From IMG/VR virus record IMGVR_UViG_3300048592_000278, positions 1 through 38,903 of that record: a stretch of DNA of 38,903 bases; one strand, given 5' to 3'. Under the pieces are notes generated by a model. The model worked only from the letters and a program-made list of their open reading frames with translations, had not been told where the DNA came from and ran no database searches. Origin of the DNA: a virus. Positions 1 through 38,903 of this stretch are shown piece after piece. The number at the start of each line of letters is the position of its first letter. The first letter of the stretch is position 1. A program made the translations under genes and the position numbers.

Positions 1-126
1 ATCAACTTCACATGGGAATTTGCAATTTAGCGGCTTGGTTGTGCCATCGGTGGCTAATTGACTTAAACTCGCCGCTCCGTCCCAATACCACATCCGACGG
101 GCTTTCCTTAAGACTATTTCTTGACC
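1..126. repeat. Terminal direct repeat, left copy (same as 38778-38903)
   Basis: Bases 1-126 equal bases 38778-38903 exactly. Joining the two ends restores a 372-base gene A (156 bases from 127-282 plus 216 bases from 38688-38903), the same length as the two intact copies, which supports a circular or terminally redundant genome. The same sequence also occurs inside the second gene A (about 687-812), so the overlap lies in an internally repeated gene and could equally be an assembler stopping in a repeat. Confidence 0.9.
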
Positions 127-282
127 GCTCCTACTCTCTACATAACCAGCGAAAACACCAGCGGAGTGAGTACGTACCATGCAGTATTCCATGCCGTCTA
201 ATTTGGCGGCTTGGTGGTTACTGTCTTTTCTCACATATTCAACATTGTTGATTGTGATTGTTTCAATTTTTTCTTGTTCCAT
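1..282 (-). CDS. Cassette protein A, copy 1 (5' part; rest at 38688-38903)
   Basis: This is the N-terminal part of the 123-residue protein A, cut by the window start. It begins at ATG (282-280) behind the same AAGGAG ribosome binding site as the other copies and reads MEQEKIETITINNVEYV. It differs from copies 2 and 3 in a few residues (K-L-D-G instead of K-F-N-G, and E-S-R-S instead of E-S-R-D), so it is a separate, slightly diverged copy. Its C-terminal part lies at the far end of the window and the join is in frame. I recall this family as DUF6948, a phage domain of unknown function; that name is from memory. The gene is driven by its own promoter at 324-354. Confidence 0.85.
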   Translation of the reverse strand, partial: MEQEKIETITINNVEYVRKDSNHQAAKLDGMEYCMVRTHSAGVFAGYVESRSGQEIVLRKARRMWYWDGAASLSQLATDGTTKPLNCKFPCEVD

Positions 283-323
283 TTCAAATCTCCTTTTTTT
301 AAAAATAAAAAATTAACTTAATA

Positions 324-354
324 CAAATATAATACATTTTTTTCATATATGCAA
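324..354 (-). promoter_or_regulatory. Bacteroidota-type promoter of cassette copy 1
   Basis: On the minus strand TTGC (354-351), 19 bases, then TATATTTG (331-324), matching the Bacteroidota consensus of TTTG and TAnnTTTG. The predicted start is about 35 bases before the AAGGAG and ATG of gene A copy 1. The block is repeated almost base for base at 1009-1039 and 1748-1778. Confidence 0.75.
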
Positions 355-362
355 ATTATTTT

Positions 363-602
363 TTAACCATAACCAGTACCAGAACCAGCACCATAACCAT
401 CACCATCACCAGAACCATCACCATAACCATAACCATAACCAGTACCATCATCATAACCATAACCAGTACCATCACCAGAACCATCACCAGAACCATCACC
501 AGAACCATCATCAGAACCAGAACCATAACCAGAACCAGTACCATCACCACAACCATGACCAGAACCAGTACCATAACCAGTACCATAACCGGAATTTACA
601 TT
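363..602. repeat. Hexanucleotide repeat coding for Gly-X dipeptides (copy 2)
   Basis: Nearly the whole of gene B copy 2 is made of 6-base units. On the coding strand each unit is GGT followed by NNT. Only the first two bases of the second codon vary, giving Tyr, Asp, Ser, Thr, Ala, His or Cys. Two places read GAT GAT and flip the phase of the dipeptide. Such short-period repeats expand and contract easily, and the three copies differ in length. Confidence 0.9.
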
Positions 603-608
603 TTCCAT
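363..608 (-). CDS. Cassette protein B, copy 2: glycine-dipeptide-repeat protein
   Basis: An 81-residue protein that starts M-E-N-V-N-S and is then almost pure Gly-X dipeptides with X = Tyr, Thr, Ser, Asp, His, Cys or Ala. There is no signal peptide or globular domain. Such a chain should be flexible and hydrophilic, with Tyr and Asp side chains exposed; a linker, adhesive or decoration role is possible but unproven. Its ATG lies inside the last codons of gene A (13-base overlap, one base back in frame) and it has no ribosome binding site of its own, so translation is probably coupled to gene A, or a frameshift could fuse A and B. From memory, A-like domains in other phages carry a similar Gly-rich tail in a single chain. 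Confidence 0.7.
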   Translation of the reverse strand: MENVNSGYGTGYGTGSGHGCGDGTGSGYGSGSDDGSGDGSGDGSGDGTGYGYDDGTGYGYGYGDGSGDGDGYGAGSGTGYG

Positions 609-967
609 ATCGGCACTCCCGAAATTGATTCTTTTGCCTTTTCTGTGATTGGTATAATTTCGATTACTTGCAACAATTCCACCCTATCAACTTCACATGG
701 GAATTTGCAATTTAGCGGCTTGGTTGTGCCATCGGTGGCTAATTGACTTAAACTCGCCGCTCCGTCCCAATACCACATCCGACGGGCTTTCCTTAAGACT
801 ATTTCTTGACCGTCCCTACTCTCTACATAACCAGCGAAAACACCAGCGGAGTGAGTACGTACCATGCAATATTCCATGCCGTTAAATTTAGCGGCTTGGT
901 GGTTACTGTCTTTTCTCACATATTCAACATTGTTGATTGTGATTGTTTCAATTTTTTCTTGTTCCAT
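596..967 (-). CDS. Cassette protein A, copy 2 (DUF6948-like phage protein)
   Basis: A 123-residue soluble protein with no signal peptide. It carries a conserved core around residues 35-75 (YCMVRTHSAGVFAG, then WYWDGAASLSQLA). I recall this core as the DUF6948 family of phages and prophages; the function is unknown. The start is ATG at 967 behind AAGGAGATTTGAA, the best ribosome binding site in the neighbourhood. It overlaps gene B by 13 bases and has its own promoter at 1009-1039. It differs from copy 3 at about five of 123 residues, all in the C-terminal half, so the copies are recent duplicates or are kept alike by recombination. Confidence 0.85.
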   Translation of the reverse strand: MEQEKIETITINNVEYVRKDSNHQAAKFNGMEYCMVRTHSAGVFAGYVESRDGQEIVLRKARRMWYWDGAASLSQLATDGTTKPLNCKFPCEVDRVELLQVIEIIPITEKAKESISGVPIWKM

Positions 968-1008
968 TTCAAATCTCCTTTTTTTAAAAATAAAAAATTA
1001 ACTTAATA

Positions 1009-1039
1009 CAAATATAATACATTTTTTTCATATATGCAA
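1009..1039 (-). promoter_or_regulatory. Bacteroidota-type promoter of cassette copy 2
   Basis: TTGC (1039-1036), 19 bases, TATATTTG (1016-1009) on the minus strand, identical in sequence and spacing to the promoter of copy 1. It sits directly after the stop codon of gene B copy 3, so each cassette carries its own promoter. Confidence 0.75.
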
Positions 1040-1047
1040 ATTATTTT

Positions 1048-1347
1048 TTAACCATAACCAGTACCAGAACCAGCACCATAACCATCACCGGAACCATAAC
1101 CATAACCATCACCGGAACCAGAACCATAACCATAACCATGACCATGACCAATGCCATAACCATAACCGGAACCAGAACCGGAACCAGAACCATCACCATA
1201 ACCAGTACCAGCACCATAACCAGCACCATAACCAGTACCATCACCATCACCAGAACCAGTACCATAACCACCACCATAGCCATCACCAGAACCATCACCA
1301 TAACCAGCACCATCACCACCACCATAGCCAAAATTTACATTTTCCAT
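1048..1347 (-). CDS. Cassette protein B, copy 3: glycine-dipeptide-repeat protein
   Basis: A 99-residue Gly-X dipeptide protein beginning M-E-N-V-N-F. It is the longest and most diverged B: the order of X residues differs from copies 1 and 2 from residue 6 on, although the gene A in front of it is about 96% identical in protein to copy 2. The codon pattern is again GGT-NNT throughout. It overlaps the end of gene A copy 3 by 13 bases. No fold or function can be assigned; expected to be disordered. Confidence 0.7.
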   Translation of the reverse strand: MENVNFGYGGGDGAGYGDGSGDGYGGGYGTGSGDGDGTGYGAGYGAGTGYGDGSGSGSGSGYGYGIGHGHGYGYGSGSGDGYGYGSGDGYGAGSGTGYG

Positions 1348-1706
1348 GTCGGCACTCCAGAGATTGATTCTTTTGCCTTCTCTGTTATTGGTATAATTTC
1401 GATTACTTGTAACAATTCCACCTTATCAACTTCACATGGGAATTTGCAATTTTGCGGCTTTAATGTGCCATCTGTGGCTAATTGACTTAAACTCGCCGCT
1501 CCGTCCCAATACCATATCCTACGGGCTTTTCTTAAGACTATTTCTTGACCGTCCCTGCTCTCTACATAACCAGCGAAAACACCAGCGGAGTGAGTACGTA
1601 CCATGCAATATTCCATGCCGTTAAATTTAGCGGCTTGGTGGTTACTGTCTTTTCTCACATATTCAACATTATTGATTGTGATTGTTTCAATTTTTTCTTG
1701 TTCCAT
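1335..1706 (-). CDS. Cassette protein A, copy 3 (DUF6948-like phage protein)
   Basis: A 123-residue protein nearly identical to copy 2, with changes such as M to I in the R-R-M-W-Y-W stretch, T to L and L to Q in the D-G-T-T-K-P-L-N stretch, and I to T in the terminal G-V-P-I-W-K-M. It starts at ATG 1706 behind AAGGAG and has its own promoter at 1748-1778, 20 bases past the stop of the methyltransferase gene. It is the first cassette in transcription order. Function unknown. Confidence 0.85.
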   Translation of the reverse strand: MEQEKIETITINNVEYVRKDSNHQAAKFNGMEYCMVRTHSAGVFAGYVESRDGQEIVLRKARRIWYWDGAASLSQLATDGTLKPQNCKFPCEVDKVELLQVIEIIPITEKAKESISGVPTWKM

Positions 1707-1747
1707 TTCAAATCTCCTTTTTTTAAAAATAAAAAATTAACTTAATA

Positions 1748-1778
1748 CAAATATAATACATTTTTTTGATATATGCAA
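1748..1778 (-). promoter_or_regulatory. Bacteroidota-type promoter of cassette copy 3
   Basis: TTGC (1778-1775), 19 bases, TATATTTG (1755-1748) on the minus strand. It begins within a few bases of the methyltransferase stop codon (1780-1782). Similarity with the other cassette promoters runs right up to this stop codon, which marks the outer edge of the duplicated unit. Confidence 0.75.
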
Positions 1779-1779
1779 A

Positions 1780-2964
1780 TTATTTTTTATTCATAAAATA
1801 ATTTATTCTCGCTTCTGCTATTTTAAAATACTCTTCATTCAACTCCATTCCAACAAAATTAAAGCCTTCTTTTACACAAGCTATACCCGTAGTTCCTGAA
1901 CCCATAAACATATCTAAACAAGTCCCATTTTGAGGGGTTACAAGCCTTACTAAGTATTGCATGAGTTTAATTGGTTTGACTGTGGGGTGAAAATTGGTTC
2001 TTGCATATCCCGAATCGTCGCCCTGTTTGTCTCTTACTGATTTATCATAAGTTGTTCTTATTTGTTTCTTTTCAAACCCTTCAAGCCCTAAATTACGCTC
2101 AGATGGGCTTGCTTTTGCTACATAAAAAAATCTTGAGGCAGAGCCGGAGTCGCCACCGTATATTTGTATTGTTTCGGGGGCTTTATAGCCCCAAACCATT
2201 TCGCCCCTATCAATCCCGTTGCTCCCCTTATTCCATCTTATTGCATTTTTTTTACCCCCATTTTTCGTATTCGGAAAAAGCTCCAACACTTCTTCATCAT
2301 CTGAAAGGATTACGTTGGAAGGGAAGCGACCTTGAGCCATGTTTAAAGTATTTCCATTAATTTCATCATTACGTCCACCCGCTCCAAATATTCCTTTTTT
2401 ATCATAATTAACCATGTTGACAGAGCCGTTTGGGCGTTGGTTTTTATCATTTTTATCAATTGGTATCCTACTTTTATCAATATTTATTCCCCCCGTTCCC
2501 CACTTCAAAACGTTTAAAGCTATGTTCTTTTCGCTTATTGGTTTGCGTGCCATGCAAATCATTTCACATGCGGGTTTAAGACCTGAACCCCAACCTTCGT
2601 ATTGTGAAGTGCCGATGGTTAAATTACATAATTTGTCTTGCTTATTTAATCCTTTCCCCCAAACTTCTTCATCTGTCCTTCCCTTTCTTTGGTAGCCACA
2701 TTCAATTTCCCCTACAATTTCTCTTTCATTCCCTTGTATCTTGTCGATTTGTTTCCCTATGTTAAGAGATTTCGGGAAGCCCGAGCCATATAACCAATTT
2801 ATAGTATCTCTTATCTCAAATCCTGCGTCTTCAATATTAACTACCATCCTGTGATAAGTTCGAGTGCCACCAAAACTTAAAACGTGTCCACCAGGCTTTA
2901 ATACTCTTAAAACTTCCTTCCAAAGTTCTACACTTGGAACGTCGTGATCCCATTTTTTATTCAT
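1780..2964 (-). CDS. DNA methyltransferase (beta class), main reading frame, lacks DPPY
   Basis: This 394-residue frame begins M-N-K-K-W-D-H-D-V-P-S-V and shows L-K-P-G-G (residues 22-26), F-G-G-T-R-T, an H-P-T-V-K-P-I motif (near 325) and the SAM-binding D-M-F-M-G-S-G-T-T-G motif (near 350), the order of beta-class N6-adenine or N4-cytosine methyltransferases. The catalytic DPPY motif, which should stand about four residues before this frame, is present just upstream in another frame (2981-3097) and is followed at once by a TGA. The start at 2964 has no ribosome binding site, so it is probably not a natural start. Either the gene is inactivated or the ribosome changes frame to join the parts, giving about 436 residues. 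An unusually long segment separates the two halves of the domain (about residues 60-310). Confidence 0.85.
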   Translation of the reverse strand: MNKKWDHDVPSVELWKEVLRVLKPGGHVLSFGGTRTYHRMVVNIEDAGFEIRDTINWLYGSGFPKSLNIGKQIDKIQGNEREIVGEIECGYQRKGRTDEEVWGKGLNKQDKLCNLTIGTSQYEGWGSGLKPACEMICMARKPISEKNIALNVLKWGTGGINIDKSRIPIDKNDKNQRPNGSVNMVNYDKKGIFGAGGRNDEINGNTLNMAQGRFPSNVILSDDEEVLELFPNTKNGGKKNAIRWNKGSNGIDRGEMVWGYKAPETIQIYGGDSGSASRFFYVAKASPSERNLGLEGFEKKQIRTTYDKSVRDKQGDDSGYARTNFHPTVKPIKLMQYLVRLVTPQNGTCLDMFMGSGTTGIACVKEGFNFVGMELNEEYFKIAEARINYFMNKK

Positions 2965-2980
2965 GAATTTAAGACCGTAC

Positions 2981-3097
2981 TCAGTAAGGTGGGTCGCTTA
3001 CTACTGAATCTATGCAATTGTCTTCAAGTGTTTTTAAGACTTCAAGATTATTGCCTAAATGCAGTTGCAACCCACCTCTTTTATTTTCCTCTTGCAT
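2981..3097 (-). CDS. 5' part of the same DNA methyltransferase, ending in DPPY-stop
   Basis: A 38-codon frame starting at ATG 3097 with a strong ribosome binding site, TAAGGAG, formed from the stop codon of the upstream methyltransferase. It reads M-Q-E-E-N-K-R-G-G-L-Q-L-H-L-G-N-N and ends V-V-S-D-P-P-Y then TGA. D-P-P-Y is motif IV of amino-methyltransferases. Family members continue G-L-x-F-M-x-K-x-W-D, and here G-L-K-F-M-N-K-K-W-D follows after seven extra bases, TGAGTAC. The extra bases end in the same Tyr codon TAC that precedes the stop. See the finding on bypass or frameshift. Confidence 0.85.
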   Translation of the reverse strand: MQEENKRGGLQLHLGNNLEVLKTLEDNCIDSVVSDPPY

Positions 3098-3107
3098 TAA
3101 CAACTCC

Positions 3108-3764
3108 TTAAAATAATTTAGTTTGTGATTTAAATAATTCATACCTTTTTTTCATAGCTTCAAAATAATCTTTGTCTAATTCACAACCAACAAATTCAGA
3201 TATGCCAAATTTATCAGCGGCTATCAAATTACTGCCACTTCCTAAATGAGTATCAATAACTTTATATTCTGTTTTTGCATAGTTGTTGTAAATCCATTCA
3301 TATAACTTGATTGGTTTTTGTGTTGGGTGGATTCTGTGTTCTTTGTTTTTCATATCTTGCTGTAACATACCATGCCAAGTTATTTCTATTTTTTTTACTG
3401 AATTTATTAAACTACAATATGCTAATTCCCCATCTGAATAAGTTGGCATGGTAACGTTTTTATCCCAAAAAATATAACCACCTATTAATCCAAAATAATT
3501 AGCTCCAAAGATAATTTGATTGTTTGATATTCTAAACAACTCATTAAAGTAATCTTGATTAGGAATATTTGAATCCCATTTTGTATGGTTATAAGTGTTT
3601 ATTTTGGCTAATGCTGTTTTTTCGTGCCTATCTGAATTTTTACCATTATTTTTGATATCTGCCCCAATCCCGTAAGGCGGGTCAACAACTGCCAAATCAA
3701 AATATTTATCAGAATACCCCTTCATTATTTCCATACAGTCTTTATTTTCAAGTCTTAGTTCCAC
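3108..3764 (-). CDS. DNA methyltransferase (beta class), complete
   Basis: A 218-residue methyltransferase with an intact D-P-P-Y-G catalytic motif (residues 28-32), H-P-T-Q-K-P (146-151) and the SAM-binding D-T-H-L-G-S-G-S (171-178). This order, with the catalytic motif before the SAM motif, is that of beta-class enzymes that methylate exocyclic amino groups (N6-adenine or N4-cytosine). There is no restriction partner nearby, so it is an orphan enzyme, most likely protecting phage DNA against host restriction. It overlaps the control region of the second, broken methyltransferase. The two are different enzymes, not duplicates. Confidence 0.92.
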   Translation of the reverse strand: MELRLENKDCMEIMKGYSDKYFDLAVVDPPYGIGADIKNNGKNSDRHEKTALAKINTYNHTKWDSNIPNQDYFNELFRISNNQIIFGANYFGLIGGYIFWDKNVTMPTYSDGELAYCSLINSVKKIEITWHGMLQQDMKNKEHRIHPTQKPIKLYEWIYNNYAKTEYKVIDTHLGSGSNLIAADKFGISEFVGCELDKDYFEAMKKRYELFKSQTKLF

Positions 3765-3766
3765 TC

Positions 3767-3961
3767 CTACTCCATTATTTCTTTTAATCGTTTTGAAATA
3801 TATTCTTTTGAAATATCACTATTTAAAATTTCGTAATCTAAATTTTCAAGTTCGTTTTTAAGCGACCTTAAATCAGAAATTACAATCACTGGGTCAATTT
3901 CGTACATCCAGTTCTTCTTCCTGTAAAGTCGTTTGTTTTTTTCAATCATTTCTGTTATCAT
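3767..3961 (-). CDS. Small hypothetical protein, helical
   Basis: A 64-residue charged protein (M-I-T-E-M-I-E-K-N-K-R) with Leu/Ile heptad spacing in its second half (S-L-K-N-E-L-E-N-L), suggesting a short coiled coil. It ends two bases before the methyltransferase start, so the two are probably co-translated. A 57-base gap separates it from the upstream gene; no clear promoter is seen there. Function not recognised. Confidence 0.6.
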   Translation of the reverse strand: MITEMIEKNKRLYRKKNWMYEIDPVIVISDLRSLKNELENLDYEILNSDISKEYISKRLKEIME

Positions 3962-4018
3962 TTTTTATTTTACCCTTATATTGTATCAAAAAATTAATTA
4001 TCGTTGCTTAGAAGCGTT

Positions 4019-4381
4019 TTATGAGCGTTCTATAACTATTGGAAGCGGTTCGTTGCTGTACTTTAATGTATCTGATTTGTAACAATCCCAACCCGGGTTC
4101 CCTTTTTGTTGGAATACAAAAACTTCTCTATACATTTCGTAAGCAATTTGACGCTCCTCGCTTAACGGGTCTTTTGTTATCCCTATCCCATAAGATTCGT
4201 TTTCTCTTAAGTCAGGGAATAATAAAGGTTTGACGAATTTTTGCATAGCTTCGGAGACGTCGTGCCTGCCAAATAAACACATCGGCAAATAATTTAATTG
4301 ACCCGCTAAAAATCTTGAATAAAATTCGAGGGCTTCTCTGTAAACCATTAATTGCCGTTCACTTAAATTGATTTCATACAT
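4019..4381 (-). CDS. Hypothetical phage protein
   Basis: A 120-residue soluble protein whose N-terminus (S-E-R-Q-L, then R-E-A-L-E-F-Y-S-R-F-L-A-G-Q) resembles a small protein I have seen in many phages, always without a function. It starts four bases inside the end of the ninG-like gene (ATGTATGA overlap), so it is part of the replication-recombination operon. No metal-binding or catalytic pattern is evident. Confidence 0.7.
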   Translation of the reverse strand: MYEINLSERQLMVYREALEFYSRFLAGQLNYLPMCLFGRHDVSEAMQKFVKPLLFPDLRENESYGIGITKDPLSEERQIAYEMYREVFVFQQKGNPGWDCYKSDTLKYSNEPLPIVIERS

Positions 4382-4823
4382 TTTGTATCTCCTTTAATTT
4401 TTTTTCATAATGCTTTATTACCTCTTTTATGTCGGTGAAGTGAACACCTTTTAAAGAATCTATATAGTAAGTCTTTTTTACTTGCTTTAAATATTGCAAT
4501 GCATCTACAAACTCAATTCCATGCTTTTTAATTAGTCTCATGGTATATTCCATGTAATTCCCTTTTTTGAATACATTACAGCCCGAACATTGCACCCTCG
4601 CATTATTTACATCAAATCTTAACGAATGGTAGGAGCGTGAAATAAAGTGCCCGCACTGGCTTTTCGAGTATTCTAACTTTTTTCCGCAGGTGTAACATTC
4701 AACAAATCCGTTTTTTAATTGGTATTTTGTACGGATATATTTTGAAAATACCGTGTCAGCTTGTTTAATTAATAGCTTTTTGTTAATTATCTTTGGCTTC
4801 GGACTGCTTCTTATTGTTTTCAT
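4374..4823 (-). CDS. ninG: NinG-like recombination protein
   Basis: A 149-residue protein with a Cys/His metal-binding set: C43-x2-C46, then C57-G-H59-F-I-S-R, then C79-x2-C82, in the order of the NinG (Rap) family of lambdoid phages. NinG acts as a Holliday-junction/branch endonuclease in phage recombination. The central S-R-S-Y-H-S-L-R-F-D-V-N-N block is the family signature. The start is ATG 4823, overlapping the end of the upstream DnaA-like gene by 41 bases in another frame. Together with the nuclease, SSB-like and ParB-like genes between 9.4 and 11.9 kb it suggests a phage-encoded recombination pathway. Confidence 0.88.
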   Translation of the reverse strand: MKTIRSSPKPKIINKKLLIKQADTVFSKYIRTKYQLKNGFVECYTCGKKLEYSKSQCGHFISRSYHSLRFDVNNARVQCSGCNVFKKGNYMEYTMRLIKKHGIEFVDALQYLKQVKKTYYIDSLKGVHFTDIKEVIKHYEKKLKEIQNV

Positions 4824-5172
4824 AAATTCCTAAATATTTTTTAATAATAATATCATAATCTTTGTCAAAATCTACTCTGTTCCTCCCGTGTAAAATAGTT
4901 GAATGGTCAAGGTTCAACAGAGTGCCGATGTCGGTTGAGGTATACCCTTCATTCCAAAGTATGTATATTAATACGTGGCGAGGACGAACTACTTTATTAC
5001 GTCGGTTACGTTCCAACATCGAATCTCTATCGATTTCTAAAATATTACATAATTCAGTAAACCGTCTTTTTAAATCCGTGTTCGGTCTGATGTAGTTCTT
5101 TAAATCGTTTACGATTTGACGATATACGGTTCTATTCTCGTATTTTTTAATTATATCATTTATTGTCAACAT
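4783..5172 (-). CDS. DnaA domain IV-like DNA-binding protein
   Basis: About 129 residues from ATG 5172, chosen over an upstream start at 5220 because AAAGGAC lies just before it and it barely overlaps the previous gene. The C-terminal half carries R-P-R-H-V-L-I-Y-I-L, then D-I-G-T-L-L-N-L-D-H-S-T-I-L-H-G, the signature of the DnaA box-binding helix-turn-helix. There is no AAA+ ATPase domain, so it could bind DnaA-box-like sites without being an initiator by itself. Its position next to DnaB supports a role in replication initiation or its control. It overlaps the ninG-like start by 41 bases. Confidence 0.8.
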   Translation of the reverse strand: MLTINDIIKKYENRTVYRQIVNDLKNYIRPNTDLKRRFTELCNILEIDRDSMLERNRRNKVVRPRHVLIYILWNEGYTSTDIGTLLNLDHSTILHGRNRVDFDKDYDIIIKKYLGIYENNKKQSEAKDN

Positions 5173-5395
5173 TTTGTCCTTTAAAATTTTTAACCCAATT
5201 TGTAAATTTATCGTTTTCAATAGTATAAAGTCTTTCCCATGCCCTTTTTAATAGCTTTTTATCTGTATTCGTTACGTGGTGCAAAAAGTGATTCCAACAA
5301 TAGTTTTTACCTTCTATTTTTACATAAGCATCCCAGTAACATTGGTTGCAGGTGGCTTCGTTGTATTTTGTGTAAAATTCGTATTTAGAATTCAT
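5156..5395 (-). CDS. Small protein with Cys pair, possible zinc binding
   Basis: A 79-residue protein from ATG 5395, preferred to a TTG at 5404 in the same frame. It contains C-N-Q-C near residue 16 and C-W-N-H-F-L-H-H near residue 33, which could form a small zinc site. It overlaps the end of the helicase gene by 11 bases and the DnaA-like gene by 17 bases. It is therefore translated with the replication genes. Function not recognised. Confidence 0.65.
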   Translation of the reverse strand: MNSKYEFYTKYNEATCNQCYWDAYVKIEGKNYCWNHFLHHVTNTDKKLLKRAWERLYTIENDKFTNWVKNFKGQNVDNK

Positions 5396-6779
5396 TTCCT
5401 TCAATCCCTATTTGTTCGCAATCTGGTTTGTAATTGTATTCAATTGATTTAAATGAGAAGTACTCGGGTTTGTAAATACAGATTTCCGATACGTCTTTTT
5501 CGCCTTCTCTATTTTTAGCCAAAATGACTTCAATCTTATTTTCAGTTGAATAAGTTTCATTCTTAAATTTATACTCCTTAATACCAGCTAAAAAAGCATT
5601 AAAAAGTAATAACACAACATCGGCACTTTGCTCAATGCCTCCTGATTCTTGCAAGTGCTTTAAAAGTGGTCTTTGTCCTTTCGTGGATTCTGTCTCACGG
5701 TTAAGCTGAGCAATTGCAACAACTGGGATATTGTTTTCACGGGCAATGGTCTTTAAATATTTAGTTACTGTATCAACTTCGGATACTCTATTATTTACGG
5801 TCTTGTCTTTGCATTTAATTAATTGCAAATAATCAATAAATAAGATTTCAAATTGATGTTTTTTCATCTGCAGTTTAATAAAGTTCCGAAGTTCGTTCAC
5901 TTCCCAACTTGGCTTGTCAATTATAAACAAGTTATCAGCGTTATAAACTGTCTTTCCGAACTCCGTCAGTTTTGTGTAATCCTCTAATTTCAAACCGCCG
6001 TCAAATCCTTTTATTTTGTTCTTGGAAATTTCAGTTTTATTTATTGCAAGTCTTAATGCTATTTGTTCCGCCGACTGCTCCAAGCTGAAAAAGCCGATTT
6101 TACATTTAATGGAATTAATCCAATTAACAACAAATGCCGTTTTACCAACGGAAGTCCGGGCGGCGACGACAATCAAATCACCGTTTTGAACTCCACCTTG
6201 TAAATACTTATCTAATTGCCTTAGGCCCGTCGATATTCCCAACATTTCTTTTTTTGAATATTTCTCAATTTGATTATTTACCATTAAAGCAATTTCTTTG
6301 TTATTATATACCTTAACTTCGTTTAGTTTTTCAGTGTTTTCCGCCAAATCCTGTAAACTTAATATCAGCTCATTTATGTCGGTATTTAGTGCATATGCTT
6401 TGGTATATGCACCGTAACAGTGCTTAATAATTAACCGCCTTATATAGTAGTCTTTAAGGGTTTGTAAGTGAATTTTATAATTAGCCGCTGTTATTGTGTT
6501 GTCCGATAATTCAGAAATTGCAATCATGCCACCAATATAATCTAATTTATTGATTTTAATTAGTTCTTGACTTAACGTAACAACGTCTAACGGTATGTCA
6601 TTTGAAGTCATACTCATTATAACTTCAAATATTGTTTTATGCCCCAAATCATAAAAATAATCTGGTTTACATTCGTTTACTATCTCTAATTTTGCGTTTG
6701 AGTCTAATAAACAAGCACCTAATAAACTGTTTTCAACATCTTTTGAGTTCGGAAGTTCTTGCTGTCCTATTTCAATCAT
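5385..6779 (-). CDS. dnaB: Replicative DNA helicase DnaB
   Basis: A 464-residue protein of the usual DnaB length. The N-terminal all-helical domain spans about 1-150 (N-S-K-D-V-E-N-S-L-L-G-A-C-L-L). The RecA-like ATPase has a Walker A A-R-T-S-V-G-K-T (207-214) and a Walker B hydrophobic strand ending in D316 (I-L-F-I-D-Y-L-Q-L). The downstream R-E-N-N-I-P-V-V and Q-L-N-R stretches match DnaB. It unwinds DNA at the phage fork. No phage polymerase or primase is present, so host enzymes must join it. It starts at ATG 6779, nine bases after the putative initiator/loader gene at 6789-7451. Confidence 0.95.
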   Translation of the reverse strand: MIEIGQQELPNSKDVENSLLGACLLDSNAKLEIVNECKPDYFYDLGHKTIFEVIMSMTSNDIPLDVVTLSQELIKINKLDYIGGMIAISELSDNTITAANYKIHLQTLKDYYIRRLIIKHCYGAYTKAYALNTDINELILSLQDLAENTEKLNEVKVYNNKEIALMVNNQIEKYSKKEMLGISTGLRQLDKYLQGGVQNGDLIVVAARTSVGKTAFVVNWINSIKCKIGFFSLEQSAEQIALRLAINKTEISKNKIKGFDGGLKLEDYTKLTEFGKTVYNADNLFIIDKPSWEVNELRNFIKLQMKKHQFEILFIDYLQLIKCKDKTVNNRVSEVDTVTKYLKTIARENNIPVVAIAQLNRETESTKGQRPLLKHLQESGGIEQSADVVLLLFNAFLAGIKEYKFKNETYSTENKIEVILAKNREGEKDVSEICIYKPEYFSFKSIEYNYKPDCEQIGIEGNEF

Positions 6780-6788
6780 ATATTTTCC

Positions 6789-7451
6789 TCAATACATTTT
6801 TGGTTCGTAAATTTCGGGTTCGGGTTCATCTTTGACGTTTTTGTTATGCCATGTCCGCACCGTGCCTTTCCAATTAACGACTGGCATGCCATTTGATTTT
6901 ATCCAGTCAGAAGAATCGTAATAATCATAAAAAGTTTGGGCATCAACTTTTAAATTGTTGCTCTCTATATATTCTTTTAATTCTATTAAAGTACATTTAT
7001 CTTTACTTTTTACAATACTTTTATCCTTACTTTTTCTTTTTCTTTTTCTTTTAATGGTTACATAATCATTATCTAATGATTGTGTAATGATTATATAATC
7101 ATTGTTTAATAATTCGTTAATCTTATCTAATAAATTATATTCTTTCAAAGTCTTAATTACTGATAAAATAACGGGTTTGCGTGAGTTTAGATTCCCGTAT
7201 TGAAACTTTATAAACTTCGGAATGAAGTAAATATTTTCATGCTTAAAAACACGATTTTCAAAAATTTCTAATAACTTTTTTTCGTCTAATTTTACATGAC
7301 AAAACATATTCATTATTGAAAAACTTGGTTTTAATATTCCAGCATGGTTGCAATTATCAAGTAACCATTGCCAAACGATTTTGTAATCATTCGTTAATGA
7401 TATATACCAGTCATCCTTCCATTTGTCAGTATCAGTTAATCTTTTAGCCAT
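6789..7451 (-). CDS. Phage replication initiator or helicase-loader-like protein
   Basis: A 220-residue protein. The first 120 residues (D-K-W-K-D-D-W-Y-I-S-L, then W-L-L-D-N-C-N-H-A-G-I) match the winged-helix domain of phage replisome organisers. A very basic linker follows (K-R-K-R-K-R-K-S-K), then a C-terminal block (T-F-Y-D-Y-Y-D-S-S-D-W, N-W-K-G-T-V-R-T-W) found in DnaD/DnaT-type proteins that bring DnaB to the origin. It lies directly upstream of dnaB, as expected for a loader. No ATPase motif is present, so it is not a DnaC-type loader. Its start overlaps the stop of the preceding gene (TAATGG). Confidence 0.75.
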   Translation of the reverse strand: MAKRLTDTDKWKDDWYISLTNDYKIVWQWLLDNCNHAGILKPSFSIMNMFCHVKLDEKKLLEIFENRVFKHENIYFIPKFIKFQYGNLNSRKPVILSVIKTLKEYNLLDKINELLNNDYIIITQSLDNDYVTIKRKRKRKSKDKSIVKSKDKCTLIELKEYIESNNLKVDAQTFYDYYDSSDWIKSNGMPVVNWKGTVRTWHNKNVKDEPEPEIYEPKMY

Positions 7452-7657
7452 TACAATTCCTTTTTTAACTTATTCAGTACCTTAACAATCTCACATATAG
7501 TATCGTTATTGTAGAAATTCATATCGACATCATAATCAGGGTCGTCAATATCAATGAAAGCAATTTTAATATATTTTTTTTGTTGGGGATCCGTTTCCAA
7601 TGTAATTTGAAACCGATTATTATTCTCAAATTCTAAATCATATTTTACCGTTGTCAT
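7451..7657 (-). CDS. Small acidic hypothetical protein
   Basis: A 68-residue protein with a beta-rich N-terminal half (T-V-K-Y-D-L-E-F-E-N-N-N-R-F-Q) and an acidic middle (D-I-D-D-P-D-Y-D-V-D). GGAGG stands six bases before the ATG. The ATG overlaps the stop of the 37-codon frame in the leader (ATGA). A terminator-like hairpin lies just ahead of this gene, so its expression may be controlled by attenuation. Function not recognised. Confidence 0.65.
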   Translation of the reverse strand: MTTVKYDLEFENNNRFQITLETDPQQKKYIKIAFIDIDDPDYDVDMNFYNNDTICEIVKVLNKLKKEL

Positions 7658-7767
7658 AATACCTCCAAATAAAAAAGCCCCAACGGGTTTGAGTATGAAA
7701 ACTTAAGATTTTCACCCGCCAGAGCTTTATATATAGCTAATTTAATATTTTTCATTTCTGTTTTCAT
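7654..7767 (-). CDS. Possible 37-residue leader peptide
   Basis: A small frame from ATG 7767 (or ATG 7755 inside it) reading M-K-T-E-M-K-N-I-K-L-A-I-Y-K-A-L and ending F-Y-L-E-V-L. Its stop overlaps the ATG of the next gene. The promoter-like TATTTTTG ends about 10 bases before the ATG, so the message would be almost leaderless. The same stretch contains two interleaved long inverted repeats, so the frame may be accidental in a structured RNA. No homologue is recognised. Confidence 0.35.
   Translation of the reverse strand: MKTEMKNIKLAIYKALAGENLKFSYSNPLGLFYLEVL
7671..7725 (-). terminator. Terminator-like hairpin ahead of the 7451-7657 gene
   Basis: On the minus strand the 12-base arm at 7725-7714 (GCTCTGGCGGGT) can pair along its full length, with four G-U pairs, with the arm at 7688-7677 (ACCCGTTGGGGC). 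Six T follow at 7676-7671. The loop contains a second small stem (GAAAA / TTTTC). The 3' end of the loop (7702-7689) is also the partner of an upstream arm at 7773-7760, so two folds compete. Confidence 0.6.
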
Positions 7768-7773
7768 ACTCAA
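7689..7773. repeat. 14-base perfect inverted repeat
   Basis: The 14-base arm at 7689-7702 (TTGAGTATGAAAAC) is the exact reverse complement of 7760-7773, separated by 57 bases. The arms are interleaved with the terminator arms (order a, b, a', b'), which gives a pseudoknot or mutually exclusive pairing. Confidence 0.85.
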
Positions 7774-7776
7774 CTA

Positions 7777-7784
7777 CAAAAATA
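7777..7784 (-). promoter_or_regulatory. Possible promoter -7 element (TATTTTTG)
   Basis: TATTTTTG fits TAnnTTTG. About 20 bases upstream there is only a T-run (7808-7803), not a clear TTTG, so the call is weaker than for the other promoters. Transcription would begin near 7770, at the first arm of the inverted repeat. Confidence 0.45.
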
Positions 7785-7823
7785 CGAAATTTTTCTCATA
7801 TAAAAAAATAAAGTTATCCACAA

Positions 7824-8168
7824 TTATTCATCTAATAACTTTTGAACGTCTAAGGTATCGGGGAAGTCGGTATAATATTTTTCTGGGAACGTAGCAGACC
7901 ATTTATCATTGCCTTCCGATAGTCCATAGGTAAACTGACAGCTCCAGTAACCTTTGCTTAAATAGATTTTGTAGGAAGAGTTATATAATACCGTGAATTG
8001 CATTGTTGAATCCCCACCACGTAACGTGAAATCGTTGTCATGGTATTTCTGCCCGATTATAACAACCCGTTTTGTTAACGGTTCTTCAATCGGTTCTTTT
8101 ATCGGTTCTGTAATATCAATTGACTTTGTACAGCCGATTAAAAAAGCTAAAATTAGTAAGTATTTCAT
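7824..8168 (-). CDS. Phage-encoded lipoprotein
   Basis: A 114-residue protein with a short lipoprotein signal: M-K-Y-L-L-I-L-A-F-L-I-G-C, with Cys13 as the lipidation site, then a linker rich in E, P and K (E-P-I-K-E-P-I-E-E-P) and a beta-rich domain (about 40-110). It should be anchored in the inner or outer membrane of a Gram-negative host. Phage lipoproteins often block superinfection, but nothing in the sequence proves that here. It overlaps the YopX-family gene by four bases (ATGA). Confidence 0.75.
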   Translation of the reverse strand: MKYLLILAFLIGCTKSIDITEPIKEPIEEPLTKRVVIIGQKYHDNDFTLRGGDSTMQFTVLYNSSYKIYLSKGYWSCQFTYGLSEGNDKWSATFPEKYYTDFPDTLDVQKLLDE

Positions 8169-8542
8169 AAGCCCTCCAGCAATTCAGGGTTCTCGTAAAT
8201 GTTGCCGATAACTTCAATTTTACCTCCATCTTCATTTGTGATATAATATAACCAACGTAAAAAGTCGAATTCCCAAATTACTTCTGTTGGCTTTAGCGTG
8301 GATTCTGCTGGGTATCCTTCCGAATTTATGCTTTCCTCAGCACCTTCAATTATATCTCCTTCATAAATCTCGACCCCGTTTTTGTCTTTTAACCCTGTGA
8401 ATTGCTCGTGTTGAAACTGATTTTCTTTCACTTCTATAAAAGTATATCCCGATTTATAATTCCACAAACCTCTTTCAATCCACTCATAATCTACTATTTT
8501 GTTTGTGTTAATATCTCTTATTCTAAATTTTATCTGTCTCAT
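8165..8542 (-). CDS. YopX family protein
   Basis: A 125-residue protein. M-R-Q-I-K-F-R-I-R-D at the start and F-T-G-L-K-D-K-N-G-V-E-I-Y-E-G-D-I-I in the middle are the hallmark of the YopX family, followed by V-I-G-N-I-Y-E-N-P-E-L-L at the C-terminus. The family is widespread in phages of Firmicutes and Bacteroidota; its function is unknown. The start overlaps the stop of the preceding 59-residue gene. Confidence 0.9.
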   Translation of the reverse strand: MRQIKFRIRDINTNKIVDYEWIERGLWNYKSGYTFIEVKENQFQHEQFTGLKDKNGVEIYEGDIIEGAEESINSEGYPAESTLKPTEVIWEFDFLRWLYYITNEDGGKIEVIGNIYENPELLEGL

Positions 8543-8718
8543 AAACCCTCCACCTTAATTCTTAGTTCGTATTCATCGTTTATTAATACTCTGATAAATG
8601 TTTTTTCATTCAAATTCCAGAATAAATTAGATGTGCCAGCATTAATCATGTATTCCACATTGCTCAAATCCTCATTGCCTTTTTTAAGTAGCAATTCAAG
8701 TTTTTCTTTAATTGTCAT
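8539..8718 (-). CDS. Small hypothetical protein (59 residues)
   Basis: A short gene from ATG 8718 behind GGAGG, reading M-T-I-K-E-K-L-E-L-L-L-K-K-G and ending L-R-I-K-V-E-G-L. Start and stop both overlap the neighbouring genes as ATGA, the arrangement used throughout this operon, which supports it as real. Its N-terminus M-T-I-K-E resembles that of the HTH protein at 8955-9122 and of the frame at 35669-35848. Function not recognised. Confidence 0.65.
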   Translation of the reverse strand: MTIKEKLELLLKKGNEDLSNVEYMINAGTSNLFWNLNEKTFIRVLINDEYELRIKVEGL

Positions 8719-8945
8719 AATGCCTCCTTAGCTACTTTGTACCCATGTTTCATAAATCTATAACTGTAGGTGGTTTCTTTTATAATATGTTTTTCAAATT
8801 CATCGAATGACTTATAATTCCCACCATAGCCAGCGCTTTGCGGTGTACTACCTTTGATAATTTTGTATTGCCAAAACCCATCATTATTAGACATCTCGGC
8901 AGTATGTAGTTCGCCGTCTATGCTATATTCTAATTGTTTTTTCAT
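8715..8945 (-). CDS. Small hypothetical protein
   Basis: A 76-residue protein (M-K-K-Q-L-E-Y-S-I-D-G-E-L-H-T) with AGGAGC before the ATG. It looks like a small alpha/beta domain with a Gly-rich turn (S-A-G-Y-G-G-N-Y) and aromatic residues near the C-terminus. It overlaps the next gene as ATGA. Function not recognised. Confidence 0.65.
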   Translation of the reverse strand: MKKQLEYSIDGELHTAEMSNNDGFWQYKIIKGSTPQSAGYGGNYKSFDEFEKHIIKETTYSYRFMKHGYKVAKEAL

Positions 8946-8954
8946 ATTAGCTCC

Positions 8955-9122
8955 TTATAATATTTTTTTAATCGCCTGCTCTAAAAATTCAGATTCTATA
9001 ACAGTAAGCTCCTTTTGATTTCTTATTTTGCTTGCGATACTTTGGTAATTCAAACCCGCAATTTTGCAAACCGCTGATAAATTCAAATAATCAACCTTCT
9101 CTTGTAATTCTTTAATTGTCAT
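8955..9122 (-). CDS. Small helix-turn-helix-like protein (55 residues)
   Basis: A short gene from ATG 9122 reading M-T-I-K-E-L-Q-E-K-V. The middle (L-S-A-V-C-K-I-A-G-L, then Y-Q-S-I-A-S-K-I) looks like the turn and recognition helix of a small Cro-type or transposon-type HTH protein, followed by a helix. It overlaps the end of the next upstream gene by 11 bases and is followed by an AGGAGC for the downstream gene. It is the only candidate for a DNA-binding regulator in the early region. Fold inferred by eye. Confidence 0.55.
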   Translation of the reverse strand: MTIKELQEKVDYLNLSAVCKIAGLNYQSIASKIRNQKELTVIESEFLEQAIKKIL

Positions 9123-9462
9123 TTTCATTCCTTAAAATATTTAAAATATGTTCTTTGGTCATATACGTAACGGGCTTATTCATTGATTTAAAATAATCAA
9201 TTTCGTATTGTAAACCGGCTGAATCTTGCCAGCCGTCTAAACAAAGTACCAACATTGATTCACTTATTTTCATAAAGTCTAAATTATGCCAATACCATGC
9301 TTTAAAGTCAATTCCTACGACATCTTTGAATTGATGCCCGTAACAAATCGGATTGTAATAAATCCTTTGACTATCTTCCTTCATCAACAATCCTGTCAAT
9401 TCTAAATTCCATCTATAATTCAGCTCTGGATTAGCTGTGTAGGGGCTTCCTATATATATCAT
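9112..9462 (-). CDS. DUF1937 / nucleoside 2-deoxyribosyltransferase-like protein
   Basis: A 116-residue protein. M-I-Y-I-G-S-P-Y-T at the N-terminus, H-N-L-D-F-M in the middle and the S-A-G-L-Q-Y-E-I-D-Y-F stretch follow the pattern of the DUF1937 branch of the nucleoside 2-deoxyribosyltransferase-like fold, including the Glu that serves as nucleophile in the true transferases. Likely role: nucleotide or deoxynucleoside metabolism, substrate unknown. It starts where the upstream gene ends. Confidence 0.7.
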   Translation of the reverse strand: MIYIGSPYTANPELNYRWNLELTGLLMKEDSQRIYYNPICYGHQFKDVVGIDFKAWYWHNLDFMKISESMLVLCLDGWQDSAGLQYEIDYFKSMNKPVTYMTKEHILNILRNENDN

Positions 9463-9870
9463 TTAATCCTCAAAATTAATTCCGAATTCGAGTGCAAATT
9501 TTGCAACTTCGTTTAAATAAATAGTAAATTCATTCGTCTTTAAGCTCGTAGTTGAAACGCTACTCATAAATGTTTGCAACAATTCAACTTCATTCAACTT
9601 CATTAAAAAAGTACCTATATCGTAAGGTATCAAATCCCGACCAGCTAATCTAAAAAGCGGAATTGCTATGAATGAATACTTAAAATAACTATGAAGTTCG
9701 TTTTTAGTATATCCTGACTCATTAGCAATTATTTCAATCCACTTCCAATAAAGCGCATTTTGCTCTAAAGAACGGGCTTTTTGTGTGTTGACATACTGAT
9801 AACATAAAAAGCCCTCTCTATAGTCTTTGCTGATTTCAGTCAGTTCCTTATTTATGTATATTAAGTCCAT
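9463..9870 (-). CDS. Phage recombination-associated protein, NinB-like
   Basis: A 135-residue protein. The stretch K-A-R-S-L-E-Q-N-A-L-Y-W-K-W near residue 33 and T-K-N-E-L-H-S-Y-F-K downstream resemble the conserved part of NinB and related phage recombination-mediator proteins. It sits between an SSB-like gene and a nucleotide enzyme, and a NinG-like gene lies further downstream, which fits a recombination role. The match is by motif memory only. Start ATG overlaps the SSB-like stop. Confidence 0.5.
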   Translation of the reverse strand: MDLIYINKELTEISKDYREGFLCYQYVNTQKARSLEQNALYWKWIEIIANESGYTKNELHSYFKYSFIAIPLFRLAGRDLIPYDIGTFLMKLNEVELLQTFMSSVSTTSLKTNEFTIYLNEVAKFALEFGINFED

Positions 9871-10271
9871 CAGAACGGTACTTCAATATTTGGAATATCA
9901 TTTAATACTTTAATCAGCACTTCGTATTTATCTTTGATTTCGTCAACCTGATTAATTATTCTATCTAATTTCTGATTAATCAAATCAAAGTCCTTTTCTA
10001 AAGGCATATTAAAGGTACTTTGCGGGCTTTCTACGGGCTTTTTATTGCTTTCAAAGTCTTTTAATATCCAAAGTTCTTTATACCCCTTAGAGTTGGTTCT
10101 CACTTCGCATTCCAGCTCCGTTCCTTTTGTGATTTGACTCATATCAAAACTTTTATCTTGACATTTTAAATTATGCCAGTCTCCACCAATTTTGATTGAA
10201 TAACTTTTAAAAGTCGTTCCTTCCCAGTTAACATCTTTGCTAAATGGTCTTGATTCAAATTTATGTTTCAT
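9870..10271 (-). CDS. Possible single-stranded DNA-binding protein
   Basis: A 133-residue protein from ATG 10271 (AAAGGGAT before it; an upstream TTG at 10286 is less likely). The first 70 residues look like a five-stranded OB-type barrel (S-Y-S-I-K-I-G-G-D-W-H, then L-E-C-E-V-R-T-N). A linker and a coiled segment follow. The last residues, N-I-E-V-P-F, resemble the acidic D-I-P-F tip that SSB proteins use to recruit partners. Its neighbours are recombination proteins. Medium-to-low certainty, since the core is not a clear family match. Confidence 0.45.
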   Translation of the reverse strand: MKHKFESRPFSKDVNWEGTTFKSYSIKIGGDWHNLKCQDKSFDMSQITKGTELECEVRTNSKGYKELWILKDFESNKKPVESPQSTFNMPLEKDFDLINQKLDRIINQVDEIKDKYEVLIKVLNDIPNIEVPF

Positions 10272-10272
10272 T

Positions 10273-10965
10273 TTAATCCCTTTCAATTCTATTTGATTTT
10301 TTTAAATTATAATTATAAGCATTACTTAGCATGATAAAGTAATCTTCAGACGAAAAACATTTAAAAAGTTTACTTCTTAATTTTGGCAAGCGTTCCATAA
10401 ACAATTTATGGTCATAATTCGGGTGTGCAATGAGGCTTTTAAATCCTTCAGCGAATCTTTGCTCATGTGAAAACTCCATAAATCCACGCACATCATAATA
10501 TATTCGCAAAATATCTTGAGCGTTGTTCAATAATTTCATTCTTCCCTTTGCAAAACCGGCTCCCTTCGTTGACAAACAAATCAAAGATTGCAGAACCGCG
10601 ATGTTCATACCTGAGTTTTGATATATGTTTTTAAAAATTGCATAATCCATATTGTCTTTTGCGTAGTAATCTAAATAGTCAACCGACCTCCATTTTGTCG
10701 AACTATTGTTTAATGTAATAATTGCATCATCCTGCACGTCTATTATTTGATAAGTAATCGGTAAATTGTTGCGTTTGCAAAACTCTAATCTATTATGACC
10801 ATCTATAATAGTCATATCTCGAGTTACTTCGATTGTTTTAATATAGTTCGTTTTTGAGTAACCTTCAGCAATTTTTCTAACTGCTAACTCGGTCTGCCTG
10901 CAACCGCTTTGATATTTGTTCTTTTTGAACATATCATAATTTCTCGTTTCAAATACTTGAATCAT
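10273..10965 (-). CDS. ParB-like N-terminal-domain protein
   Basis: A 230-residue protein. The stretch M-T-I-I-D-G-H-N-R-L-E (52-61) is the G-H-x-R motif of ParB/Srx nucleotide-binding domains, preceded by a strand containing I-K-T-I-E-V-T-R. The rest is helical and not a typical ParB DNA-binding domain. Phage ParB-like proteins are thought to act as CTP-dependent clamps, nucleases or regulators; which applies here is unknown. It is the first gene after the promoter at 11000-11031 and has GGGAGATTT before its ATG. Confidence 0.75.
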   Translation of the reverse strand: MIQVFETRNYDMFKKNKYQSGCRQTELAVRKIAEGYSKTNYIKTIEVTRDMTIIDGHNRLEFCKRNNLPITYQIIDVQDDAIITLNNSSTKWRSVDYLDYYAKDNMDYAIFKNIYQNSGMNIAVLQSLICLSTKGAGFAKGRMKLLNNAQDILRIYYDVRGFMEFSHEQRFAEGFKSLIAHPNYDHKLFMERLPKLRSKLFKCFSSEDYFIMLSNAYNYNLKKSNRIERD

Positions 10966-10999
10966 TTTAAATCTCCCATAATGTTTAAAAAACTTTTTA

Positions 11000-11031
11000 C
11001 AAATATAACTATTTTTTTTTAATATTCCAAA
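11000..11031 (-). promoter_or_regulatory. Bacteroidota-type promoter of the replication operon
   Basis: TTTG (11031-11028), 20 bases, TATATTTG (11007-11000) on the minus strand. It starts right after the stop codon of the small gene at 11034-11210 and should drive the ParB-like gene and the genes below it. Confidence 0.75.
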
Positions 11032-11033
11032 TT

Positions 11034-11210
11034 TTATTTTATCGGATTGAAATTTCTTGTCGAATTCATAATCTCATAAACAGTCCTTTCATCATCCTCT
11101 TGGCAATTTTCCTCATACCATTTTATGACTTTTGTTATTTCAACTTGCAAGTCTATTAATTCGTCGTAAGTCAAATCGTCAAATACAGTGTCAAAGCCCG
11201 CTATTTGCAT
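11034..11210 (-). CDS. Small acidic hypothetical protein (58 residues)
   Basis: A short gene from ATG 11210 reading M-Q-I-A-G-F-D-T-V-F-D-D-L-T-Y-D-E-L and ending F-N-P-I-K. It is acidic and probably helical. It overlaps the end of the nuclease gene by 10 bases, has GGAGGATAT before the ATG, and fills what would otherwise be a 235-base gap. Function not recognised; a small partner of the nuclease is possible. Confidence 0.6.
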   Translation of the reverse strand: MQIAGFDTVFDDLTYDELIDLQVEITKVIKWYEENCQEDDERTVYEIMNSTRNFNPIK

Positions 11211-11911
11211 ATATCCTCCAGCTTGATTTCGTAAGGTAATGTTTTGAATTTTGGTTCTTTATATTCCATGTCAAATCCTTTTTTTAACCACAAAAAATAT
11301 TCAAAATTATAATCTATTAATTCAGGGGTTAAAGATGTTAATGAATAACCTTGTTTAGTTGTTGGGAATTCAGGGAAAATAACAACGTTAGCACTCGCCA
11401 CCGCTCCGTAACATTTAGCATAAGCACTTACTTGACTTTTATGATGATGTTGGACTGCTTTTGATGACTTCCAATCCCAAATATGTAAACCGTTTTCATC
11501 TTTCGTCAACAAATCCACCGTTCCAGCATAATACTCATCGTGGTTAAAACATTGTGTTTCTATAGATATGATTTTATGACTTTTCAAATGTTTTTCATAA
11601 AATTTAGCAAAATTACAAACCCGATTCCAAACCCTCATGTCCTCCATCGCTTCAAACCAGTCAATCCTTCCAAATTTCAACAGTGATTCAACTGCGGCAT
11701 GAAAAGCACTTCCAACACCTTTCGCGGTCTCCATAATTTGATTTGCTTGCAAACCAACTTCTTTGTACCAATTAGCAAGTTGTGGCTCTACTATAAAGCC
11801 CTGTACAAAAGTTACCGACGGGTAAAAAGTTTCTTCATCTACTTTGTACCAATTTTCATTAAAGATGTCAATTCGTTTACCATTTTCACAGTCTTTTATT
11901 TCGTAATTCAT
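11201..11911 (-). CDS. PD-(D/E)XK superfamily nuclease (RecB/Cas4-like exonuclease)
   Basis: A 236-residue protein with the PD-(D/E)XK core in order: H71 in the S-A-F-H-A-A-V-E helix, D133 in the Y-Y-A-G-T-V-D-L-L strand, then D146-W-K148 in I-W-D-W-K-S-S-K, and a Q160-x3-Y helix (K-S-Q-V-S-A-Y-A). This is the layout of RecB-family phage exonucleases that resect DNA ends for recombination. The SSB-like, NinB-like and NinG-like genes nearby fit this pathway. It starts at ATG 11911 behind AGGAGTAAAAA. Confidence 0.88.
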   Translation of the reverse strand: MNYEIKDCENGKRIDIFNENWYKVDEETFYPSVTFVQGFIVEPQLANWYKEVGLQANQIMETAKGVGSAFHAAVESLLKFGRIDWFEAMEDMRVWNRVCNFAKFYEKHLKSHKIISIETQCFNHDEYYAGTVDLLTKDENGLHIWDWKSSKAVQHHHKSQVSAYAKCYGAVASANVVIFPEFPTTKQGYSLTSLTPELIDYNFEYFLWLKKGFDMEYKEPKFKTLPYEIKLEDICK

Positions 11912-12012
11912 TTTTTACTCCTTTCAATAATACCGTAAATAACACTAAATAACACAAATAATATCCCTACACTGCCGGCAAAAAGCAAGCAAGCAAGTAA
12001 TTAAATCGTTAA

Positions 12013-12909
12013 TCATAATGCCTCCATTTCATAAACTACTTCCGCCTTTTTACCTTGATGTAAACGCCACGTCCTGCCGTCAAAAGATGGGATAAATCCG
12101 TCATTCCATAAATCTATACAACTCTGAAAAGGATTTATTCCTTCTTCATGGTCTACATATTCCCACTTTGTGATATTAGGGAAGACGCTACTTATATAAG
12201 CCCAGACGGAAGCCCCGACAGAATCCCCGACGGGAACCACGACGGAAGCCCAGACGGAATCCCCGACGGGAGCCCTGACGGAATCAATGACGGGTGCCCA
12301 GACGGAAGACCCGATGGAATCCCAGACGGAAGCCCAGACGGAAGCCCCGACAGAATCCCCGACGAAAGACCCGATGGAAGCCACGACGGAATCCCTGACG
12401 GAATCCCCGACGAAAGACCCGATGAAAGACCCGATGGAATCCCAGACGGAAGCCCAGACGGAATCCCCGACGAAAGACCCGATGGAAGCCACGACGGAAT
12501 CCCATTCTTTTAACAAATCTTTATGCTTTTGTGTTAATCTCTTTTTAGGTAATAATAACGGGTTAACTGGCTTAATAACCATGCTAAGATTATAACCAAG
12601 TTCTTTGTCTAAAGGTTTGCATAATTCATACAATTCGTCTTGACTGACTTCCCTAATCAGTTTAATGTATTCAAAACGGTGTTTGTAAATGTCAAACCTC
12701 TTTTCATTACCCCAACACTCACATTCAAATACTCTTTTGTCAGTTCTGTAAGCATAAGATAATCCTTCTAAAGTAGTTGCGTAATAACCTCGTGAACATT
12801 CCTTCTCAGATGTATCAAAATCTTTGCAATGATACTCAACGCCTATCTCGTACGGCATATCTTGATATGGACTGACCATATCTTTATTTAATACTTTATA
12901 CATTTTCAT
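12013..12909 (-). CDS. Phage protein with 25 tandem tetrapeptide repeats
   Basis: A 298-residue protein in three parts. Residues 1-130 are a conserved phage domain (K-V-L-N-K-D-M, then S-R-G-Y-Y-A-T-T-L) that I recall from DUF7666-type proteins. Residues about 137-236 are 25 tetrapeptides of the form D/A-S-V/I-W/G/V/R. Residues 237-298 form a globular tail (F-D-G-R-T-W-R-L-H). The repeats could form a beta-solenoid. Ser at position 2 and a branched aliphatic residue at position 3 are nearly invariant. Similar repeat proteins occur in many uncultured phages; function unknown. Start ATG 12909 overlaps the upstream stop. Confidence 0.8.
   Translation of the reverse strand: MKMYKVLNKDMVSPYQDMPYEIGVEYHCKDFDTSEKECSRGYYATTLEGLSYAYRTDKRVFECECWGNEKRFDIYKHRFEYIKLIREVSQDELYELCKPLDKELGYNLSMVIKPVNPLLLPKKRLTQKHKDLLKEWDSVVASIGSFVGDSVWASVWDSIGSFIGSFVGDSVRDSVVASIGSFVGDSVGASVWASVWDSIGSSVWAPVIDSVRAPVGDSVWASVVVPVGDSVGASVWAYISSVFPNITKWEYVDHEEGINPFQSCIDLWNDGFIPSFDGRTWRLHQGKKAEVVYEMEAL
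12201..12500. repeat. 25 tandem 12-base units
   Basis: Exactly 300 bases made of 25 twelve-base units of the type CCCAGACGGAAG or CCCCGACGAAAG, all in register. Groups of units are repeated again as blocks (units 14-16 equal units 23-25; units 20-21 match units 10-11), showing expansion by unequal exchange or slippage. The GC content is far above the rest of the window. Confidence 0.93.
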
Positions 12910-13174
12910 TTTTAGACCCTTTAATAATTTGTAATAATTCCGTTAACCAAAATTTGTAATCGGTTGAGCCCATTGATTCAATAGCGTAAGCCGCACCCTT
13001 GATAGTTCCAAGATGTATGTAATCCCGTGTTAATTCATCATAAAAAGTACGTCTTATTATGATTGTTTGGTCGTTGGGTTCGTAACGTGAATAATTGTTA
13101 TGTAAACAGTCTTTACAATCCTGTCTATTAGCATAATTAATATTATGCTTGCAAGTGCTACATTTTTTTGTCAT
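12896..13174 (-). CDS. Small zinc-ribbon-like protein
   Basis: A 92-residue protein with C-S-T-C (5-8) and C-K-D-C (19-22) near the N-terminus, a likely zinc knuckle, then a helical C-terminal part (A-A-Y-A-I-E-S-M-G, K-F-W-L-T-E-L-L). It is the first gene of the early operon after the promoter at 13223-13254, with TAGGAGATTTGAA before the ATG, the same ribosome binding site style as the A cassettes. Function not recognised. Confidence 0.7.
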   Translation of the reverse strand: MTKKCSTCKHNINYANRQDCKDCLHNNYSRYEPNDQTIIIRRTFYDELTRDYIHLGTIKGAAYAIESMGSTDYKFWLTELLQIIKGSKNENV

Positions 13175-13222
13175 TTCAAATCTCCTATATTTTAAAAAAC
13201 AACTTAACCAAATTTCTTAATA

Positions 13223-13254
13223 CAAATTTACGAAATAAATCAATACAATCCAAA
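13223..13254 (-). promoter_or_regulatory. Bacteroidota-type promoter of the early operon
   Basis: TTTG (13254-13251), 20 bases, TAAATTTG (13230-13223) on the minus strand, about 50 bases before the ATG at 13174. It should drive the zinc-ribbon gene and the repeat protein. Confidence 0.75.
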
Positions 13255-13305
13255 TTATTTTTTAAATAATTCAAAAAAAACTTTAAAAAACACAAAAAAA
13301 CTTTT

Positions 13306-13329
13306 AAAAGTTGTAAATATTACATCTTT
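13306..13329. repeat. 24-base element containing TGTAA-ATA-TTACA, copy 1
   Basis: A 24-base sequence present again in inverted orientation at 35918-35941. Its core TGTAAATATTACA is a near-perfect dyad, the form of a dimeric repressor site. It lies in the 470-base non-coding region, upstream of the early promoter. Confidence 0.75.
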
Positions 13330-13443
13330 TTATGTACACAATATAGAGATGTCCACGTAACGTGTACATTGGTATTATGTGGAATTGGCATAGTTATTGA
13401 TATATTAGCATTTACCGTGCCAAAATGTCCAGTTTTTTTGAAT

Positions 13444-13475
13444 AAAAAAAAGCTACTCGGGGGGGGTGAGTAGCT
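13444..13475 (-). terminator. Rho-independent terminator with C8 loop
   Basis: On the minus strand AGCTACTC... reads into GAGTAGCT (arms 13475-13468 and 13458-13451), with a loop of eight C, followed by eight T. It lies only about 25 bases downstream of the -7 element at 13500-13507, so either it ends a very short RNA from that promoter or it ends transcripts coming from the metallophosphoesterase gene. Confidence 0.8.
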
Positions 13476-13494
13476 TCCGATTTCCTACATTACG
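13444..13494 (-). ncRNA. Possible short (about 50 nt) phage RNA
   Basis: A good promoter (13500-13531) and a good terminator (13444-13475) enclose about 50 bases with no reading frame. The predicted RNA would be little more than a 20-base 5' tail and a hairpin with a C8 loop. This is inference from the signals only. Confidence 0.35.
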
Positions 13495-13499
13495 TATTA

Positions 13500-13531
13500 C
13501 AAATATAATAAATAATTTCTTAATATCCAAA
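13500..13531 (-). promoter_or_regulatory. Bacteroidota-type promoter in the non-coding region
   Basis: TTTG (13531-13528), 20 bases, TATATTTG (13507-13500) on the minus strand, with the same upstream CCAAATTT context as the promoters at 11000 and 15477. No gene follows before the terminator at 13444-13475. Confidence 0.7.
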
Positions 13532-13548
13532 TTTATTTTAAAATAGAG

Positions 13549-13640
13549 ACGGGGTGAGGTGATTCTGTTTTTATTAAATCATTAATAACTATCTTTATAT
13601 GCCCTGTACACCGGCGCAGTAAACCTATTTGCACCCCGCC
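13549..13640 (-). other. Non-coding stretch with a long-range stem
   Basis: After the metallophosphoesterase stop, the minus strand reads GGCGGGGTG (about 13640-13632) and, about 70 bases later, CACCCCGTC (about 13557-13549), which can pair over nine bases. Inside lies a short GC-rich hairpin around TGTACA. It is not a tRNA. Together with 13175-13548 this makes a 470-base region without genes: two promoters, one terminator, the TGTAA dyad and a TGTACAC...GTGTACA repeat (13334-13372). Confidence 0.4.
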
Positions 13641-13644
13641 TTAT

Positions 13645-14367
13645 TCACTTATATATTTTCCCGTTAATAATTGTCATTCCATTTATTATCTGGCAAATAT
13701 CATACCAAAAACAATCTTTGTGAAAATTAATTACAGCAAATCCATTAATCCAAGATGAAGCCCTGTTTTTCATATAGTCAGGGTTCAATTGACACGCTCC
13801 CGGTACTGATATTGCCTGATACGGTTCGTTTATTTTTGTTGTTCTTGTATAGATTTGAGTAGTGTGTAAATGTCCGTACATAACATTACCCATTATTATT
13901 TCAAAGTGAGAATTTGCATGGTATTTGTTATGTCGTTCTCCGTGTATAAAGTGTAATGAGCCGATTTTCAAAATATCATTATAATCAAAAACTTCACAAT
14001 TAAACACTTTTTTAAAGTTAAATTTTTCGTTCCAATAATTATATAATTCATTATTTCCACGCTCTAAATGCCGTCTCAAATAATCTTTTAACCGTTGTCC
14101 ATCGTGATTACCCAACATTAAATACTTTTTGCCTGTGAACTTATCAAAGATTCGTTCTTTGAATTTAGTCATTTCATTGTAAGTTGTAATTAATCCTTCA
14201 TCACTATCTTTCGCAGTAAATTTTGAAATCCCGTCAGCGTCCCAATTGTCCCCGCCAAAAATAACATTATTTATCTTCAAATCTTTTTGCACTTTTAATG
14301 CAATTTCAATTGTCTTTTTATCTTGATAAGGGTAATGTATATCAGTTATAAATAAATATTTATCCAC
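13645..14367 (-). CDS. Calcineurin-like metallophosphoesterase
   Basis: About 240 residues from a GTG at 14367, which has AGGAAC before it; a TTG at 14409 in the same frame would add 14 residues. All metal-binding motifs are present: D-I-H (9-11), G-G-D-N (38-41), G-N-H-D (86-89), I-H-G-E (near 142) and G-H-L-H (165-168). It hydrolyses phosphate esters; substrates of phage members vary (nucleic acid ends, cyclic nucleotides, nucleotides). It overlaps the SAM methyltransferase gene by eight bases and follows a dNTP diphosphohydrolase-like gene, so a nucleotide-related role is plausible. Confidence 0.85.
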   Translation of the reverse strand: MDKYLFITDIHYPYQDKKTIEIALKVQKDLKINNVIFGGDNWDADGISKFTAKDSDEGLITTYNEMTKFKERIFDKFTGKKYLMLGNHDGQRLKDYLRRHLERGNNELYNYWNEKFNFKKVFNCEVFDYNDILKIGSLHFIHGERHNKYHANSHFEIIMGNVMYGHLHTTQIYTRTTKINEPYQAISVPGACQLNPDYMKNRASSWINGFAVINFHKDCFWYDICQIINGMTIINGKIYK

Positions 14368-14860
14368 GTTTGTTCCTATAAAATCCAACAATATTCCCCT
14401 TTTTAACAAGTTCCAACATCGGGTAACGTTCCAAGATATTTTCAGGAGTCAAATCTGGCTGTAAGTGTATCTCGTTAGGGTTGTTTTCTAAAATCCCCTG
14501 TTCGTAATTATACGGTAAACTCACAATCACCTCAGTACACGTCTTACAAGCGTATTCTAAGCAGTCTAAGCAGTCTTTTTGGTTTAAGTGTTCTAATATA
14601 TCACCAAATATAATAATATCATAATGAGGGTATTTAAAGCCCCTTATATCAGTATTGTAGATATTACGATAATATTTAAAAAGCTCGTATTTAGTTATAT
14701 AAGGTGTCCATATTTCTACACAATCCATGTTAGGAAAATTTCTTAACAATACTCGGTAATTACCCGCCCCCGCTCCGACGTCTAATATAGTTGATTCTTT
14801 TGGAAATTGATTTATATAATCAATTATTTCTTTTTTCAATTCTATTGTACTTCCCGGCAT
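14360..14860 (-). CDS. Class I SAM-dependent methyltransferase
   Basis: A 166-residue protein from ATG 14860, one base after the upstream stop; a longer frame to 14929 would overlap the previous gene. L-D-V-G-A-G-A-G (26-33) is the SAM-binding loop. I-I-I-F-G-D-I-L-E-H-L (around 85-95) is the post-strand-4 motif, without an N/D-P-P-Y, so it is not a DNA amino-methyltransferase. The C-terminal part (I-V-S-L-P-Y) fits small-molecule or lipid methyltransferases, or methyltransferases that modify sugars. Substrate unknown. Confidence 0.75.
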   Translation of the reverse strand: MPGSTIELKKEIIDYINQFPKESTILDVGAGAGNYRVLLRNFPNMDCVEIWTPYITKYELFKYYRNIYNTDIRGFKYPHYDIIIFGDILEHLNQKDCLDCLEYACKTCTEVIVSLPYNYEQGILENNPNEIHLQPDLTPENILERYPMLELVKKGNIVGFYRNKRG

Positions 14861-14861
14861 A

Positions 14862-15170
14862 TTATTTGTAATCCAAATTATTAATATTTTTATCTTTCCA
14901 ACTTTGGAATAGTAAACAGCAAATTGCATGGCTTAAATGACTTAAACCGCTTTCGCTGTCTAATATTTCGCCTTTCTTCCATGCCGTTAAGTGTCTTAAG
15001 GCGGCATCGTAATATCTGTTGTTGCTTTCGTCTTCCAAAGCAACGTACTTCCAGTTGTTATCAGCGTACTTTTTAGCCCCATATTCCAAAACTTCCACGA
15101 CGTCCCATACTTCATCAATTGGAAGCAATGAGAATCTTGGCTTGTTGGAATCGTATTTAACCCCCTTCAT
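14862..15170 (-). CDS. dATP/dGTP diphosphohydrolase-like protein (MazZ/DUF5664 type)
   Basis: A 102-residue protein with K-Y-D-S-N-K-P-R-F-S-L-L-P (5-17), V-L-E-Y-G-A-K-K-Y-A-D-N-N-W (27-40) and a helix with D-A-A-L-R-H-L-T-A-W, the pattern of the phage dATP/dGTP diphosphohydrolase N-terminal domain. Members remove pyrophosphate from purine dNTPs; in phages with 2-aminoadenine DNA the related MazZ works with PurZ, but no PurZ-like gene is present here. AGGAGC precedes the ATG. Neighbouring genes form a small nucleotide-metabolism block. Confidence 0.8.
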   Translation of the reverse strand: MKGVKYDSNKPRFSLLPIDEVWDVVEVLEYGAKKYADNNWKYVALEDESNNRYYDAALRHLTAWKKGEILDSESGLSHLSHAICCLLFQSWKDKNINNLDYK

Positions 15171-15448
15171 TTTAGCTCCTCAAAAGATGTTATTTCAATA
15201 GTTTCGTTTATTTTTATTGTTATTTTGAATTTGATTTTGTCAACAATTACAGTGTAGTAACAAAACATATTTTGTCCGTTATGGTAATACATAATTTGGA
15301 ACGAATCTAATTTGATCCGGTCTGGGTCTCTTCTGTAATGTGCCGAAGTAAATTCTTTTATAATATCCTCAATTTCAATTGAAGTGCTGTAATCAGTTAC
15401 ACTTAAAATGTAATCTAAATTATTAGCGATTATCCCCATTTTATCCAT
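15167..15448 (-). CDS. Hypothetical protein
   Basis: A 93-residue protein. The first half is helical (N-N-L-D-Y-I-L-S-V-T, E-D-I-I-K-E-F), the second half beta-rich (I-M-Y-Y-H-N-G-Q-N-M-F, then K-I-K-F-K-I-T-I-K-I). It is the first gene after the promoter at 15477-15508 and overlaps the next gene as ATGA. Function not recognised. Confidence 0.65.
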   Translation of the reverse strand: MDKMGIIANNLDYILSVTDYSTSIEIEDIIKEFTSAHYRRDPDRIKLDSFQIMYYHNGQNMFCYYTVIVDKIKFKITIKINETIEITSFEELK

Positions 15449-15476
15449 ATTATACCCAAATAATTAATAAATACAT

Positions 15477-15508
15477 TACAAATATAATCAATTATTTTGA
15501 CATTTCCA
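15477..15508 (-). promoter_or_regulatory. Bacteroidota-type promoter of the nucleotide-enzyme operon
   Basis: TTTG (15508-15505), 20 bases, TATATTTG (15484-15477) on the minus strand. The upstream half overlaps the last codons of the gene at 15492-15686. It should drive the genes from 15448 down to 13645. Confidence 0.75.
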
Positions 15509-15686
15509 AATTTATTTTTATATTTTTGTATTTTTCTTTGGCGGTTGCTACTTTTTTCAAAGTTTGTTTGTAAGGGTTCGAAAGTGCAAACCGATGTAAT
15601 AACCGATTATAGTCATTTGTGTAGTTATCAGGCAGTATGCAATCACCATTACACGTCTCAAAATAGGGGCATTCTATACATTCCAT
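15492..15686 (-). CDS. Small Cys-rich protein
   Basis: A 64-residue protein with four Cys in its first 16 residues (M-E-C-I-E-C-P-Y-F-E-T-C-N-G-D-C), a possible metal-binding knuckle, then a basic helical tail. It is the last gene of the virion operon and overlaps the end of the tail gene above it by 13 bases. Function not recognised. Confidence 0.6.
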   Translation of the reverse strand: MECIECPYFETCNGDCILPDNYTNDYNRLLHRFALSNPYKQTLKKVATAKEKYKNIKINLEMSK

Positions 15687-16093
15687 GCTCCCTCTTCAAT
15701 ATTCAGTAAGCAAGTGTTATCATATATCATTTCGCCGAGTTTTTGCCAAAATGGATTGTTATTTGGTGAGTTGCTTAAAGTTCCTGCTATATTCCATAAA
15801 TCAGCTCCTGCACTGCCCGCGAAAGTGTAAATACCTTTGTACTGCACTAAAATAACATCGTCTTCAATTCCGCTATCTAATGCAATAGCAATACACGGCA
15901 CTGTGTCTGCTTTGTATGCTTTGGACGCTGTTATATAAATAGGGTCTCCAGCTGTAATTGTTTCTCCCAAAGTAACGTAAAAATTATCACTTGTTTTCTC
16001 CGAACCTTCAGGAATTGTTATATATCTTGTTTTCGGTATTTCATTAACAAGATTTCTATTTGCTATTTGTTTTCGTCTAATATTAAGTGCCAT
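15674..16093 (-). CDS. Probable virion accessory protein (tail or decoration)
   Basis: About 139 residues from ATG 16093, preferred to an upstream frame start at 16120 that would overlap the hub gene by 38 bases. The middle is a beta-barrel-like segment (G-E-T-I-T-A-G-D-P-I-Y-I-T, then V-L-V-Q-Y-K-G-I-Y-T-F) similar to short domains found at the base of phage fibres and decoration proteins. It ends with G-A-W-N-V. It follows the large tail-hub gene, so a tail-tip or fibre-attachment role is likely. Confidence 0.6.
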   Translation of the reverse strand: MALNIRRKQIANRNLVNEIPKTRYITIPEGSEKTSDNFYVTLGETITAGDPIYITASKAYKADTVPCIAIALDSGIEDDVILVQYKGIYTFAGSAGADLWNIAGTLSNSPNNNPFWQKLGEMIYDNTCLLNIEEGAWNV

Positions 16094-18071
16094 ATACCCA
16101 CACCTTTGCTTTTGATTCAACTTTAATTATATCCTGCTCTACACTTGTAATAATGCCTTTTGTGCCGTAAATATCGAGTACGACGTTGCCTGTGTCAAAA
16201 TCTGTCATGTCAATATTAACTCGGTCTCCAACGTCTCCGATTCCAATATAATCACCGTCAAATAATGCCTCAACTGTAATTATGTTTTTCGGAGCAACAT
16301 TTGAATTTGAATAACCATTTAAAATATATAACAAATATTCACAAATCGTTTTAGCTCCGAAATCTGTAGTTTCTTGATTTAACCAACTATGATAAGCCGT
16401 TTGATATCCACCTTGATAACTTGGGACGGTTGACGGGGTGTATGAAGACGAAAAAGTATTATTGCCAAAATTCCAAATTACATGAGGGTGTAACATAGTC
16501 ATTGTTGTTTCATCTGTTGAAATATGATATAGCTTGTTAGGGATTGAAGACGCTAACGAGTACCACAATGTATTATTATCGTCTCCTGTTTTACTCCCGA
16601 CAGGAACTCCCGGAAGACAACAATCAAAAAACGGTGTTAGTTCCAAAGAATTATCGTTGTCAGAACCTAATAAATTTTGTGCTATAAACTCATCCGGGCT
16701 TCTTTCAACTGGATTAATATTGCAAGTTACTTGACTCATATTAGTTGAATTTGTGATTATTTCGTATTCAGCGGCTAAACAATTAGCACCCGTTAAAGTC
16801 TTTTTTGTTGTGTAGTCTAAAAACTTATAAATTGAAAGTACCGGCACCGGCACCCCTAAAACACTTATATAATTAAAAACCCCCTTAACCCCACACGCTC
16901 TAAATTCATCGTTAAAAAAATCTAATAAACATTTGTATTTGTGAAGTGTTGGGACGGCAGTTTTATTTAAGCAACCAATATCCGGGCTGGTGCTTGACAA
17001 AGTAAGAATGTAAGTTTCTCTTGGCGTTACGTCCCCGTCTTTTTCAAAAGTATTTGTAGCCGTTACTTTTTGTTTTGAAAAAAGCCCCGCCCCTTGTGGA
17101 GTTTGGACGTCAGCGATTGTAAGTTCGTAATCGTCGGAAGCCCCCGTATTATCGTTGTTGGTCTTAAACTTCATGCCGCTGTCATAATATACATCGGTAA
17201 TATAAGTATCGGCAGGGACTCCCGTCCCCGTTACACTCATGCCAATTAAAAGCCCGTCGGTATCACCAATATAGATATTACCGAAATCACTTTCAAGCTC
17301 GAAAGTTCTTACAATAGAATTGTAAACCGAAGCCGTGCCGCCTAAATAATCACGTAAAATCGTAGGCAAAATATAACTTGCTAATGTGGACACGGTGCCG
17401 TAAAAATTATGTAATGAACTTAAGTCATATGCCTGATAATTATCTTTGCTTATTCTGACAAGTTTATCACTTACTTTTTCATGTTTATAATAGAGTAAAA
17501 TACTATATGACATCTCATAATCGTCAGAACGTTGACAAAATGCTAATTGTTCTATATTTGTATTTTTCAAAAACCATGTCATAACATCTACACACGTAAT
17601 TTTTAGTTTACATTGCTTTGTGGTCGCATTCATACTCAATTCATTCGACGGTGTGTAGTCCTGGAATCCGTCGTAAATCAGTGTACTACCTTTTAATAGT
17701 CTCCATCGGTTCGGAACTCTATAATAATATACGTGAGGGTCTCCGGAGTTGTCTAAAACGGTTACTTCCGACATTGTAGCAGAGCCACCCCTTAAAATAT
17801 ATTTTTGTACGTCTTCAAAGTCCACTCCCTCCAGAGTGCCTGTAATGCTGTTCAAATCGGCTTCCAATTCCAACGTTCTCGCCTGCTCCACTCCTAACGG
17901 TATGTCGTCTAAAAAAGAACTTTTTAAAATAAAACTTCTATCCAAAGAACCAAAAGGAAACTCTACACTATCAGGACTACTCAAATCGTCGTCATGACCC
18001 GGTATAAATTGTAATGTATAATCAGTACCGTAATTATCTTTGAATGTATGCGTAAATATATGATTTGTCAT
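16083..18071 (-). CDS. Tail hub / baseplate protein
   Basis: A 662-residue protein placed after tape measure and distal tail genes, the usual position of the siphovirus tail hub (Tal/gp27-like). It is rich in beta-strand and aromatic residues. N-terminal residues 1-150 could match a gp27-type barrel domain, and the last 60 residues (I-I-T-V-E-A-L-F, then D-I-Y-G-T-K-G-I-I-T-S-V) form another barrel. There is no visible hydrolase motif. Assignment rests on length, composition and order. Start ATG overlaps the stop of the previous gene. Confidence 0.65.
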   Translation of the reverse strand: MTNHIFTHTFKDNYGTDYTLQFIPGHDDDLSSPDSVEFPFGSLDRSFILKSSFLDDIPLGVEQARTLELEADLNSITGTLEGVDFEDVQKYILRGGSATMSEVTVLDNSGDPHVYYYRVPNRWRLLKGSTLIYDGFQDYTPSNELSMNATTKQCKLKITCVDVMTWFLKNTNIEQLAFCQRSDDYEMSYSILLYYKHEKVSDKLVRISKDNYQAYDLSSLHNFYGTVSTLASYILPTILRDYLGGTASVYNSIVRTFELESDFGNIYIGDTDGLLIGMSVTGTGVPADTYITDVYYDSGMKFKTNNDNTGASDDYELTIADVQTPQGAGLFSKQKVTATNTFEKDGDVTPRETYILTLSSTSPDIGCLNKTAVPTLHKYKCLLDFFNDEFRACGVKGVFNYISVLGVPVPVLSIYKFLDYTTKKTLTGANCLAAEYEIITNSTNMSQVTCNINPVERSPDEFIAQNLLGSDNDNSLELTPFFDCCLPGVPVGSKTGDDNNTLWYSLASSIPNKLYHISTDETTMTMLHPHVIWNFGNNTFSSSYTPSTVPSYQGGYQTAYHSWLNQETTDFGAKTICEYLLYILNGYSNSNVAPKNIITVEALFDGDYIGIGDVGDRVNIDMTDFDTGNVVLDIYGTKGIITSVEQDIIKVESKAKVWVYGT

Positions 18072-18523
18072 TCTGGGTACATCTTCTCTAATGTTAATAT
18101 AATATCTTTACTTCCCAATTCATAATTTGGTTCAATTTGCATATCAATAACAGCAACCGCTAATAATTGAGTACTTGCAACACCTGACGAAGGCAGTACG
18201 TAATCGTTAAACCAAAAATAATGGTATTTCTTTTTTAAAACAGAAGCACTGTAAAAGGTTTGCAAATCGCTTACGGTTGTTGGGAGTACTTTTGGAGCAA
18301 TTTTGACTTCAAAAGACGGTCTTAAAATATTCTTACTTCTCTTTTTGTTGCTTAAATCTGTCCTATTTTCGTTCTCATATAACAGATTTGAATTAATTGT
18401 GTAGCATGAAAATTCCCAATATAAATAATTAGTGCCGTCAGCGTCCAAAGTGGCTTTTGTTGCAACGCTCGCCGTCGGTTGTATATCAGTTCCGTATAGT
18501 CTAACTGTTTTTGGAAAGCTCAT
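18068..18523 (-). CDS. Probable distal tail protein
   Basis: A 151-residue beta-rich protein directly after the tape measure gene and before the hub gene, the standard position of the distal tail (Dit-like) or tail-completion protein. Its sequence (S-F-P-K-T-V-R-L-Y-G-T-D at the start; K-D-I-I-L-T-L-E-K-M-Y-P-E at the end) shows no catalytic motif. The gap to the tape measure stop is one base. Function inferred from gene order. Confidence 0.6.
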   Translation of the reverse strand: MSFPKTVRLYGTDIQPTASVATKATLDADGTNYLYWEFSCYTINSNLLYENENRTDLSNKKRSKNILRPSFEVKIAPKVLPTTVSDLQTFYSASVLKKKYHYFWFNDYVLPSSGVASTQLLAVAVIDMQIEPNYELGSKDIILTLEKMYPE

Positions 18524-18524
18524 T

Positions 18525-21281
18525 TTACCTCCAGTAATCCGATTTTACAACAATTTTATTATTTACATTCAAATTCTTATTTCTTAGAATTTTAGCCGTG
18601 TCAATAGAAGCCCTTTTAATTACTTTCAATTCGTTGATCATATCAGTGCTATTCATGTTAATAGTTACTCCGTCCTTTTTATCTATATTAGAATAGTTTT
18701 TCATAAAATAATCATAAGAAGTTCCGCCATTATCAAGCCACGTTAACAAACCTTTTTCTTTCCTGACTAACTGTGCATTTGCTACATATTCCTGACCGTG
18801 AACCACCCCAGCAACTTGATTTGTAGGGATATTACCAGTGAACCCACCCTCTTCATATCCTATTGAAGATTTTAACGCTGATACTCCGCCCTTTATTAAT
18901 CCTGCAATTACAGCAAACTTCGCGAGTCCTAATATTCCGGAAGTTGTTATTGATTCCATACTGGACAATGACCGTGCCAATGCCTCCGCTAACGCCGCAT
19001 TAACTACCATGTCAACCATGTCAAGTAATAATACAGCCATGCCTTTTCCGAACGCTTTTTGACCTGTTAAAATATCAGCGAAAGAATCGCCCATTGTGTT
19101 ACTAAGCGTCATTACGGTGTCTCCCAACGCTTTTTGTTTTTCCGACAATTTATCGTAGGAATCACCAAGAGTTGAAAAGAACTCTAAACTTGTATCGAAA
19201 TTTTGGAAAGTTAAAGCATTATACATATCGTCGGCAAATTCCGAAGTACTTATTTTAATATCGTCAAGAGGGGGCATTAATCCCTCTAAAACGGGCTTAA
19301 GGTCTTTCGCTCCAGCTTGCAATTTATTCAAGTTGTCAATTGCCGACCCAAAAAGGTTTTTACTTGTAACGCTGTCCAAAATTAATGACGTGGTTACTAA
19401 TCCTTCAAAAGATTTTTTAACCTCGTCTGTGGCTTTTGTTAGGCTTTTATCAGCGTCATAAAGTTTTTTTGCTTCTTCCCAAAGTGATTTGTAAACTTCA
19501 GTATTTTCCTTGCCTTCGGTTTTTAATTTAGCAAGTTCTTTAATATAATCTTCAAGCGTTTTTTTAGCACCCGGCGGTACTGGCGACGGTGCCTGTGTTT
19601 TATCATCTTTATTGAATTTCTCTCTGACCGCTTTTAATTTTTCGTACAAATCTTTATACCCGTCCTTACTTAATTCTTGCCTTTTTTTCATATTGGCAAG
19701 TTCAGTAGTTAAGGCGTCGGCATCGGCTTTGGTTTGTACGTTCTTTAATTTAGTCCTAAAATCAGCATAATTCTTTTTTTGCATTTCTCTGATTTTTTTC
19801 TGCTTTTTATCTTGCTCTTCCGCGGCTTTGTCCCCGAATATATCCACCCAACCCAACGCTTCGGCAATACCTGCGATAAATTCTTTCACTGTTTTTACAA
19901 CACCGTCAACAACGTTTCTAAACCCTTCAAAGTTTTTATAAGCATAAATTAAACCAGCCGCAAGAGCCGCAAGGGCTAAAACTATTGCTGGTATCCCAGT
20001 ACTTTGCAAAGCCGCACTAAATAACCAAGTTGCTACAGTAACGGCTTTTGTTGCAATTGCAGTTGCGAACATGGCAATTTTTGACGCTATTAAAGCGGCG
20101 TTCTGTGCAATAATCATACCCGTGACAGTAACCAATATCGGACTTAATACGTCTAAATTGTTAATTACCCATTGCAGAGCCGACGCCATCGCTTGCAAAC
20201 CGTCGGCGATAAATTCTTTTGTATAGGCAATTACAGGCACTAAATATTGAGTCAATTTTCCGATTGCAAGATTATACATTTCGGTCATTTTAAGACTTGC
20301 CTCTTGGTCTCTTCGTTGGTCGGTCATTGCACCCCCAACGTCTTTTAAAGCGGCTTCGGTATCGCCTAACAACTTTATAAATCTGACTCCAGCGTCTTCG
20401 CCGGGTCCTCCGAACACGTCGGCAATTGTTTGACCAACTTCACTACTTTGTTCTGAAAATTTACCCATTTGTTTTGAGACAATTTCAAGAGCTTCTTTTT
20501 GTGTAATTGCCCCGCTTTTCAAACCTGCCTGCAATTCGTCTCCACTCAATCCAATAGCTTTTAAAGCGTCCTTAGCGGCTGGTGTCATTTCTCTTATTCT
20601 TAGACCGAACTCCTTAACTAAGTCCGCTCCTTTATCGCTGAAAATACCTTCTTTTGTGCTTAATGCTATAAAGTCCGCCATTTCCTTAGCGTTGTACCCT
20701 GCCTCTTTAAAGAATCCCGGATATTCAGTTAGTTGAGCTAATAACTCCCCGCTTGCATTTGCACCGTCTAAAAACCCGTCCTCAACTACTTTCAGGGCTT
20801 CTTCGGTACTTATTCCCATGCCTTTTGCTAATGCGTTAGCGGCTTTTAAAGTCTCATTAAAATCACTATCAAAAGTTTCTGAAATTGCTCCGATTTTAGC
20901 TGTTAATGAGGTGAGTTCGTCTCCAGTCGCTCCAGTTAATTGCTGTACTGATTTTTGAAGATTATTAGTATCATTAACAAGCCCGTATATTTTAGTACCA
21001 ACTCCTAAAATAGCCGCACCAGCAACACCCCACGCTCCCGCAAATGAAGTTACCGAACCAACTAAGCCACCTATTGAACCTTGTATATCACCGGTTTTTA
21101 AACTTGCAAAACTATCTGATATGCCTGTTTTTAAGTCTTTAAGTTTACTTGAAAAACCATCTGCGAACCCTGACCCCGCTTTTTTACCCGCCTCAGCCCC
21201 GTCCTTACCAAGCCCTTTTAAAGCGTCTTCAGCGGGCTTTGTATTTAGATAAACGTTTCCAGCTTGATAATTATTAGCCAT
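18525..21281 (-). CDS. Tape measure protein
   Basis: The largest gene, 918 residues. It begins with an Ala/Gly/Lys-rich helical part, has a hydrophobic helical block at about 375-450 (A-L-I-A-S-K-I-A-M-F-A-T-A, I-V-L-A-L-A-A-L-A-A-G-L-I-Y-A-Y), then a charged coiled-coil region (about 490-600) and a second hydrophobic part near 770-820. This is the layout of siphovirus tape measure proteins, which set tail length and form the DNA exit channel. With the usual 0.15 nm per residue a tail near 140 nm would be expected. It overlaps the upstream gene by eight bases. Confidence 0.93.
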   Translation of the reverse strand: MANNYQAGNVYLNTKPAEDALKGLGKDGAEAGKKAGSGFADGFSSKLKDLKTGISDSFASLKTGDIQGSIGGLVGSVTSFAGAWGVAGAAILGVGTKIYGLVNDTNNLQKSVQQLTGATGDELTSLTAKIGAISETFDSDFNETLKAANALAKGMGISTEEALKVVEDGFLDGANASGELLAQLTEYPGFFKEAGYNAKEMADFIALSTKEGIFSDKGADLVKEFGLRIREMTPAAKDALKAIGLSGDELQAGLKSGAITQKEALEIVSKQMGKFSEQSSEVGQTIADVFGGPGEDAGVRFIKLLGDTEAALKDVGGAMTDQRRDQEASLKMTEMYNLAIGKLTQYLVPVIAYTKEFIADGLQAMASALQWVINNLDVLSPILVTVTGMIIAQNAALIASKIAMFATAIATKAVTVATWLFSAALQSTGIPAIVLALAALAAGLIYAYKNFEGFRNVVDGVVKTVKEFIAGIAEALGWVDIFGDKAAEEQDKKQKKIREMQKKNYADFRTKLKNVQTKADADALTTELANMKKRQELSKDGYKDLYEKLKAVREKFNKDDKTQAPSPVPPGAKKTLEDYIKELAKLKTEGKENTEVYKSLWEEAKKLYDADKSLTKATDEVKKSFEGLVTTSLILDSVTSKNLFGSAIDNLNKLQAGAKDLKPVLEGLMPPLDDIKISTSEFADDMYNALTFQNFDTSLEFFSTLGDSYDKLSEKQKALGDTVMTLSNTMGDSFADILTGQKAFGKGMAVLLLDMVDMVVNAALAEALARSLSSMESITTSGILGLAKFAVIAGLIKGGVSALKSSIGYEEGGFTGNIPTNQVAGVVHGQEYVANAQLVRKEKGLLTWLDNGGTSYDYFMKNYSNIDKKDGVTINMNSTDMINELKVIKRASIDTAKILRNKNLNVNNKIVVKSDYWR

Positions 21282-21618
21282 TTAAAAAGTCCTTAATTTG
21301 TATTAAAGTGTGTAAATCTAATTCTTTTATAAAAAGGAAATTATCTCTATATTCAATTAAATCGCCGTCTTCGGTCTCTGGGATTTCACCGATAATTACC
21401 ATTTTGTCTTCATCTGACATCATGTCAATAAATAACATATCAGTTGAATTAATTGAAATGTTTTCTTTGTGATTTTGATACCATTTCTCAAAAGAATTAT
21501 AATCATTTGGTTGCTTCCAATACGAACCAAAAGGGCTTACTACAAATCCAAAACGATTTAAATACTGACTTAAATAGTCATAAGTGTTTTTATCGATATT
21601 ACCTGTTATACTTTTCAT
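21274..21618 (-). CDS. Hypothetical protein between tail chaperone and tape measure
   Basis: A 114-residue acidic protein (N-terminus M-K-S-I-T-G-N-I-D-K, with F-G-F-V-V-S-P-F-G-S-Y-W). It lies between the tail assembly chaperone genes and the tape measure gene. It might be a further chaperone component or a head-tail accessory; no family is recognised. It overlaps both neighbours by a few bases. Confidence 0.6.
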   Translation of the reverse strand: MKSITGNIDKNTYDYLSQYLNRFGFVVSPFGSYWKQPNDYNSFEKWYQNHKENISINSTDMLFIDMMSDEDKMVIIGEIPETEDGDLIEYRDNFLFIKELDLHTLIQIKDFLNG

Positions 21619-21911
21619 TGTTTCTCCTCAACATACGGTTCGTAATTAATAGCTAAATTATAGGTATAGAACGTGTATAAATCGCTTATATCAAGCGTTT
21701 CGTAAGTGTCTATACATTTTATAGGGTCTTTCACTAATTGGCAACACAGAGTAAAGAACTGTTTAGGGCTTTCAACTAAAACATCAAAATCATAATGCGG
21801 AATCCCTTTCCTTCTCTTCTTATATAATATCTTTTCGTTATCGTCTTTTATGAAGGCGAATATTGGGTTTTCAACTTTTAACAGTTCAATATCGTTTATT
21901 TTAGAGTCCAT
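21615..21911 (-). CDS. Tail assembly chaperone, downstream part
   Basis: About 98 residues from ATG 21911 (the frame stays open upstream to 21932). Two genes between major tail protein and tape measure normally encode tail assembly chaperones, the second made by frameshifting. Here the first gene ends ...C-G-T, G-C-A, A-A-A, A-A-T, G-G-A and this frame is +1 to it. The run of six A at the overlap could allow slippage, or the second gene may start at its own ATG inside the overlap, though no ribosome binding site precedes it. Sequence: beta and acidic, C-terminus Y-V-E-E-K-Q. Confidence 0.55.
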   Translation of the reverse strand: MDSKINDIELLKVENPIFAFIKDDNEKILYKKRRKGIPHYDFDVLVESPKQFFTLCCQLVKDPIKCIDTYETLDISDLYTFYTYNLAINYEPYVEEKQ

Positions 21912-22425
21912 TTTTTGCACGAAAAAAGACAACTAATTGTTTAATCTTAAATGCGTCCTGCTCGCTCCAAAAATCAGAATCCCAATTTGAATTAATTAGC
22001 TCCTGCTCTTCGGTTGTTAGTTGCTTTCTATCTATAATCAATTTAAAAATCTCAATGTCAATTCGTCTTTGTTCTTGAATTTCTGCATAATCTTTGAACT
22101 CGGCTTTATTCGAGTAATAATTAATTACCTGAAATTTATCATAAGGACTTTTATTATTTTCTACGTAATGAATTAAGTCAGGAACTGTCATTTCGGTTTC
22201 ACGTTCTTTATTCAATCCATCTACAAATTTTTGGAACTGATTTAAATTAGCTCCTTTTAAGATACTGATTGTTTCGTCAACCATTTTACCAGAGCAAGTT
22301 TTTTTTATTTCAACTTTTTTCGGTTTCTCAAATAGAAATTCGAACGGTTCGTTAATCAGTTTTTTCATTTCGACGGCTTGCTCTGCTAACATCGGTTTAA
22401 GCAAGTCTAACACTTCTTTTTCCAT
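21901..22425 (-). CDS. Tail assembly chaperone, upstream part
   Basis: A 174-residue acidic, mostly helical protein from ATG 22425 with GGAGG six bases before it (a TTG at 22437 is less likely). Position directly between major tail protein and the second chaperone-type frame supports the assignment; the sequence itself (E-V-L-D-L-L-K-P-M-L-A-E-Q-A) has no signature motif. It ends with F-R-A-K-N-G-L in the overlap with the next gene. A hairpin with a T-run lies before it and may lower its expression relative to the major tail protein. Confidence 0.6.
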   Translation of the reverse strand: MEKEVLDLLKPMLAEQAVEMKKLINEPFEFLFEKPKKVEIKKTCSGKMVDETISILKGANLNQFQKFVDGLNKERETEMTVPDLIHYVENNKSPYDKFQVINYYSNKAEFKDYAEIQEQRRIDIEIFKLIIDRKQLTTEEQELINSNWDSDFWSEQDAFKIKQLVVFFRAKNGL

Positions 22426-22434
22426 TATATCCTC

Positions 22435-22468
22435 CAAATAAAAAAATAAGTGGTGGGGTTACCACCAC
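22435..22468 (-). terminator. Terminator-like hairpin after the major tail protein gene
   Basis: Minus-strand arms GTGGTGG (22468-22462) and CCACCAC (22456-22450) with a five-base loop are followed by TTATTTTTTT. It lies between the major tail protein and chaperone genes, where partial termination would give much more tail protein than chaperone. The tail gene stop codon sits a few bases before the stem. Confidence 0.75.
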
Positions 22469-22473
22469 GTTAA

Positions 22474-23043
22474 TTATGCAATCCATGTTACAGTACCGTA
22501 ACTATCTTTAGCGATTGTTACTGTCGCTCCTGTGATACCGTAATCACTAAATAATGTTGCTATATCAGCCGCCGCTATTGTTAATGTCGCCGACGCCGCT
22601 ACTGATTGAACTGATATAGGGGCTTCTGCAAGTGCTTTGCTACCTACCGAAACGTTACCTGTATCGCCTACTAAAATGCCCTGAAACGCTGTTAATCTAT
22701 ATTTGCCCCCAACCAACGAACTCAAATGCACAAAAGTTAATCTACTCGCACCTGCGGGTACGCCTCCTAATGTTATCTTGGTGCCGTCTTCCATTATAAA
22801 GTCGGACGGAGCTACATCAACATTTTTTAAAAAATTAGTAAAAAATGTATCTGTTTCTTCATTCATTCGTTTATTTGCTAAATTAACAGTCAATGGCATA
22901 TCTTTTGCCGGATGTCCGATGACTTCCGAACTTTCTGTATAATCGAATGTACCACCCGTAACTGGGGTTGCGTTCGGAGTTGTTCCGCTTAACGCAAAAG
23001 CTCTGTTACCGCCCTGATACATTACATACGCACTATTTGACAT
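22474..23043 (-). CDS. Major tail protein
   Basis: A 189-residue beta-rich protein: M-S-N-S-A-Y-V-M-Y-Q-G-G-N at the start, a central barrel (I-G-H-P-A-K-D-M-P-L-T-V-N-L), and a C-terminal domain rich in Ala, Thr and Val (S-A-T-L-T-I-A-A-A-D-I-A-T). The C-terminal part resembles a small Ig-like add-on domain (residues about 145-189). Position before the chaperones, length and composition fit the tube-forming protein of siphoviruses. It is the only gene in this block followed at once by a strong hairpin terminator. Confidence 0.75.
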   Translation of the reverse strand: MSNSAYVMYQGGNRAFALSGTTPNATPVTGGTFDYTESSEVIGHPAKDMPLTVNLANKRMNEETDTFFTNFLKNVDVAPSDFIMEDGTKITLGGVPAGASRLTFVHLSSLVGGKYRLTAFQGILVGDTGNVSVGSKALAEAPISVQSVAASATLTIAAADIATLFSDYGITGATVTIAKDSYGTVTWIA

Positions 23044-23728
23044 ATTTTTCCTCGTTTAATTCGTTTAATTCGTAAAGGATATTTAAATCCCTAATTAATA
23101 AATTTGCGAACCTACGATGTTTTAACGTAAGCTCATCTGACATCATTCCCTTAACGTTTCTGAGAATCTTCCCCTTTAGGACTTCTCTATTTTCGTAACC
23201 TACATGATGAACTAAAATCGGACTTAATAAAATCTTTTTATCTTGTCTATAAATTTCGTATTCTACGGTCTCATGTAGTATGCCTTCCCACTGGATGTTT
23301 TTATTTCTAATAAGTTTCAATTGTAAATCGGTTCTCCACTCATGCTTAGGTGGTTCTGTTAATAATAAAGCATAATTCATTACGTTTACTATTAATCCGT
23401 AAACATCTTTATCAGTACTTTCGAGTACCAATCTCATTTGCTCAAACTGTGAAGGTAGCAACCTGTCGTCAGCGTCTAAATGAAACACCCATTCTTTTGT
23501 TGCTAAGGTCTGGGCTTTATTCCTTGCCTTGCTAAAATCAAAAGACCCTGAATATTCTAAGACTGCCATCGTGGCTTCCCCATCTTTTTGCACTTCTATA
23601 AATTCATAGTCTTTTTCGCCAGGTACGGTCTTAACTAAAACTAAATTTGCATATTTAGGAATGCTATTTATTAGCTCCCATAAAAGATGTTCGTCTTCTT
23701 CTCTATATATTGTTACAATACTTACCAT
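23033..23728 (-). CDS. Family 2-type glycosyltransferase inside the tail operon
   Basis: A 231-residue GT-A fold enzyme. The N-terminal strand M-V-S-I-V-T-I-Y-R-E is followed by the S-K-A-R-N-K-A motif (66-72) and H-L-D-A-D-D-R-L (83-90), whose D-x-D binds the metal and sugar nucleotide. Residues Q-W-E-G-I-L-H-E-T-V-E-Y (around 147-158) are the usual acceptor-site W-x-G-x-x-H-E pattern. Such an enzyme could glycosylate virion proteins or host surface sugars. It lies between tail terminator and major tail protein and overlaps both, so it is expressed with the virion genes. Confidence 0.85.
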   Translation of the reverse strand: MVSIVTIYREEDEHLLWELINSIPKYANLVLVKTVPGEKDYEFIEVQKDGEATMAVLEYSGSFDFSKARNKAQTLATKEWVFHLDADDRLLPSQFEQMRLVLESTDKDVYGLIVNVMNYALLLTEPPKHEWRTDLQLKLIRNKNIQWEGILHETVEYEIYRQDKKILLSPILVHHVGYENREVLKGKILRNVKGMMSDELTLKHRRFANLLIRDLNILYELNELNEEKYVK

Positions 23729-24111
23729 ATGCCTGTTATTGAATAGTTTAAAATACCGATTAAATAGTCATTCTTGACTATAGAAGCGTTTTCAAAGTGA
23801 ACTACATAATCTTCATCGCTGATTTGAAATGATAGCTTAGAATCGTTTATAAGCCCTTTTATCAGCGTCCTGAAATCGTTGAAGTCTCCATAGTATTTAA
23901 TGAATACTGTAATATTTTCATTTACTGATATATCCCAACTTTCCATCGGGCTTGTTGAATCCATACCGTTGTAAGAAATGCAAATTGATTCGTTACTTAA
24001 CCCGAAAGTATCCTCAAAATCGTCGTAATCAGCGGACACATCAAAATATTGATTGAATCCGTCTAACTTAAATATTTCTTTTAATGCCTGTTCTATGCTG
24101 ATATATTTCAT
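23722..24111 (-). CDS. Tail completion / terminator-like protein
   Basis: A 129-residue alpha/beta protein located after the gp10-like gene and before the glycosyltransferase and major tail protein, the position of tail terminator proteins (lambda gpU-like). N-terminal helix I-E-Q-A-L-K-E-I-F-K, then strands such as I-T-V-F-I-K-Y-Y. No motif is diagnostic. It overlaps neighbours by four and seven bases. Confidence 0.55.
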   Translation of the reverse strand: MKYISIEQALKEIFKLDGFNQYFDVSADYDDFEDTFGLSNESICISYNGMDSTSPMESWDISVNENITVFIKYYGDFNDFRTLIKGLINDSKLSFQISDEDYVVHFENASIVKNDYLIGILNYSITGIW

Positions 24112-24665
24112 AATTTCTTTAAGTTTAATCTTTTTGCTACTATGTCCATTATCTTTTGAAGTTCCTTTTGTCCACGTTTACTCGTAGTGGAAGCTAACCC
24201 ACCGTAATAATATCTTTTATATTTCTCGATAAGCCCCTGAGCAATTAAGTTTTGTTGCTTCTTTTTAATATAAGTCCACACTGTAATTTTTATCTTATTT
24301 TTAAGAATCCTTACCGTACTTTCGTAGGTTACGTTACTTAATGTCTTACCCGTTAACCGCCCATAATTAGGGGTTGAGTTCGCCTTGTTTTCAGTAACCG
24401 TATATAATTCTCTGAACCACTTTTTGCCTTGACTTTTCTTCCTGTGATTTATACGCCCTTTTATGTAGTCTCGCTTCCAACGTGAATAACTTGCTTTTAA
24501 GTTTCTTATCTTTTTACCATTAACATCAATACCCAAATTCAAACGTTCAAAGTTATTATCAAATTGCTGACTATTAATATCGTTTTCGGCTCTCGTAAGG
24601 GCTTGTTTACTGATATTTTTAGCTATGACGCTTAAATCAAAGTCTATCTTTTGTATATCTTTCAT
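24108..24665 (-). CDS. HK97 gp10-like / minor head-tail protein
   Basis: A 185-residue strongly basic protein with an N-terminal helix (I-A-K-N-I-S-K-Q-A-L-T-R) and a central basic block (K-A-S-Y-S-R-W-K-R-D-Y-I-K-G-R). Position after the connector-like gene and before the tail terminator suggests the HK97 gp10 family or a minor head-tail joining protein. The stretch near 115-150 (V-R-I-L-K-N-K-I-K-I-T-V-W-T-Y) fits the beta-strand part of that family. Inferred mostly from context. Confidence 0.5.
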   Translation of the reverse strand: MKDIQKIDFDLSVIAKNISKQALTRAENDINSQQFDNNFERLNLGIDVNGKKIRNLKASYSRWKRDYIKGRINHRKKSQGKKWFRELYTVTENKANSTPNYGRLTGKTLSNVTYESTVRILKNKIKITVWTYIKKKQQNLIAQGLIEKYKRYYYGGLASTTSKRGQKELQKIMDIVAKRLNLKKL

Positions 24666-25069
24666 CCACGCAAAACGTATATTGATTTACTTACGCTCAA
24701 ATCGTCGCTCCTTAACCGTTCAAAGTATTGTTTTTCGCCTTCATACAACATATAATATTGTTTCATTCTTTCGTAGGTCTTACTTTCTGAGCCACCGTGG
24801 TTCATAAAATAATACTTATAAAGTTGTTTATATGCCAAAACAATCTTTAATTTCTCTAAATTTTTAGTTACTATGTTATCAAGATAAGTCATATCATCTG
24901 CACTCGATTCGTCAAGTCTCCACGCTGATATTAAATCCGATTTCATTTCACGCTTTGAAGATGTTAATAAAAGATTTTCCAAATCTTCATCTGTAAATTT
25001 GAGATTCAAAACATCGTCGTTACCTTCTCTTATAAACGTCGGGTCTGCTATTAATGTATTCCAACTCAT
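24662..25069 (-). CDS. Head-tail connector-like protein
   Basis: A 135-residue mainly helical protein (W-N-T-L-I-A-D-P-T-F at the start, L-I-S-A-W-R-L-D-E-S-S in the middle, then tyrosine-rich helices Y-K-Q-L-Y-K-Y-Y). Helical proteins of this size after the capsid gene usually are gp6-type connectors (adaptors). No signature motif. It ends overlapping the gp10-like gene as ATGA. Confidence 0.5.
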   Translation of the reverse strand: MSWNTLIADPTFIREGNDDVLNLKFTDEDLENLLLTSSKREMKSDLISAWRLDESSADDMTYLDNIVTKNLEKLKIVLAYKQLYKYYFMNHGGSESKTYERMKQYYMLYEGEKQYFERLRSDDLSVSKSIYVLRG

Positions 25070-25113
25070 AATATCCCTTATAAATGTAGGGGGCTTTTAA
25101 ACCCCCTTAATTA

Positions 25114-25566
25114 TTACCAAGTTGACAATTTCATGTAAACGTAAACGGAATCACCTGTTAAAGTGAGAGTCCTTTTCAAAGATACTATATTACTTGATAT
25201 TGCCTGTTGACTTAAGCCCGTTGCTCCTAACAATGTAGGGTGTCTTAAGATTATTCGTGAATAAGCGTCAGCTGTAGCCGCTGAAATAACTGCGGTTGTG
25301 TCTCTTACAAGAAACGGAGTGCCGTCAACTCTGGGTGCTAAAACATCGCATTCAACTGTGAAAGTTGAAGAACCTTTTTCATCAACAAAGATTTCTAAGA
25401 CTGCATTTTCAGCATATCCTAAATCGAAACTTTGTGTTGTGTCGGTTACTGTAGCTGTTACTTTTGTTGAAGTTGAGCCGCTCTGGTTTTTAATCCAAAA
25501 ATTACTCCCTGCAAAAACCAAAGATGTTACTAACAACAAACTAATTAATACTATATATTTTCTCAT
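25114..25566 (-). CDS. Capsid-adjacent protein with a signal peptide
   Basis: A 150-residue protein beginning with a typical Sec signal: M-R-K-Y-I-V-L-I-S-L-L-L-V-T-S-L-V-F-A then G, with cleavage likely after the Ala at position 19. No lipobox Cys. The rest is beta-rich (S-T-K-V-T-A-T-V-T-D-T-T, then D-S-V-Y-V-Y-M-K-L-S-T-W) and looks like a small jelly-roll or Ig-like domain. A secreted product is unusual between major capsid and connector genes. It could be a capsid decoration protein with a hydrophobic N-terminus or a periplasmic phage factor. It starts three bases after the capsid stop. Confidence 0.7.
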   Translation of the reverse strand: MRKYIVLISLLLVTSLVFAGSNFWIKNQSGSTSTKVTATVTDTTQSFDLGYAENAVLEIFVDEKGSSTFTVECDVLAPRVDGTPFLVRDTTAVISAATADAYSRIILRHPTLLGATGLSQQAISSNIVSLKRTLTLTGDSVYVYMKLSTW

Positions 25567-25569
25567 TTC

Positions 25570-26541
25570 TTATCCTTTCAATCCAGTTTGTAAGCAAACC
25601 AAAGGTATATTTTGTAACTGTTCAATTGCTTCCCATGAAGCCGCTGTTTGGAGTACCGTAGTAGCGGGGTTCATTGTTGCCGATTTATAGGAAACTCCAT
25701 TAACCGCTACTCCGAAGTCAACATACCAATACATTTCGTAAGTACCACCGCCAACGGCTGGGTTGAAGTCGTCGTACATTCTTAAATTCTTTTGATAAGC
25801 CAAATAGAACGGTGAACCACCTGCTAAGAATGAATTATAAACCCCACTTCCAGTTGATGTCTCTGTCGCTATTGTGTCATTGACTAAAACTCTTAAATTT
25901 AAGAATTGGGGTATAGTTCCGGTCTTAACAATTGATTCAGCGTACTGTGTGGCAGGTACGTATGTTAAGCCTTGCTCATACAAATCTTGATAAACATTAC
26001 TGTTAACAATAATTGTATTTAAATCAACTCCACGTTCTCCTAATTTCAATTTCGCTTTGCCGATATTTCTCATATTGATATAACCGCCGTCTTCGGAAGT
26101 TCCATCGTAGATATTATCTTTTAAAGCTCCTGCCGTTCCGTCAAAGATTCCGTCCAAAGCATATTTCATATACTCTTGAATTGTGTTTGAAGTCTTTGTT
26201 GCAATCTGACCGGCTAATTGACTATTAGCGTTGCCGCCTCTTCTGATACTTTCAAATTCTGTTGCTGTCAACCCTGCCCCGATTTCTGTACTAAATACAT
26301 AAATCTGTGAATCATCAATTGACTCTGGTGTAACGGTTGTTGCCGCTGTTATGCGCTCCATACCCGTATGATTGTCTAAACTATACTGTACTGGTATTTT
26401 AAACCTTTCACCGCCTCTAATAAAAGGGGGTGCTGTGTCTATTTGTACCAGTCCATTCGCTGTAATGTTATTTTTACGTAACATTTGCAATTGTACCCAC
26501 GGCGCTATTTGCTCTGGATATACTGCTGTTGATTTTGCCAT
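25570..26541 (-). CDS. Major capsid protein
   Basis: A 323-residue protein after portal and scaffold genes. Features of HK97-fold coat proteins: an extended N-arm (V-Y-P-E-Q-I-A-P-W-V-Q-L-Q-M), a strand R-F-K-I-P-V-Q-Y, an E-loop-like region, a long helix (I-A-T-K-T-S-N-T-I-Q-E-Y-M-K-Y) at about 132-150 and conserved P-domain strands (T-I-I-V-N-S-N-V-Y-Q-D-L). It has no protease partner visible, so capsid maturation may lack cleavage. It forms the icosahedral head. Confidence 0.87.
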   Translation of the reverse strand: MAKSTAVYPEQIAPWVQLQMLRKNNITANGLVQIDTAPPFIRGGERFKIPVQYSLDNHTGMERITAATTVTPESIDDSQIYVFSTEIGAGLTATEFESIRRGGNANSQLAGQIATKTSNTIQEYMKYALDGIFDGTAGALKDNIYDGTSEDGGYINMRNIGKAKLKLGERGVDLNTIIVNSNVYQDLYEQGLTYVPATQYAESIVKTGTIPQFLNLRVLVNDTIATETSTGSGVYNSFLAGGSPFYLAYQKNLRMYDDFNPAVGGGTYEMYWYVDFGVAVNGVSYKSATMNPATTVLQTAASWEAIEQLQNIPLVCLQTGLKG

Positions 26542-26550
26542 TTTAACCTC

Positions 26551-27120
26551 TTATAATTGTTTCTCGACCCAGCCCCAATAACTTTCTTTCAATGCGGGGT
26601 TGGTTGTTATTGATTCTTGGATTTGGTCTGCCGACATTTTGCTGAAGTCAACTTCTCCATTATTACTTAGTACTTTCTCTGCACCTGCCGAGTATTCCAA
26701 GCTACTCTTTGATATAGTTTCAACTACATCTTTAATCACTTTCAAAGGCATTTCAGCGTATATATCTCGTTTTTCCAGTGGTAATTTTTTAATGTACGCT
26801 TGCCTTTCCGATTCAATTTCTTTTTGAATCTCATCGTATTTATTCTTAACGCTTTCAAGTTCTTTTAATTTATTCTGACTTAATTCATAAAGTTTTTGAA
26901 ACTCTTGTTGTTTCTCGAGTTTTTCTTTATATTCTTTTTCCTTAAGTTCTTTTTCTTCACGTTCTTTTGATAACAAGCCCTCTTGCAAAGTCTTAAATTC
27001 ATTCGCCTGTTTTTCAAATTCAGAAAGTTTAATCCTGTTGTCCTTAGCTTCTTCTCTAAGTTCTTTTATATACCCTCTGATTTCTTCGGGGTATTCACTT
27101 AACGGTTTTTCATTTTCCAT
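26551..27120 (-). CDS. Scaffolding protein
   Basis: A 189-residue, highly charged, predicted coiled-coil protein (K-E-L-R-E-E-A-K-D-N-R, K-E-K-E-Y-K-E-K-L-E-K-Q-Q-E-F) located directly before the major capsid gene, the classical place and composition of a head scaffold. The C-terminal third is less charged and ends Y-W-G-W-V-E-K-Q-L. No protease domain is present. It overlaps the embedded small gene by 11 bases (AAATGGAAAATGA). Confidence 0.85.
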   Translation of the reverse strand: MENEKPLSEYPEEIRGYIKELREEAKDNRIKLSEFEKQANEFKTLQEGLLSKEREEKELKEKEYKEKLEKQQEFQKLYELSQNKLKELESVKNKYDEIQKEIESERQAYIKKLPLEKRDIYAEMPLKVIKDVVETISKSSLEYSAGAEKVLSNNGEVDFSKMSADQIQESITTNPALKESYWGWVEKQL

Positions 27121-27292
27121 TTTTAGCTCCTAATAATTTTTCTAAATTATTCATCTTGATTTCCAGATTCGTTAACATCTGAAATATCTTGTCCATTTGC
27201 GATTGCAGAACTTGACGGCTCTTGGCTTCCCTCGCCGCTTGCAAGCTCTGATTCTGTGAGGTTGCTATCTGTGCTAAGTCCTCCGGTGTCAT
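27110..27292 (-). CDS. Small coiled-coil protein embedded in the portal 3' end
   Basis: A 60-residue frame reading M-T-P-E-D-L-A-Q-I-A-T-S-Q-N and ending L-L-G-A-K-N-G-K. Its first 49 codons lie inside the end of the portal gene in another frame. GGAGGT with a four-base spacer stands before ATG 27292, one of the best ribosome binding sites in the window, and the stop overlaps the scaffold start as ATGA, the same coupling used by all genes here. The portal residues encoded by the overlap are low-complexity Ser/Glu/Gly. It may be a head-completion or portal-scaffold factor. Confidence 0.65.
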   Translation of the reverse strand: MTPEDLAQIATSQNQSLQAAREAKSRQVLQSQMDKIFQMLTNLEIKMNNLEKLLGAKNGK

Positions 27293-28811
27293 CTTGACCT
27301 CCAATTTGTTTAAATAATTGTTTATTTTGATTTATATATTCAACGGCTTCTTCATTGTTAGTAACCGTATCAATTTCAGTGAATCTATTTAAGTACGCTA
27401 ACGGTGTTATTAGTCCATTCGTTCTTAAATAATCGGCTTCTTTTTGTGCCACATCAAACTCGGTGTACGCTTGAAAATCAGCATATTCAATACTTATATC
27501 ATAAGTGTCGCCGAAAGCCCCTCTAAAAGGACTTGCGGGGTCTTTATCAGCTATTAATAAAGTTAGCTCCACAAGTTCTTTATCTTGTGGTCTTAAACTA
27601 TTTAAGTCTTCAATACGGGCTTCGTCTAATTCTCTTCTCATTTCACGCAAAGCCGCACCGCTTGGCATTGAAATTGTATCGTCAACTAACGACGGAGGCA
27701 GTCCGTATTGTTTAAGTACGTCTTTAATTGTTTTAAGTTTGAACTCTTCCAAGTTCTCAAATGTTGTATCAGCTGAAATCTCCTCATATGTCGGAGGCAG
27801 TGGACTCATGCCTGAACTGTCAGCCCTTACGTCGTCTTTAATAAATAATCCATTTGCACTTATTACTCCGGGATTATCTAAGTACCAATTTATTATCATT
27901 CTCATAGGGAATGAATTAAACGTCGTTCCTTGCAAGATGTAAAAGTCCAACATATTACATTTTATTTGAGCTTTTAAAAGTTCAAACATACCGCCGCCAT
28001 CTATTTCCAATTCGTCATCTTGCATAAAAGCGAGCGTCCTGATTTGCATAGGTATTTGTCCGAACCCGTGTTTGTACTCTATAACTTCAATTGGTTTTTC
28101 TTTGCCGGGTATTGTAAAAGGCACGTTTTTACCATCAATTCCTTTGACTTGCAAAACGTCTTTATTCCAAACATAGAACTTGTCTTGTCTTGTGAACTCT
28201 TGTGAAGTGTCAACAAAATGAACCCAAACTTCCTCTGGGTTTCCTAACTTATCGTATTTTACACGGTACTTATCCGGGCTTGTGTATTGAAATTCTAATT
28301 TCTTTTTGCCGTTACGTGAAGCTATAAAAGGTCTGATTAAAACTTCATTGTGTAGTTTAAGTAATCTATATGTTTTTTGCAAAATCATGCCAAAATTAGA
28401 ATCACTTAACAACTCATTTGCTTCATCTTCATTCCTACCCTCAACCGTTACGGTTGGGATTTCATCGTATATAACACAAAGATTATTTAAAGCCCTTTTT
28501 AAATAAAGATTTGATGAAGGCATTATCCTATACATTGTATTCAAAGTACTTTCAGCGTTGCTCGAATTGAACATCGGTTTAAGGAAATAATAAAGTAAAT
28601 CACGTCTTTGTGCCTCACCTATATAATTATCACGTAACATACATTGTAAACTCTTATGATAACACAAATCTTGAATTTCATTACCGAATTGAGTACTACC
28701 CCAAATTGAAGTTATTAAGCCCGTAAACGCTTCGGTATAAAACCCAGTATCTAATCTACTTTGGTTTTGAATCCACGCCCCTGAACTTGGATTGTAAAAA
28801 TAATCTAACAT
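27147..28811 (-). CDS. Portal protein
   Basis: A 554-residue protein between large terminase and scaffold genes. Its length, the E-V-L-I-R-P-F and D-K-Y-R-V-K-Y-D-K-L-G stretches, the conserved Y-G-L-P-P-S-L-V-D-D with a following long helix (A-A-L-R-E-M-R-R-E-L-D), and the acidic low-complexity end (S-G-E-G-S-Q-E-P-S-S-S) fit SPP1/HK97-type portals. It forms the 12-mer ring at the head vertex and carries DNA during packaging. The start overlaps the terminase stop by seven bases. Confidence 0.85.
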   Translation of the reverse strand: MLDYFYNPSSGAWIQNQSRLDTGFYTEAFTGLITSIWGSTQFGNEIQDLCYHKSLQCMLRDNYIGEAQRRDLLYYFLKPMFNSSNAESTLNTMYRIMPSSNLYLKRALNNLCVIYDEIPTVTVEGRNEDEANELLSDSNFGMILQKTYRLLKLHNEVLIRPFIASRNGKKKLEFQYTSPDKYRVKYDKLGNPEEVWVHFVDTSQEFTRQDKFYVWNKDVLQVKGIDGKNVPFTIPGKEKPIEVIEYKHGFGQIPMQIRTLAFMQDDELEIDGGGMFELLKAQIKCNMLDFYILQGTTFNSFPMRMIINWYLDNPGVISANGLFIKDDVRADSSGMSPLPPTYEEISADTTFENLEEFKLKTIKDVLKQYGLPPSLVDDTISMPSGAALREMRRELDEARIEDLNSLRPQDKELVELTLLIADKDPASPFRGAFGDTYDISIEYADFQAYTEFDVAQKEADYLRTNGLITPLAYLNRFTEIDTVTNNEEAVEYINQNKQLFKQIGGQDDTGGLSTDSNLTESELASGEGSQEPSSSAIANGQDISDVNESGNQDE

Positions 28812-30043
28812 AAAGTACCTCTTTTAATTTCTGGCTGTATCGGCTCAAAGTTGTAAGCTAAATAACTTAAGGCATCTGACGGGTCTGATATTCCTAACTG
28901 TTTATCAATTGTAACGCCCCCTTGTTTCCATTGTGTTACTTGTAAGTCTTTATGCAATCTCGGACACCCTGATATATTAATAAACATTCTAATTTCACCT
29001 AACATATTTTTAAATAAAGCATTCGTAGCGTTAACCCTATCTTTAACAGCTCTTGTAGGTTTAAGTATTGGGTCGCCTGTCATACCTTTAAATATTTGTC
29101 TAATAATCTCATAATCGGTAAACGTGGCCGCTGATTTCCTGAACTGACCTGTAGCGTCTCCAGTGATTAATAATTTTCCTGAAAACAAATTATTCTCTAA
29201 ATATTCTTTTGCATAATGAGCAGTTAGCTCTGTGTTGGAGTTATCTAAAACAAACTCCTTAACAGCATAATATTTATTGTCATCTTTTTGGACTATAATA
29301 CAACTCATTGGATTAACGTTAAAATCCCAACATAAATAAGTAGTTAAGTTAGGATTGAATTTAATATCGCTATGGTTGGCTTCTGAATAGGCATAATAAA
29401 CAACTCCCTCTAATGTTTCGAATGTTGCTAAAAACTCTTGTCTAAACGTCCTTTCATCCATTTGGCTTTTTGCTAATTCAATTTCTTCATTTGGTACTCT
29501 TCCGCCGTCTAATGTTGTATATTGAAATGTTTTAATATGTTCGTTTGTACTTAAATCGTAAAACCAATTAACAGCACCGTTGGGAGTTCCTACAAACCAA
29601 ACCGAACCCTGTACGTTACTTATTGCTGGTCTCACTATCTCTTGCCAAACTTCATAATCTTGATAAGCGCATTCGTCTAAATAGACTTTATTCAAGTGTG
29701 GGTATCCTCTATGTGAATCGTAGTTTTGAGAACCTGCCAAATAAATAATATTACCGTTTTTCATGTAAATAGTCAAATCACTTTCGTTTGACTTCATTAT
29801 ATCGTTTTTAGGTATTAATTTTACTAAGTAATAGTACATAGTCTTTTTTGCCATCGGATAAGTTGGAGCTAAATATAATATGATTTTATTTTCACCTGTT
29901 AATAATTCAATCATTATATCAATAGCTATTAAATAAGACTTCCCGAACCTTCTGCCTGCTACTAATTGCTTAAATCGGCTTTCGTCTTTAATGAAAGTCT
30001 TTTGCGGGTCTGATAAGTCTATATTTATTATTTCTTGTTTCAA
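28805..30043 (-). CDS. terL: Large terminase subunit
   Basis: A 412-residue packaging motor and nuclease. ATPase: Walker A-like G-R-R-F-G-K-S (30-36), Walker B Y-L-D-E-C (D123, E124), and the coupling motif V-G-T-P-N-G (151-156). Nuclease (RNase H-like): D240 in L-C-W-D-F-N-V, D296 in I-T-G-D-A-T-G, and D390 in S-D-P-S-D-A-L-S-Y. It starts at a TTG that overlaps the small-terminase stop (TTGA); the next ATG is 43 codons downstream and would remove the Walker A, so TTG is the likely start. It cuts concatemers and fills the head through the portal. Confidence 0.95.
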   Translation of the reverse strand: MKQEIINIDLSDPQKTFIKDESRFKQLVAGRRFGKSYLIAIDIMIELLTGENKIILYLAPTYPMAKKTMYYYLVKLIPKNDIMKSNESDLTIYMKNGNIIYLAGSQNYDSHRGYPHLNKVYLDECAYQDYEVWQEIVRPAISNVQGSVWFVGTPNGAVNWFYDLSTNEHIKTFQYTTLDGGRVPNEEIELAKSQMDERTFRQEFLATFETLEGVVYYAYSEANHSDIKFNPNLTTYLCWDFNVNPMSCIIVQKDDNKYYAVKEFVLDNSNTELTAHYAKEYLENNLFSGKLLITGDATGQFRKSAATFTDYEIIRQIFKGMTGDPILKPTRAVKDRVNATNALFKNMLGEIRMFINISGCPRLHKDLQVTQWKQGGVTIDKQLGISDPSDALSYLAYNFEPIQPEIKRGTLC

Positions 30044-30288
30044 TTTATATTTATCACAGTTTGTGTTTGCTCATTTAATATTTCGTTTATTGGCTCTGCA
30101 TAACAATATTTAAATAAATCTTTTAATATGGCACTTTTTAACCATTCATTTTTAGTGTCTTTAAAAAGTTTAATACTTTCAACAATAGGGTCAAAATGAT
30201 GTTTTTCCAATGTTGGTTTGACATCTTTTATTCTGAAAACCGTTTTACTCCCTTTCGGTCTTCCACCCTTGTTTTTTAAGTTTTCCAT
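30040..30288 (-). CDS. Small terminase subunit-like protein
   Basis: An 82-residue basic protein (G-G-R-P-K-G-S-K at residues 8-15), overlapping the large terminase start, which is the usual place of the small subunit that recognises phage DNA. It is shorter than typical small terminases (about 100-180 residues) and no full helix-turn-helix is obvious, only the AT-hook-like G-R-P-K. The C-terminus I-N-I-N is coupled to TerL. Confidence 0.65.
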   Translation of the reverse strand: MENLKNKGGRPKGSKTVFRIKDVKPTLEKHHFDPIVESIKLFKDTKNEWLKSAILKDLFKYCYAEPINEILNEQTQTVININ

Positions 30289-30332
30289 TTCTTAAATTGT
30301 TATCCTTATATATCGTAAATTTGTATAGTTTT

Positions 30333-30521
30333 TCATTTCGCACCGTCTTTATTTATCATACCTCTCGGCATTTTAAAATTTGTTAAACTTATCTTCTTTA
30401 AATGTAATGTTTCTTGTTTGCATTGTTTACAAAATAATGGTAAATATGTTAAATCGTTAGGTTCGTTCACGTAAACCTCTTGGATTGAACCACACGAACA
30501 CCTATATTCATAAACTGGCAT
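30333..30521 (-). CDS. Zinc-ribbon protein (FmdB-like)
   Basis: A 62-residue protein: M-P-V-Y-E-Y-R-C-S-C-G at the start and F-C-K-Q-C-K near residue 31 give a C-x-C / C-x-x-C zinc ribbon of the FmdB type. It starts at the stop of the virion gene above (overlap by one base). A 44-base gap follows before the small terminase gene. Role unknown; phage zinc ribbons in this position are common. Confidence 0.7.
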   Translation of the reverse strand: MPVYEYRCSCGSIQEVYVNEPNDLTYLPLFCKQCKQETLHLKKISLTNFKMPRGMINKDGAK

Positions 30522-31018
30522 TATAATTGCTCCGCTTCAAATCTTGCGATAATTGTGTGTGTTTCTGTGATTGTTACGGTTTCACGACATACTAAAACGA
30601 AACTTAAACTATTTGATACTGACTGGTCGGGAGTTATTATCATGTCAACTGCTACGCTTCCCATCTCAATATTTGTATCCACCGTATCCCATGAAGTAAA
30701 TGGTATCGGCTGTAAACATTTGCCTAAATTATTTGCGTTTATAACAAAAACGTCATTACTTGAAAGTCCTAATGTTGTGGATGCTAAGTTGGTAAAAATA
30801 ATTAAGTCCATGTCAGTTGATACGGGGCTTCCTGCAGAATCGTAAATATATAGCTGGACTCTTTTAAGTCTTACGCTCTGTCCTGTGCCTGCCATAATTT
30901 CGTTAATTGCTACTTTGTCATTTGTTATAATGTCCCCTGCGGCAATTTCACTTGTTGAAACACTTGTTAAAGTAACATCAACAGCTTTCCCTTTTATTCC
31001 AATTGGTACTACGTTCAT
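30521..31018 (-). CDS. Probable virion structural protein
   Basis: A 165-residue beta-rich protein (V-P-I-G-I-K-G-K-A-V-D-V-T-L, R-L-K-R-V-Q-L-Y-I-Y-D, D-M-D-L-I-I-F). Its composition and position among fibre and head-accessory genes point to a virion jelly-roll or decoration protein. It ends where the zinc-ribbon gene begins. No family recognised. Confidence 0.6.
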   Translation of the reverse strand: MNVVPIGIKGKAVDVTLTSVSTSEIAAGDIITNDKVAINEIMAGTGQSVRLKRVQLYIYDSAGSPVSTDMDLIIFTNLASTTLGLSSNDVFVINANNLGKCLQPIPFTSWDTVDTNIEMGSVAVDMIITPDQSVSNSLSFVLVCRETVTITETHTIIARFEAEQL

Positions 31019-31019
31019 T

Positions 31020-31724
31020 TTATATCCTGTTAAAATTATTTCTATTATTTGAAATTAGATTTATATTTACGTCTCCGAAATAACCAGCTTTAATGACCTG
31101 CACCCCAACATATTGGAGGTAATTCACTCTTATATCTATTCGGTCTCCAGCGTCTAAATAATATATTATACTTTGGCTTCCTACGGTTGAGTACGGACTA
31201 CTTGTATTTGTCATTATTGAACTTTCGGTATTCACCGGGTCATATGCTGTCCATTGAAGTTCTGGTAATGGATTAATCGCAGTTCCATTCCTATAAATTC
31301 CTACAGTACACGGCTCGATTAATGGAAGATAACTGTTATAAATAATTAAATCATTATACTCATCTATCGCCCATAATGTAAATTTTGCGTTCCAACTTAT
31401 CCTATAAACTCCAGCTACACTTGCCTCAAAATACCAACCGTTTGTAGTGTTTCTTGCTCTGTCGCCCTTGACTTCTTCGTCCGCAAATCTCATAATGTGA
31501 GGCGTCGCTGATAATGCGGATGTTTCAATCTCTACACCTAAAACGTCGGTCTTCCATCGGACTTCATTATAAAATTGTCTATGCTCCAAATGACTTAATA
31601 AAAGACTTTCACCTATAACCGCTCTTAAATCGTCATGATTTTCAGTTAAATAGTTAGTCTTAATCTGCTCTTGATATTCAGATTTAACACCGTTTTCGTC
31701 TTTTATTTTGTGATTCTTAATCAT
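31020..31724 (-). CDS. C1q/TNF-like virion protein (head or tail fibre tip)
   Basis: A 234-residue protein. Residues 75-230 look like a C1q/TNF jelly roll: W-Y-F-E-A-S-V-A-G-V-Y-R-I-S-W-N-A-K-F, then I-Y-R-N-G-T-A-I and I-I-Y-Y-L-D-A-G-D-R-I-D-I-R-V. Such domains form trimeric tips of head fibres or receptor-binding proteins. The N-terminal 70 residues, charged and helical (L-T-E-N-H-D-D-L-R), may anchor it. It overlaps the small membrane protein gene by four bases (ATGA). Confidence 0.7.
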   Translation of the reverse strand: MIKNHKIKDENGVKSEYQEQIKTNYLTENHDDLRAVIGESLLLSHLEHRQFYNEVRWKTDVLGVEIETSALSATPHIMRFADEEVKGDRARNTTNGWYFEASVAGVYRISWNAKFTLWAIDEYNDLIIYNSYLPLIEPCTVGIYRNGTAINPLPELQWTAYDPVNTESSIMTNTSSPYSTVGSQSIIYYLDAGDRIDIRVNYLQYVGVQVIKAGYFGDVNINLISNNRNNFNRI

Positions 31725-31897
31725 AAAACTTTACTTATCCCGATTATAGTTGCTATTATTCCTATTCCGATTCCCATAATCCATTTTAAGTTATCATACT
31801 TAGTCTCGATTATTGTTATCCGATTGCCGTAAGATTCCATCTTTGTTAGGATTTCATCTAATTTTCTTTCGATTTTTGTGATTAATTCGTCGCTCAT
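31721..31897 (-). CDS. Small membrane protein, XhlA/holin-like
   Basis: A 58-residue protein from ATG 31897: a charged coiled-coil part (D-E-L-I-T-K-I-E-R-K-L-D-E-I-L-T-K) and one C-terminal transmembrane segment (W-I-M-G-I-G-I-G-I-I-A-T-I-I-G-I) with a short K-V-L tail. This is the layout of XhlA-type proteins and some small holins. A TAAATTTG lies nine bases before the ATG but without a good upstream TTTG. It lies in the fibre gene block, away from the lysin genes near 37 kb, so a holin role is plausible but not proven. Confidence 0.65.
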   Translation of the reverse strand: MSDELITKIERKLDEILTKMESYGNRITIIETKYDNLKWIMGIGIGIIATIIGISKVL

Positions 31898-31916
31898 TGT
31901 ACAAATTTATATTTAT

Positions 31917-32906
31917 TTACAATATCCCTACTATATTATTAGTTGCCGCTCCAGTTGAATATGTTACCACTAATTTGGGGTCTTCTGTCGTGCCTGTCCT
32001 ATCGGCTGAATAACCGCCACATTGTATTGACTTGGAAGCCGACCACGTGCCGGCAGTGTTATCAAATACAGCCCCTGCCTTCCCTCCAAATTTTGATATA
32101 CCTGTTTTATTTATGTTAGCTATACCAGATGAATTCAAAGTGAAAGCATTATATTGATTAATTGTCATTGCCGATATTGCTAACCTACAAAACTCTGTCG
32201 TGCCTAATGTTAAACAATCAGCTGATACAACGGCTGTATTACTTGCGGGGTTTGAACTAACAACAACTGCGCTCGCTAATGTTGAACTCCAGCTTAATGT
32301 ATTATTTGCGCTTAAAACATAAAAATCAAATTCCGCGGCACTTATTGTCGCGTCGTCAGGTATTGAAGACGTATCAAATAACATAACTCCACCCAAATTA
32401 TTTTCATATTGATTTGAAGTACTCGAGGAGCTAAGTAAACCTAAATTAAAACTCGCCGCCGAGTCTGTGGCGAAATTATAACTATTAAAAGATACCGTAT
32501 TCGAGAACGTTTGATTTACACCTAATATACCACACTGACCGTCCACCGTACTCGTTTCAACGTGGGGGTCGGGGTAAACTGTTAAGGTATCAAAGCCGAA
32601 ATTTAGATTAAGCTCCAAACGATTAAAAATATAAATGTCAATAGAATGCAATAAATACCAAAATGGATACAAGCTATAATACAAGCGTTTTGAGAATTTA
32701 TTGTGTGTCCTGAATTCTGCTCGTGTTCGTGATATATCAAGTTTTACCTCGTAATAATTTGGCATTAATTTTGAAATTTTTTCACTAAATTTTAAATCTT
32801 TATGTATTCTTAAAATCCACCTGAACCAATATTTAAGAATCCAATTATTACATAAAAATAATAATACTTTTTGACGTTCTTTAAACCATGATTTATCAAA
32901 TACCAT
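31917..32906 (-). CDS. Virion protein with C-terminal DNRLRE-like domain
   Basis: About 329 residues from ATG 32906, which overlaps the previous stop (TAATG). The N-terminal 110 residues are basic and aromatic (K-S-W-F-K-E-R-Q, W-I-L-K-Y-W-F-R-W-I-L-R), ending F-G-F-D-T-L-T-V-Y-P-D. This N-terminal block is one I have seen in other phage structural proteins. The rest is beta-rich with L-F-D-T-S-S-I-P-D-D-A-T-I-S-A-A-E-F, typical of DNRLRE / carbohydrate-binding-like modules. Likely fibre or spike. Confidence 0.65.
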   Translation of the reverse strand: MVFDKSWFKERQKVLLFLCNNWILKYWFRWILRIHKDLKFSEKISKLMPNYYEVKLDISRTRAEFRTHNKFSKRLYYSLYPFWYLLHSIDIYIFNRLELNLNFGFDTLTVYPDPHVETSTVDGQCGILGVNQTFSNTVSFNSYNFATDSAASFNLGLLSSSSTSNQYENNLGGVMLFDTSSIPDDATISAAEFDFYVLSANNTLSWSSTLASAVVVSSNPASNTAVVSADCLTLGTTEFCRLAISAMTINQYNAFTLNSSGIANINKTGISKFGGKAGAVFDNTAGTWSASKSIQCGGYSADRTGTTEDPKLVVTYSTGAATNNIVGIL

Positions 32907-33142
32907 TAAATCCAATCCTCAAAATCATAAAGGACTTTTATATATTCAATCATTTCTTTTTCAGTCTCTGGCACTCTGTCAGTAATAAATTTACCGTTTT
33001 CAATTAATTCACGATTATAAGTAATTTCTTCTTCTCCGAAGTCATTAATAAAAGGTTCGTTTTGTGTAGTTTCGTATAAAGTGTAAATCATTATTATACG
33101 ATTACCAATATTCTTAACACTATTTATTTTTATTTCTTTCAT
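32906..33142 (-). CDS. Hypothetical protein in the fibre block
   Basis: A 78-residue acidic protein (M-K-E-I-K-I-N-S-V-K, then F-G-E-E-E-I-T-Y-N-R-E and V-L-Y-D-F-E-D-W-I at the end). It overlaps both neighbours by one base. Small proteins after fibre genes are often fibre chaperones; here that is only a guess from position. Confidence 0.6.
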   Translation of the reverse strand: MKEIKINSVKNIGNRIIMIYTLYETTQNEPFINDFGEEEITYNRELIENGKFITDRVPETEKEMIEYIKVLYDFEDWI

Positions 33143-35265
33143 TATATCGTCTTTGTGTATTCAATAACAACATTTAAACTAAGATTCTTTGGAGTGCCTG
33201 AAACTGCAGTACAAACGGGCTGTATGACTTCACCATCGCTTAACGAAACATCGTCAGGATTGCTCGCCGACGGGTTCGTATATCCACCACTAATCGCAAA
33301 TCCTGTAAATCCTGTTACGTCTCCAAAAGCACCACCCGCTCCGTCGGATTTTTGAAGTTTGAAAGTTGCCGAAGTTCCGCTTTCAATTGCACCGCTCCAT
33401 TTAATTATTTTTGCACTTTGGTTTGTTGCTAAATTTACTTCAAAAGGTGGCAAAACGTCAGCACCTGAACTTGGCACTTTTATTTCATTCTGTACTGTCC
33501 ATGTTTTCACTTCATACCAAACAACACTTGATGGTATTGTTGGTTTATCGTCTAAGTTGTTATAACTATGTTTATGGAGGGTAGTCGCTCCCGAATCAGT
33601 TAAATCAGTTAAGTTTGCACTTGAAATTTTAGCATAAGTTGTACCGTCTAATATATCGTCTAAGTCATCGGAAGTTTTATTAAAATAATTTCCTGTGGCT
33701 TGATAAATCCCATCAAAATAAGTTTTTAAAGTAGATTTAATTACGCTCCAAAGATTGTATTTTGTTGCATTCGTTGCTTCGGAATCTAATTGAATAAATC
33801 TATCATTATCGTGGATTGTATTCTTAATAGTTGCACCCGTTAAAATAGGTTCTTTTTCAGAATCTAATTCAGTTATAGCACTTTGTACGTTTGTGCTCGA
33901 AATATTCCCGTCCGGTGAGTATGTAACCGCACTCGCAGTTATTGCTGTGGAGCCACCGCCCGGAACTGTGCTTGAAGTTCTGTAATCAGTGAACTCTTGG
34001 AACTCCCCGTCTCCCTTATAAATAAATCTATATAATAATTTTAGTTCGGGGTTTAAATTCATTCCGATTATTTCGGGAGTTGTTGCCGCTCTTGCTATCC
34101 CAATCGTGTTGTATGCTGTGCTTGCGTGTGTAGGAATAATGTAAATTGGTTTGTCATTATCAAGTGAACCGTAAACCCAAATATTAACAAAATCACTCGC
34201 TCCAACGTTTGTTAAGGTGTAGGTATCAGTGTCTAAATATTGGGGCTGTCCTGACGTGCCGGGATAAGGGAGCGAATAATCTGCAAATGTATAATGTGTT
34301 GAATCTACTTTATACCATGCCCTCATCGTTGTTTGTTGGGTCGTTACTTGCTCTTGGTCTTCATCATGCAAACAACCTGCCTCAATTTGTAAAGTTGAAT
34401 CAGCGGCGGTTGTTGGTGCTGTTAATACAAAACCACTTTCGTAACGTGTTCCGATTGTATCATGAGCCCAAATATGCCAGTCTAAATCTCTTGTATGATT
34501 ATGGAGTTCTTTTTGTATAGCTCCCGCAGTTCCATTCCAAAAAACTGTACAAACAAAAACATTTTCTTTGAAATTCCATGCTGTATCGCTACACTTTAAA
34601 GTACCTGAAACATCGTCAAAATAAAAGAAATATAATGTATTTGCTGTTAATGTTTCAAAACTATCTATATCACAAGTAATTGCATTTGCAGTTGTGTATT
34701 TAGTTCCTTTGTACCAATATGTATTAGTTCCACTCGCTACGGTTAAAACGTGAGTTGAATTGTCAAAACTTAAAGCTCCAAACGTTTCAATGCCATGAAA
34801 ATTCTCTTTACCATCAACTACAGTTTTTACCGCTTTTTGACTTGGATAATAAGTATCTGAATTATCTGATAATGAAGTTTTTTTGTTTGAAACATTTTCA
34901 GGAGTGAATCCAAGAGCGTCTTGTTTTCCGCTCCATGTAGTTCTTAAACTTGTTGAATCTGTTAAGTCTTTTATATCAAAATCGGAACTTTCTTGGTCTC
35001 CTGTGTTAGTTCCGCTTGTGGCTTGTACGACTGCGATTTCGTCATCTGTCAATAAGTTTTGGTTGTCCACTAACTGCCATGTTAATTCAGGGTTTGCGGG
35101 GTCCGTGCTGTCAATGGATATATTATTATTTGCACTTGTAATTGTTTCAACAATACCAGTACTCGTGCCGGTGTTTGTTATTGAAACTAATTTACCGCTT
35201 TCAATGACTTTGTACGGGTCATTCCAAACTATCTCATAGACTGTGTTATTTACCGTAACCGTCAT
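33142..35265 (-). CDS. Tail fibre / receptor-binding protein
   Basis: A 707-residue beta-rich protein. It contains a phage fibre linker, S-G-K-Q-D-A-L-G-F-T-P-E-N-V-S-N-K (112-128), and S-D-T-Y-Y-P-S-Q-K-A-V-K (about 135-146), common in fibre shafts. The central part has many Thr, Asp and aromatic residues, and the C-terminus (V-I-E-Y-T-K-T-I) ends in a strand. It probably forms a trimer at the tail tip and determines host range. It is the largest gene of its block, with a start overlapping the stop of the gene upstream. Confidence 0.8.
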   Translation of the reverse strand: MTVTVNNTVYEIVWNDPYKVIESGKLVSITNTGTSTGIVETITSANNNISIDSTDPANPELTWQLVDNQNLLTDDEIAVVQATSGTNTGDQESSDFDIKDLTDSTSLRTTWSGKQDALGFTPENVSNKKTSLSDNSDTYYPSQKAVKTVVDGKENFHGIETFGALSFDNSTHVLTVASGTNTYWYKGTKYTTANAITCDIDSFETLTANTLYFFYFDDVSGTLKCSDTAWNFKENVFVCTVFWNGTAGAIQKELHNHTRDLDWHIWAHDTIGTRYESGFVLTAPTTAADSTLQIEAGCLHDEDQEQVTTQQTTMRAWYKVDSTHYTFADYSLPYPGTSGQPQYLDTDTYTLTNVGASDFVNIWVYGSLDNDKPIYIIPTHASTAYNTIGIARAATTPEIIGMNLNPELKLLYRFIYKGDGEFQEFTDYRTSSTVPGGGSTAITASAVTYSPDGNISSTNVQSAITELDSEKEPILTGATIKNTIHDNDRFIQLDSEATNATKYNLWSVIKSTLKTYFDGIYQATGNYFNKTSDDLDDILDGTTYAKISSANLTDLTDSGATTLHKHSYNNLDDKPTIPSSVVWYEVKTWTVQNEIKVPSSGADVLPPFEVNLATNQSAKIIKWSGAIESGTSATFKLQKSDGAGGAFGDVTGFTGFAISGGYTNPSASNPDDVSLSDGEVIQPVCTAVSGTPKNLSLNVVIEYTKTI

Positions 35266-35564
35266 TATGACACTCCGTAAGTGATATTGATTGTAATGTC
35301 TTTGATGATTGTTGCCGGGATTGTTGACGTCATTTTAACGTCAGAGCGGAATTTACCAACTCCCAAATCTTCGACATCGGACTGGCTTAAATAAACAGTT
35401 ACCAAAGTATCAGGACTTACAAAAGAAGGTGTTAAGGTACACGTTTTCTCAATTACATTATCTTTATCAGCTATTTTCATTGTGAAAGTATTTGCACTAA
35501 AATTTGCGTTTTTAATTGTGAATGAAGTGCTAAACGCTTCGTTGGTTTTTAAATTAATAATCAT
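35265..35564 (-). CDS. Hypothetical virion-associated protein
   Basis: A 99-residue beta-rich protein (N-E-A-F-S-T-S-F-T-I-K-N-A-N-F, V-T-V-Y-L-S-Q-S-D-V-E). It looks like a single Ig-like or BppU-type N-terminal domain as found in baseplate proteins. It precedes the fibre gene with a one-base overlap, so a fibre-attachment role is plausible. No family recognised with confidence. Confidence 0.6.
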   Translation of the reverse strand: MIINLKTNEAFSTSFTIKNANFSANTFTMKIADKDNVIEKTCTLTPSFVSPDTLVTVYLSQSDVEDLGVGKFRSDVKMTSTIPATIIKDITINITYGVS

Positions 35565-35730
35565 CGTCTTCCAAAATATTCAAGTAATCCAAATCAATTA
35601 ATATTTTGTTTTTTTCCAAAGATATATCAAATGTTTCCGTTTCTAATCCATCAAAAACGAAAACAACATCACCGCTGGGGAGTTCTTTTTGGTATATCTT
35701 TAATTCTTTTATCAGCTCGTTTATTCTCAT
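35554..35730 (-). CDS. Small acidic hypothetical protein
   Basis: A 58-residue protein from ATG 35730 (the frame is open to a TTG at 35736). Helical start (I-N-E-L-I-K-E-L-K-I-Y), then strands with many Asp/Glu, ending L-N-I-L-E-D-D-D-Y. It overlaps the next gene by 11 bases. It also overlaps a second candidate frame at 35669-35848. Small proteins of this pattern (A-D-x-V-V-F) occur in phages; function unknown. Confidence 0.6.
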   Translation of the reverse strand: MRINELIKELKIYQKELPSGDVVFVFDGLETETFDISLEKNKILIDLDYLNILEDDDY

Positions 35731-35848
35731 TTTCAATAGCTTTAAGTAATTGGTTTAATGATAACTTATAACTTCTTATAAGTCCGTCGTTTTCGTTCAA
35801 TATTTCTTCAATTTCATTTTTCAAAATAACTTTTTCTAAAATTGTCAT
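35669..35848 (-). CDS. Possible leaderless small gene (59 residues)
   Basis: A frame from ATG 35848 reading M-T-I-L-E-K-V-I-L-K-N-E-I-E-E-I and ending P-K-R-T-P-Q-R. The ATG is only 11 bases after the promoter -7 element (35860-35867), so the message would be nearly leaderless, a type of start known in bacteria. It overlaps the next gene by 62 bases in another frame and has no ribosome binding site. It may be real, or the message leader may merely be open. Confidence 0.4.
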   Translation of the reverse strand: MTILEKVILKNEIEEILNENDGLIRSYKLSLNQLLKAIENENKRADKRIKDIPKRTPQR

Positions 35849-35859
35849 TTAATCATATA

Positions 35860-35891
35860 CAAATATACGGAATTTTTGCGACATATACAAA
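35860..35891 (-). promoter_or_regulatory. Bacteroidota-type promoter of the virion operon
   Basis: TTTG (35891-35888), 20 bases, TATATTTG (35867-35860) on the minus strand. It is the only clear promoter before the 20 kb of structural genes, and stands about 60 bases below the terminator that ends the lysis operon. The TGTAA dyad at 35918-35941 lies 27 bases upstream of its -33 element. Confidence 0.78.
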
Positions 35892-35917
35892 TTTTTCTAT
35901 GCACAAAATATCCACAG

Positions 35918-35941
35918 AAAGATGTAATATTTACAACTTTT
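35918..35941. repeat. 24-base element containing TGTAA-TAT-TTACA, copy 2
   Basis: Exact reverse complement of 13306-13329. Its place just upstream of the virion promoter and the dyad shape suggest a regulator-binding site. Outside these 24 bases the two regions are not alike. Confidence 0.75.
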
Positions 35942-35953
35942 TATTTTTGGCAT

Positions 35954-35980
35954 AAAAAAAGGGCGGTTGGAAGTCCGCCC
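35954..35980 (-). terminator. Rho-independent terminator of the lysis operon
   Basis: On the minus strand GGGCGG (35980-35975), eight-base loop, CCGCCC (35966-35961), then seven T (35960-35954). It ends transcripts from the lysis genes above and insulates the virion promoter. The stretch 35849-36076 otherwise holds the promoter, the TGTAA dyad and a small AGGTCG/CGACCT hairpin at about 36009-36028, no gene. Confidence 0.85.
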
Positions 35981-36076
35981 CTAAATAAGATTATATCATA
36001 AATATTGAGGTCGCTCCTTTACGACCTAATATAAGAATTTGTAATTATTATTATTGATAAATCATTGAAATTTAAA

Positions 36077-36409
36077 TTAATTAGCTCTCTTACACTTGTC
36101 TATAAGTGATTGAGGTGGCGGGTCTGCTAAATTGAGGGTGTTTAAAACTACCCACAAACTTAACAAAGCGGTATCATCCCAGTCGTTGTCCGTCTTTTCA
36201 AAAATACCTTGCAAATAATCCAAGAGTATTCCGAAAATGATTTTAAACGGGATATACGGAAGAATCGCTTTTAATAGTTTGCCTATCCAATTCATCTTTG
36301 CTCCTTGTTTGTTAATAGATTCCGTCGGATTAAATGCCAACGGTGTTATTCGTCTTATTCTGTTCCCAACAATGTCAATCTCTATTGGGTTGATTTTCGC
36401 TTTTTCCAT
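36077..36409 (-). CDS. Small protein with amphipathic segment, possible lysis accessory
   Basis: A 110-residue frame. AAGGAG before ATG 36295 marks a likely alternative start giving 72 residues (M-N-W-I-G-K-L-L-K-A-I-L-P-Y-I-P-F); the longer frame is given because it overlaps the upstream gene as usual in this genome and leaves no gap. A hydrophobic or amphipathic part (A-I-L-P-Y-I-P-F-K-I-I-F-G-I-L-L) could insert in the membrane, and it lies with two lysins, so a holin-like role is possible. The C-terminus (P-P-P-Q-S-L-I-D-K-C-K-R) is soluble. Confidence 0.6.
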   Translation of the reverse strand: MEKAKINPIEIDIVGNRIRRITPLAFNPTESINKQGAKMNWIGKLLKAILPYIPFKIIFGILLDYLQGIFEKTDNDWDDTALLSLWVVLNTLNLADPPPQSLIDKCKRAN

Positions 36410-36563
36410 TTTCTAAATATAAATTACATTTGTTATTAATCGGTTTCAATTTCAAATTACATTCAGGGGCTTCAAATATATTGAGGATATTTTCAAAGTC
36501 CACAGCTCCAAACGGATTTTTTAAATACCCGTTAATACGGTGTTTGCAATTGTTGCAAATCAT
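36375..36563 (-). CDS. Small Cys-rich protein
   Basis: A 62-residue protein with C-N-N-C near the start (M-I-C-N-N-C-K-H-R) and single Cys at about 35 and 46, a possible metal-binding site. It overlaps the upstream gene by one base and the downstream frame by 35 bases. Function not recognised. Confidence 0.6.
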   Translation of the reverse strand: MICNNCKHRINGYLKNPFGAVDFENILNIFEAPECNLKLKPINNKCNLYLENGKSENQPNRD

Positions 36564-36835
36564 TATACAATCTCGTATATAAACTTTAATACATGAAATT
36601 TGCCATCAACGGATTTTACCCATGTCATTTCTTCTTCAATCGGCTCGAAATATTCAATTGATTCGTTTATAAATACACTATCAATAAAATATTTATGCTT
36701 ATTGAAATTCACTTCCAACTCTACAAACCAACGATTCCCATAATTATCGTCGTATTTGAACACAGTTCCGACCGGTATTGGTACTAATCTGTTTTCAATT
36801 CTCGCTGTAAATTCTTTTTTTACTTTAAAATTCAT
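36563..36835 (-). CDS. Hypothetical protein
   Basis: A 90-residue, beta-rich acidic protein (F-K-V-K-K-E-F-T-A-R-I, P-V-G-T-V-F-K-Y-D-D-N). AAGGAG lies before the ATG. It may be a small SH3-like barrel from its strand pattern. It starts within the end of the transglycosylase gene. Function not recognised. Confidence 0.6.
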   Translation of the reverse strand: MNFKVKKEFTARIENRLVPIPVGTVFKYDDNYGNRWFVELEVNFNKHKYFIDSVFINESIEYFEPIEEEMTWVKSVDGKFHVLKFIYEIV

Positions 36836-37283
36836 AAAATCTCCTTATAAAATTATCGTCTAAAAGTATTTTTAAAGCACCGTAAGCCCTTAAAACGTCC
36901 TTTGTGTAGTTTATTATGCCTTTTGCCTTTTTAGCTCCTGTAATGCCTTTATTATACGCTGTAATTGCTTTTATAGTATCGTCAGGGAACGAATTGAAGC
37001 ATTTATGTAATATACTGCATCCGCCCCTGATGTTACTACGAACCTCAAACGAGCCACCTTTCACCTGCATTAATCCATTACACCCTCCGTAACTTGCTTT
37101 TTCATTGAATCCACTCTCATAAGCTATGATTGTAGTTACTAATCTGTAATCTAAATCATAGATTAAAGAATAATGCAGAATTTCTTTTTTGTACTTTAAA
37201 TACCCGTTTGCAGTTTCAATTAAACTGATTTCACGGGCTTGTAAACCAATTGTAAATAATATGATTAAAATAATTATTTTCAC
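36825..37283 (-). CDS. Exported lytic transglycosylase (SLT family)
   Basis: A 152-residue protein starting at GTG 37283, which overlaps the previous stop. Residues 1-16 are a signal peptide (I-I-I-L-I-I-L-F-T-I-G-L-Q-A). The catalytic Glu is E56 in I-A-Y-E-S-G-F-N; G-L-M-Q-V (70-74) and A-Y-N-K-G (near 110) complete the Slt70/goose-lysozyme-type site. It cuts the glycan chains of peptidoglycan. With its own signal peptide it could be released by Sec without a holin, or be kept at the membrane until lysis (SAR-like). Confidence 0.88.
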   Translation of the reverse strand: MKIIILIILFTIGLQAREISLIETANGYLKYKKEILHYSLIYDLDYRLVTTIIAYESGFNEKASYGGCNGLMQVKGGSFEVRSNIRGGCSILHKCFNSFPDDTIKAITAYNKGITGAKKAKGIINYTKDVLRAYGALKILLDDNFIRRFYEF

Positions 37284-37507
37284 TTAATATACCTTTCAAT
37301 CCCTGAATCACCCGCAAGCCAGTAATCCAAATTTTCAATTTCTTTGTAAATCTTTTTCAATTTCTTTGCTAATTTTTGCATTTTCTCAATTGCTTTTTGT
37401 TTTAGTTCCAAATTTTCTTCATCACGTAAATTCTTTGCTTCACTCAAAATTTCTTCTGCTAATTGTTTAAGCTGATATTCTTTATAATCGAAAGTGCCTC
37501 CACTCAT
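37280..37507 (-). CDS. Phage protein of the M-S-G-G-T-F-D-Y family
   Basis: A 75-residue protein from ATG 37507 with GGAGATT before it; an upstream TTG (37519) is less likely. The start M-S-G-G-T-F-D-Y-K-E-Y-Q is a pattern I know from many phage proteins of unknown function. The rest is a charged coiled coil (K-Q-K-A-I-E-K-M-Q-K-L-A-K-K-L). Its place between two lysins may be chance. No catalytic motif. Confidence 0.7.
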   Translation of the reverse strand: MSGGTFDYKEYQLKQLAEEILSEAKNLRDEENLELKQKAIEKMQKLAKKLKKIYKEIENLDYWLAGDSGIERYIK

Positions 37508-37552
37508 CTTAATCTCCAAACAGAAGGGCGGCTTGTAGGTCGTTGTTTTGAT

Positions 37553-38065
37553 TTAGGAGATTTCATGGTCAGCCGCCCCTGTAAAATGAATAAATCCTAA
37601 TAATCTTAGTGTTTTTGTATCTTTTAATGTTCTTGTTTTTTCTGCTACGATATACCCTTCTCTTCCTCCTTTGTCATTAGTATTGCCTTCTATGCTCTTG
37701 AATCCCTTATCGTCAAAAGTAGTAACTATTCCGATATGCCCTTGATTCGAGTTCTTTGTTGACTGCCAAACTACTAAATCGCCTTCACTTGGAAAGTTAG
37801 ATATTTCAAATTCAAACAAACCGCTTTTTCCAAAGTTTTTCCACGTTAATTGAGTACTCGCTGACATTAGTTTATTGATTTTTTTGTCAAGTTCTGGCAG
37901 TGCTTCTCTATATACCAATTCAACAAAGTAGTTACACCATGCCTGCCCTTTTTGGAATCCTACTAATTTCATTTTCTTTTCAAATTCAGAATCTTTGAAC
38001 CCCGAGTTATTGGGCTTTTCCATTTGTCCGATATATTTACGGGCTGTCTCTACTATTTTATTCAT
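37553..38065 (-). CDS. CHAP-type peptidoglycan hydrolase (endolysin)
   Basis: A 170-residue Cys-His hydrolase. C44 in Q-A-W-C-N-Y-F-V is the nucleophile, H110 in Q-G-H-I-G-I-V the general base, and E-G-N-T-N-D (about 125-130) supplies the third residue. The first 30 residues (A-R-K-Y-I-G-Q-M-E-K-P-N-N-S-G) match the TIGR02594-type phage family. It cleaves peptide or amide bonds of peptidoglycan. No signal peptide, so a holin or other membrane break is needed. It overlaps the preceding gene as ATGA. Two different muralytic enzymes in one operon are noteworthy. Confidence 0.88.
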   Translation of the reverse strand: MNKIVETARKYIGQMEKPNNSGFKDSEFEKKMKLVGFQKGQAWCNYFVELVYREALPELDKKINKLMSASTQLTWKNFGKSGLFEFEISNFPSEGDLVVWQSTKNSNQGHIGIVTTFDDKGFKSIEGNTNDKGGREGYIVAEKTRTLKDTKTLRLLGFIHFTGAADHEIS

Positions 38066-38352
38066 GGTAACCTTTTAATATGGTTTTCAGTTAGTTTATT
38101 ATGTTTAAAAAGTTGTTGTATAATATCCTCAACCTGATTACTCGTAAATTCGTGTTTTTGTGATTTCCTTAAATGATTTGCACCTTCATACAATACTTTT
38201 AACTCCTCAAATCCGATTGAATAAAGCAATTCGTCTTGGTATTCATCTTCATAGATATTTACACACCCGCTTGGCATTATTTCAATATTTACCCAAAGGT
38301 TATCACCTAACGGATTTTCAACATCATGCTTAATTTTTAAATTTATGTCCAT
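38062..38352 (-). CDS. Hypothetical protein, first gene of the lysis operon
   Basis: A 96-residue protein from ATG 38352, chosen over an upstream frame start at 38394 because AAGGAGAATAAA stands before it. Sequence starts M-D-I-N-L-K-I-K-H-D; beta-rich first half and helical second half (F-E-E-L-K-V-L-Y-E-G-A-N-H-L, V-E-D-I-I-Q-Q-L-F). It follows a 99-base leader with a hairpin. Function not recognised. Confidence 0.65.
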   Translation of the reverse strand: MDINLKIKHDVENPLGDNLWVNIEIMPSGCVNIYEDEYQDELLYSIGFEELKVLYEGANHLRKSQKHEFTSNQVEDIIQQLFKHNKLTENHIKRLP

Positions 38353-38370
38353 TTTATTCTCCTTAAAATT

Positions 38371-38398
38371 TGCGGTGAAAAATTGCTTAATCACCGCA
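38371..38398 (-). promoter_or_regulatory. Leader hairpin before the lysis operon ribosome binding site
   Basis: TGCGGTGA (38398-38391) and TCACCGCA (38378-38371) form an 8-base perfect stem with a 12-base loop in the RNA leader, ending only nine bases before AAGGAG. No T-run follows, so it is not a terminator; it could affect translation or RNA stability. Confidence 0.6.
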
Positions 38399-38456
38399 TC
38401 AAAGATTGAAATTATTTTTTAAAGAACTCTAAACCGTTGCCGATTTAATTACAATA

Positions 38457-38488
38457 CAAATATAATAAATATATTTCGTTTTTGCAAA
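38457..38488 (-). promoter_or_regulatory. Bacteroidota-type promoter of the lysis operon
   Basis: TTTG (38488-38485), 20 bases, TATATTTG (38464-38457) on the minus strand, right after the stop codon of gene B copy 1. It differs from the cassette promoters in the spacer. Confidence 0.77.
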
Positions 38489-38496
38489 TTTATTTT

Positions 38497-38700
38497 TTAA
38501 CCATAACCATCACCTAAACCATAACCATAACCAGTACCATCATCATAACCATAACCAGTACCATCACCAGAACCATCACCAGAACCATAACCAGAACCAT
38601 CATCAGAACCAGAACCATAACCAGAACCAGTACCATCACCACAACCATGACCAGAACCAGTACCATAACCAGTACCATAACCGGAATTTACATTTTCCAT
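38497..38700 (-). CDS. Cassette protein B, copy 1: glycine-dipeptide-repeat protein
   Basis: A 67-residue Gly-X dipeptide protein, the shortest of the three. Its first 37 residues equal those of copy 2, then it differs by point changes and lacks the last repeats of copy 2 before a G-L-G-D-G-Y-G end. All Gly codons are GGT and all X codons end in T. It overlaps the end of gene A copy 1 by 13 bases. Its stop stands eight bases above the lysis promoter. Confidence 0.7.
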   Translation of the reverse strand: MENVNSGYGTGYGTGSGHGCGDGTGSGYGSGSDDGSGYGSGDGSGDGTGYGYDDGTGYGYGLGDGYG

Positions 38701-38903
38701 ATCGGCACTCCCGAAATTGATTCTTTTGCCTTTTCTGTGATTGGTATAATTTCGATTACTTGCAACAATTCCACCCTATCAACTTCACATGGGAATTTGC
38801 AATTTAGCGGCTTGGTTGTGCCATCGGTGGCTAATTGACTTAAACTCGCCGCTCCGTCCCAATACCACATCCGACGGGCTTTCCTTAAGACTATTTCTTG
38901 ACC
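38688..38903 (-). CDS. Cassette protein A, copy 1 (3' part; start at 127-282)
   Basis: The last 71 codons and stop of protein A, running off the window end (R-R-M-W-Y-W-D-G-A-A-S-L through G-V-P-I-W-K-M). All 216 bases equal the matching part of copy 2. With the 5' part at the window start it makes a complete 123-residue gene. Confidence 0.85.
   Translation of the reverse strand, partial: GQEIVLRKARRMWYWDGAASLSQLATDGTTKPLNCKFPCEVDRVELLQVIEIIPITEKAKESISGVPIWKM
38778..38903. repeat. Terminal direct repeat, right copy (same as 1-126)
   Basis: Exact match to the first 126 bases, inside gene A copy 1. See the left copy for the two readings: circular closure or an assembly break in a repeat. Confidence 0.9.

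Follow-up and report, generated by a model that had tools for sequence, protein, structure and literature searches.

A tandem promoter-A-B array in a virus contig and a widespread phage gene pair that joins a DUF6948 protein of predicted Sm-like fold to a fast-changing Gly-X repeat protein

The closest described systems to the gene pair reported here, which we call A and B, are Hfq proteins with glycine-rich or acidic tails. In Acinetobacter baumannii Hfq, glycine-rich GGFGGQ repeats alter RNA binding (PMC11617691), and in E. coli Hfq the acidic tip of the tail tunes RNA affinity and release (PMC5606850). Like these proteins, the pair combines a core predicted to belong to the Sm-fold class with a low-complexity, predicted disordered part, an arrangement whose effect on RNA handling is known for Hfq. 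Unlike the Hfq tail, B has a gene of its own, translationally coupled to that of A, and strictly alternates glycine with a second residue (Gly-X); A is not recognizably Hfq by sequence, lacks the canonical Sm RNA-site residues, and belongs to a viral module whose B member changes fast. With the Sm/LSm and archaeal SmAP proteins A shares a predicted small barrel (beta1–beta3, loop 4, beta4–beta5), but it departs from them in an enlarged, conserved loop 4 (ARRIWYWDGAASLSQLA) and the lack of a loop-5 Arg-Gly, and the profile comparison with them does not clearly exceed shuffled controls. PDB 3by7, a Sm/LSm-like protein of uncultured origin, likewise has the Sm-type fold (Z 6.5 to A), although sequence searches with A do not recover it. 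We take 3by7 to be cyanophage-derived. At the family level, A is a clear member of DUF6948 (PF22253, E 2e-32), as an earlier, sequence-only reading of this DNA had proposed; the family has no function assigned to it, and its pairing with a Gly-X gene is an addition to the picture of that family.

The window analysed here is a whole virus contig of 38,903 nt. It contains three promoter-A-B cassettes, all on the minus strand, where they follow one another in the order cassette 3 (1778–1048), cassette 2 (1039–363), and cassette 1 (354 across the record ends to 38497). Their features are as follows.

1748–1778, minus strand: promoter of cassette 3, TTG-N20-TATATTTG
1335–1706, minus strand: A gene copy 3 (123 aa; DUF6948, PF22253 E 5.8e-33; Sm-like fold predicted with AlphaFold2 and Foldseek)
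1048–1347, minus strand: B gene copy 3 (Gly-X repeat, 99 aa), its start codon within the A stop region
1009–1039, minus strand: promoter of cassette 2
596–967, minus strand: A gene copy 2 (DUF6948; PF22253 E 2e-32), a mosaic of copies 3 and 1
363–608, minus strand: B gene copy 2 (Gly-X repeat, 81 aa)
324–354, minus strand: promoter of cassette 1
1–282, minus strand: A gene copy 1, 5' part, continuing at 38777 across the record ends
38688–38777, minus strand: A gene copy 1, 3' part (38778–38903 repeats 1–126)
38497–38700, minus strand: B gene copy 1 (Gly-X repeat, 67 aa)
38778–38903, no strand: terminal overlap identical to 1–126, inside a 314-nt stretch common to copies 1 and 2 (38590–38903 = 498–811)

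The record begins and ends with the same 126 nt, which implies a circle of 38,777 bp; once one overlap is removed, the split A gene of copy 1 comprises exactly 123 codons and a stop. The sequence-only reading had given unit 1 as 38497–38903 plus 1–354, which counts these 126 nt twice; the true unit is 38497–38777 joined to 1–354. Both record ends fall inside the 314-nt stretch exactly common to copies 1 and 2 and break off at the point of divergence between them, a position that looks like a de Bruijn graph junction of the kind a short-read assembler leaves at an unresolved branch. Because the path from copy 1 through the 81-residue B gene to the shared stretch forms a loop that could be repeated any number of times, three cassettes is a minimum, and the earlier count of at least three stands with this qualification and the corrected coordinates. 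The rest of its description of the array held up: each unit has a near-identical promoter and ribosome binding site (blocks of about 80 nt identical save 1 nt), the A copies differ at 3–8 of 123 residues (97.6% to 93.5% identity), the B genes are unequal in length (67, 81, and 99 aa), and the array adjoins the lysis operon, with a small ORF downstream followed by a CHAP endolysin gene (37553–38065). Genes upstream of the array resemble DNA methyltransferases (DPPY motifs, by eye), and an Rfam search found no known RNA in the window.

Blocks of 300 nt recur across the copies at 95–98% identity, which excludes chance as the source of the repeats. Alignment of the copies shows a mosaic copy 2, with 5' and 3' ends that resemble copy 3 and a middle that resembles copy 1, a sign of recombination that agrees with the earlier proposal of paralogues altered in this way; dosage amplification is a possible reason for the copies. 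The suggestion that A and B are surface or decoy molecules found no support, as A has a predicted Sm/LSm fold and the pair lies elsewhere among recombination and replication genes; by-eye inspection revealed no evident signal sequence. Every cassette opens with TTG-N20-TATATTTG, a promoter of Bacteroidota type, and sites of this type number 11 on the minus (coding) strand versus 2.1 in shuffles. Other promoter-like sites of the form TTG-N20-TAnnTTTG occur on the minus strand of the window at 38487, 35890, 15509, 13530, 13253, and 11030, mostly ahead of genes.

Turning to protein A, matches to PF22253 reach 111.6 and 113.3 bits against a curated cut-off of 27 bits, and the profile matches all 74 of the 74 aligned relatives. 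An AlphaFold2 model built with these relatives (pLDDT 92.5, pTM 0.81) comprises beta1–3 (31–64), a long loop 4 with a helix, beta4–5 (93–106), and a further helix; the strongly bent five-stranded barrel of the Sm fold is present in A at the level of this predicted model only. All 50 matches listed in a Foldseek search of the PDB were Sm/LSm proteins (E 7e-3 to 4e-2, probability about 1). Similarly, all 50 rows listed by VIA-align were Sm/LSm-like, with Z scores of 6.1–7.0 and rmsd from 1.6 Å; Z scores below 8 can mean merely a common small-barrel arrangement, and the homogeneity of the match list is the stronger argument. Among these matches was PDB 3by7, titled as similar to Sm/LSm-like RNA-binding proteins.

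At the level of sequence, support for Sm homology is weak. A few A members have weak matches to Sm-type Pfam families (LSM14, 2.6e-4, one member; SM-ATX, 0.014; LSM, 0.018), and hhalign placed A in the Sm1 register of three archaeal SmAPs at E 0.02–0.11, with 6 of 100 column-shuffled controls scoring as high. PDB sequence searches with A, using single sequence and profile, returned only chance matches, for example to viral fusion glycoproteins; no Hfq model was listed for A members, and A against one Hfq sequence gave E 0.2. In the consensus of 74 sequences, compared by eye with archaeal SmAPs, the Arg-Gly of Sm2 (loop 5) and the Met-Asn of Sm1 involved in uridine binding are absent, and the canonical RNA-site places read VxLTxVIEII and GxEVxL. 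The most conserved block of A is instead the enlarged loop 4 (RRIWYWDGAASLSQLA; ARRIWYWDGAASLSQLA). The protein is not basic, with a median net charge of +1 and −1 for the window copy. We therefore describe A as Sm-like by predicted fold, not as a proven Sm homologue.

Protein B consists of Gly-X dipeptide repeats behind a short constant N-terminal tag. Across the 104 loci with a scripted B ORF (see below), X is Ser in 38%, Tyr in 28%, and Asp in 23% of cases, and the Gly-X region is acidic, with a median net charge of −7.5; in the one B protein modelled, this region is predicted to be disordered (pLDDT about 27). Within a single B gene the commonest glycine codon accounts for a median of 95% of glycine codons, whereas between phages the dominant codon may be GGC, GGT, GGG, or GGA, and serine is encoded by TCN or AGC. 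Uniform codons within genes and different codons between phages point to homogenization at the DNA level within each array and to selection at the protein level between phages. A diversity-generating retroelement was considered, since the X residues resemble variable-residue sets, and was set aside because within-gene codon uniformity better fits repeat gain and loss. Assignment of B to TrAA12 or similar families was also rejected, the weak Pfam matches being chance effects of low complexity.

Two further observations concern repeat proteins and B itself. The window encodes a second repeat protein at 12013–12909 (minus strand), in which a DUF7666 N-terminal domain precedes numerous tetrapeptide repeats of the SV[WG][DA] type, which correspond to a 12/60-nt tandem repeat in the DNA, and a C-terminal part. 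In gut-type phages, B carries a conserved C-terminal domain of about 150 aa with the motif WHHxLTGSC (L069:10567–11025, L077, L103, and about 20 other loci); this domain, modelled at a pLDDT of about 93, matched neither a PDB fold nor a Pfam family.

The pair extends far beyond the window phage. We surveyed 112 A loci, 80 from viral contigs, 28 from genome contigs, and 4 from phage records, and a script detected a Gly-X ORF at the 3' end of A in 104. Among the eight negative loci, six (L034, L057, L083, L089, L100, and L108) show Gly-X or a B-like start by eye, some being cut by the contig end; of the other two, L065 has a non-repeat ORF and L116 is truncated. Fourteen of 15 further A loci, mostly more distant, also carry B, two of them (L139 and L142) being re-fetches of loci already counted. 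Overall, about 124 of 127 A loci from phages, prophages, and isolates have a Gly-X gene at the 3' end, a count that takes in some near-identical contigs, so that the loci are not all independent. B is a separate overlapping ORF, not fused to A: in 75 of 104 loci the B start overlaps the A stop, always at an identical offset, and SD-like motifs precede the B start in 40 of 104 loci (38%) versus 10% at control positions. A fused form may occur elsewhere, as profile phrog_18306 matches both the Gly-X stretch and DUF6948. In Iodobacter phage PhiPLPE, a complete Gly-X B gene (L085:1173–1409) overlaps the end of phiPLPE_84 and is unannotated in the GenBank record. In another locus (L048; record G042, 32634–32888), five in-frame TGA codons in the DUF6948 frame suggest that the phage reads TGA as tryptophan. 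Downstream of A and B in L051, at about 10564–10980, lies an ORF with MGEGAS/MGKGAS hexapeptide repeats, possibly a left-handed beta-helix.

Comparison of close relatives identifies A as the conserved and B as the fast-changing member of the pair. Between the cultured Pectobacterium phages Ymer and Amona, A is identical, as are flanks of 1.1 kb upstream and 0.6 kb downstream, whereas B measures 73 versus 67 aa and differs in order. Koroua and Ymer likewise have identical flanks and very different B genes, the A-B region being the second most different 500-nt bin, not the first, across their whole genomes. In L042 and L043, flanks 99.9% identical on both sides enclose B genes that differ by 96 nt (32 aa). 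Length differences between close copies, those of the window included, are even numbers of residues, so that the Gly-X phase is kept.

B is also multiplied in at least nine other loci, which carry from two to five or more B genes each. Two B genes, the second with the same N-terminal tag, are found in L006, L012, L038, and L039, a B-A-B arrangement in L014 and L028, and three B genes in L022; two related phage contigs of about 95 kb carry at least four or five B genes after a single A (L046:12517–13745 and L047:10359–13350). A itself was single in all 26 other A-positive virus records searched whole and in 11 of 12 host genomes, the twelfth having two on different contigs. The window is thus the extreme case of a general tendency of B to multiply, and the only case seen in which A is tandemly multiplied. 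Such arrays are probably under-counted in short-read data, because contig ends fall in the first 400 nt beyond A in 13 of 80 cases versus 1.6 expected. A search through terminase and endolysin yielded only distant relatives of the window phage (terminase 24–30% and endolysin 54–56% identical); A was absent from all 13 tested, which left no copy-number comparison at the locus.

Recurrent neighbours of the pair in other phages include genes for VRR-NUC, integrase, S24 repressor, YqaJ, RecT, PD-(D/E)XK nuclease, SSB, and DUF669; tail genes do not figure among those recurrent neighbours to which an identity could be given. Ymer-group phages encode the pair on the same strand as SSB, Erf, and exonuclease VIII, adjoining a tail fibre gene on the opposite strand. 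This recombination and replication neighbourhood points to a role that is intracellular and probably early. Sampling of about 400 genomes in each of two phyla found only two with A in each, seed genomes included; this rarity marks A as a phage gene, not a host family.

The anatomy of the module, namely its cassettes, pairing, coupling geometry, and B turnover, is well supported. For its function we favour, tentatively and at less than an even chance, a model in which a Sm-like A binds nucleic acid and carries a docked, acidic, glycine-rich B tail, amplified in the window phage by recombination. A would form a ring-like oligomer and bind nucleic acid, most likely RNA, in early or middle infection. 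Translationally coupled B would dock on A through its N-terminal tag, a candidate docking site because B duplicates lying clear of A still carry it; B could also act alone. As a multivalent acidic tail, B may tune or release nucleic acid or gather particles, acting in trans as the glycine-rich or acidic C-terminal tail of some Hfq proteins acts in cis. Its arrays change rapidly in length as repeats are gained and lost, and in the window phage unequal recombination has probably raised the number of complete promoter-A-B units to three or more, which would supply more protein and more than one version of B. A more speculative extension, which we regard as doubtful, is that a Sm-fold ring protein and a rapidly re-assorting Gly-X protein build RNA- or DNA-containing condensates, with repeat number as an evolvable dial.

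Since A is neither basic nor equipped with the canonical uridine site, a role outside RNA binding is a serious rival. Possibly, though with clearly less than an even chance, A is a small-barrel scaffold or adaptor and B a multivalent sticky chain that binds proteins of the host or the phage, perhaps blocking a defence or a host enzyme, its variation reflecting an arms race. The concentration of conservation in loop 4 and not at the canonical Sm RNA site would fit this, as would a B protein that is enriched in Tyr, Ser, and Asp, changes faster than the sequence around it, and occurs in multiple copies in several phages. The early gene neighbourhoods of the pair are compatible as well, early phage regions also housing anti-defence genes; however, the pair is not known to have a defence partner or target, and B variation could arise without selection, simply from the gain and loss of repeats. 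We consider it unlikely that B serves as a structural chain, silk-like or condensate-forming, and assembles inside the cell around A and nucleic acid. The alternation of Gly-X with Tyr is silk-like and of low complexity, the region is predicted to be disordered in the one B protein modelled, and SS, YY, and DD are depleted among neighbouring X residues, but this support is all compositional, and short arrays occur (5th percentile 21 residues, in part through contig-end cuts).

A role in the virion, with A as a chaperone and B as a hypervariable tail adhesin comparable to the gp38-type polyglycine adhesins, appears highly improbable. B is glycine-rich and variable, and the Ymer-group pair does adjoin a tail fibre gene; yet that pair is encoded with the SSB, Erf, and exonuclease genes on the strand opposite the fibre, and the tail-block setting of gp38-type adhesins is not found among the identified recurrent neighbours. 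The polyglycine-II motif has a period of three, which the Gly-X period of two does not match. There is, finally, a rather small chance that the three copies reflect neutral dosage noise or, in part, an artefact of assembly, and that no special function attaches to the array. The record does end inside a repeat, leaving copy number ambiguous, and B regions break assemblies, as the excess of contig ends indicates; however, the three B genes differ from one another in both length and sequence and cannot all derive from one duplicated path, and the nine other loci carry extra B copies.

The A-B pair is widespread in unrelated phages and apparently undescribed in the literature searched: text searches, in which most subscription journals fall outside coverage, found no paper naming DUF6948 and nothing relevant for Gly-X strings. 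That B is sometimes unannotated, as in PhiPLPE, and breaks assemblies helps to explain why the pair has been overlooked. The module of Sm-like fold and Gly-X repeats outweighs the tandem array itself in interest, and the repeated convergence of B arrays on Gly-X (Ser/Tyr/Asp) from different codons is an unusual evolutionary observation. Bacteroidota are described as being without classical sRNA chaperones (PMC11697453). If the model is true, many unrelated phages, Bacteroidota phages included, would bring a Sm-like protein of their own, fitted with a detachable low-complexity tail. Two questions would then become testable: by what means phages handle RNA, or a nucleic-acid body, during infection, and how glycine-rich tails serve Sm proteins once uncoupled from the core.
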